36,327 nucleotides of DNA from Pelotomaculum sp. PtaU1.Bin035 (GTDB lineage Bacteria > Bacillota > Desulfotomaculia > Desulfotomaculales > Pelotomaculaceae), in NCBI GenBank assembly GCA_002067965.1, contig MVRN01000105.1, forward strand, positions 1-36,327, read 5' to 3'. The translations under genes were made by a program, and so were the position numbers. Below are positions 1 through 36,327 of the stretch, piece by piece. Each line of letters starts with the position of its first letter. Position 1 is the first letter of the stretch. The notes beneath the pieces are model-generated. The model did not search any database. It saw only the letters and a list, made by a program, of their open reading frames with translations, and was not told the origin of the DNA.

Positions 1-2803
1 CGATCCTGACTCAGCGCGCTTTCCTTCATGCCGCGCTTTATGTTCGTTCAAATTCCTCTATGGTCGATCCTGACTCATAAACGGAAATCTGTTCTGCAAT
101 ATCGACATAGTTCAAATTCCTCTATGGTCGATCCTGACGGCCCAGGCTATCGCGAAATATACAGGAAAGTCAAGTTCAAATTCCTCTATGGTCGATCCTG
201 ACAAAAACCACTGGAAAGGATGAACAAAGCTGAACTTTGTTCAAATTCCTCTATGGTCGATCCTGACAGGTCAAGACTATTCCAACAGCAGACGGCGAAG
301 GGGGTTCAAATTCCTCTATGGTCGATCCTGACCATCAGCGGCCTTCTGTTCAGCCTCTTCGATATCAACGTTCAAATTCCTCTATGGTCGATCCTGACCT
401 TACAAGAACACAGGCGTCGATCTATACTTCGACAGTTCAAATTCCTCTATGGTCGATCCTGACAATATCTCCTCAGTAGACAGGCGCCGGCCAGTACGCG
501 TTCAAATTCCTCTATGGTCGATCCTGACTGCCTGTAAAGAATGCACATAGTAAACCTTCTGTTTGTTCAAATTCCTCTATGGTCGATCCTGACCTAATCC
601 CTTTGCTGTTCAGGTCATTAGCCTGCATTGTTCAAATTCCTCTATGGTCGATCCTGACCGGAAGTAAGTAGCTGAAGAAGCAGTGATGTTTTAAAGTTCA
701 AATTCCTCTATGGTCGATCCTGACGCTGACTGGCCGGCAAGAGGGCTTTTTCAGAGCATGTTCAAATTCCTCTATGGTCGATCCTGACAGCGCTTCCCTG
801 AACAGCATATCGTCATCCATCCGGGTTCAAATTCCTCTATGGTCGATCCTGACTGTCCCAATACTCGCTGGTAGCTGTCTGATAAGCAAGTTCAAATTCC
901 TCTATGGTCGATCCTGACCCCACCGGTACGTCGTTGCCCCGTCAGTAAATTTATGGTTCAAATTCCTCTATGGTCGATCCTGACCCGGCCAGTCAGCGGT
1001 TATTGGGGCAGGACCTATATAGTTCAAATTCCTCTATGGTCGATCCTGACGTATAGCATCCTAACATTACAATCGAATTTATCTTTGTTCAAATTCCTCT
1101 ATGGTCGATCCTGACCAATCTTAACGCTACCCACAGCATCAGCCTGGGCCTGTTCAAATTCCTCTATGGTCGATCCTGACGGGATTAAAAATCATAATTG
1201 GGTAGACAATCTGGAGGTTCAAATTCCTCTATGGTCGATCCTGACCAGGTTTTCCAATAACGTTGCCGGCATGTTTGTTTGTTCAAATTCCTCTATGGTC
1301 GATCCTGACGCTCATTCCCTCTGGGGCTTGTTGGGCTCCTACCTGCGTTCAAATTCCTCTATGGTCGATCCTGACGCGAACGGGACAAAAGCCTTCTTCA
1401 TGCTCTGGAAAGTTCAAATTCCTCTATGGTCGATCCTGACCAACCAGGATGCCGGCAAGGTTTTAATGGTCTCTGGTTCAAATTCCTCTATGGTCGATCC
1501 TGACCTCATCCCCGATAGTGAATGTAGGCTGTGTACCATGTTCAAATTCCTCTATGGTCGATCCTGACCAGGTTTGCCGTTGCTACTGACAGGAATAAAA
1601 TGTCTGTTCAAATTCCTCTATGGTCGATCCTGACGAAGCGGCCAAACCGTCAATGTAAGCGCATTTATTGTTCAAATTCCTCTATGGTCGATCCTGACCA
1701 ATACCGGCGTTTCCAAATTATCATTTGTTTCAATGTTCAAATTCCTCTATGGTCGATCCTGACGCACCTGGGACCGCGTTCCAGTTCATGTTTACCTTCG
1801 TTCAAATTCCTCTATGGTCGATCCTGACTCATGATCTTGCGCTCATAAGTGTCGCGCATGTTCTGTTCAAATTCCTCTATGGTCGATCCTGACTCAGGCC
1901 CCCGGTGTTGGGACCCTTATTTTCTGGCTAGTTCAAATTCCTCTATGGTCGATCCTGACGTGATATCATGCAGATTCATAAAACGTCCAGGGATGTTCAA
2001 ATTCCTCTATGGTCGATCCTGACCAGTACCAACAAGGGGATCGTCAGCGGTTATCGCAGTTCAAATTCCTCTATGGTCGATCCTGACGTGCAGCTGGGGA
2101 CCCCGCTTATCTGCTTTAAAATAGTTCAAATTCCTCTATGGTCGATCCTGACGGATCAGTTCCCCGGCTGTACGGTCCCAGCATCCTTGTTCAAATTCCT
2201 CTATGGTCGATCCTGACTCGGTCAGGGCAATAACGCACATATCGTAAATAGTCGTTCAAATTCCTCTATGGTCGATCCTGACTGCCGTAATACTTGATAC
2301 TGTTGACGGCCTGCAGTGGGTTCAAATTCCTCTATGGTCGATCCTGACCTCAGGTCGGCATTGCTCAGGTCGGCACCGCTCAGGTGTTCAAATTCCTCTA
2401 TGGTCGATCCTGACGTTTAATGTCCATTGACACAAACCCCCTTAATTTCCGTTCAAATTCCTCTATGGTCGATCCTGACGAAGACTTCGACCGGCTGAAT
2501 CGGCTGGACATTCTTGTTCAAATTCCTCTATGGTCGATCCTGACCTGAGTAGTATTTTCCGCTTATAAATTGTCTTAATGGTTCAAATTCCTCTATGGTC
2601 GATCCTGACGAGGCTAAAAACTTAATAGACCGGATTGCAGCAAAGTTCAAATTCCTCTATGGTCGATCCTGACTTTTCTCTGGCTCGCTCTTCGGAATAT
2701 TTTTTACTTGTTCAAATTCCTCTATGGTCGATCCTGACGTAGGAAATCAACCTGGTTAGGATTCAGTGGATAGAGTTCAAATTCCTCTATGGTCGATCCT
2801 GAC
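1..2803 (-). CRISPR. Type I-B CRISPR array, 44 complete repeats, cut by the window start
   Basis: A 29-bp repeat recurs from a partial copy at 1-10 to the last copy at 2775-2803, giving 44 complete copies and 44 spacers of 35-37 bp. On the plus strand each repeat begins GTTCAAATTCC and ends GATCCTGAC. I see no sequence variant among the copies. On the minus strand the repeat ends AGAGGAATTTGAAC, so an 8-nt crRNA handle ATTTGAAC results, resembling the ATTGAAAC handle of type I-B and III systems. This puts transcription on the minus strand, with the leader beside cas2, the youngest spacers near 2803 and the oldest to the left. The distal end is outside the window, so the total size is unknown. 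The uniform repeats suggest a recently active array. Confidence 0.99.
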
Positions 2804-2880
2804 CGCACGCGGGATACCCATTCTGCCTGCATTTTTGGCACCCTCATTCCGTGTTTTTGCGTCAAACCTCCGGTTTGGAT
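2804..2880 (-). promoter_or_regulatory. Short CRISPR leader between cas2 and the first repeat
   Basis: Only 77 bp separate the cas2 stop from the leader-proximal repeat. A perfect 6-bp inverted repeat with a 3-nt loop (CAAACC at 2863-2868, GGTTTG at 2872-2877) lies just after the cas2 stop. It has no U-run behind it and does not look like a terminator. I found no convincing -35/-10 pair inside the 77 bp. The array may therefore be read from the cas operon, or from a promoter within cas2. That is inference. Confidence 0.55.
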
Positions 2881-3162
2881 TTATAAGAAATTATCAGTGG
2901 GATCCACAGTGTTGGTTAGTATGTTCCTCTGCAATTTAATACTATCATTCAACTGATACATAATTACAAAATCCATGTCTTTGTCAATAAACGATTCGAG
3001 TTCTCTTTTTAGCATCAATGATTTTCCCTCAGTAAGCTCACCTTCGAATACCGATTTCTGAACATGATTAAGGTATTTTCTGCAGGTCTTCAGAGCCTTG
3101 ACAAGCCTTCGCTGGCCGGCTTTGTCCTCTGTACAGATGTCGTATACCAGAATTATTCTTAT
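2881..3162 (-). CDS. cas2: Cas2 endoribonuclease-fold adaptation protein, non-canonical AUA start
   Basis: A 93-codon reading frame reads RIILVYDICTEDKAGQRRL, the typical Cas2 N-terminus with the conserved Asp at residue 8. It continues with the ferredoxin-like segments EGELTEGKSL and DFVIMYQLND and ends at TAA. Cas2 dimers bridge two Cas1 dimers during spacer integration. The open frame begins after a TGA at 3181-3183 and contains no ATG, GTG or TTG before about residue 48. The only position that gives the normal Cas2 N-terminus is ATA at 3160-3162, four bases past the cas1 stop, so simple gene calling misses this gene. It is the last gene of the cas operon. A sequence error or a real start-codon mutation are the alternatives. 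The identity is secure; the start is not. Confidence 0.9.
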   Translation of the reverse strand: MRIILVYDICTEDKAGQRRLVKALKTCRKYLNHVQKSVFEGELTEGKSLMLKRELESFIDKDMDFVIMYQLNDSIKLQRNILTNTVDPTDNFL

Positions 3163-3166
3163 TTTA

Positions 3167-4135
3167 TCACCACCACACTTTCACCGGAGAGAATTCCTCC
3201 TCACCCAGTAGATGCTTGACCAATTTGTAAAGATCGAGCCTGATCAGACTTTTGTACCGGATGTTTCTCTTAAGTTTGCGGTGAAGGATGGTATTCTCCA
3301 AGACAGTTTCGAATTCCTTGACAAATATTTTCCTGCCTTCTTCGGTGAGATATGTTGATTTCAGATTGCGGTCAAAATGTTTTTCCGAAAGCATATTGAG
3401 GTTCGTGAGGCGAAAAACCAGTCTATCCACAAGGATCGGTTTGAATATTTCCGCAATGTCCAGGGCTAGGGAGTATCTACGTTCCGATGGCTCGTGAAGG
3501 AAGCTGATAGTAGGATTAAGCGCAGTCCGATGAATTTCCTTCAAAACCGTCGTATAGGTCATGGCGTTGCCGAAAGAGATCAAAGCGTTCAGGGCGTTCT
3601 GTGGCGGTTGTTTACTGCGCTGTCCGAATTCCCAGCCGGTTAAGTTTTCCCATGTTGAATAATAAGCCTTCCTAGCATGGGCCTCCACGCTCATAAGATC
3701 TTCAGGCGAATTGGCTCGGATAGCGGCCTCCCGGTAAATATCCAATTTAGCGCAAATCTCATCGTAATCACGCTTTTCCAAATTGCGCCTGATATTGTGG
3801 ATGGCAGCGTCAATAACCTGCCCGGCCAGTTCCATTCTTTTACTTATATCCAGATAGTGCTCAACCTGCTTTACAATAAGGTAGCCTGATAGCAAGGTTT
3901 CGCGGGGAATGAAACTACCAGAATAATGACCGTAATAGTTAAAAAAATGGACAGCAACCTGGTTTTTTGAAAGAAATTCCAGCAACTGTGTATTAAGATC
4001 CATATCTACGAAGCAATAGATGTGGTCAATGTCTTCCACCGGAATAAATTTGCGTTCGTCGTCCTTTTCCAGCGCCAGGGTATTTTCCTTTCTTTTCAGG
4101 CGCCCAGGTGAAAAGATATAATAGGTTCTGCTCAT
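3167..4135 (-). CDS. cas1: Cas1 CRISPR integrase
   Basis: A protein of 322 residues, normal for type I-B Cas1, the integrase that inserts new spacers at the leader end together with Cas2. The expected metal-ligand residues are visible: Glu151 in MSVEAHARKAYY, His214 in SFLHEPSERRYSL, and an acidic residue in LALDIAEIFKP (Asp226/Glu229). An ATG lies six codons upstream, but the ATG at 4133-4135 has a good Shine-Dalgarno (AAGGAGACGGTT before it) and gives the usual MSRTYYIFSPGRLKRKENTL N-terminus, so I chose it. It follows cas4 by 10 bases and precedes cas2 by 4, which indicates one operon and coupled adaptation genes. Confidence 0.97.
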   Translation of the reverse strand: MSRTYYIFSPGRLKRKENTLALEKDDERKFIPVEDIDHIYCFVDMDLNTQLLEFLSKNQVAVHFFNYYGHYSGSFIPRETLLSGYLIVKQVEHYLDISKRMELAGQVIDAAIHNIRRNLEKRDYDEICAKLDIYREAAIRANSPEDLMSVEAHARKAYYSTWENLTGWEFGQRSKQPPQNALNALISFGNAMTYTTVLKEIHRTALNPTISFLHEPSERRYSLALDIAEIFKPILVDRLVFRLTNLNMLSEKHFDRNLKSTYLTEEGRKIFVKEFETVLENTILHRKLKRNIRYKSLIRLDLYKLVKHLLGEEEFSPVKVWW

Positions 4136-4145
4136 AACCGTCTCC

Positions 4146-4676
4146 TTACGCAAAACAAAAATCGAAGTAAGCGCATTTTGAACAAATTTTCTTTCTGGTT
4201 TTTGGTGGAAGCGAATCTTTTTTCAATAGGCTGGCGATATCCCCAAGCGCCTCTCGAATTTTCAGGTCGTCTTCCGGCTCATATTCTATTTCGACTTTTC
4301 TCATACTGGCCGGGTAATGAAGTACTCCTCCCGAGCAGTTAACGTTCTTCTGCCTCAGGTTAAAAATATAGAATTTTAGTTGCCAGGTATGCGCATCCTC
4401 GAATTTTTTGCTTTTCTTAATTTCGTGAACATAAACCTGATCACCATAGACCAGAAAATCAATCTTAATATTATCGAAAGCAAATTCGCGGTTCTGTTCC
4501 CGCTGAAATCTGGTTTCATGCAACAGCTTTCCTTTTATGACATTGGCGTTCTCTGAAACGTTTTCCATATTTAGGCCCTTCGCAAACAGCCATAACTTAC
4601 GTTTACAAATAAAGTAATAGGCAACCATAGTTCCGGTGATATGCTGTTCTTCAAGGCTTTCTACCCGATCAATCAT
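4146..4676 (-). CDS. cas4: Cas4 iron-sulfur exonuclease
   Basis: A 176-residue Cas4 of the PD-(D/E)XK, RecB-like type, which trims prespacers and selects those with a PAM. Visible features are one N-terminal cysteine (Cys24 in YYFICKRKLWL), the C-terminal cluster ICSKCAYFDFCF (Cys165, Cys168, Cys174) that completes a 4Fe-4S site, the nuclease residues Asp73 (KIDFL) and Glu85/Lys87 (HEIKKSK), and the QLKFYIF motif. I chose the ATG at 4674-4676 because it gives the standard N-terminus; the frame stays open for 10 more codons upstream. It overlaps the end of cas3 by 8 bases, so translational coupling is likely. Confidence 0.95.
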   Translation of the reverse strand: MIDRVESLEEQHITGTMVAYYFICKRKLWLFAKGLNMENVSENANVIKGKLLHETRFQREQNREFAFDNIKIDFLVYGDQVYVHEIKKSKKFEDAHTWQLKFYIFNLRQKNVNCSGGVLHYPASMRKVEIEYEPEDDLKIREALGDIASLLKKDSLPPKTRKKICSKCAYFDFCFA

Positions 4677-7347
4677 AATTGACACCCGTAATATCAGAAT
4701 AGTCAATATTTGCTGTCTGGATGTCCCTAAACCAATTTTTAAATTTCTTTATCAGGCTGTTTCTTTCTTCATGTATTACACCTTCCGCGATCATCTTATC
4801 AAAGTCAAGGACTCCGGGTTTTACGGATTTTTCGGAACGTCGATACTGCGGTATACTTAGCACATATTTGGGGATTATGTCTTTCGCCAGATTAAGATAG
4901 CTAATCCGGGAATGAGCAGTTAATTCACACATATCCTTGTAAAATCTTTCAAGCAAAACGGTGGGTATAACCTGTATTTCACAGATTTTCCGGAACAATT
5001 TCTGTGCATCTGGTTTGCAATCCGAACAAAACCCATGGTCGAGAATCTCCAAGGTTTTGAAATAGTTTTCCAGGTATTTGCCTAAATTGAGCTTGATCTG
5101 GTTTCTGTCCGCATTTGGACCGGTCGCCTTTTCCAGAATTTCATAAGCTGATTCAACCCAGGCAACCTTTTGGTGTTCATTAAGAGTATATGGTTCGGGA
5201 ACTTTCTGCCTGATCAACTCGGCTAGGTTCTTGTTTGCCGTTTGTCTGACCTGCTGAAACTTTTCTCTGGCAACCCTTTTAGCTGGGCGGAAAGCTTTAC
5301 TCCACTCTGGTTTATCAAGCAGCCCGGAGTAGTCCAGTCCGTAATCCAGGGATATTTTCCGGCTGGCGAAGGCAGCCAGCAGCACCAGGGACAGGGCGGT
5401 TAAATCACGATCATATACCCAGCCATTATCAGAAGCCAGGGATAAAGAGTGGACCATTATTACGACGTTCGCTTCATCAAGAGGGATATCCGTCCCTCCG
5501 CGGGCATACCTGCGGAAGACCCGCCCCATACGTTGTACCAGGCTGTCGGCGGGGCTGGATTCGGTAAATAACAGATCGGCGTCAATATCCAGGGAGGCTT
5601 CGACCAGTTGAGTGGCAATGACTATACAGCATTTCCCCTCGCGCTTGCCACGTTCCGGCGAATTGGGCATATATTTTTCCACAAGAAGTTGCTCAAGTTC
5701 TTTCTTTCTTGCCCGTGTGAACCGGGAATGCAGGAGAATAGTATCAATGTCTGTGGCACCCGTTTTTTCAAGGATATTAAAAGCGTTGACCGCCGCTTTG
5801 ACGGTGTTGAAAACCGCCAACACTTTTTTGCCATTGCGTGCGGCAGCAAGCATTTCGCGAACTGGTTCAGCAAAATCTTCACTGGAGTGAAATAGAAAAC
5901 GCAACTTGTGCCGGGCGATTTTTCCCCGGTCCTGGAATTCTGGCTTTTGGAGCAGGTTTATTATCTGTTTTTCCTCGATCCCCACACGATCGATAATGGT
6001 TTGCCTTATAAACGGGGGAAGGGTGGCGGTCATCAGAAGAGTGCTGCCCCCTAAAAAATGATTTTGTTGGATGAGATGTGTTACAATGGCCGCCGCTTGG
6101 GGATCGTAGGCCTGAACCTCGTCAATAACCAGGCAACTGTCCATCAATACAGCAAAAATTCTCTCATAGCCGGGATAGCGGAGCGCCGCCGGTACAATCT
6201 GGTCGGCAGTGGACATAATATAGGGTTCGCACAGGTGCTTGGCTAAGTCCATTGCTTTCCCTGTTTCAAGTTCCATATCCAGATCAAGTTCCGCGCAGTT
6301 CTGGTTGAAGATTTCTAGCGAGGCGTCGCTGTGTAGAAGGGATACGTGGTTATTGAACCGGAACTCAGTCTGATTTATTGTATCCCTGGTTCTCTGCCAG
6401 GCGTTGTTAACCGCTACTTTGATGGGAAGGGTAAAGATGTTGCGCCGGCCCGCTCCCCAAAGATAGGCGAACTCAGTTTTGCCAAAGCCGGTTGGTGCTA
6501 CTAGGATCAAGTTGGTTTTTCGCAATTCCGGTTGGTTTTCGAAGAAAGTTCTCTGCCAGAATGATTCAGGATTAATCCGGGAAGCAACAGCGGAGCAAAC
6601 CTGCTCAAATGACGGATATTCACCAAATTCGATATCATTGGTGGTCAGGTCCGAATCACCAGCTTCCACCAGGGAGGCAAAATGGTCAGCTCGCATCAGG
6701 TTTCCTGTAATAAATATGCGAAGCAACTCATTCTTCTGGTACTCATCGGAGATCCGGAGACGCCCGGGTAGAAAAACCATAGTATAGGGCGGAATGAGAA
6801 TGCCTGCATTGCCAAGGTTGTTGTATTTTAAGTATTCTATCAGGTTTTTGTTGACGGATATTACCGAAGGATCGAGATTGTGTTTTTGAGCTAAGTGTTC
6901 TATTGTACGCTTTGCTTCTAAGACCAAGTTCTCCCAGGTTTCTAGAAAATGACTAACCTCCTCAGCTTTATCGCTGATTTCCTGTGAGCGATGCCCAAGA
7001 AAAAGCTGGGGAAAATGACCGCGCCAGTGGTGAAAGGCCACTGCCGAGCGCACGGTTTCAGGGTGGGGAACATTGTCTTCGATGGGGTTGAAAAGAAATA
7101 ATGAAAGCAGTCCATGAGGTACCCTCAGATCGGACTTATACTCCCCAAAAATTTTGTTCCCTAGTTTCGATTGAAAACCAGGGTCCACCTTCCCAATGTC
7201 ATGCAGCAGTGCTGCATATTTCAGGGCTACCCACCACGTGTCGGTTGGAGGTATAGTTCGTTTTTTTTGCAGAATCTCTATTGCTTCTAATAAGTCTCCG
7301 GTATGTTTGGTTAGAAGGGTTCCATTGCTTTTCGCCCAAAGTTCCAA
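4669..7347 (-). CDS. cas3: Cas3 HD nuclease-helicase
   Basis: The effector nuclease-helicase of type I systems, recruited by Cascade to degrade target DNA. About 892 residues. It carries an N-terminal HD nuclease domain (His15, then HDIGK at 49-53), Walker A APTGFGKT at 284-291, a DEVQ box at 409-412 (DEVH is commoner), the motif MTATLP, and the C-terminal helicase motifs QLVEASLDID and QRMGRVFRR. HD and helicase are fused, the usual I-B form. The frame opens with TTG at 7366-7368, but only the TTG at 7345-7347 has a ribosome-binding site in place (AAGGGGGTG six bases before). That start gives LELWAKSNG, the normal beginning of Cas3. It overlaps cas4 downstream. Confidence 0.96.
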   Translation of the reverse strand: MELWAKSNGTLLTKHTGDLLEAIEILQKKRTIPPTDTWWVALKYAALLHDIGKVDPGFQSKLGNKIFGEYKSDLRVPHGLLSLFLFNPIEDNVPHPETVRSAVAFHHWRGHFPQLFLGHRSQEISDKAEEVSHFLETWENLVLEAKRTIEHLAQKHNLDPSVISVNKNLIEYLKYNNLGNAGILIPPYTMVFLPGRLRISDEYQKNELLRIFITGNLMRADHFASLVEAGDSDLTTNDIEFGEYPSFEQVCSAVASRINPESFWQRTFFENQPELRKTNLILVAPTGFGKTEFAYLWGAGRRNIFTLPIKVAVNNAWQRTRDTINQTEFRFNNHVSLLHSDASLEIFNQNCAELDLDMELETGKAMDLAKHLCEPYIMSTADQIVPAALRYPGYERIFAVLMDSCLVIDEVQAYDPQAAAIVTHLIQQNHFLGGSTLLMTATLPPFIRQTIIDRVGIEEKQIINLLQKPEFQDRGKIARHKLRFLFHSSEDFAEPVREMLAAARNGKKVLAVFNTVKAAVNAFNILEKTGATDIDTILLHSRFTRARKKELEQLLVEKYMPNSPERGKREGKCCIVIATQLVEASLDIDADLLFTESSPADSLVQRMGRVFRRYARGGTDIPLDEANVVIMVHSLSLASDNGWVYDRDLTALSLVLLAAFASRKISLDYGLDYSGLLDKPEWSKAFRPAKRVAREKFQQVRQTANKNLAELIRQKVPEPYTLNEHQKVAWVESAYEILEKATGPNADRNQIKLNLGKYLENYFKTLEILDHGFCSDCKPDAQKLFRKICEIQVIPTVLLERFYKDMCELTAHSRISYLNLAKDIIPKYVLSIPQYRRSEKSVKPGVLDFDKMIAEGVIHEERNSLIKKFKNWFRDIQTANIDYSDITGVNYD

Positions 7348-7364
7348 AATAATCACCCCCTTGT

Positions 7365-8258
7365 TCAATTGTTAAATTCAATCTTGGCCATAAATACTGG
7401 GCTGCATAATCTCTGGTCGGTCAGTAAAACCGGTATTTTCAGGCGATTATCCAGGGGAATCTGCGACCGGCAAATCTTGGCCTTTACATGGTTGAAACTT
7501 CGAATGGTTCCCTTTCTATCTTCGCTGTAAGGAACTTCGACCAGACGGAAAAGAGAAGTCACCAGCGTGACGCTCCCATTCATCCGCTGGAAAAAGTCCT
7601 GGTATTCATCATCATCTATATAGTTACCAAGGAAGGCTGATTCCGGAGCCGGCAACCATTGGTAGAAATTCCGGGCGTTTTGCTGTGATTCGGCCTGATC
7701 AGAAGGGAGTAATTCAATAATTTCACTTGCATACGGAATTACCCAATCCTCGGCGCGACCGAGATGCAGGTGACTAAACCATTTTTCCGGCTGGGTTAGA
7801 CGTTTCTCGACCAGTTGCATGACTTCTTGATCGGAATGAGAAAAATACAAGAAGGTTCTGATATTATTTAACACATCACAAACAACGGGAATTTGCCCTC
7901 CGGGGTGTTCAGGTCTTTCCTGAAACCTCCGGTTGGTGGCTTCGACAAATCTCTGCGCATGCATTTCACGGCTCATATTGCGGAGCCAACAGTATTCCTG
8001 GGTCAGGGCTCCCTGACGGCTTAAATCGCTGGTGGAATACTGCTCCAAGGTTCCAAACTGGCTTAACACGCCGATGGAAAACTCCTGTGTCAGGGTCCTT
8101 TCGATCAGCGCTCGCTCCCCGATAATGTTGGCAAGCATTCCGATTATAGTCGAATAGGGCGGCAGTGGATAGGTGTTCCTTGGATTATTGGTAAACGGAA
8201 CATGGTAGTGGGCAGATGGCGCCTGCAGCGATATTTTTACAACATTCAAGCCTTTCAT
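7365..8258 (-). CDS. cas5: Cas5 (Cas5t/Cas5b type) Cascade subunit
   Basis: Cas5 caps the 5' handle of the crRNA in the Cascade complex. The 297-residue product starts MKGLNVVKISLQAPSAHYHV, followed by a proline-rich NPRNTYPLPPYSTIIGMLAN segment, the signature N-terminus of type I-B Cas5 proteins with the G-M-L-A helix. The frame extends 44 codons upstream into cas7, but the ATG at 8256-8258 with GGAGGTGGCAAA before it gives the family N-terminus, so the upstream part is not coding. It starts 10 bases after the cas7 stop. Its stop lies 17 bases before the chosen cas3 start. Confidence 0.93.
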   Translation of the reverse strand: MKGLNVVKISLQAPSAHYHVPFTNNPRNTYPLPPYSTIIGMLANIIGERALIERTLTQEFSIGVLSQFGTLEQYSTSDLSRQGALTQEYCWLRNMSREMHAQRFVEATNRRFQERPEHPGGQIPVVCDVLNNIRTFLYFSHSDQEVMQLVEKRLTQPEKWFSHLHLGRAEDWVIPYASEIIELLPSDQAESQQNARNFYQWLPAPESAFLGNYIDDDEYQDFFQRMNGSVTLVTSLFRLVEVPYSEDRKGTIRSFNHVKAKICRSQIPLDNRLKIPVLLTDQRLCSPVFMAKIEFNN

Positions 8259-8268
8259 TTTGCCACCT

Positions 8269-9399
8269 CTATTCCAAAAATGCCGTAATATCCTCAATAT
8301 TTTCGAGTCTGACAAGTTTGCCGGTCGTGGAAGTAATGGTATGAGCACCACTATACCAGGCATTTTGTACATAGTCGTTGGAAAGAGCAAAATCCAGTTG
8401 TTCGATATCGATTGTTTTATTCTTTATTTCAATAAAACTGTGAAAAACCGGAGCCGGCAGGCTGAGGGTTGCCATGACCAGGAATTTTGGTATCAGACCA
8501 TAACTCTCCGTGCTGGAATGAATGTTCAAACCATTTTTCAATACATACAACAGGTTTTTAATTCGTTCCATGCGCTCTTCTTTTTCAACGGCGAAAACCA
8601 ACTTGTTGTTATAGACACCAATAAAGCCTTTTGTCTTGTTTTCACCATCACATATTTTCCGCCAGGTTCCGTCTTCTTCAATCGCAACCCCATTAATGGT
8701 ATTCACGTACATTTCATCTTGAGAGGATTCCTGTGAATTTTGGTTAATCCATTCCATAACTGCTTGGGGAAGCTTTTTAAAATAATGCTCACTGAAGCCG
8801 GTCCGGCACAAGTCGAGAGTGAAGGTTACCCGGTATAGGGAATGGTGTTCTTCTCTCTGGAATGGATTAGGACCTTTTGGCATATCTTCTTCTTTTCCCT
8901 GAGAAAGTGCACGTTCAACCAAATCGTGATTGGCATTGAAAGACATGTCGGCTTGCCAGGTTTCCAGAGAGATAGCTTTTGTAATGCCTAGCGGAGCTTT
9001 ACGAACCAGGCTCAGACCCTTTTCCGATTCGGAGCCGGTTTCATTGGCGGATGCTTCTTCGGTAGTGTTTTTTTTACCTCTACTTGTTCTGGGCTTTTCC
9101 GGGGTGGTAGTGCTCATGAAGCCGAAGAAATCCATTTCCGGATAGTCGATGATGTTGGCTGATGGAAAGGCAAATTGAATGACTTCTTTACTTTTTGCCA
9201 CTGGAGCCGGTTTCCAGTCGAATTGCTGGTGCAAAGTTGAAAAAAGGTGATGGCGTATGAAGGCTCTACTCATGTAAGAATAGACGCCATCTGGCCGGGT
9301 CATTTTTTTTATGGAAGTTATATTTCCCCCTAGCTTGTCGTCCCGGTTTACCGCGGAACTTTCAAAGATCACAGTTGCAGTAATCCCTTTCGTTTTCAT
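8269..9399 (-). CDS. cas7: Cas7 (Cst2/DevR family) Cascade backbone
   Basis: Cas7 is the repeated backbone subunit that lines the crRNA spacer. This 376-residue protein begins MKTKGITATVIFESSAVNRD and continues KLGGNITSIKK...SYMSRAFIRHHLF, as expected for the Cst2/DevR branch of type I-B Cas7. A lysine-, serine- and glutamate-rich low-complexity insert lies around residues 100-130 (TTTPEKPRTSRGKKNTTEEAS), probably a surface loop. The ATG at 9397-9399 has CAAAGGAGCTGATCAG upstream, a good ribosome-binding site. It lies between cas8 and cas5, the normal order of the Tneap-like I-B operon. Confidence 0.94.
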   Translation of the reverse strand: MKTKGITATVIFESSAVNRDDKLGGNITSIKKMTRPDGVYSYMSRAFIRHHLFSTLHQQFDWKPAPVAKSKEVIQFAFPSANIIDYPEMDFFGFMSTTTPEKPRTSRGKKNTTEEASANETGSESEKGLSLVRKAPLGITKAISLETWQADMSFNANHDLVERALSQGKEEDMPKGPNPFQREEHHSLYRVTFTLDLCRTGFSEHYFKKLPQAVMEWINQNSQESSQDEMYVNTINGVAIEEDGTWRKICDGENKTKGFIGVYNNKLVFAVEKEERMERIKNLLYVLKNGLNIHSSTESYGLIPKFLVMATLSLPAPVFHSFIEIKNKTIDIEQLDFALSNDYVQNAWYSGAHTITSTTGKLVRLENIEDITAFLE

Positions 9400-9431
9400 C
9401 TGATCAGCTCCTTTGTTTGTATAATTTAAGG

Positions 9432-10853
9432 CTACTCGATATCAGATCCATGGCCGCTTAACCCGGCGATAAATGCATAGATGCTGTTCTTGAAAAGGGC
9501 TGCGTCGTCAATGTTGAAAGCTTTACGCAGTTCATCTGGAAAGGGCTTTGATTCGGCAATAAAGGCTCTGAGAAGAAGATGGTAGACGTCCTCTTTCTTT
9601 CCCATTCGGGTGAGTTCCAGCAACCGGAAAACCAGACTGCTCTTTTCTTCCTTTAGAAAAGCGGGAGCACCAGCTGCACATTTGGATAACCTATTGAGAT
9701 CCACGGTTCTCATACCTCCTTTTCCCGATAGATTAATTCGAATTTGTTGATAAAGCCGGAGTACCAAGTTTACATCTCCCCATTCCAGCTTGGCTTCCGG
9801 GTCTTTGCCGCTTTGGCCGGACAATCTTTCCCGAATGGATTTATAAATCATTTCCTGGAAATACTCATGCCGTCCCTTGAAAAGGTAATCCAGTGCCAGT
9901 TTATTCTTCATATTGCCGATGAGATAGGAAAACTCGGGTATAAGAAACAGGTTGGACAGGTGGGGCGGAATTTGAAAATACTCAACTTTGTCACCGTTGA
10001 ACTGGATCATTTCCATCCTCTGCATACCCCAGCCCCCAAGGGTCCTGCGTAGTTGTGGGTCTAATTTCATTCCCTCCATTAGGGCTTGATGAACCGGGCC
10101 GCGTTTTTTCTGAAGCTTGTCCGAGAGCAGGCGGTTTATATGCCAATTAATCAAAAGAGACTCGGTATTAATGAAGAAACCCTTCTTGCGAACAAAGTGA
10201 AAGCACAAGAACTGGCTGCGGCATACACTGCATACCGGCAGGTTGGGGTTGTAGTCCCAGTTGAGATTAGGGAAACCGTCAACAGAAAGCCCAAGATTGC
10301 TGGCCATGGACATAGTGAAGAATTTATCTATATATCTCTCTTGAGAGCTTATATTGAATGCTGTACCGCAGAACCCGCAATGGACGTCAGATGCTTTGAC
10401 CACTTCTTCCTTGTCAATGGAAAACCAGTTATTGAGGAATTCGATCTTTTTGGAATCAGACCATTGCGATTGCCCTAAACTGCGGTAGTTAGAGGCCGGG
10501 CCAGCCAACAGGTTGCCGAAAACAGCGCCCATTATTTCTGAAGAGTTGCTATCGCCTGCTTTCCACTTTTCACGTATGGTTTTATTCAAAAATCCCCTCT
10601 CGGCTCCCAGCAAAATCCACCACCAGGCCAGATTGGTCAACTCGGAAATGGAAATAAATTTACCGTCTAGTTGGCCTAAGGGGGTATACATTTTTCCCAA
10701 AAGGTATCCAGGGATTCTTGCAGTACCATCATCGGTATTCAAGATTTTTTCTTCAACCTTGTTAGTTCCTAAGCCGTGGTCCAGAACTTCAAGAAACCCG
10801 TAAACACAAGCGTTGTAGTACCATGATGATGGGTAAAGAATGATGTCTTTCAT
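9432..10853 (-). CDS. cas8b1: Cas8b1/Cst1-type large subunit with CXXC-CXXC zinc motif
   Basis: The large Cascade subunit that reads the PAM and recruits Cas3. The 473-residue protein shows the two CxxC pairs that define the Cst1 (CXXC-CXXC) branch: Cys159/Cys162 in VHCGFCGTAF and Cys208/Cys211 in LPVCSVCRSQF. They probably hold a zinc ion. Together with Cst2-type Cas7 and a Cas5t-like Cas5 this assigns the locus to type I-B of the Tneap kind. The ATG at 10851-10853 follows GGAGGTGATATAATCCG, and that site overlaps the end of cas6, so the two are coupled. Large subunits diverge quickly, so the assignment rests on motif plus position. Confidence 0.88.
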   Translation of the reverse strand: MKDIILYPSSWYYNACVYGFLEVLDHGLGTNKVEEKILNTDDGTARIPGYLLGKMYTPLGQLDGKFISISELTNLAWWWILLGAERGFLNKTIREKWKAGDSNSSEIMGAVFGNLLAGPASNYRSLGQSQWSDSKKIEFLNNWFSIDKEEVVKASDVHCGFCGTAFNISSQERYIDKFFTMSMASNLGLSVDGFPNLNWDYNPNLPVCSVCRSQFLCFHFVRKKGFFINTESLLINWHINRLLSDKLQKKRGPVHQALMEGMKLDPQLRRTLGGWGMQRMEMIQFNGDKVEYFQIPPHLSNLFLIPEFSYLIGNMKNKLALDYLFKGRHEYFQEMIYKSIRERLSGQSGKDPEAKLEWGDVNLVLRLYQQIRINLSGKGGMRTVDLNRLSKCAAGAPAFLKEEKSSLVFRLLELTRMGKKEDVYHLLLRAFIAESKPFPDELRKAFNIDDAALFKNSIYAFIAGLSGHGSDIE

Positions 10854-10857
10854 CGGA

Positions 10858-11580
10858 TTATATCACCTCCGTAAGTCCGAATCCCTGGCCGCTGCGAACA
10901 TTTATTCCGAAATCGTATATGAACTGCAGCAGACCCGGATCCCCGGAAAGGGTGAGGTTGCCCTGTACCGTAGTTAATTTGCCTCCGTAATGATGACAAA
11001 CACCTTTTCTCAGCCGGCTATGCTCTGTTAATCGCACTTTTCCCGAGACTATGGGAAGTTGCTCGCCGTACTGCTGGCCGAAGAAAATCAGCCTGTTTTG
11101 CATGTGGGTGTTTATCGATTCCTCAATGCATTCTTGATCGCTGGCGTCAATATAATCCCACTCTCCCCGGAAAACAGCGTGGCCCACGATTCGAAAACAG
11201 GCTTCTTTATCCCGGATTTTTCGAAAAGGCAATAGATTCACACCTGTCAAACGCAAGCCCAAAATGGTGGCCCTATGTTTGAGGGCAATGGCACCGTTGC
11301 AAGCATCAGCCAGTAAATCGAAAAAACCGGTGGAAAAGATCATCGTAACCGGTGGTTGAACGATAATGGAGTCGCTCTCCCTATCCTTTTCTATCACCCG
11401 ACCAAAACCCACCCCAAAAACATAGGGGCTGTAGCCCGGTTTGTCAATTTCGAAGCGATGAAAAAACGGTGTGTTAGACAAAATTGTTTTGACAAAAGAA
11501 ATAAAATGGCGCCGGAAATCAATGGGAATTTTCAATAGTTGGTTTCCGTTTTCAGGATAAAACGTAAATGCTGCCCGCAA
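10858..11580 (-). CDS. cas6: Cas6 crRNA-processing endoribonuclease
   Basis: Cas6 cuts repeat RNA 8 nt before the repeat 3' end. About 240 residues. The C-terminal glycine-rich RNA-binding loop VRSGQGFGLTEVI is the family signature. FFHRFEIDKPGYSPYVFG near residue 45 holds a candidate catalytic histidine. The frame is open to a TTG at 11608-11610, but the TTG at 11578-11580 sits 8 bases after AGGAGGGGGG and gives the usual N-terminus (LRAAFTFYPENG), so I chose it. It is the first gene of the cas operon, 236 bases after the predicted transcription start. That long leader holds the mini-CRISPR described separately, so Cas6 would process its own mRNA leader. Confidence 0.92.
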   Translation of the reverse strand: MRAAFTFYPENGNQLLKIPIDFRRHFISFVKTILSNTPFFHRFEIDKPGYSPYVFGVGFGRVIEKDRESDSIIVQPPVTMIFSTGFFDLLADACNGAIALKHRATILGLRLTGVNLLPFRKIRDKEACFRIVGHAVFRGEWDYIDASDQECIEESINTHMQNRLIFFGQQYGEQLPIVSGKVRLTEHSRLRKGVCHHYGGKLTTVQGNLTLSGDPGLLQFIYDFGINVRSGQGFGLTEVI

Positions 11581-11702
11581 ATAATTAACCCCCCTCCTCA
11601 GCAAAAACAATTAGTGGAAAATGCTCATTTTGCTTTCGTTACATACCTTTCTACTAACAAGAAAAAACTACTCATGCTTGCCATTTTTAATAATGGCGCT
11701 GA

Positions 11703-11786
11703 TCCTCTGCGGACGATCTGATAGAAGAAAAAAACTTTTTTACACATAACTCTTACAATTCAAATTCCTCTCTGGTTTATAAGCAC
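11703..11786 (-). ncRNA. CreR/CreA-like solitary crRNA in the cas operon leader
   Basis: Two degenerate copies of the array repeat flank a 35-nt segment. The first (11758-11786) matches the 29-bp repeat at 21 positions, with 13 in a row in TTCAAATTCCTCT; it keeps the handle side (minus strand GAGGAATTTGAAT). The second (11703-11722, minus strand ATCAGATCGTCCGCAGAGGA) matches the other 21 bases of the repeat at 16 positions with one gap, and it ends exactly at the expected Cas6 cut. The intervening segment 11723-11757 has the length of array spacers. So the conserved parts are those that make up a mature crRNA: 5' handle, guide, 3' handle. Orientation is the same as the cas genes and the array. 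CreA (antitoxin) and CreR (cas-regulating) RNAs are known to have this half-repeat design. The function here is inferred. Confidence 0.85.
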
Positions 11787-11787
11787 C

Positions 11788-11825
11788 CCATGTAATAGGT
11801 AGGTGTATGTACCTTTAACTATATT
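11788..11825 (+). promoter_or_regulatory. Probable target site of the mini-CRISPR guide, with CCA PAM
   Basis: The plus strand at 11791-11807 (TGTAATAGGTAGGTGTA) matches the first 17 guide bases of the solitary crRNA at 14 positions. Mismatches are at guide positions 6, 9 and 12; positions 6 and 12 are flipped out in type I effectors. Beyond position 17 matching is sparse. CCA at 11788-11790 stands where a type I PAM should be, on the non-target strand 5' of the protospacer. The full 35-nt footprint runs over the predicted transcription start into the -10 element. A partial match of this kind should allow binding but not Cas3 cutting, which fits repression of the cas promoter. Confidence 0.8.
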
Positions 11826-11850
11826 ATATTTATTTTATTTTATTAGTCAA
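11823..11850 (-). promoter_or_regulatory. Housekeeping-type promoter of the cas operon
   Basis: On the minus strand TTGACT (11845-11850) and a perfect TATAAT (11823-11828) are 16 bases apart, within a very A+T-rich stretch. Transcription should begin near 11815, giving a leader of about 236 nt before cas6. This is the only consensus promoter seen upstream of cas6, and it lies against the guide target site. Confidence 0.8.
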
Positions 11851-11930
11851 CCTGAATTCAACTTTATTTCTAAATTGATGCAGTATATTTTTCATACAAA
11901 TCCAGACAATCTTCGACAATCTCCGTAAAA

Positions 11931-11960
11931 ATCAGACAGGCGGGTGATTTCCCCCCGCCT
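11931..11960 (-). terminator. Possible second terminator between nadB and the cas promoter
   Basis: AGGCGGG (11938-11944) pairs with CCCGCCT (11954-11960). On the minus strand the hairpin is followed by GTCTGATTTTTA, so the U-run starts seven bases late, which makes it weak. It would protect the cas promoter from readthrough out of nadB. Confidence 0.4.
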
Positions 11961-12054
11961 ATCGTCGCACCTTGTATTTTAATGACCAATATTCACCGTA
12001 TCCTTCCGCTTCTTCGTCCCGCTCCTCCCGCCTGTCCGGCGGCTACGTCTCTGC

Positions 12055-12077
12055 AATAAAGACGGGAAACACCCGTC
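12055..12077 (-). terminator. Intrinsic terminator after nadB
   Basis: On the minus strand GACGGG, loop TGTTT, CCCGTC is followed directly by TTTATT (stems 12061-12066 and 12072-12077). It lies just behind the nadB stop. Stem and U-run are both modest, but position and direction fit. Confidence 0.65.
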
Positions 12078-12088
12078 CTTATTAGCGC

Positions 12089-13669
12089 TTACCGCCTGAA
12101 AACGATATGTTTCTGCCAGCGCCGTTGCGTGTCCGGGTAGTCTGCCCGGTAGTGGCCGCCACGGCTTTCTCTCCGGGCCAGAGCCGCTTCGGCCACCAGT
12201 TCGCCGACCTGCAGCATGTTTTTGACTTCCATCTGTTCGACGTTATCCGCCCTGTGCCGGTTCAGGCAACTCCAGCAGTCAAAAAAGTCCAGCGATTCCT
12301 TTAAACCGTCTCCGCTTCTTACCGGGCCGACCTTACTACCCATCAGGACTTCCAGTTTTTCGCGCAAATCCGCAAAATCTATTACTGGCGGTTCCAAAAG
12401 CCAGTCACAAGCGAACTCCATGTGGCGGGGGTGGTAGTCTTTTAGGAACTGCCTGGTTTCATCCACAATCCTACCGCCGAATACCAGCCCGTCCAGCAAA
12501 GAATTGCTTGCCAGGCGGTTGGCTCCGTGCACTCCCTGGCAAGCGACTTCACCACAGGCATAAAGGCCTTTGATGCTGGTTTCTCCCACAAGGTTGGTTT
12601 TTACCCCGCCCATCATATAATGGGCGGCAGGCGCTACCGGTATAGGGTCAACCATTATATCCAGGCCATACGCCGCGCAGGTCCTGGTGATATTCGGAAA
12701 ACGTTTTTTGATCACTTCAGGGTCAAGGTGAGTTAAGTCAAGGTATACTTTATTTGAACCTGTCCGGGCCATTTCCTCCAGGATCGCCCGCACCACGATA
12801 TCTCTCGGCGCCAGTTCCAGCAGGTCATGGTAACGGGGCATAAAACGCAAACATTCGCTGTTGCGCAGGTAGGCGCCCTCGCCGCGCACTGCCTCGGAGA
12901 TTAAAAATGGCGGCGCTCCCGGCAATTTAAGCACGGTGGGGTGGAATTGGATAAACTCCATGTCCATTACCTCGGCCCCGGCGCGAAAGGCAATCGCAAT
13001 GCCGTCCCCGGTAGCTATTTCAGGGTTGGTGTTGAACTCAAACAAGCGGCCAAGCCCGCCGGTAGCCAGGACTACTACTTTGCCGCGATAGACCTTTAAG
13101 CTATTCTTATCCCGGTCAAAAGCCAACACGCCATAGCAGGTGTTGTTCCACACCAGCAAGTCAACCACGTATTGGTTTTCCTGAACCCTTATTTTCTTTT
13201 CCTTTACGCGCTCGGTCAGCACCCGCTGAATTTCAGCGCCCGTAGCGTCACCGCTGGCGTGCAGGATGCGTCTCTGGCTGTGCGCGCCCTCCCGCGTCAG
13301 CGCCAGCACTTGACCGTCATAATCAAAAATAGCGCCCATCCCTATTAGTTCCTTGACCCGCTTGGGGCCTTCATTTACCAGCGCCGCAACTGCCTCATCA
13401 TCGCACAGCCCGGCGCCGGCCACGATGGTATCCTCACGGTGCAAGGAAGGAGAGTCACTGTCGCCCATGGCGGCGGCTATACCTCCCTGGGCTTTGTCAG
13501 TGTTGGTGTCCATCATGTTGCACTTGGTCAAAACGGTTACCGAGCCACCCGCTCCTGAAGCCGCCAAGGCAGTATACAACCCGGCAATACCGCTCCCCAG
13601 GACGATATATTCATCATCTTCCTGGTGCAGTTCCCGGGAATCGAAGTTTAACATGTATTTACCAGGCAA
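12089..13669 (-). CDS. nadB: L-aspartate oxidase
   Basis: NadB oxidises L-aspartate to iminoaspartate with FAD, the first step of de novo NAD synthesis; NadA uses the unstable product. The 526-residue length is normal. The FAD-binding Rossmann motif VLGSGIAGLYTALAASGAG is at residues 24-42. Further family segments are TDKAQGGIAAA, EFIQFHPTVLKLPGAP, AHYMMGGVKTN and CGEVACQGVHGANRLASNSLLDGLVFG. Start is TTG at 13667-13669, seven bases after GAGGAGG. It follows nadA by 30 bases and the pair forms an operon. nadC, the usual third gene, is not here. Confidence 0.97.
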   Translation of the reverse strand: MPGKYMLNFDSRELHQEDDEYIVLGSGIAGLYTALAASGAGGSVTVLTKCNMMDTNTDKAQGGIAAAMGDSDSPSLHREDTIVAGAGLCDDEAVAALVNEGPKRVKELIGMGAIFDYDGQVLALTREGAHSQRRILHASGDATGAEIQRVLTERVKEKKIRVQENQYVVDLLVWNNTCYGVLAFDRDKNSLKVYRGKVVVLATGGLGRLFEFNTNPEIATGDGIAIAFRAGAEVMDMEFIQFHPTVLKLPGAPPFLISEAVRGEGAYLRNSECLRFMPRYHDLLELAPRDIVVRAILEEMARTGSNKVYLDLTHLDPEVIKKRFPNITRTCAAYGLDIMVDPIPVAPAAHYMMGGVKTNLVGETSIKGLYACGEVACQGVHGANRLASNSLLDGLVFGGRIVDETRQFLKDYHPRHMEFACDWLLEPPVIDFADLREKLEVLMGSKVGPVRSGDGLKESLDFFDCWSCLNRHRADNVEQMEVKNMLQVGELVAEAALARRESRGGHYRADYPDTQRRWQKHIVFRR

Positions 13670-13699
13670 AGGGAAACCTCCTCATCTAATGGCAGGCGG

Positions 13700-14620
13700 T
13701 CAAATCTCCAGCATCCTGTCCAGGCAGCGGACCGCCCGCTCCCTGATCTCCCGGGAAACATCCACTCTTGGTTCGAGATCCGCCAGCGCGCGGCGGACTT
13801 TCTCCAGAGTAGTCTTTTTCATATTCGGACAGACCAGTTTCTCGGAAGCCATGTAAAAATGCTTATCAGGACATTGCTTGTGTAAAGGGTGCAGGATGCC
13901 CATTTCAGTACCGACAATAAACTCGCGGGCGCTGTTCTCCCGGGCGAACCGGATCATGCCGGTAGTGCTGGCAACCACATCGGCCATGCCGACTACCTCC
14001 GGACGGCACTCGGGGTGGACCATGACCATGGCCGAGGGGTGCGCGGCCTTGGCCTTCATAAGATCATCCGCGGTAAGGCGGTCGTGGGTGTTGCAGAAGC
14101 CATCCCAGACGGCCATTTCCCGCCCGGTCTTTGAGGCTATATAGCTGCCGAGATTTTTATCAGGAACAAACAGGATCGGCTTGTCCTCCGGCAGGGAAGA
14201 TATCACTTTTACAGCGTTGGCTGAAGTACAGGCTATATCGCTTTCCGCTTTTACCTCCGCGGAGGTGTTGACATAACAAACCACCGTGGCGTCAGGCATT
14301 TCCCGTTTTTTTCGCGCCAACTCCACCTCGTTGACCATGTCGGCCATCGGACAGCCGGCATGCTCATCCGGGAGGACCACAATTTTATCCGGGGAAAGGA
14401 TGGCTGCGCTTTCAGCCATAAAATGTACGCCGCAAAAAACGATCACTTCAGCGGCAGTCCCGGCTGCCTGCCGGGCAAGACCCAGGGAATCACCGACAAA
14501 ATCGGCCACATCCTGGACCTCCGGCCGCTGGTACAGATGGCTCAAGATGACCGCGTTGCGCTCTTTTTTTAGCTTGCCTATCTCTTTAGATAACTCTCGC
14601 ACTAATTCTTGCCCTGACAC
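13700..14620 (-). CDS. nadA: Quinolinate synthase, 4Fe-4S enzyme
   Basis: NadA condenses iminoaspartate with dihydroxyacetone phosphate to quinolinate, using an oxygen-sensitive 4Fe-4S cluster. At 306 residues it is the short form typical of Gram-positive bacteria and archaea. The three cluster cysteines can be placed in FCGVHFMAESA, IACTSANAVKV and KLVCPNMKKTTL. Substrate-binding segments are NAVILSHLYQRPEVQDVADFVGDS and MVHPECRPEV. The start is GTG at 14618-14620; AAAGGA lies about 12 bases before it, rather far. First gene of nadA-nadB. Confidence 0.97.
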   Translation of the reverse strand: MSGQELVRELSKEIGKLKKERNAVILSHLYQRPEVQDVADFVGDSLGLARQAAGTAAEVIVFCGVHFMAESAAILSPDKIVVLPDEHAGCPMADMVNEVELARKKREMPDATVVCYVNTSAEVKAESDIACTSANAVKVISSLPEDKPILFVPDKNLGSYIASKTGREMAVWDGFCNTHDRLTADDLMKAKAAHPSAMVMVHPECRPEVVGMADVVASTTGMIRFARENSAREFIVGTEMGILHPLHKQCPDKHFYMASEKLVCPNMKKTTLEKVRRALADLEPRVDVSREIRERAVRCLDRMLEI

Positions 14621-14780
14621 GAATTTTTCAATCCTTTCTGCTTATCATAAAATCCAGCCATTATCCCAAAATCTAAACGCTATAAAAAAACGCTGTAAAA
14701 ACTGCTACTGTTTTTGACAACGCTTCATAAATTTTACATGATACTTGGGTCAAAATAAGAGGCAATAAAATTTATATCTT
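14621..14780 (-). promoter_or_regulatory. Probable nadA promoter region, elements not clear
   Basis: The 160 bases between panD and nadA are A+T-rich and must carry the start of nadA transcription. Candidate boxes such as TTGTCA near 14720 and TATAGC or GATAAT nearer the gene do not line up at normal spacing, so I do not fix a promoter. I saw no clear palindrome that would mark an NAD-repressor operator and no strong terminator for the pan genes. Confidence 0.3.
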
Positions 14781-15164
14781 TCAAGCAATTTCACCATGGG
14801 CTTCGCCGTGTTTGCGTCCGGTAATTTTGTTGTTCTCATCAACCATGATAATAGTAGGTTTAAAAGTACGCGCCTCGTCACGGCCGATCATGACATACGA
14901 AATAATGATTACTGTGTCTCCGGGCTGCGCCAGCCGGGCGGCCGCCCCGTTCAGGCAGATTACGCCCGACCCCCGGGCGCCTCTAATCACATATGTTTCG
15001 AAGCGGGCGCCGTTATTATTATTGACAACCTGCACTTTTTCATTAATCAGGATATCCGCCGCTTCCATCAACTCCTCGTCAATGGTGATACTGCCCATAT
15101 AGTTAAGGTCGGCTTCGGTAACAGTAGCACGGTGAATTTTTGATTTAAACATCGTGAGAAACAT
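14781..15164 (-). CDS. panD: Aspartate 1-decarboxylase proenzyme
   Basis: PanD makes beta-alanine from aspartate for pantothenate synthesis. It is a pyruvoyl enzyme that cleaves itself between a Gly and a Ser. The 127-residue protein has this site as YMGSITID, Gly24-Ser25, the same numbers as in Escherichia coli when translation starts at the first ATG (15162-15164). That ATG is nine bases after GGAGG; a second ATG four codons later is less well placed. It overlaps the end of panC by 20 bases, so the two are coupled. Last gene of the pan operon. Confidence 0.97.
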
Positions 15165-16014
15165 GATCCAGTACCTCCAAAATAATGTTATCGATCAGCC
15201 GCGTCCGCCCGATTTTTACAGCCAGCGCCAGAAGCGCCGGTCCCCACAGTTTATCCACAGGCTCCAAGTCCGGGTGGCTGTATATTTCAACGTAGTCAAT
15301 CACGGCCAGCGGCTCGGTTTTGATCATGTCGATAACCAGTTGTTTAATGCTTGACGCGTCCCTCAGCCCTGACGCAACCGCTCCCGCCGCCATTTTCAGG
15401 CTCCGGTGCAGGACCAGGGCAGCTTGCCGCTGGCCAGCGTCCAGGTAGATATTGCGGGAACTCATGGCCAGGCCGTCCGCTTCCCGCACTGTAGGCACCG
15501 TCACCACTTCCAGGTCCATATTTAAGTCGGCTGCCATCCTTTTGATTACCAGCACCTGCTGGGCATCTTTTTGTCCGAAAAAAGCCTTGTCGGGGTTAAC
15601 GATATTGAAAAGTTTGGTTACCACCGTAGCCACCCCGCGGAAGTGGCCGGGCCGGGAAAGCCCGCAAAGCCTTTCGGTAATTCGCTCCACATCGACATAA
15701 GTGCAGTAGCCCGCCGGGTACATTTCTTCCGCGGTTGGGTTGAATACGGCGTCCACTCCCACATCCCCGGCCATTTTTACGTCACGCTCCAGGTCCCTGG
15801 GATACTGGGTGAAGTCCTCATTGGGGCCGAACTGGGCCGGGTTGATAAAAATACTGATTATAACCACACCGCATTGCTTTTTGGCCCGGCGCATCAGTTC
15901 CAGATGCCCCTCGTGCAGGTAGCCCATGGTAGGCACGAAGCCGACAGTTTGTCCCCCGGCCCTTGCACCGCGGACAAACTCGCGTATTTCCGCCGCTGTG
16001 TGGCAAATAAACAT
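15145..16014 (-). CDS. panC: Pantothenate synthetase (pantoate-beta-alanine ligase)
   Basis: PanC joins pantoate and beta-alanine with ATP through a pantoyl-adenylate. 289 residues, normal length. It has the nucleotidyl-transferase motif [13 protein letters not shown] (His34, His37), [23 protein letters not shown], the [12 protein letters not shown]-like segment [19 protein letters not shown], the FGQKDAQQ motif and the KMSKS-like MSSRN. The ATG at 16012-16014 follows GGGGGCTGGAT. It lies 46 bases after panB and overlaps panD. Confidence 0.97.
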
Positions 16015-16060
16015 ATCCAGCCCCCATTTAGTCGTTAGTAGCGGGTAGTATTACTTATAT

Positions 16061-16897
16061 TTAATACAGTTTGGCCAGCACTTCATCCGGCATCCCGAAA
16101 CAGTGCTCGGGAGCGGGGAAGGAGCGCGCCCCCACTTCTTCCATATATTGTTTGATAGCGTCAGCTATCTGGCCATGCAGGTTAGCGTATTGTTTGACAA
16201 ATTTTGGGGTAAAACGCGGGTAAAGGCCCAGTATATCGTTGATCACCAGCACCTGGCCGTCGCAGTAAGGGCCGGCGCCAATGCTGATGACAGCCGCGCT
16301 GAGGGAACCGGTAATTAATTTGGCCAGGTGGACGGGCACGCACTCCAAAACAATGGCGAAGGCGCCCGCTTCTTCCAAAGCTTTGGCATCGGCGATCATC
16401 TTTTTGGCTACCGTCTCGTCCTTGCCCTGTACCTTGAACCCGCCAAGCCGGTGAATAGATTGGGGAGTGAGACCCAGGTGGCCCACCACCGGAATACCGG
16501 CGTCGACGATCTTCCGGACCGCGTTGGCTACTTCTTGGCCTCCTTCCAGCTTGACAGCCTGAGCTCCCGCCTCTTTTAGAAAACGTCCGGCGTTGCGGAG
16601 GGCTTCTTCTTCGGAAGCCTGGTAGGAAAGGAAAGGCATGTCGGCCACCACCATCGCCCTGCCGGCGCCGCGGCACACTGCCTTGACGTGGTGGATCATT
16701 TCATCCATGGTTACCGGGATGGTGGAATCGTACCCCAGGACCACATTGCCGAGAGAGTCGCCCACCAGGATTACATCAATACCGGCTTCATCCACAATTT
16801 TCGCCATCGGGAAATCATAGGCTGTAAGCATGGTGATGGGAGTGCCCTCAGCCTTCTTTTTTCTGATGGTAGCGGTTGTCACCTTTTCCTTATTCAT
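16061..16897 (-). CDS. panB: 3-methyl-2-oxobutanoate hydroxymethyltransferase
   Basis: PanB transfers a hydroxymethyl group from 5,10-methylene-tetrahydrofolate to ketoisovalerate, giving ketopantoate. 278 residues, a TIM barrel. Metal and substrate residues are visible in ILVGDSLGNVVLGYDSTIPVT and VVADMPFLSYQ, and the catalytic Glu in VLECVP. It overlaps the upstream DUF2520 gene by 8 bases, with AGGGGGCATATTA before its ATG, so it is read in the same operon. The folate genes and fhs nearby supply the same one-carbon pool, although they are separate transcription units. Confidence 0.97.
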   Translation of the reverse strand: MNKEKVTTATIRKKKAEGTPITMLTAYDFPMAKIVDEAGIDVILVGDSLGNVVLGYDSTIPVTMDEMIHHVKAVCRGAGRAMVVADMPFLSYQASEEEALRNAGRFLKEAGAQAVKLEGGQEVANAVRKIVDAGIPVVGHLGLTPQSIHRLGGFKVQGKDETVAKKMIADAKALEEAGAFAIVLECVPVHLAKLITGSLSAAVISIGAGPYCDGQVLVINDILGLYPRFTPKFVKQYANLHGQIADAIKQYMEEVGARSFPAPEHCFGMPDEVLAKLY

Positions 16898-17783
16898 TAA
16901 TATGCCCCCTAAAGATCTCTTCCAGCCTTTCTACCTGGTTTAAGTCAATGCTTCCCTTCTCCATGGCAACTTTAACGGTATAAAGCCCTAATTTGCGATA
17001 AAGTTCCCATTCCTGCCCCCCTACTTTTTTTAAAGCTTCCAGATGTCCTTCCAGGGTCGTGCCGTCGCCCCGCGCCACGGGGCCGGTCAGCGCCCGGACC
17101 GGTCCTTCCTGGCTGATATTTTTTATTGTGCCCTCGGCCAAAGGCAACAACGCCTGAAAAGCCTCCGGCCTGGAAAGCCCGAAACGGCTATACAGCCCGG
17201 TAGCCAGGTGCATCAAAGACACAAGATAGTTAGAGGCGATGCAGGCCGCGGCGTGATATAGCGGCTTGTCCTGAGCGGCAATATAAATACTCCTGCCTCC
17301 GAGGTCCTTAACAATTTGTTCGGCCAGCGGCAGCGCGCCTGCGTCGCCTTCCAGCGCAAAATATGAACCCTGCAGGTTTTCCATGGCCATTTTAACATCG
17401 GCAAAAGACTGGAGAGGATGCAACGAAGCGGCCAGCGCTCCGGAATGCCGGGCAATTCCGACCTCTTCCGATGGAAAAGCCCCGCTGGTATGAAACACTG
17501 CCTGGCCGGCCCTGAAGCCTCCCCTCTCGTTGATCTCACCGGCAACCTGCGCGATCACCCGGTCAGGGGTAGTAATAAAGACCACTTCAGCCCCGCCGGT
17601 GATTTCCTCCGGCTTGCCGGTGGCGGGCACTTTTAATTTTTCAGCCACATACCTTGCCAATGAAAGGCTTTTGTCGGCCACTCCTGTCACGGGATAGCCT
17701 TGACGGCTCAAAAGGAGCGCCAGCGCCGACCCGACTTTTCCCGCTCCTACCACTGCAATAGATGGCTTGCTAAAGGGCATCAT
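16890..17783 (-). CDS. Rossmann-fold plus DUF2520 protein, possible ketopantoate reductase
   Basis: 297 residues. The N-terminus SIAVVGAGKVGSALALLLSRQGYPVTG is an NAD(P)-binding Rossmann fold, followed by VFITTPDRVI as in F420/NADP-reductase-like proteins. The C-terminal half (PLYHAAACIASNYLVSLMHLATGLYSRFG) is the helical DUF2520 domain. It is the first gene of the pan operon, overlapping panB. Pantothenate synthesis needs a ketopantoate reductase between PanB and PanC, and no panE or ilvC is in this window. I infer that this protein could do that step, but sequence alone does not show it. Two ATGs stand together at 17778-17783. Confidence 0.85.
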   Translation of the reverse strand: MMPFSKPSIAVVGAGKVGSALALLLSRQGYPVTGVADKSLSLARYVAEKLKVPATGKPEEITGGAEVVFITTPDRVIAQVAGEINERGGFRAGQAVFHTSGAFPSEEVGIARHSGALAASLHPLQSFADVKMAMENLQGSYFALEGDAGALPLAEQIVKDLGGRSIYIAAQDKPLYHAAACIASNYLVSLMHLATGLYSRFGLSRPEAFQALLPLAEGTIKNISQEGPVRALTGPVARGDGTTLEGHLEALKKVGGQEWELYRKLGLYTVKVAMEKGSIDLNQVERLEEIFRGHINE

Positions 17784-17813
17784 CCCCTTCGCCCGTTGTT
17801 GCGAAAAAAATGT

Positions 17814-17845
17814 AATAAAAAAGCCTCCCGGAAAACCCGAGAAGC
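17814..17845 (-). terminator. Intrinsic terminator or attenuator in the pan leader
   Basis: On the minus strand GCTTCTCGG, loop GTTTT, CCGGGAGGC form a 9-bp stem with three G-U pairs (17837-17845 and 17823-17831), followed by TTTTTTATT. It stands in front of the first pan gene, not behind a gene, so it is best read as an attenuator that decides whether the pan operon is transcribed. Confidence 0.8.
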
Positions 17846-17977
17846 TTATGCAAACTCAACGTCACGTCTCGGTCCATCCGGCTCCAAGCGATAAGTTGTC
17901 CAATAACTAGGCGTCTTAATAAATTGTCGTTTATCTACTGCTCCAGGTATGGCTCCAGCGGATGCCACCCTTGTCCG
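17846..17977 (-). promoter_or_regulatory. Structured pan operon leader, candidate tandem pan-motif RNA
   Basis: The leader carries two similar modules. Each begins GGACAA and leads to a 21-nt hairpin: 17938-17958 (CTGGAGCCA, loop, TGGAGCAG) and 17868-17888 (CTTGGAGCC, loop, GGACCGAG). In both the stem is interrupted by unpaired A residues on the two sides. A pan RNA motif is known upstream of panB, panC and panD in Firmicutes; it is a stem with two bulged adenosines, usually in tandem. The context, the tandem layout and the bulged As fit. I could not test it against the covariance model, so the name is inference. Confidence 0.55.
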
Positions 17978-17983
17978 GATTTC

Positions 17984-18012
17984 ATTTTAACACAGCATTA
18001 ACCTGCAGGCAA
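17984..18012 (-). promoter_or_regulatory. Promoter of the pan leader and operon
   Basis: TTGCCT (18007-18012) and TAAAAT (17984-17989) on the minus strand with a 17-base spacer. Transcription would start near 17977, at the beginning of the structured leader and about 195 bases before the first pan gene. Confidence 0.65.
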
Positions 18013-18026
18013 TCAGTTTTTTACAT

Positions 18027-18060
18027 AATATTTTGTAATTATTTTTTTAAACAAAATATT
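18027..18060. repeat. A+T-rich 10-bp inverted repeat at the end of splB
   Basis: AATATTTTGT (18027-18036) and ACAAAATATT (18051-18060) are perfect inverted copies 14 bases apart. They straddle the splB stop codon. They may form a weak terminator for splB or an operator upstream of the pan promoter; I cannot tell which. Confidence 0.6.
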
Positions 18061-19066
18061 CGACTCTGGACCCCGGAAAGAAATCCGCTACCAGGCCGTT
18101 AAAATAATTATTGACTTCCTGTAAAAGTTCTTTGGGGTAGACGTATTTGCCATAGCCAAACTGCCCGAATTTAAAGGTCCTGGCTTCTTCATCCAGGTCC
18201 AGCCGCGTGTTCGGGAAAACCTCCTGGATGGTGTTCTTTGCCCTCTTGGTAAACCTGTGAGTGATTAATTCAAAGGTGACGCCAGAGGCAATGCCGGACA
18301 GGCTTTCGGCAGCGGTTTGAAAAAGTTCCTTGTAGTCCTTTTTCCATCCTTCCGCGATAATAATCGGCGCTATCAGGAAACCTAACGGATAGCCCGCCCG
18401 GGCCACTTTCTCCGCCGCCGCCAGCCTGCCGGCCAGCGGGGGCGTGGCATGCTCGAACCGCCTGATCACTTGAAAAGTATTAATACTGAAGCGGAACCTG
18501 GTGTGGCCGTTGTGCGCGGCATCAAGCAACGGGTCCACATCAGTGAATTTTGTTACAAAACGGAAACGGCCCAATTCCTGGCCGCCGAAATACCCGATCA
18601 CCCTTTTCAACGCTCCCGTATAGGGCTCCGCCGGCACCGGATCGGACGTGGCCGCCCCTTCAAACACTGTCAGCGCCGGCCGTCTTTTTTCTATATACCG
18701 TTGAGCGGCGTCCAGAATCTCCTCAATGTTTACATAAATCCGCATATAGGGTTTATTGCCCAGGTTGGTAAGCAAGTAGCAGTACTCGCACTTCCCGGGG
18801 CAGCTTGTAGCCAGGGGAAGCTGAAAGTGCGCCGAGGGCTTGCAGGTCTCAAAGGCCTTGGTCCGGCGGACGCCTACCACGAGCGTCCTCTTCCCTTCCA
18901 GGTACCCTTCGGCGCGGGTCCTGCCGGGAATAGAGGCGACCCGGTTGTGGGACGCTGTAAAGCTGATATCGGTCCCTTTATCCCTGAAAAATCGCAGAAT
19001 TTCCTCTCCCAGGGGGTATTGCAGCGCGTCTTGCTCGAAGATAACTCTTTTTGGCTCAAAAACCAT
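18047..19066 (-). CDS. splB: Spore photoproduct lyase, catalytic Cys replaced by Ala
   Basis: A radical-SAM repair enzyme that reverses the thymine dimer formed in UV-irradiated spores. About 339 residues. The cluster motif is CPGKCEYCYL (CX3CX2C at residues 89-96), with the flanking tyrosines kept. Other family segments are RFRFVTKFTDVDPLLDAAHNGHTRFRFSIN, AGYPLGFLIAPI and FELITHRFTKRAK. In Bacillus subtilis Cys141, in FEASCTSD, donates the hydrogen atom; here the same place reads FEGAATSD, so Ala takes its position (as I recall the family). The ATG at 19064-19066 follows GGGTGAGC and gives the normal N-terminus; an ATG eight codons upstream is less likely. It overlaps folK by 11 bases. Confidence 0.93.
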   Translation of the reverse strand: MVFEPKRVIFEQDALQYPLGEEILRFFRDKGTDISFTASHNRVASIPGRTRAEGYLEGKRTLVVGVRRTKAFETCKPSAHFQLPLATSCPGKCEYCYLLTNLGNKPYMRIYVNIEEILDAAQRYIEKRRPALTVFEGAATSDPVPAEPYTGALKRVIGYFGGQELGRFRFVTKFTDVDPLLDAAHNGHTRFRFSINTFQVIRRFEHATPPLAGRLAAAEKVARAGYPLGFLIAPIIIAEGWKKDYKELFQTAAESLSGIASGVTFELITHRFTKRAKNTIQEVFPNTRLDLDEEARTFKFGQFGYGKYVYPKELLQEVNNYFNGLVADFFPGSRVEYFV

Positions 19067-19637
19067 TTTGCTCACCCGGACTTTTATCATTTATTATTCT
19101 CATCCGGGGCAAGAAAATACTTATGCTTCGCTGTGAGTTTGGCGGCAGGGGCTCTATTAACTGCTCCTTCGCCAACGACGCCGCCAATTCGGCCGCCCTC
19201 CCCCGGCCCGGTATTTCCAGCCCGGGCGCCAAATCGGCCAGGGGCGCCATCACAAAAGCGCGCTCGTGCATCCGTGGGTGGGGGACAACCAATTCAGGCA
19301 GATTCACTTCCTCCATACCGAAAAGAAGCAGGTCCAGGTCAATTATCCGCGGCCCCCACCGCACGCCACGCACCCGCCCGGACCTGCCCTCCACGTGAAG
19401 CAATATATCAAGAAGCTCCAGCGGGGATAACTCCGTTTCAACCTCCGCCACTGTATTTACAAACCAGTCCTGTCCGGTATGGCCAACGGGCGCTGTATTA
19501 TAGCAAGGCGCCACCCGCTTTATCCGCAATCCCGGGAAACTGTCCAGCAATTCCAATGCCTTTCGAATATTGAGACCTTTATCGCCCATATTGCTGCCAA
19601 TACCAATATAAGCAACAACAGGCGCGAGGCTATTCAT
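19056..19637 (-). CDS. folK: 2-amino-4-hydroxy-6-hydroxymethyldihydropteridine pyrophosphokinase
   Basis: FolK transfers pyrophosphate from ATP to the pterin before FolP condenses it with p-aminobenzoate. 193 residues, slightly longer than usual because of a tail after about residue 165. Signature segments are VAYIGIGSNMGDKGLNIRKAL, APCYNTAPVGHTGQDWFVN, and RWGPRIIDLDLLLFG with the metal-binding Asp pair, followed by VPHPRMHERAFVMAPLADLAP. It overlaps folB by 8 bases and splB by 11, in one operon folP-folB-folK-splB. Confidence 0.97.
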   Translation of the reverse strand: MNSLAPVVAYIGIGSNMGDKGLNIRKALELLDSFPGLRIKRVAPCYNTAPVGHTGQDWFVNTVAEVETELSPLELLDILLHVEGRSGRVRGVRWGPRIIDLDLLLFGMEEVNLPELVVPHPRMHERAFVMAPLADLAPGLEIPGRGRAAELAASLAKEQLIEPLPPNSQRSISIFLPRMRIINDKSPGEQNGF

Positions 19638-19995
19638 TCTTTCGCCTGATTTCCGCAGCCACCCAGCTAAACCGCCCGGGCAAAGGCGCCTGGGGCTTTT
19701 TTACCCGGATCATGACTTCTTTTACCGGAAAAAGCCTCAAAATTTCGGATGCGATGGCCTCCGCCACCGATTCGATCAGTTTATAAGGCCGCCCCCCCAC
19801 GATTTTCCCGACCAGGTCGAAGACGCGGGCGTAATCCACCGTATGATCCGGGCCGTCGGACTTTCCGGCCGGGCTGAGGTCCAGAAAAAGTTCCACATCA
19901 ACGGTAAAACGCTGCCCCAAGGCCTGTTCTTGAGGCGATACCCCATGGTAGCCGTAACACTCCATTCCTTCCAAGATGATTTTATCCACTTGCAT
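19630..19995 (-). CDS. folB: Dihydroneopterin aldolase
   Basis: FolB cleaves dihydroneopterin to the pterin used by FolK. 121 residues, the normal length. Visible segments are DKIILEGMECYGYHGVSPQEQALGQRF, DHTVDYARVFDLV, KLIESVAEAIASEIL with the catalytic Glu-Ser region, and MIRVKKPQAPLPG with the conserved Lys. I chose the ATG at 19993-19995 because AAGGAGCGT stands immediately before it; the frame is open seven codons further. It overlaps the end of folP by 14 bases. Confidence 0.97.
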   Translation of the reverse strand: MQVDKIILEGMECYGYHGVSPQEQALGQRFTVDVELFLDLSPAGKSDGPDHTVDYARVFDLVGKIVGGRPYKLIESVAEAIASEILRLFPVKEVMIRVKKPQAPLPGRFSWVAAEIRRKNE

Positions 19996-21187
19996 ACGCT
20001 CCTTGTCCCCGGACAATGGCGTCGGCCATCCTGGCTACCCGTACCATTTCTTTTACATCGTGTACCCGGACTATATCCGCTCCGTTGGCGATACCCACGG
20101 CCACGGTAGCCGCGGTGCCCTCCACCCGCTGATCCGCCGGCAGGTCGAGCACTTTGCCGATCGTTGACTTGCGGGAGGTGCCGATCATAACAGGAAGTCC
20201 CAGGCAGCGCAACTCCCTGAGTCGCCGCAGCGCCTCCAGGTTCCGGCTTACCGTCTTGCCGAACCCGATACCCGGGTCTATGATTATTTTTTCCCGGCTC
20301 ACCCCCGCCGCCAGGGCAATATTGACGCTCTCCTGAAAATATGCGATTAAATCGCCGGTCAAGTCGTTATATTCCGTGCCTTTTTGGTTGTGCATAAGCA
20401 CCAAGGGGACGCCGTATTCCGCAATCAGCCCGGGCATAGCCGGATCGGCGCGCAGAGCCCACTGGTCGTTGATTATGTGGGCGCCGGCCTCCAGCGCATA
20501 ACGCGCCACAAGAGCTTTCGTCGTATCTACAGAAATCGGGACCGGTATTTCCTTGACCAGTTCTTCCAACACCGGTATGACCCGCGCAATTTCCTCCTCT
20601 TCACCTACCGGCGTGTACCCCGGGCGGGTAGACTCCCCCCCAAGGTCAATGATGTCGGCCCCTTCGGCAACCATTTGTTTTGCCCGCTCCACCGCCATGC
20701 CACATTCGGTGAACCTCCCGCCATCGGAAAAAGAGTCCGGCGTCACGTTCAATATCCCCATTACCAGGGTCCTCTCACCAATGCGGATGGTTTTCCCGCG
20801 GCAGTCCAGATCGTTGGGAGGCAACCCCTCCCGGGCGGCCAGGACGTCCCGGATCCGCCCGGCCAGATCAGCCAAGCCAAAAGGTTGTAACCGTAATTTG
20901 GCCAGGAAAGCTTCATACTGTTTCAGGGTACCCATCAGCAGCACCCTGGTCTCGCTCACGGAGCAGTCAATTACTCCCCTGGCGACAGCCGCTTCGCCTC
21001 CCTTGCCGAGCATTTCCTGTTTGATAATGTTAGCTTGCTTCGGCCGCACCCCTTCCAGCATCACCAGCCGGTGTACCATCTTGGGCGCCATCCACCCGCG
21101 CCCGGCCTGATCGGCGCCTACCGAGGCAAGCATCCGCAACGCTTGCTCTTTATTATCAACCTCAATGCCGTAAACCCTGATCGCCAA
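19982..21187 (-). CDS. folP: Dihydropteroate synthase with N-terminal extension
   Basis: FolP condenses the pterin pyrophosphate with p-aminobenzoate, the sulfonamide target. The catalytic TIM barrel begins only near residue 135: GERTLVMGILNVTPDSFSDGG, IIDLGGESTRPGYTPV, ISVDTTKALVA, IIIDPGIGFGKTVSRNLEALR and MIGTSRKSTIGKVL. Before it stands an extension of about 130 residues (IRVYGIEVDNKEQALRML and so on) that I do not recognise as a catalytic domain; clostridial FolP proteins often have one. The TTG at 21185-21187, seven bases after GGGGGG, is the best start. First gene of folP-folB-folK-splB. Confidence 0.95.
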   Translation of the reverse strand: MAIRVYGIEVDNKEQALRMLASVGADQAGRGWMAPKMVHRLVMLEGVRPKQANIIKQEMLGKGGEAAVARGVIDCSVSETRVLLMGTLKQYEAFLAKLRLQPFGLADLAGRIRDVLAAREGLPPNDLDCRGKTIRIGERTLVMGILNVTPDSFSDGGRFTECGMAVERAKQMVAEGADIIDLGGESTRPGYTPVGEEEEIARVIPVLEELVKEIPVPISVDTTKALVARYALEAGAHIINDQWALRADPAMPGLIAEYGVPLVLMHNQKGTEYNDLTGDLIAYFQESVNIALAAGVSREKIIIDPGIGFGKTVSRNLEALRRLRELRCLGLPVMIGTSRKSTIGKVLDLPADQRVEGTAATVAVGIANGADIVRVHDVKEMVRVARMADAIVRGQGAYASG

Positions 21188-21214
21188 TCCACAACCCCCC
21201 ATAATACTTGGTAT

Positions 21215-21661
21215 TTAGCCTATGTGAATTACAATGACCGGGCATGACGCGTTGGAACATACTTTGTTGCTTACACTGCCCATTATAAGGCCGGGTATTT
21301 TACCCAGCCCCCTGCTCCCCATAATGATCACGTCATAACCTTCTATTTTTGTCTTCTTCAGGATCTCCCGCGAAGGGCTGCCAATCGCCACGGCAGTATC
21401 TATCTTTATGTCGTTCCCGGCGAGGCTTTCTTTCAACTGATCCAGCATAGCCTGCGCCTTTATTCTTAATTCGTTAAAAAGCATTGCCCGGTCGGCGCCG
21501 ATTCGGACTTTAACTCTTTCTTCAAGGAAAAGGGGGATATCCTGCACCACATGAAAGAGTGTAACCGTTGCCTTGGACACCTTGGCCAGTTTAAGGGCAT
21601 GCTGCACAGCTGAGAGCGACTGGCTGGAATTATCAAAAGGAACGAGGATCTTTCTATACAT
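21215..21661 (-). CDS. Universal stress protein (UspA family)
   Basis: A 148-residue single-domain Usp with the family start MYRKILVPFDNSSQSLSAVQHALKLA and the ATP-binding motif GSRGLGKIPGLIMGSVSNKV (G-2x-G-9x-GS), ending in NASCPVIVIHI. ATP-binding Usps help survival in stress; the exact role is unknown. It lies between fhs and folP with 38 and 27 bases on its sides, so it is probably co-transcribed with one of them. Confidence 0.93.
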   Translation of the reverse strand: MYRKILVPFDNSSQSLSAVQHALKLAKVSKATVTLFHVVQDIPLFLEERVKVRIGADRAMLFNELRIKAQAMLDQLKESLAGNDIKIDTAVAIGSPSREILKKTKIEGYDVIIMGSRGLGKIPGLIMGSVSNKVCSNASCPVIVIHIG

Positions 21662-21699
21662 ATTGCATGCCTCCGCTAATTGTCGTTGGCCGTTTGTTT

Positions 21700-23460
21700 T
21701 TAGAAAAGACCTGTAACCTTTCCAGTGTTTACATCCACGTCAACTCTCCTGAAAGCCGGATCGGAACCGGTACCGGGCATCAGGCTGATAGCGCCGGTAA
21801 CCGGGCACAGGAATTTGGCCCCGGCGAAAATCAGGACGTCATGGACCGGCAGCACCCAACCCCTGGGTACTCCTTTAAGTTCCGGGTTATGCGTTAAGCT
21901 CAGGTGAGTTTTTACCATCATAGTGGCATAATCCCTCATCAAGGGATCGGCCTCAAGCATCTTGGCTTTGGCTTCCGCCTCCGGCGTCCAGGCGACACCA
22001 TCAGCCCCGTACACCTCTCTGGCGATTATTTCCACTCTTTGCCGCAACGGCATCTCCAGGGGGTAAAGAAATTTGAAATCAACTTTATCATTACACGCGT
22101 CAATGACTGCGTCGGCCAATTCCAAGGCGCCATCCCCGCCCTCCAGCCAGTGTCTGGAAAGCACACAGCGGGCTCCTGACTGTTCAACATACCGGCGCAC
22201 CATGGCGATCTCATCTTTAGTATCTGTACTGAAGGCATTAATGCAGACTACCGGGTTTACTCCCGCTTTTATCACTGTAGCCAGGTGATGCAGCAGATTG
22301 GGAATGCCCTTTTCCAGCAGTTCCAGATTTTCTGTCCTGTATTCCTCCGCCAAAGCCCGGCCCGGCGCTACTCCGGGACCTCCGCCATGCATTTTCAAGG
22401 CCCTGATGGTGGCTGTAATAACTGAAACATTAGGGGTAAGCCCGCTCAGCCGGCATTTCACATTCCAAAACTTCTCAAAACCGATATCCACTCCAAAGCC
22501 GCTCTCAGTCACATGATAATCGAACATTTTCAAACCAATGCGGTCTGCGATAATAGAGGACTGGCCCACGGCGATATTGGCAAAAGGACCGGCATGCACC
22601 ATACAGGGCTGCTGTTCCACTGTACACATCAAGGTCGGGTTAATAGCGCTTCTCATCCAGGCGCACATGGCGCCGGCAACTTCCAGATCGGAGGTGGTTA
22701 CCGGATTGCCTTTTTTATCCCGGGCCACAATGATATTACCCAGCCTTTCCCTCAAGTCCTTCAAATCCCGGACAATGGCGAGAATAGCCATGATTTCAGA
22801 ACTGCCCGCAATGCTGAATTTGGACGACATCATGTAGCCGTCCATCCTGCCCCCGATGCCCATAATAATGTTGCGCAGGCCCTGGGCGCAATAGTCAATA
22901 ACCCAGCCCATTTCCACATTCCTGGGGTCAATGTCCAGGCGCCTCAAGTTCCGCCTGGCTAATTCAGAATCGCCGTAGTTCGCCTCGTGCTGCATCCGGG
23001 CGTTAAGTGCCACCATAGCCAGGTTATGGGCGTTCATGAGATCGTTTATATCACCGGTCAGTCCCATGGAAAACTCGGTCATGGGGATAAGCAGGGCGTT
23101 GCCGCCCCCCGCGGCTGTACCCTTGATGTTCATGGTAGGGCCGCCCGAAGGCTGGCGTAAACAGCCGCCCGCGTTTTTCCCCCTTTTGCCTAAACCTTCC
23201 AGCAGCCCCACACTGGTGGTTGTCTTTCCCTCACCCAGCGGGGTCGGCGTAATGGCGGTAACCTCGATATACTTGCCGTCCCGCTTGTCCCTGAGACGGT
23301 TGATGATCTTCAGAAAATCAAGCTTGCAAACTCTCCCGTAAGGGATAACTTCATCTTTTTCCAAACCAAGCCTGTCCCGCCAATCCCCGGGCGCAGGCAT
23401 ATTCTTCTCAGCTTCCTCAGCGATTTGCCAGTCAGCCATTCTGGTTGCATCATAAGCCAT
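21700..23460 (-). CDS. fhs: Formate-tetrahydrofolate ligase
   Basis: Fhs activates formate with ATP to 10-formyl-tetrahydrofolate, the entry to the methyl branch of the Wood-Ljungdahl pathway and of one-carbon metabolism. In syntrophs and sulfate reducers it can also run toward formate. At 586 residues it is somewhat longer than the usual 555-560. The P-loop TPLGEGKTT is at 73-81. Other segments are [74 protein letters not shown] and [25 protein letters not shown] at 23458-23460 follows AGAGGAAGTATAT. Confidence 0.97.
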
Positions 23461-23525
23461 ATATACTTCCTCTTTAGCTCCTTGTTGTACGAATCAAGCA
23501 ATGATCGTTGAATAAAGACCCGTGA

Positions 23526-23975
23526 TTATTCGTAGATCCACCGGTCAACATCACGGCTATATTCTATTATCTCTTCTTCCTTGAAGAACAGGCTGATCTC
23601 CCTGGCAGCGCTGGCTGGTGAATCCGACCCGTGGATCACATTCCGGCCGATTTCAATCCCATAGCTGTTCCTGATAGTTCCTGGCGCGGCTTTCAAGGGA
23701 TTGGTCGCTCCCATCATGTCCCTGGCCGCACTGACGGCGTCTTTGCCTTCGATTACCATGGCTACTACCGGGCCGGAGGTTATATAATCCACCAGAGATT
23801 CAAAAAACGGCTTGCCGGCGTGCTCCCCGTAATGCTTTTCCGCCAACTCGCGGGACATCCTGAACATCTTGAGGCCGACAATTTTATATCCTTTTTTCTC
23901 AAACCTGCTTATGATTTCTCCCGCAAGATTACGCTGAACACCGTCGGGCTTGACCATCAAATACGTGCGTTCCAT
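23526..23975 (-). CDS. ndk: Nucleoside diphosphate kinase
   Basis: Ndk balances nucleoside triphosphates by a phospho-histidine mechanism. 149 residues, normal. The N-terminus [22 protein letters not shown] and the active-site histidine His115 in [17 protein letters not shown] are clear. The segment before it reads [12 protein letters not shown], where GTIRGD(F/Y) is usual; this should not touch catalysis. ATG has GGAGGCACGGTA before it. It stands between the ftsH terminator and fhs. Confidence 0.97.
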
Positions 23976-24035
23976 TACCGTGCCTCCTAATTTTTCTTAA
24001 ATAGTTATAAAATTTATTCAGGTGCGATTAATCAG

Positions 24036-24072
24036 GAAAAAGCGCCCACGGCCTTATCCAGCCGCGGGCGCT
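24036..24072 (-). terminator. Strong intrinsic terminator after ftsH
   Basis: A 12-bp stem (24041-24052 with 24061-24072, one G-U pair) is followed on the minus strand by TTTTTCC. It begins two bases past the ftsH stop codon and separates ftsH from ndk. Confidence 0.92.
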
Positions 24073-24073
24073 T

Positions 24074-25903
24074 TCACTTTACTCTGTCCAGCCGCTCTCC
24101 CTCGCCTGCCTGCTTCATTAGTTCCGCAAAATTCTCCGATTCGACGGTCTCTTTTTCGAAAAGTGTCTTGGCCACCAAGTGCAGGGTTTCCAGGTGTTCT
24201 TCCAAGAGCCGCTTCCCTTTGTTATAGGAACAGTCTATAGTCTCACGCACTTGAACGTCAATGGCGTTCGCCACCTCTTCACTATAGTTGCGGTCTCTTG
24301 ACAGATCCCTGCCCAGGAAAGGCGTATCCTGTTTTCGCCCGAAGGTCATCGGCCCCAAATCGCTCATGCCGTACTCCATAACCATTTTTCTCACTATATC
24401 GGTAGAGCGCTCCAGGTCGTTTTGCGCTCCGGTGCTGATTTCCTTCAGCACCAGCGCTTCGGCCACCCGCCCGCCCAGGAGCATGGTCACCTGATCGAGG
24501 AGTTGGGACTTGGTCGCATAGTAGCGGTCCTCCTTGGGCAGCAGCAGGGTATAGCCGCCAGCGCGGCCCCTGGGAATTATTGAAACTTTATGCACGGGAT
24601 CGGTGTTCGGCAGCAAGTAACCCAGTACGGCATGCCCGGCCTCATGATAGCAGACCAGCCATTTCTCCTTCTCGCTGATTACCTTGGACTTCTTTTCCGG
24701 CCCGGCGATCACCCGCTCGATTGAGTTTTCCAAATCGGCCATAGAGACTTTCTTGCGGTTTTGGCGCGCCGCCAGGAGCGCCGCCTCGTTGGTCAGGTTG
24801 GCCAGGTCGGCGCCGGTGAACCCCGGAGTCCGGCGGGCGATAATTTCAAGGTTTACAGCCGCGTCCAGGGGCTTCCCGCGGGCGTGTACTTTAAGGATTT
24901 CCTTGCGCCCGTTAACATCCGGCGCGTCTACCACTACCTGGCGGTCGAAACGCCCCGGCCTTAAGAGCGCCGGATCCAGGATATCCGGGCGGTTGGTCGC
25001 CGCCAGGATAATAATACCCTCATTAGGGGAAAAACCGTCCATCTCAACCAGGAGCTGGTTCAGCGTCTGCTCACGCTCGTCATGGCCGCCGCCGAGTCCC
25101 GCGCCCCGCTGCCGCCCCACAGCGTCTATCTCATCCACAAAAACGATACACGGAGCGTTTTTCTTGGCCTGTTCAAAAAGATCCCTCACCCGGGAGGCGC
25201 CAACTCCCACAAACATCTCCACAAAATCCGAGCCGCTTATACTAAAGAAAGGAACCCCCGCCTCGCCGGCCACCGCCCGCGCCAGGAGGGTTTTGCCGGT
25301 ACCTGGCGCCCCGAAAAGGAGTACTCCCTTGGGTATCTTGGCCCCAAGCTCCTGAAATTTCTTCGGGCTTTTTAAGAATTCAACAATTTCTTCCAGCTCT
25401 TCTTTTACCTCATCCGCCCCGGCGACATCGTCGAAGGTAACCTTCTTTTTTTCATCGGTTTGCAGCCTCGCCCGGCTTTTACCGAAAGACATTACCCGGT
25501 TGCCTCCGCCCTGGGTTTGCTGCATCAGGAAAAAGAATAACACTACAAATAAAAGGATCGGCAATAGAGTTGTAAGCAACCCGGTCCACCAACCGGGCTG
25601 GGCGGGCAATTCGCTTTGCCAATCGACCTTTTTTTCTTTTAGCAGCGTATACAGGTCGGTATCGGCGGCGGGCCCCTTGGTTTCAAACTTGGTCCCGTCT
25701 TTTTTCTCCCCGGTGATTAAATTAGTCAGGTTCTCCGTTTGGATTACAACATCCTTGACTTGATCCTGGCGCAAATCCTCATAAAATTTATTGTAGGGCA
25801 CATGGACGGCAACATTTTTATTGGGCGTTGTGTACCTGATCAGGAAGATAATCGCCAAGACAATCAGCAAATATATGCTAAGGTTTTTTACAACCTTATT
25901 CAA
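24074..25903 (-). CDS. ftsH: ATP-dependent membrane zinc metalloprotease FtsH
   Basis: FtsH extracts and degrades membrane and short-lived regulatory proteins; in Bacillus it also affects sporulation. 609 residues. There is a membrane segment at about 8-23, an external domain, a second membrane segment at about 107-127, Walker A GAPGTGKT at 198-205, Walker B VFVDEID at 254-260, the second-region-of-homology arginines in [13 protein letters not shown], and the zinc site HEAGH at 420-424. The start is TTG at 25901-25903 behind AGGAGTGG. In most Bacillota hpt lies between tilS and ftsH; here it is missing and ftsH has its own promoter. Confidence 0.98.
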
Positions 25904-25954
25904 CTATTATGCCACTCCTCTCAATAAAACAAGAGACAAAAACCCATAATTTTT

Positions 25955-25960
25955 ATTATA
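25955..25960 (-). promoter_or_regulatory. Extended -10 of the ftsH promoter
   Basis: On the minus strand TGGTATAAT gives a perfect -10 with the extended TG motif. There is no good -35 at 17 bases, which extended -10 promoters can do without. The 187 bases between tilS and ftsH also hold the palindrome CCCGCGCGGG at 26051-26060, which lacks a U-run on this strand. Confidence 0.6.
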
Positions 25961-26090
25961 CCATATCATAGGAAAAATAAAAGGCGTTTTGAAAATTGCA
26001 ACCTCATCATAATAAAACCGGCCTGAATTCGCTTTTTTTTGACAACTCACCCGCGCGGGATAAATATTATTTTTTCTCGTATCTTATAGC

Positions 26091-27500
26091 TTATGCAGGG
26101 GCGCCGCGGGCTATGATCAGGTGGAGCATTTTTGTAGTATTGCCGCCGATTTTCCAATTTTCCCCTACGCGTACACCTCCAACCCAGATAATTTCTTCCG
26201 GTGTGCTTATAATGGGCAGATAATCCCTCTCTTCGCGGGGGACTTTCTGTTTTATCAGAAAATCTTTTAACTTGATTGCGGAGTTTTTTCCGAAGGGGCG
26301 AAAGACATCCCCCTCACGGCGCCTCCGGATAAAAATTTGGGGCGGCAGCTTCTCAAAATCAAGCAGCGCTTCCGACACAGGCAAAGAACGCGGGTCCGGG
26401 GCCGCCTCGCCGGTTATGACCGACCCGTACACTGTCTGGTCCAGTTCCGGTATGTAAGTCGCGCCCGGGATTTTCAGAGGGTAAATGTAATTGCCGACTG
26501 ACGGCTTCCTTTGACTGGCGCGTAATTCAAGAGTGTCATAAGAGCGTGTTGCCACAATTCCCGCGGGCAGGGCGGCGCTTGAACCGGTAATCCCGTTGCC
26601 GAGCAGATTCAGCGCAGTTCTCGTATGTTCAAAAGACAGATCCCGTTTTGAACCGGTCAAGGCAAGCCAGGCCAGCCTCAGCACCCTCCGGCGGATGGCC
26701 TGCGGCATTTCCCGCATGCGGCCGAGAGAGAGGCCGATCCTGCCGCCGGCGGCAACCTGTAAAGCTTCGCGGTATGCCTGCGCCGCCTGCCTCTCAAGGT
26801 AGTCATCCTCCTCCCGGCTGATCTCGCCCAACCTCAGTAAATTTGAAACCATATCGGAGTTATAATCACTCTCCAGCAGAGGCAAAAGCTGCATTCTGAC
26901 CCGGTTCCGGACGTAAACTGGTTTAAAATTAGAAGAGTCGCGGCGGAAAGAAAGGCGCATCTCCGCACAGTAGCGTTCAATTTCGGACCGTCTTACCGTC
27001 AACAGGGGCCTGATATAGAAATTTTCCCGCACCGGCGGAATGCCCTTAAGCCCTGATGTCCCCGAACCCCGCAGAAAATTAATCAAGATAGTCTCCGCCT
27101 GATCATCGGCCTGGTGGGCCAGCGCGACCCTGGTTGCCCCGACGTCCCCGGCTACCCTTTTTAAAAACCGGTAACGCACTTCCCGCGCGGCAACCTGGGC
27201 GGGCAACCGCCTCTCGTCCCGGTAAGCCGGGACATCAATGGCTTCAACGGTTACGGGCAACTGATATTGCTTCGCGGCGCCAGCCACAAAAAAAGCGTCG
27301 GCCTCCGATTCGGCCCCGCGGAACATGTGGTTTAGGTGAGCGACATGCAGAGATATCCCGAGTTCATCTCTTAACTGGTATAAAAGATGCAGCAATACCA
27401 CCGAATCGGGCCCCCCGGAGACCGCCACCACCACTTTATCCCCCTGCTTCACCATCCGGCAGTGTTCTATATTCGCCCGGACCTTGCAGAGCAGCTCCAT
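26091..27500 (-). CDS. tilS: tRNA(Ile)-lysidine synthase
   Basis: TilS converts the wobble C of the tRNA-Ile with anticodon CAU to lysidine, which is essential for reading AUA. 469 residues. The ATP-pyrophosphatase P-loop SGGPDS is at 28-33. It is followed by LHVAHLNHMFRGAESEADAFFV, ALAHQADDQAETILINFLRGSGTSGLKGIPP and RPLLTVRRSEIERYC. The C-terminal domain has RRRREGDVFRPFGKNSAIKLKDFLIKQKVPREERDYLPII. ATG follows GAGGTTGGATTATA. It stands downstream of spoIIE. Confidence 0.97.
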   Translation of the reverse strand: MELLCKVRANIEHCRMVKQGDKVVVAVSGGPDSVVLLHLLYQLRDELGISLHVAHLNHMFRGAESEADAFFVAGAAKQYQLPVTVEAIDVPAYRDERRLPAQVAAREVRYRFLKRVAGDVGATRVALAHQADDQAETILINFLRGSGTSGLKGIPPVRENFYIRPLLTVRRSEIERYCAEMRLSFRRDSSNFKPVYVRNRVRMQLLPLLESDYNSDMVSNLLRLGEISREEDDYLERQAAQAYREALQVAAGGRIGLSLGRMREMPQAIRRRVLRLAWLALTGSKRDLSFEHTRTALNLLGNGITGSSAALPAGIVATRSYDTLELRASQRKPSVGNYIYPLKIPGATYIPELDQTVYGSVITGEAAPDPRSLPVSEALLDFEKLPPQIFIRRRREGDVFRPFGKNSAIKLKDFLIKQKVPREERDYLPIISTPEEIIWVGGVRVGENWKIGGNTTKMLHLIIARGAPA

Positions 27501-27610
27501 TATAATCCAACCTCACAATAACGCTAAAAACATCGGGTATTCTGGTATTCAACAGCGGTAAAAGCTTTTCCTGCCCCGCACGAAAATAAGCTAACAAAAT
27601 GTGGTACTGA

Positions 27611-30055
27611 TTATCTTCGTTTCTCCAGCCCGGCTACCACGATAGTCATATCGTCCGGTACCCTGGCAACGCCACCCGCTCCCGTCTGGGCCAGTTTTAA
27701 CAGGAGTTCGGCCATTTCCCGGGGCGGCAGGTCAACCGCGTCCTCCAACACCTTTATTATCCATTCCTCATGATTGTCAGCGCCATTATAGGCTTCAAGA
27801 ACACCGTCTGTAAGCATTACCAGCACGTCCCCCGGCTCCAGCATCCTGGCTTGGGAGGCTACTTCAATATCTTCGATTATCCCCACCGGGAGAGAGCTTG
27901 CTTTAATCTGGCTCACCAGCCCGCCGCGCAGCAAATACGACGGCGTTGCGCCGATTTTTACAAAATCAGCATGGCCACTGTAAAGGTCGACCATAGCCAG
28001 GTCTACCGTGGCAAAACTCTCCCCGGGGGAGCGCAAGGCCAGGATCGAATTAACCGTTTTTATCGCGAGGTCCTGCCCAAACCCCAATTCAAGAAGATGC
28101 CGCAAAAGCGAGATAGTTATACCGCTTTCCAGGGCCGCGCGGGGGCCCACACCCATGCCGTCGCTTATGACCAGGCCAAACCTCCCTCCTTTTAGGTAAA
28201 AAAAAGAATAACTGTCTCCAGAGACTAAACTGCCGCCTTTGCCTACCCCGGAGACCCCTAACACCAACCGGTAGTTCAGAGCGGGGCAGAACTTCAACTG
28301 GCAAACCGGATCGCCCTCTTTTGCCGTGCAGACCGCCGCGGCACGGTTAAATGGCTGTTCCAGCACAGAAGATAATAGGGGCTCCATAATGTCTCCACAT
28401 TGCATTCTTCCGCCGCATGGACGGTGGGAAAGTGATACTTCAACACCCTCTCCCCCCAGGCGCCCAACCGAAATACTTTCCAGTTTTATGCCGGCTTCCT
28501 TTAATTTTTTACGCAAAATCAGCCAAGAATCCCCAGTTTCAGCGTCAAACTTCAATTCGCCGGGAAGGCCGGCGATCACCTCTCCAATTCCCTTTAACTG
28601 CTCCGATACAATTCCCCTGCTTTCCAACAGGCGCTTGGACCAGTAGCGGTTAACATGGTAAGTCTCATAAAGGCAACTGACGGTGACGGCAAGCTCCTTC
28701 GTCCTGGAGCAACGTTTTTTGATCTCGTCGGAAAGATTATCCCGGGTAACCTTACCGTATATTTCCACCAGAGCTAATAAATCGATAAAACGCTGGTATG
28801 TTTTGTAAAATTCCCTCTCCCAGCAGGTACGGTAAAAATTGCAGCCGCTGCAAACCTTCTCCCCGACCTGGTTTAAGAGCTTATGAAAAATTTGCTCTTC
28901 AGTGCCCTGCCCGGCGGTAGTAGATACTTGCTCAAAAGTATGAGACAATTCTTGAAAAACCAGCGCCCAATTTTTTATCCTCTCCGCAATAGCTTCTTCT
29001 AAGGCCGCGCTTTCTGCCAAGACTGCGCCTTCAGCCGGAACATCCCTGGCGCCTCCCCGCTCAAGCCCTACAGATAAACTTAATTCTTTAATAAATGATG
29101 AAGGAATTAATAAAAAGAGCAATATCGCCAGCCCGGTTTCAGCCAGAACAGCAACCAAATTTCCCGAATCAGTGACATAGACAGATAGGATAATATTGCC
29201 GAAAAGGAATCCGGTGGCGACACCGGCCTTGCCGAAGCTCCGGCAAAGGCCGGCCAGAAAACCGGCGAAGGAGTATGCGGGCGCCAACGCCGGCGCCACA
29301 GTATAAGCAAGGCCGGGAATGATCCCCACCACCGCGCCGGCAGCCGCGCCGGTCCCGGCGCCACCGGCTAAAGACGCCAACAAAATAGTGAGCCGGCTCA
29401 AGGAACCCTTTACGCTTACCATTTCGTATTTAAGATCACCGGCTCCGGCGATCAGTCCTCCCAATACCAGCAGGACACAGAATATCTCTTCACCGGTAAA
29501 AAGGCAAGGTCCCCCCGCCTTTTTTTTCAGCGCAGTGAGGCCGTTAATCATCACCATTGTAAGCAGCGCCGCAAAAACTGCTTCGAACAGCACGCCAAAA
29601 TAATTATAAGAAGAAGGATTGGCAACCGCCACCAGTGAAGCTTTAATAATTAAGGTCACTACCAGGACCAGGCCGGGCGGAAACAGCCACTGCCTTTTTT
29701 TATCAAACGGCACCGATCTGATCAGCACGGAAATGCAGGCTACAGTCAGGACGGAGCCCGCCAGGGGGACGCCCCGGCTTATGGACACCAAGCCGGCAAT
29801 CACAGCCGGAGCCGACACCAGCCCGTACCGCCCAAACACATGGATCGAAGCAGCTATAAACGCAACCCCGAAGGGAACCAGATCGCCCAGTAAAACCGCC
29901 CGGCCAAAGAAAAAACCAGCGCAACAAACAGCCGCCATGGGTGTCAGGACCTGCCTGGATTTTGACCAGGGAAAAGAATGTTTTGCTTTAGGCTTATGTT
30001 TATGCTTCCCGCTTCCAGCCCGGTGGTATGGATAGATCTCGATATTTTCGAACAC
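27611..30055 (-). CDS. spoIIE: Stage II sporulation protein E, PP2C phosphatase
   Basis: SpoIIE sits at the polar septum and dephosphorylates SpoIIAA, which releases sigma-F in the forespore. About 814 residues. The N-terminal half is a run of hydrophobic membrane helices (about residues 40-340). A central region holds a CSGCNFYRTCW cysteine motif, and the C-terminal PP2C domain shows GDSYSFFYLKGGRFGLVISDGMGVGPRAA, FATVDLAMVDLYSGHADFVKIGATPSYL and DVLVMLTDGVLEA with metal-binding Asp residues. The frame opens at a TTG at 30083-30085, but that lies at the predicted transcription start. The GTG at 30053-30055, eight bases after GAGGGG, is therefore the more likely start. Confidence 0.96.
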   Translation of the reverse strand: MFENIEIYPYHRAGSGKHKHKPKAKHSFPWSKSRQVLTPMAAVCCAGFFFGRAVLLGDLVPFGVAFIAASIHVFGRYGLVSAPAVIAGLVSISRGVPLAGSVLTVACISVLIRSVPFDKKRQWLFPPGLVLVVTLIIKASLVAVANPSSYNYFGVLFEAVFAALLTMVMINGLTALKKKAGGPCLFTGEEIFCVLLVLGGLIAGAGDLKYEMVSVKGSLSRLTILLASLAGGAGTGAAAGAVVGIIPGLAYTVAPALAPAYSFAGFLAGLCRSFGKAGVATGFLFGNIILSVYVTDSGNLVAVLAETGLAILLFLLIPSSFIKELSLSVGLERGGARDVPAEGAVLAESAALEEAIAERIKNWALVFQELSHTFEQVSTTAGQGTEEQIFHKLLNQVGEKVCSGCNFYRTCWEREFYKTYQRFIDLLALVEIYGKVTRDNLSDEIKKRCSRTKELAVTVSCLYETYHVNRYWSKRLLESRGIVSEQLKGIGEVIAGLPGELKFDAETGDSWLILRKKLKEAGIKLESISVGRLGGEGVEVSLSHRPCGGRMQCGDIMEPLLSSVLEQPFNRAAAVCTAKEGDPVCQLKFCPALNYRLVLGVSGVGKGGSLVSGDSYSFFYLKGGRFGLVISDGMGVGPRAALESGITISLLRHLLELGFGQDLAIKTVNSILALRSPGESFATVDLAMVDLYSGHADFVKIGATPSYLLRGGLVSQIKASSLPVGIIEDIEVASQARMLEPGDVLVMLTDGVLEAYNGADNHEEWIIKVLEDAVDLPPREMAELLLKLAQTGAGGVARVPDDMTIVVAGLEKRR

Positions 30056-30092
30056 CAGGTCCACCCCTCGTACTTTTTTCTCCAATAGGATT

Positions 30093-30127
30093 ATTATAGT
30101 ACAAATGACAGGAAATATTTGTCATTT
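30093..30127 (-). promoter_or_regulatory. spoIIE promoter with 21-bp spacing and an inverted repeat
   Basis: TATAAT (30093-30098) and ATGACA (30120-30125) on the minus strand are 21 bases apart. The Bacillus subtilis spoIIE and spoIIG promoters, activated by Spo0A, have the same unusual wide spacing. AAATGACA and TGTCATTT (30103-30110 and 30120-30127) form a perfect 8-bp inverted repeat around the -35. AGTCGAA, one base from the 0A box TGTCGAA, lies about 25 bases further upstream, at the end of the ppx gene. Confidence 0.65.
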
Positions 30128-30147
30128 AGGGTAGATGGCACAGCACT

Positions 30148-31020
30148 TTATTTCGACTTTTCCAACACCAGTCCGTAAAGAATATCCCGCTCACTGGCCA
30201 GTAAACGGTCCAGCCCCAGCCCCTCCAGCACCGCTTTAACGATAGTGACACCGGCAACGGCAATATCCGCTCTTTCAGGCTGGAGCCCGTGCAGGCGCTT
30301 ACGCTCTTCAACACTTAAAGATTTTAACTTTTGTAAAATATGACGGACTTTTTCAGCAGTTAAACAATACCCGTGCACCCGGGCCGGGTCATAAACCTCC
30401 AAGCCCTGCGCCATTGCCGCAAGGGTGGTGATGGTGCCGCCGACTCCGGCCAGGCAGCCGGCCGGGAATTTCCGGATCTCCTCCAGAGCCGGCCTGAGAA
30501 CGGCAGCTATTTCGGCTTCGCCGGACCCGGCTTCTGTCATCCGCACTGCCCCGGCGTTGACACTGACCCAGGCCGGGCTTCCTCCTCTGTTCCAAATCAA
30601 TTCGGTGCTGCCGCCTCCCACGTCCACCACTACAGTCGATTGCGGCGCCAGGGGAAGTCCCGACAAGACTCCCCGGTAACTCAACGCAGCCTCCTCCTCT
30701 CCGCTTAGCACCCAAATATCCAGGCCAAAACGCCGCTTGGCCAAATCCAAGAATACTGTCCGGTTGGAGGCATCGCGCACTGCGCTGGTGGCAGCGGCGA
30801 CTACGCGCCGCGCGCCCAGGCGCAGGGATTTATCATAAAAGCTGCCAACCGCTTCCAGGGTCCTTTCCATGGCGCCGGGCAGCAGGACCCCACCGCCGAT
30901 CCCCTCTCCCAGACGGGTTGTGTTCAGTCCGGCCCCCGCTACTTTTACGCTTTCGTCAATAACATCAGCAACCAGCAGCCTGGTGGAATTCGTGCCAATA
31001 TCAATAGCCGCGACCCTCAT
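30148..31020 (-). CDS. Ppx/GppA-family phosphatase
   Basis: A protein of the sugar kinase/Hsp70/actin superfamily that hydrolyses polyphosphate or pppGpp. 290 residues, the short two-domain form. Phosphate-binding loops are VAAIDIGTNSTRLLVAD at the N-terminus and VVVDVGGGSTELIW near residue 130. Other segments are RLGEGIGGG, AAATSAVRDA, VLSGEEEAALSYRGVLSG, CLAGVGGTITTLAAM and ERADIAVAGVTIV. Polyphosphatase and pppGpp phosphatase cannot be told apart by sequence. ATG has AAGGAGAGAATCCTA before it. It stands between the S1 protein and spoIIE, as in related clostridia. Confidence 0.94.
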   Translation of the reverse strand: MRVAAIDIGTNSTRLLVADVIDESVKVAGAGLNTTRLGEGIGGGVLLPGAMERTLEAVGSFYDKSLRLGARRVVAAATSAVRDASNRTVFLDLAKRRFGLDIWVLSGEEEAALSYRGVLSGLPLAPQSTVVVDVGGGSTELIWNRGGSPAWVSVNAGAVRMTEAGSGEAEIAAVLRPALEEIRKFPAGCLAGVGGTITTLAAMAQGLEVYDPARVHGYCLTAEKVRHILQKLKSLSVEERKRLHGLQPERADIAVAGVTIVKAVLEGLGLDRLLASERDILYGLVLEKSK

Positions 31021-31049
31021 TAGGATTCTCTCCTTTTTCCGGCAGGCAA

Positions 31050-31084
31050 ATGCAAAATAAGCAACCCCCCGACAGAGGATTGCT
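31050..31084 (-). terminator. Terminator between the S1 gene and ppx
   Basis: AGCAATCC (31077-31084) and GGGTTGCT (31060-31067) form an 8-bp stem with one G-U pair, followed on the minus strand by TATTTTGCATTT. It stands about 25 bases behind the S1 gene stop. Termination may be partial because the U-run is interrupted. Confidence 0.6.
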
Positions 31085-31107
31085 CTTTAACTTTACCTGT
31101 TATTATA

Positions 31108-31494
31108 TTATTCCATTTTACGCCCGGAACCCCGCCCACCCCTTTTAGCCTCGGTGCTCCGCTTCAAAACCTGTTGGCGCTCCTCACTCTCTTTAAGGAA
31201 CTTGGCCAATTTATCTTCAAAAGAAGCCTGGATTTTTTTCTTTTGAGGGCGGCTTACCGAAGGGCTTGCCTGTTTTATCGATAGCCCTACCTTGCCCCTC
31301 GGATCCACAGAAATTACTTTTACGGTAACGATATCGCTCGTTTTCAAAAAGTCATTCACATCTCTTACATAGACCTCGGCTATTTCCGAGATATGCACCA
31401 GCCCGGTCCCCCCCCCGGGCAACTCTATAAACGCGCCGAAATTGGTAATCCCTGTTACAACGCCCTCTACGACGCTCCCCAGTTCAATCGGCAT
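31108..31494 (-). CDS. Single S1-domain RNA-binding protein (YabR-like)
   Basis: 128 residues. One S1 domain, MPIELGSVVEGVVTGITNFGAFIELPGGGTGLVHISEIAEVYVRDV to KVGLSIKQA, is followed by a charged, lysine- and arginine-rich tail (about 80-128). Its place beside divIC and near spoIIE matches yabR of Bacillus. It probably binds RNA or ribosomes; the exact role is not known. ATG follows AAGGAGGAG by 11 bases. It has its own strong promoter. Confidence 0.93.
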   Translation of the reverse strand: MPIELGSVVEGVVTGITNFGAFIELPGGGTGLVHISEIAEVYVRDVNDFLKTSDIVTVKVISVDPRGKVGLSIKQASPSVSRPQKKKIQASFEDKLAKFLKESEERQQVLKRSTEAKRGGRGSGRKME

Positions 31495-31548
31495 AATACA
31501 AAAAACTCCTCCTTAAATCACCAAAAGCAATCACAATAAACCTAATTA

Positions 31549-31578
31549 ATTATATGCGAACAAAAAGGGAAGTGTCAA
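31549..31578 (-). promoter_or_regulatory. Consensus sigma-A-type promoter of the S1 gene
   Basis: Perfect TTGACA (31573-31578) and perfect TATAAT (31549-31554) on the minus strand, 18 bases apart, about 55 bases before the S1 gene. One of the strongest-looking promoters in the window. Confidence 0.85.
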
Positions 31579-31664
31579 GAAGTACATGCTTTATTATACC
31601 TTTAAACAACAAAATACAAGCTTTTCACATTCAATACATCATGAAAATTGATAACTGACGCTAT

Positions 31665-32081
31665 TTATTCGGCTGACACGTTATTATCCGCTGCAGGAGC
31701 CTGGATCTTGGGGAGCTGGGTTCCCGCAGGCAACGGCACCACCCTCGTTTCGCCGGGCTTTACAAGCCCGAGCTTATCCCTGGCGGTCTTTTCCACATAG
31801 GCGTCACTTTGAATATTTTGCAATTCCTCGCGGAGGCTTGCGTTCTTTTGTTTCAACTCCTGCACCTCTTGCTCAATGCTCCGGACATCTCTTTGCATAG
31901 CGGCTAGAGAGCTAAACTGACTGCTGAAGGCAACTGCCAGGTAGCATAAAAGCAACACCGCCATCAAGGCCGGCAGCTTGCTCCTGGAAAAGTTGAAGGA
32001 TTTCCGCCTTTTGGCTTGATTTATATTTACCACGGCCATGGGAACATATGTTTCCAGATCTTTTCTTACCAACTGATTCAA
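31665..32081 (-). CDS. divIC: Cell division protein DivIC (FtsB family)
   Basis: A bitopic membrane protein that joins FtsL and DivIB in the divisome. 138 residues. A positively charged cytoplasmic N-terminus (KRRKSFNFSRSK), one membrane segment at about 36-54 (LPALMAVLLLCYLAVAF), then a coiled coil (MQRDVRSIEQEVQELKQKNASLREELQNIQ) and the DivIC end motif YVEKTARDKLGLVKPGETRVV. The TTG start at 32079-32081, eight bases after GGAGGGG, overlaps the stop of the HTH gene, so the two are coupled. Confidence 0.92.
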   Translation of the reverse strand: MNQLVRKDLETYVPMAVVNINQAKRRKSFNFSRSKLPALMAVLLLCYLAVAFSSQFSSLAAMQRDVRSIEQEVQELKQKNASLREELQNIQSDAYVEKTARDKLGLVKPGETRVVPLPAGTQLPKIQAPAADNNVSAE

Positions 32082-32326
32082 GCTCTGCTCCCCTCCTCCT
32101 CTACATTTTCATCGTCCATTCCGAATAAGCCCAAATTATTGCCCGGGATAATGATTACCACCTCATAGCCTTTAGCCCTGGCGCGGCTATACAGAGTAGC
32201 GACGGTACTGGCGCTCAAGCTCAGTTGTTTGGCTATCCGGCTGGCGGAGTAACCCATTTCCTTCAGCGTAACGACCTGCCGCTCCCGAAAGCTGAGCTTC
32301 TCCATCCCCCTGATTTCAATTTTCAT
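32078..32326 (-). CDS. Small sigma-70 region 4/LuxR-like HTH protein
   Basis: 82 residues, almost all one helix-turn-helix: MEKLSFRERQVVTLKEMGYSASRIAKQLSLSASTVATLYSRARAKGYEV, followed by a short acidic tail. It resembles sigma-70 region 4 or the LuxR DNA-binding domain but has no other sigma or receiver domain. It overlaps divIC by 4 bases. A perfect palindrome lies 32 bases upstream of its start, so autoregulation is possible. I do not know a named homologue; a link to division or sporulation is only from position. Confidence 0.82.
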   Translation of the reverse strand: MKIEIRGMEKLSFRERQVVTLKEMGYSASRIAKQLSLSASTVATLYSRARAKGYEVVIIIPGNNLGLFGMDDENVEEEGSRA

Positions 32327-32357
32327 AACAACCCGCCCCAGCGCTTATTCCACATTG

Positions 32358-32378
32358 TTGTCCACAATATGTGGACAA
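32358..32378. promoter_or_regulatory. Perfect palindrome of two DnaA-box-like sequences
   Basis: TTGTCCACA (32358-32366) and its exact inverse TGTGGACAA (32370-32378) are separated by ATA. Each arm differs by one base from the DnaA box TTATCCACA. A looser TTATTCCACA stands just before it (32345-32354). It lies in the gap between the divergent HTH-divIC genes and spoIIR. It could be bound by DnaA or by the HTH protein itself. Confidence 0.7.
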
Positions 32379-32477
32379 AATAATTACAAGTTTTCTACAA
32401 AAGTTTAATTATTCCTTCCACACAGGTAAAAAAATTTAATAATACGGATGCCATTTTCGTTAGTTGGGAATAATATA

Positions 32478-32486
32478 ACTGTTATT
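32478..32486 (+). promoter_or_regulatory. Possible sigma-F -10 element of spoIIR
   Basis: GGGAATAAT, about 25-30 bases before the spoIIR start, fits the sigma-F -10 pattern GGNNANANT. The -35 at about 15 bases upstream does not fit the GTATA consensus well. spoIIR is a sigma-F gene in Bacillus, which is why the match is worth listing; position approximate. Confidence 0.35.
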
Positions 32487-32508
32487 ATTTGGAATCGAGG
32501 TAAATCTT

Positions 32509-33213
32509 TTGAACATTAAATCCAAAGTCACCATGGCCGGCCTTTTTCTACTGGCCGCAATGATGCTTACAGGCGGCTTACAGCACAAAACGCCGGAAAA
32601 AACATATCCTTCCGATCATTTAATCCGCTTGCATATCGTGGCAAACAGCGACAGCGCCTCCGACCAGGAGCTAAAAAGAAAAGTGCGTGACGAGATTATC
32701 CGGTGTGTGGCCCGGGATTTCCTTGGGGCCGGAAATATTGACACAGCCAGGACGATTGCCCGGTCCGACCTGACCCAAATTAAAGAAACCGCCTCCAGGG
32801 AAATAAAGGAAAACGGGCAGGACTATCCAGTCAATGTGGAACTCGACAGTTTTACCTTCCCAACCAAGCATTACGGGCCTTTTGTACTCCCCGCAGGTGA
32901 TTACGAGGCAGTGCGGGTAATAATCGGCTCGGGGGGCGGAACGAATTGGTGGTGTGTTCTCTTTCCGCCCCTTTGTTTTGTGGACATGTCAAAGGGGATG
33001 GTTATCTCCCAACCGGGAAACAACGGCCCGGCGCCGGTAATTTCCACTCAAAATGTTACCTTTGAGAAAGAACAGCCGCCGGACGCGGCAACCACGCAAA
33101 AGCCTGATGCTTTTCGAGAGGCGGCCAACGCGGCAACAAACGGTGAAACTATTGCCAAGGTGGAATTCAGATTTAAAATACTGGACTTTTTCAGAAATTT
33201 GCACTCAATATAA
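32509..33213 (+). CDS. spoIIR: Stage II sporulation protein R
   Basis: SpoIIR is made in the forespore under sigma-F and crosses the septum to trigger processing of pro-sigma-E by SpoIIGA. 234 residues. It has an N-terminal signal or membrane segment (VTMAGLFLLAAMMLTGGL), then the family motifs LIRLHIVANSDSASDQELKRKVRDEII and GGGTNWWCVLFPPLCFVDMS. A Thr-, Ala- and Pro-rich stretch precedes the C-terminus. The start is TTG at 32509-32511, six to seven bases after GAGGT. It lies on the opposite strand inside the yabP-yabQ-divIC cluster. Confidence 0.96.
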   Translation: MNIKSKVTMAGLFLLAAMMLTGGLQHKTPEKTYPSDHLIRLHIVANSDSASDQELKRKVRDEIIRCVARDFLGAGNIDTARTIARSDLTQIKETASREIKENGQDYPVNVELDSFTFPTKHYGPFVLPAGDYEAVRVIIGSGGGTNWWCVLFPPLCFVDMSKGMVISQPGNNGPAPVISTQNVTFEKEQPPDAATTQKPDAFREAANAATNGETIAKVEFRFKILDFFRNLHSI

Positions 33214-33236
33214 GCCGGTATTTATAAAACAAAATC

Positions 33237-33254
33237 GGCGCCCGTCCGGGCGCC
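33237..33254. terminator. Bidirectional terminator between spoIIR and yabQ
   Basis: GGCGCCC, loop GTCC, GGGCGCC. On the plus strand TTCTATT follows, and on the minus strand GATTTTGTTTTA follows. It lies between the stops of the convergent genes spoIIR and yabQ and can end both. Confidence 0.88.
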
Positions 33255-33256
33255 TT

Positions 33257-33814
33257 CTATTCCCCCTTCTTTCTTTTCCAGAAAACCAGCCGCGAAAGCT
33301 TTGATTTCATTCTATTCACGGCCTTTTCAACCCGTCTCCCCGCAAGGTTGTAGAATAATACCTTTAGTTTGCGTTGGGTTTTCTTGATAAGACCTCCCAA
33401 AAAACCCAACGGGTAAGATAAAATGATGATAACCAGGCGAAAAGGGAAAGTCACTACCCGCCATAATAACAAAACCACCTTAACAGTAAATACCCAAATT
33501 TGGTGAATCAAATAAAATTTCAGACGGAACAGCCTGATCATACCGCCGCTAAAGAATTGAAAGTAAGTTATAGCGCCCAGGCCAAGCCCGATAAAGACAT
33601 ACGGGCGCACGACACCCCAGTTTCCCAGGAGCAGCAAATAAAAAACCAGGGCAGTGGCGACCAGCCAGAAAATAATATCACCCAGACAGGTCCCCATTTT
33701 TCTAAGCCTGAAAACTCCTCTTGCCACCCGGTAATAATCATAGCAAAAACCTGCCGCCATCCCGGAAACAAAGGCGGCTGCAAAAGCGTAAATCTGGTTG
33801 CCCAGTGATTCCAA
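33257..33814 (-). CDS. yabQ: Spore cortex biosynthesis membrane protein YabQ
   Basis: YabQ is a mother-cell membrane protein needed for spore cortex formation. 185 residues. Several membrane helices fill the first 100 (AFAAAFVSGMAAGFCYDYYRV, IIFWLVATALVFYLLLLG, YVFIGLGLGAITYFQFFSG), with WVFTVKVVLLLWRVVTFPF after them and a basic C-terminal tail (KTQRKLKVLF to FWKRKKGE). The start is a TTG behind AAGGGGTG. It follows yabP by 34 bases, as in Bacillus. Confidence 0.93.
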   Translation of the reverse strand: MESLGNQIYAFAAAFVSGMAAGFCYDYYRVARGVFRLRKMGTCLGDIIFWLVATALVFYLLLLGNWGVVRPYVFIGLGLGAITYFQFFSGGMIRLFRLKFYLIHQIWVFTVKVVLLLWRVVTFPFRLVIIILSYPLGFLGGLIKKTQRKLKVLFYNLAGRRVEKAVNRMKSKLSRLVFWKRKKGE

Positions 33815-33848
33815 AACAACACCCCTTTGCAGTAATAGCGATAGGGCA

Positions 33849-34124
33849 TTATTTTAATATCCTGCTCAGAAGTCCTTTTCCTTTGGCCTTACCCTTGTCC
33901 TCCACATACTGGAGAGAGGCAAAAAACCCCTCGGCGGCAACGGTGCCGGTCTCCAGGCTGAGTTGAGTGATATGAAGCCCCTCGCCTTTAAGGACCAACG
34001 TACCCATGTTGGTTTCCAGGGTTATCCCGGAGTCATCAAAGCTGCCGACATGCTGGACTCCTTCCACGGCCAGCTGTTTGCGCCCATGAATGGCAATACT
34101 GTGTCCAACCCGCTCATTCACATC
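33849..34124 (-). CDS. yabP: Spore cortex protein YabP
   Basis: YabP is a small sporulation protein of the YabP/YqfC family. 91 residues, with RKQLAVEGVQHVGSFDDSGITLETNMGTLVLKGEGLHITQLSLETGTVAAEG, the typical beta-rich core. The frame has two more start codons just upstream, but the GTG at 34122-34124 is eight bases after GAGGAG, and the other two are too near that site. First gene of yabP-yabQ; its upstream neighbours in other Bacillota are replaced here by a mobile-element remnant. Confidence 0.9.
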   Translation of the reverse strand, partial: DVNERVGHSIAIHGRKQLAVEGVQHVGSFDDSGITLETNMGTLVLKGEGLHITQLSLETGTVAAEGFFASLQYVEDKGKAKGKGLLSRILK

Positions 34125-34232
34125 CATCACTCCTCAATAATGGTACAGGCGCCTGCCCGCAAGGTCTATACAGGTAACCAAAAAGCCGGTATGCGCATGA
34201 GCGCGCGTGTAATGTAACGGGCAACCTATTTC

Positions 34233-34240
34233 ATAATATG
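34233..34240 (-). promoter_or_regulatory. Possible sigma-E -10 element of yabP
   Basis: CATATTAT on the minus strand, about 110 bases before yabP, fits the sigma-E -10 pattern CATANNNT. The -35 region is not a good match. yabP is sigma-E dependent in Bacillus, so the guess is reasonable but weak. Confidence 0.35.
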
Positions 34241-34327
34241 CCGCTTTGTTATTTTCATTCCAAATAAAAGAAGGCCACTTTAGGGGGCTTTCAATAGGGA
34301 CATTTTATGAACCATGGGTATTGATTG

Positions 34328-34356
34328 AGGCAGACAGCAGATTAAGCTGTCTGCCT
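34328..34356. terminator. Terminator-like hairpin at the end of the element remnant
   Basis: AGGCAGACAGC (34328-34338) and GCTGTCTGCCT (34346-34356) form a perfect 11-bp stem with a 7-nt loop. The stop codon of the truncated ATPase lies in the loop. U-runs on both sides are poor, but position and stem suggest the old transcript end of the element. Confidence 0.65.
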
Positions 34357-34689
34357 TTGCCGTATCCATTGAAAGCCGTTTTCGGCATCAAGCGAGAACG
34401 CAATCGATTTGCTTTCCGGCGCCAGACTGCTTTTGTCGTGAGCAACGACGCGGATGGCGGGATCGCTTTTTAGTCTGCCGACCAGAAGCAAACTCCTTGC
34501 CGCCGCTCGGAAGTCAATAGACCCGAGCCCACGATACGAGGATTTCAATCCCTGCGTTTTATTTATATGACCGATGAGTATAATGGCGCAACCGGTACGG
34601 TCAGCCATAGCGCACAGCTTTTTAAAGACGGGACGCACTTCATTGGCACGGTGCATATCCACATTATCACCGAGATACGCCTGTAGCGG
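34342..34689 (-). pseudogene. Truncated RepA-like AAA ATPase of a mobile element
   Basis: Only the C-terminal part remains: PLQAYLGDNVDMHRANEVRP, then CAIILIGHINKTQGLKSSYRGLGSIDFRAAARSLLLVGR and VAHDKSSLAPESKSIAFSLD. This matches the DnaB/RepA-like ATPases of phages, plasmids and integrative elements: the aspartate-containing segment before PLQAY, the LIGHxNK motif and the RGSxDxxAAARS-like finger. The P-loop part is missing. At about 34689 the sequence jumps into another gene, so a deletion removed the front. No start codon with a ribosome-binding site is seen for the remaining piece. Confidence 0.8.
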
Positions 34690-35380
34690 GTGCTATCCTT
34701 TGTTGGTGTTGGCTGCAACTCAATGTATATGACATCACCTGTCGGCTCCGGCTGCTCAGATGGTGGAGAGACTGACTCTTTCGACGGTTCATCGCCGCCC
34801 ATAATCCCGATTTTATGACCGTTCTCGTACATATCCTCGGCGACGGTGCCGCCTCCCATAATTCCGACCTGCTTTTTGATGTCACCCTTGCTGCCTACAG
34901 TCTCGCCGCCGTCCATGACGCCAACCTTATTGCCGGTGAGCTCGTCGCCGGGATTGCCGACTGTTGTCCCGACGCTACCGCCGCCTTCATCTACAATCCA
35001 CCCGAAGCCCGGAATCCAGACATGGGGCTTGCCGTCTATTGCAGTTCTATCGCCCGACTTGGGTTCAGTGGAGGCTGGTGCGGATTTTGATACAGTGCGA
35101 GGGGCTGGTTCTGCTAGCGGCAATTCTGTTTTTTCTTCTGCCGTTATCTTTGTTTTCGGTGGTTTACTTTCTACGATAGGCTCAACTACAGGAGCAGGAG
35201 TATCGGCAGAAAGAGCAATTAGCGGTATTTCCTCTGACCGAGCCTCAATTTCGGTGGCCACAGCGCTTTTTATCGGCTCGGCGGGGGTAAATCCCCGACC
35301 TCAGCGCTCCGAGGCCACACAGCGGCACACAGCGCGACACGGGCGATAACGGCAATCCCGGTGATCATTTGCTTTTTCAT
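34690..35380 (-). pseudogene. Frameshifted and truncated exported protein of an integrative element
   Basis: An ATG at 35378-35380 with GGAGATGATCTAT before it starts MKKQMITGIAVIARVALCAA, a signal-like N-terminus. After about 28 codons the frame is lost. The continuation (TPAEPIKSAVATEIEARSEE and onward) is in another frame, as if one base were missing at 35282-35300, where runs of G and C occur. The rest is Pro-, Glu- and Lys-rich, with IPGFGWIVDEGGGSVG and three copies of a (K/Q)(V/I)G(V/I)M(D/G)GG motif. Such proteins, which I recall as DUF6550-like, are common in clostridial conjugative elements. The 3' end runs into the ATPase fragment out of frame. Confidence 0.7.
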
Positions 35381-35506
35381 ATAGATCATCTCCTTTCAGC
35401 AACAGACATTACCACAACTTTTCGGAGATAGCTATCAAAAATAACACATAAAAGTGAATTTTAATTTATTTATGCGATTAGGGATGTTTTTAAGCGTCAT
35501 ATGTGA

Positions 35507-35512
35507 TATAAT
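35507..35512 (+). promoter_or_regulatory. -10 element for the XRE-hsdM genes
   Basis: A perfect TATAAT about 40 bases before the XRE gene, in an A+T-rich stretch (35381-35553) without other features I recognise. The -35 region is poor, which is common where an activator or autoregulator acts. Confidence 0.5.
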
Positions 35513-35553
35513 CATAAAAAACGTGCCCTGAATATAGTGTCGAGGTGAATAGC

Positions 35554-35775
35554 GTGGCGGTAAGGTATAACAAGCTCTGGAAGCTGCTTATCGACAAAAA
35601 AATGAAAAAGAAAGATTTACAGTCTGCAGCAGGCATCAGTTCCAGCCTTATTACAAAGCTTGGGCGTGATGAGCCTGTAACAACAACTGTGCTTATGAAA
35701 ATATGCACAGCTTTGCAGTGCGATATTGGCGATATCATGGAAATTGTAAAAGATAATACTCAAGGAAAGAAATAA
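35554..35775 (+). CDS. Small XRE/Cro-type HTH regulator
   Basis: 73 residues, nearly all one helix-turn-helix domain: YNKLWKLLIDKKMKKKDLQSAAGISSSLITKLGRDEPVTTTVLMKICTALQCDIGDIMEI. This is the YozG-like branch of Cro/CI regulators. The GTG at 35554-35556 is six bases after GAGGTG and gives the usual MAVRYNKLWKLL start; another GTG three codons upstream overlaps that site. It lies 36 bases before hsdM on the same strand. By position it could control the restriction-modification genes, as C-proteins do. That is inference. Confidence 0.9.
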   Translation: MAVRYNKLWKLLIDKKMKKKDLQSAAGISSSLITKLGRDEPVTTTVLMKICTALQCDIGDIMEIVKDNTQGKK

Positions 35776-35811
35776 CTTAAAAACACCTTGATTTGTGGAG
35801 GAGATCCAGTA

Positions 35812-36327
35812 ATGGCAGTTAAGAAAAGCGAACTATACAGCAGTCTATGGGCAAGTTGCGACAGCTTGCGCGGCGGTATGGACAGTTCGCAATACAAGGA
35901 TTATATATTAACCCTCTTGTTCGTGAAGTACGTTTCGGACAAGTTTAAGGGCGTTGCCTACGGCGATATCGACGTTCCCGACGGCGGTAGTTTTGACGAT
36001 ATGCTCGTGCTGATCGGTAACAAGAACATCGGCGAGGAGATGGATAAAATTATCGCCAAACTCGCCGAAGCAAATAACCTCCGAGGGGTTATCGATAATG
36101 CACACTTCAACGACGAGGACAAACTCGGCAAGGGCAAGGAAATGGTCGACAAACTGAGCGAGTTGCTCGGTATATTCCGCGACCAGATGCCGGATTTTAG
36201 CAAGAACCGCGCCGACGGGGACGACATCATCGGCGACGCTTACGAATACTTAATGCGGAACTTCGCCACCGAAAGCGGCAAGAGCAAGGGGCAGTTCTAC
36301 ACCCCCGCCGAGGTGTCGCGCATAATT
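35812..36327 (+). CDS. hsdM: Type I restriction-modification methylase subunit, 5' part
   Basis: 172 codons up to the window edge with no stop. The start MAVKKSELYSSLWASCDSLRGGMDSSQYKDYILTLLFVKYVSDK is the HsdM N-terminal domain, and DGDDIIGDAYEYLMRNFATESGKSKGQFYTPAEVSRII is the beginning of the N6-adenine methylase domain, just before the SAM-binding motif. HsdM methylates host DNA together with HsdS; HsdR should follow outside the window. ATG follows GTGGAGGAGATCCAGTA. Codon use here is richer in GC-ending codons than in the XRE gene before it. Confidence 0.96.
   Translation, partial: MAVKKSELYSSLWASCDSLRGGMDSSQYKDYILTLLFVKYVSDKFKGVAYGDIDVPDGGSFDDMLVLIGNKNIGEEMDKIIAKLAEANNLRGVIDNAHFNDEDKLGKGKEMVDKLSELLGIFRDQMPDFSKNRADGDDIIGDAYEYLMRNFATESGKSKGQFYTPAEVSRII

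Follow-up and report, generated by a model that had tools for sequence, protein, structure and literature searches.

The leader of the cas operon in Pelotomaculum sp. PtaU1.Bin035 contains two degenerate CRISPR repeats, and the question that they raise is whether the sequence between them is a guide and, if so, what it would be directed against. An initial annotation of this DNA read them as a CreR/CreA-like crRNA. CreR, the Cas-regulating RNA of Liu et al. (2023, Cell Host Microbe), is described in the reviews PMC12737573, PMC12948488 and PMC13131331, and is reported for types I-B, I-E and V-A (PMC13131331, PMC12737573). CreA is a two-psiR RNA that Cas6 cuts so as to leave a 5' handle of 8 nt and a 3' handle of 22 nt; its seed positions 1-5 and 7-11 are essential, and positions 6 and 12 are irrelevant (PMC8501985). 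In H. hubeiense the target of CreA is the promoter of its own operon (PMC8501985, PMC9458426).

The cas operon and its leader

The window (the whole stretch of DNA that was analysed, 36,327 nucleotides) corresponds to contig 105 in a genome of 2.54 Mb. It carries a type I-B (Cas8b1/Cst) operon on the minus strand in the order cas6-cas8-cas7-cas5-cas3-cas4-cas1-cas2, followed by a CRISPR array whose repeat, read on the minus strand, is GTCAGGATCGACCATAGAGGAATTTGAAC and is present in 43 exact copies separated by spacers of 35-37 nt.

11845..11850, minus strand: -35 box TTGACT, a consensus match
11823..11828, minus strand: -10 box TATAAT, a consensus match
11661..11702, minus strand: imperfect hairpin then T run, directly after psiR2 (-9.6 kcal/mol, z -2.2)
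10858..11580, minus strand: cas6, TTG start
9432..10853, minus strand: cas8b1/cst1, a weak NCBIfam match just above cutoff, for which a sequence search finds relatives
8269..9399, minus strand: cas7/cst2
7365..8390, minus strand: cas5b
4669..7368, minus strand: cas3 (HD and helicase)
4146..4706, minus strand: cas4
3167..4153, minus strand: cas1b
2881..3168, minus strand: cas2, about 95 aa, an open frame in which an ATG start was not seen, its identity read from its sequence and not from a profile search
46..2803, minus strand: CRISPR array, 43 identical 29-nt repeats

The putative cas promoter upstream of cas6 (11850-11823, minus strand; TTGACT-16-TATAAT) carries 11 of the 12 sigma-70 consensus bases and is called by this consensus match alone. 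From its spacing the start site is expected at about 11815-11817. For cas6 we preferred the TTG start at 11580, which follows GAGGAGGGGGG, over a start at 11610, and the leader is therefore about 235 nt long. A strict terminator scan called no full-strength intrinsic terminator after psiR2; the hairpin and T run at 11661-11702 are possibly a leaky terminator or attenuator between the guide and cas6.

Two half-repeats at the distance of an array spacer

11758..11786, minus strand: psiR1 (degenerate repeat 1), GTGCTTATAAACCAGAGAGGAATTTGAAT, with the 5' handle ATTTGAAT as its last 8 nt (11758-11765)
11723..11757, minus strand: guide (psiS), 35 nt, TGTAAGAGTTATGTGTAAAAAAGTTTTTTTCTTCT
11703..11722, minus strand: psiR2 (degenerate repeat 2), ATCAGATCGTCCGCAGAGGA, ending at the expected Cas6 cut

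The initial annotation had placed two degenerate half-repeats 35 nt apart between the cas promoter and cas6, at 11703-11786. These coordinates hold, with the strand corrected to minus, and both half-repeats beat shuffled sequence. The gap between them (11723-11757) is indeed of array spacer length, 35 nt against 35-37 nt in the array.

The upstream half-repeat, psiR1, matches the array repeat at 21/29 positions overall, with 17/19 over its last 19 bases and 4/10 over its first 10. The earlier description of it as keeping the handle side of the repeat is correct except for the last base of the handle, which has changed from C to T. One in 2000 dinucleotide-shuffled 700-nt leaders reached this match level (P ~5e-4). 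Furthermore, psiR1 is the sole near-copy of the repeat outside the array in the window and the sole match to TTCAAATTCCTCTNTGGT outside the array in the 2.54-Mb genome. In one relative (L048, G140) the array repeat naturally ends GAAT in place of GAAC, with the C-to-T change that is also seen in the psiR1 handle.

The downstream half-repeat, psiR2, can be aligned as ATCAG-ATCGTCCGCAGAGGA and agrees with the first 21 bases of the repeat at 16 positions, with one gap. Past the predicted Cas6 cut it has diverged and reads TCAGCGCC where the repeat has ATTTGAAC, so that its retention of the 21-base side up to the cut, as first described, was confirmed. The psiR2 match at its distance from psiR1 has P = 0.0006 by dinucleotide shuffles. 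CRISPR-repeat-like sequences are thus found outside the array and near the cas genes, and what psiR1 and psiR2 retain between them is just the pair of segments that a mature crRNA contains, as is also the case in the two-psiR CreA that Cas6 processes (PMC8501985). An ordinary type I-B array was considered and rejected, since psiR1 and psiR2 are not near-identical but differ between themselves as well as from the array repeats.

The PAM of the system

The PAM was derived from the genomes of relatives and not from phage or plasmid records. Contig 184 of a genome of the same family holds protospacers identical at 35/35 positions to array spacers 21 and 18, each directly after CCA, and a 30/36 match to spacer 36 that is also preceded by CCA. 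The exact protospacers establish CCA as the PAM of the system independently of the guide, and this is the triplet carried by the promoter site described below. Of three matches to spacers of a Moorella relative, two lie next to CCA (2 and 6 mismatches) and the third (5 mismatches) does not. Contig 184 bears phage terminase, portal and capsid genes, and its protospacer-bearing stretch (L137; G091:C184:5000-15000) is likely to be a phage or prophage of this lineage.

When phage and plasmid records were searched with the array spacers, only the pentapeptide-repeat spacer matched, a result that is uninformative on the PAM. This spacer, at 2349-2385 of the window, is a pentapeptide-repeat coding stretch (ACCTGAGCGGTGCCGACCTGAG...) and matches many phage and plasmid pentapeptide genes.

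The guide matches a PAM-flanked site at the cas promoter

11791..11825, plus strand: protospacer-like target, of which the PAM-proximal 17 nt match the guide 14/17, with positions 1-5, 7 and 8 all matching (7/7)
11788..11790, plus strand: target PAM CCA, the triplet found before the 35/35 protospacers of spacers 21 and 18

The first 17 nt of the guide match 14/17 at 11791-11807 on the plus strand (TGTAATAGGTAGGTGTA), over the predicted cas start site, with mismatches at positions 6, 9 and 12, of which 6 and 12 do not pair in Cascade. The bases directly before this site are CCCCA, and the target therefore carries the system PAM. The full protospacer (11791-11825) covers the expected start site and reaches the -10 box. 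Beyond position 17 there is little similarity, and the complementarity is confined to the PAM-proximal part. The spacer-like segment is hence partly complementary to the promoter of its own cas operon.

Apart from the guide itself, the target is the only site in the window with three or fewer mismatches to the 17-nt guide start, where 0.05 would be expected. Among the 1327 window sites preceded by CCA it scores 14 and the next best scores 9 (15 scored positions), and the 42 real array spacers never rise above 9/15. Shuffled guides gave as good a match at the CCA sites of the leader in at most 1/20,000 cases, and a second shuffle test of guide against target gave 0/20,000 at the same score. This target match is the half of the CreR argument that was missing from the initial annotation, and it is decisive.

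A second element in Sporomusa ovata

The Cas8 relatives of this system are 30-44% identical. A single-sequence Cas8 search of genome contigs gave no matches, and a Cas8 profile search of genome contigs found 10 loci. The leader DNA is shared by none of the order's 112 other genomes. In an unbiased scan of 17 leaders, that of the window among them, we looked for a handle-like octamer with a guide behind it that matches a CC-N-flanked site in the same leader. Two hits were outstanding, the window and Sporomusa ovata DSM 2662.

L059, 8891-9028: Sporomusa ovata DSM 2662 element, upstream of cas6, with its own guide and a CCA-flanked target at the cas promoter
L059, 8920-8949: Sporomusa ovata guide, TTAATCCAAAGCTAGATCAGGAACGTATGC
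L059, 9009-9028: Sporomusa ovata target, CCA-TTAATATAAAGTTAGAT, just after a promoter-like TTGTGA-16-TATATT

In Sporomusa ovata, psiR1 (...CCCAGAGAGGAATTTAAAC) matches the organism's own array repeat GTCGCTATCGCTCATAGAGGAATTTAAAC at 15/16 positions, and psiR2 reads GTAATTATTGTCCGTAGAGGA. Guide and target match at 14/17, with mismatches at positions 6, 7 and 12. In shuffles the guide match was reached in 1/20,000 cases, psiR1 in 0/2000 and psiR2 at a modest P of 0.015, values that carry a search factor, since 17 leaders were scanned to find this case. The guides of the two genomes are entirely different and the targets have no common sequence, and guide and target are inverted in the window whereas they are direct in Sporomusa ovata. 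The two psiR1 have in common a CAGAGAGG variant in place of the CATAGAGG of the arrays, and psiR2 reads GTCCGYAGAGGA in both genomes. From two cases, these common variants suggest either a shared origin, with the guides re-targeted since, or a constraint that acts on both alike.

The other 15 of the 16 distant relatives' leaders lack the element (best psiR1-like match 12/16, guide-target pair in none), and it is therefore not general to this cas8b1 family. A signature search across the phylum (398 genomes) turned up no element besides that of the window, and the window's phylum sample contained no nearer relatives of Sporomusa. A same-family type I-B locus has apparently been lost elsewhere: an orphan 30-aa remnant of a cas8 N-terminus (L012 1501-1590, G094) is 70% identical and lies outside any full operon.

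Alternative explanations

The strongest competitor of the CreR reading, although an improbable one, is that the element is a decaying relic, a self-targeting mini-array that took its spacer from the cas promoter and is now dead or merely tolerated. The degenerate repeats, a spacer that still matches in its PAM-proximal half only and the absence of the element from most relatives would all fit such a history. Decay, however, would not spare exactly the handle side of psiR1, the 21-nt side of psiR2 and the seed, while leaving mismatches at positions 6 and 12. The chance that three mismatches in 17 include both of these positions is 15/680, or ~2%, per genome, and Sporomusa ovata has the same pattern with an unrelated guide.

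We consider it very unlikely that the element is the CreA antitoxin of a CreTA/CrePA module, with a guide that represses a toxin and not the cas genes. The anatomy is the same, and one further site in the genome (C39:23114) has CCA and a perfect 10-base seed at positions 1-5 and 7-11. That site, however, is not at a promoter: it falls at the end of a 331-aa ORF, on its stop codon and terminator, ahead of a ksgA/rsmA-like ORF, and it matches the guide at 11/17, where ~0.1 such sites are expected by chance (13 fixed bases, 5.1 Mb of strands). Three further sites in the whole genome have three mismatches to the guide, none of them after CCA, and the other seed sites in the genome are not promoters or have no longer match. 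There is also no room for a toxin unit between promoter and guide, an interval in which the only ATG frame has four codons and no Shine-Dalgarno sequence. Of the PAM-flanked targets the cas promoter is the best, which argues for CreR (cas autorepression) and not CreA (toxin repression). Of the initial CreR/CreA-like crRNA reading, the CreR part thus stands with its PAM-flanked cas-promoter target, and the CreA part was dropped, as a toxin promoter target was not found.

Less likely again is a structure in the 5'-UTR, in which guide and target would be the arms of an imperfect inverted repeat. The segments lie on opposite strands, 33 nt apart in the window, and could pair as RNA; the mismatches, however, would be C-U, C-U and A-G and not G-U, and neither psiR1 and psiR2 nor the CCA would be explained. 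The direct orientation of guide and target in Sporomusa ovata makes such a hairpin impossible there and removes this explanation. Chance similarity, or an anti-CRISPR-like RNA decoy of the kind that solitary repeats can form as Racr (PMC10651486), is the least probable of all, given the joint significance of three independent tests, the location inside the host's own cas operon, the two half-repeats at spacer distance and the matched target with its PAM.

Discussion

Collectively, our data lead us to read the element as a guide of the CreR type, co-transcribed with its cas operon and repressing it, at a probability of about 0.86. The CreR reading was strengthened by the finding of a target, a PAM and another case whose guide is unrelated. 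Counting against it are the mismatch at seed position 9, given that the two studied CreA RNAs need positions 1-5 and 7-11, the absence of the element from 15 of the 16 relatives' leaders, and the changed last base of the handle, although that change occurs naturally in the array repeat of L048. On this sequence evidence it is very probable that the CRISPR complex limits its own synthesis through a guide to the cas promoter.

By analogy with published systems, we infer transcription, Cas6 processing, repression and a sensing role for the window element. The promoter at 11850-11823 would make a leader RNA that holds psiR1, guide and psiR2 and runs into cas6. Since the guide lies downstream of the promoter that it targets, the simplest model is that a single transcript yields both the guide and the Cas proteins. 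Cas6 would cut at psiR1, and possibly also at psiR2, to give a crRNA-like RNA with the handle AUUUGAAU, the 35-nt guide and a repeat-derived 3' end. The processed RNA would begin ATTTGAAT-TGTAAGAG in the window and ATTTAAAC-TTAATCC in Sporomusa ovata. Loaded into the type I-B Cascade, it would find CCA and TGTAATAGGTAGGTGTA over the cas start site, where PAM-proximal pairing (~14/17) would permit binding, presumably without destruction by Cas3. Such partial pairing would leave Cascade blocking RNA polymerase, shutting off the cas genes and the guide itself. As published CreR work, in its reviewed form, would suggest, this negative feedback loop would relax when array crRNAs or anti-CRISPRs occupy Cascade. 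The hairpin and T run after psiR2 could, we conjecture, end some transcripts past the guide.

Like CreR, the window element is a mini-CRISPR-derived guide near the cas genes that is partly complementary to the cas promoter and would direct the system's own effector there. It differs from CreR as described in the reviews in belonging to a bacterial Cas8b1 (Cst) type I-B system and in lying inside the cas leader, downstream of the target promoter, so that guide and Cas proteins share one promoter. With the CreA of CreTA (type I-B, haloarchaea; PMC8501985, PMC9458426) it has in common two divergent degenerate repeats, an 8-nt 5' handle, a 3' part of ~21-22 nt and seed pairing in which positions 6 and 12 are irrelevant; in contrast to CreA it comes without a toxin, its target is the cas promoter and its PAM is CCA and not TTC. 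The type II-A tracr-L is a natural single guide that represses cas9 (PMC11417352) and is likewise a partial-match guide for autorepression of a cas promoter, although it is Cas9/tracrRNA-based and an unrelated RNA. The scaRNA of Francisella (PMC9458426) is also an ectopic-repeat RNA that turns a CRISPR effector into a repressor, but it is of type II and represses lipoprotein genes and not cas genes.

CreR guides are already known, and the window element is a well-supported new case, of which the leader-embedded layout may be a variant. We offer only tentatively, as a possibility with the odds against it, a broader model of leader-embedded CreR. Here one promoter would serve guide and Cas proteins, with a leaky hairpin terminator behind the guide setting the guide-to-Cas ratio, and distant Cas8b1 lineages would have acquired or re-targeted their self-guides independently of one another, each with its own guide-promoter pair and with mismatches left where Cascade does not read.

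Guide, PAM and target are fully specified in two genomes, the window and the cultured type strain Sporomusa ovata DSM 2662, and the CreR reading is therefore directly testable. The two elements also provide a search recipe for more, namely a half-repeat together with a guide whose matching site in the cas leader lies next to a PAM and has mismatches at positions 6 and 12. RNA-guided self-control of CRISPR would extend to bacterial Cas8b1 type I-B systems, beyond the haloarchaeal models.
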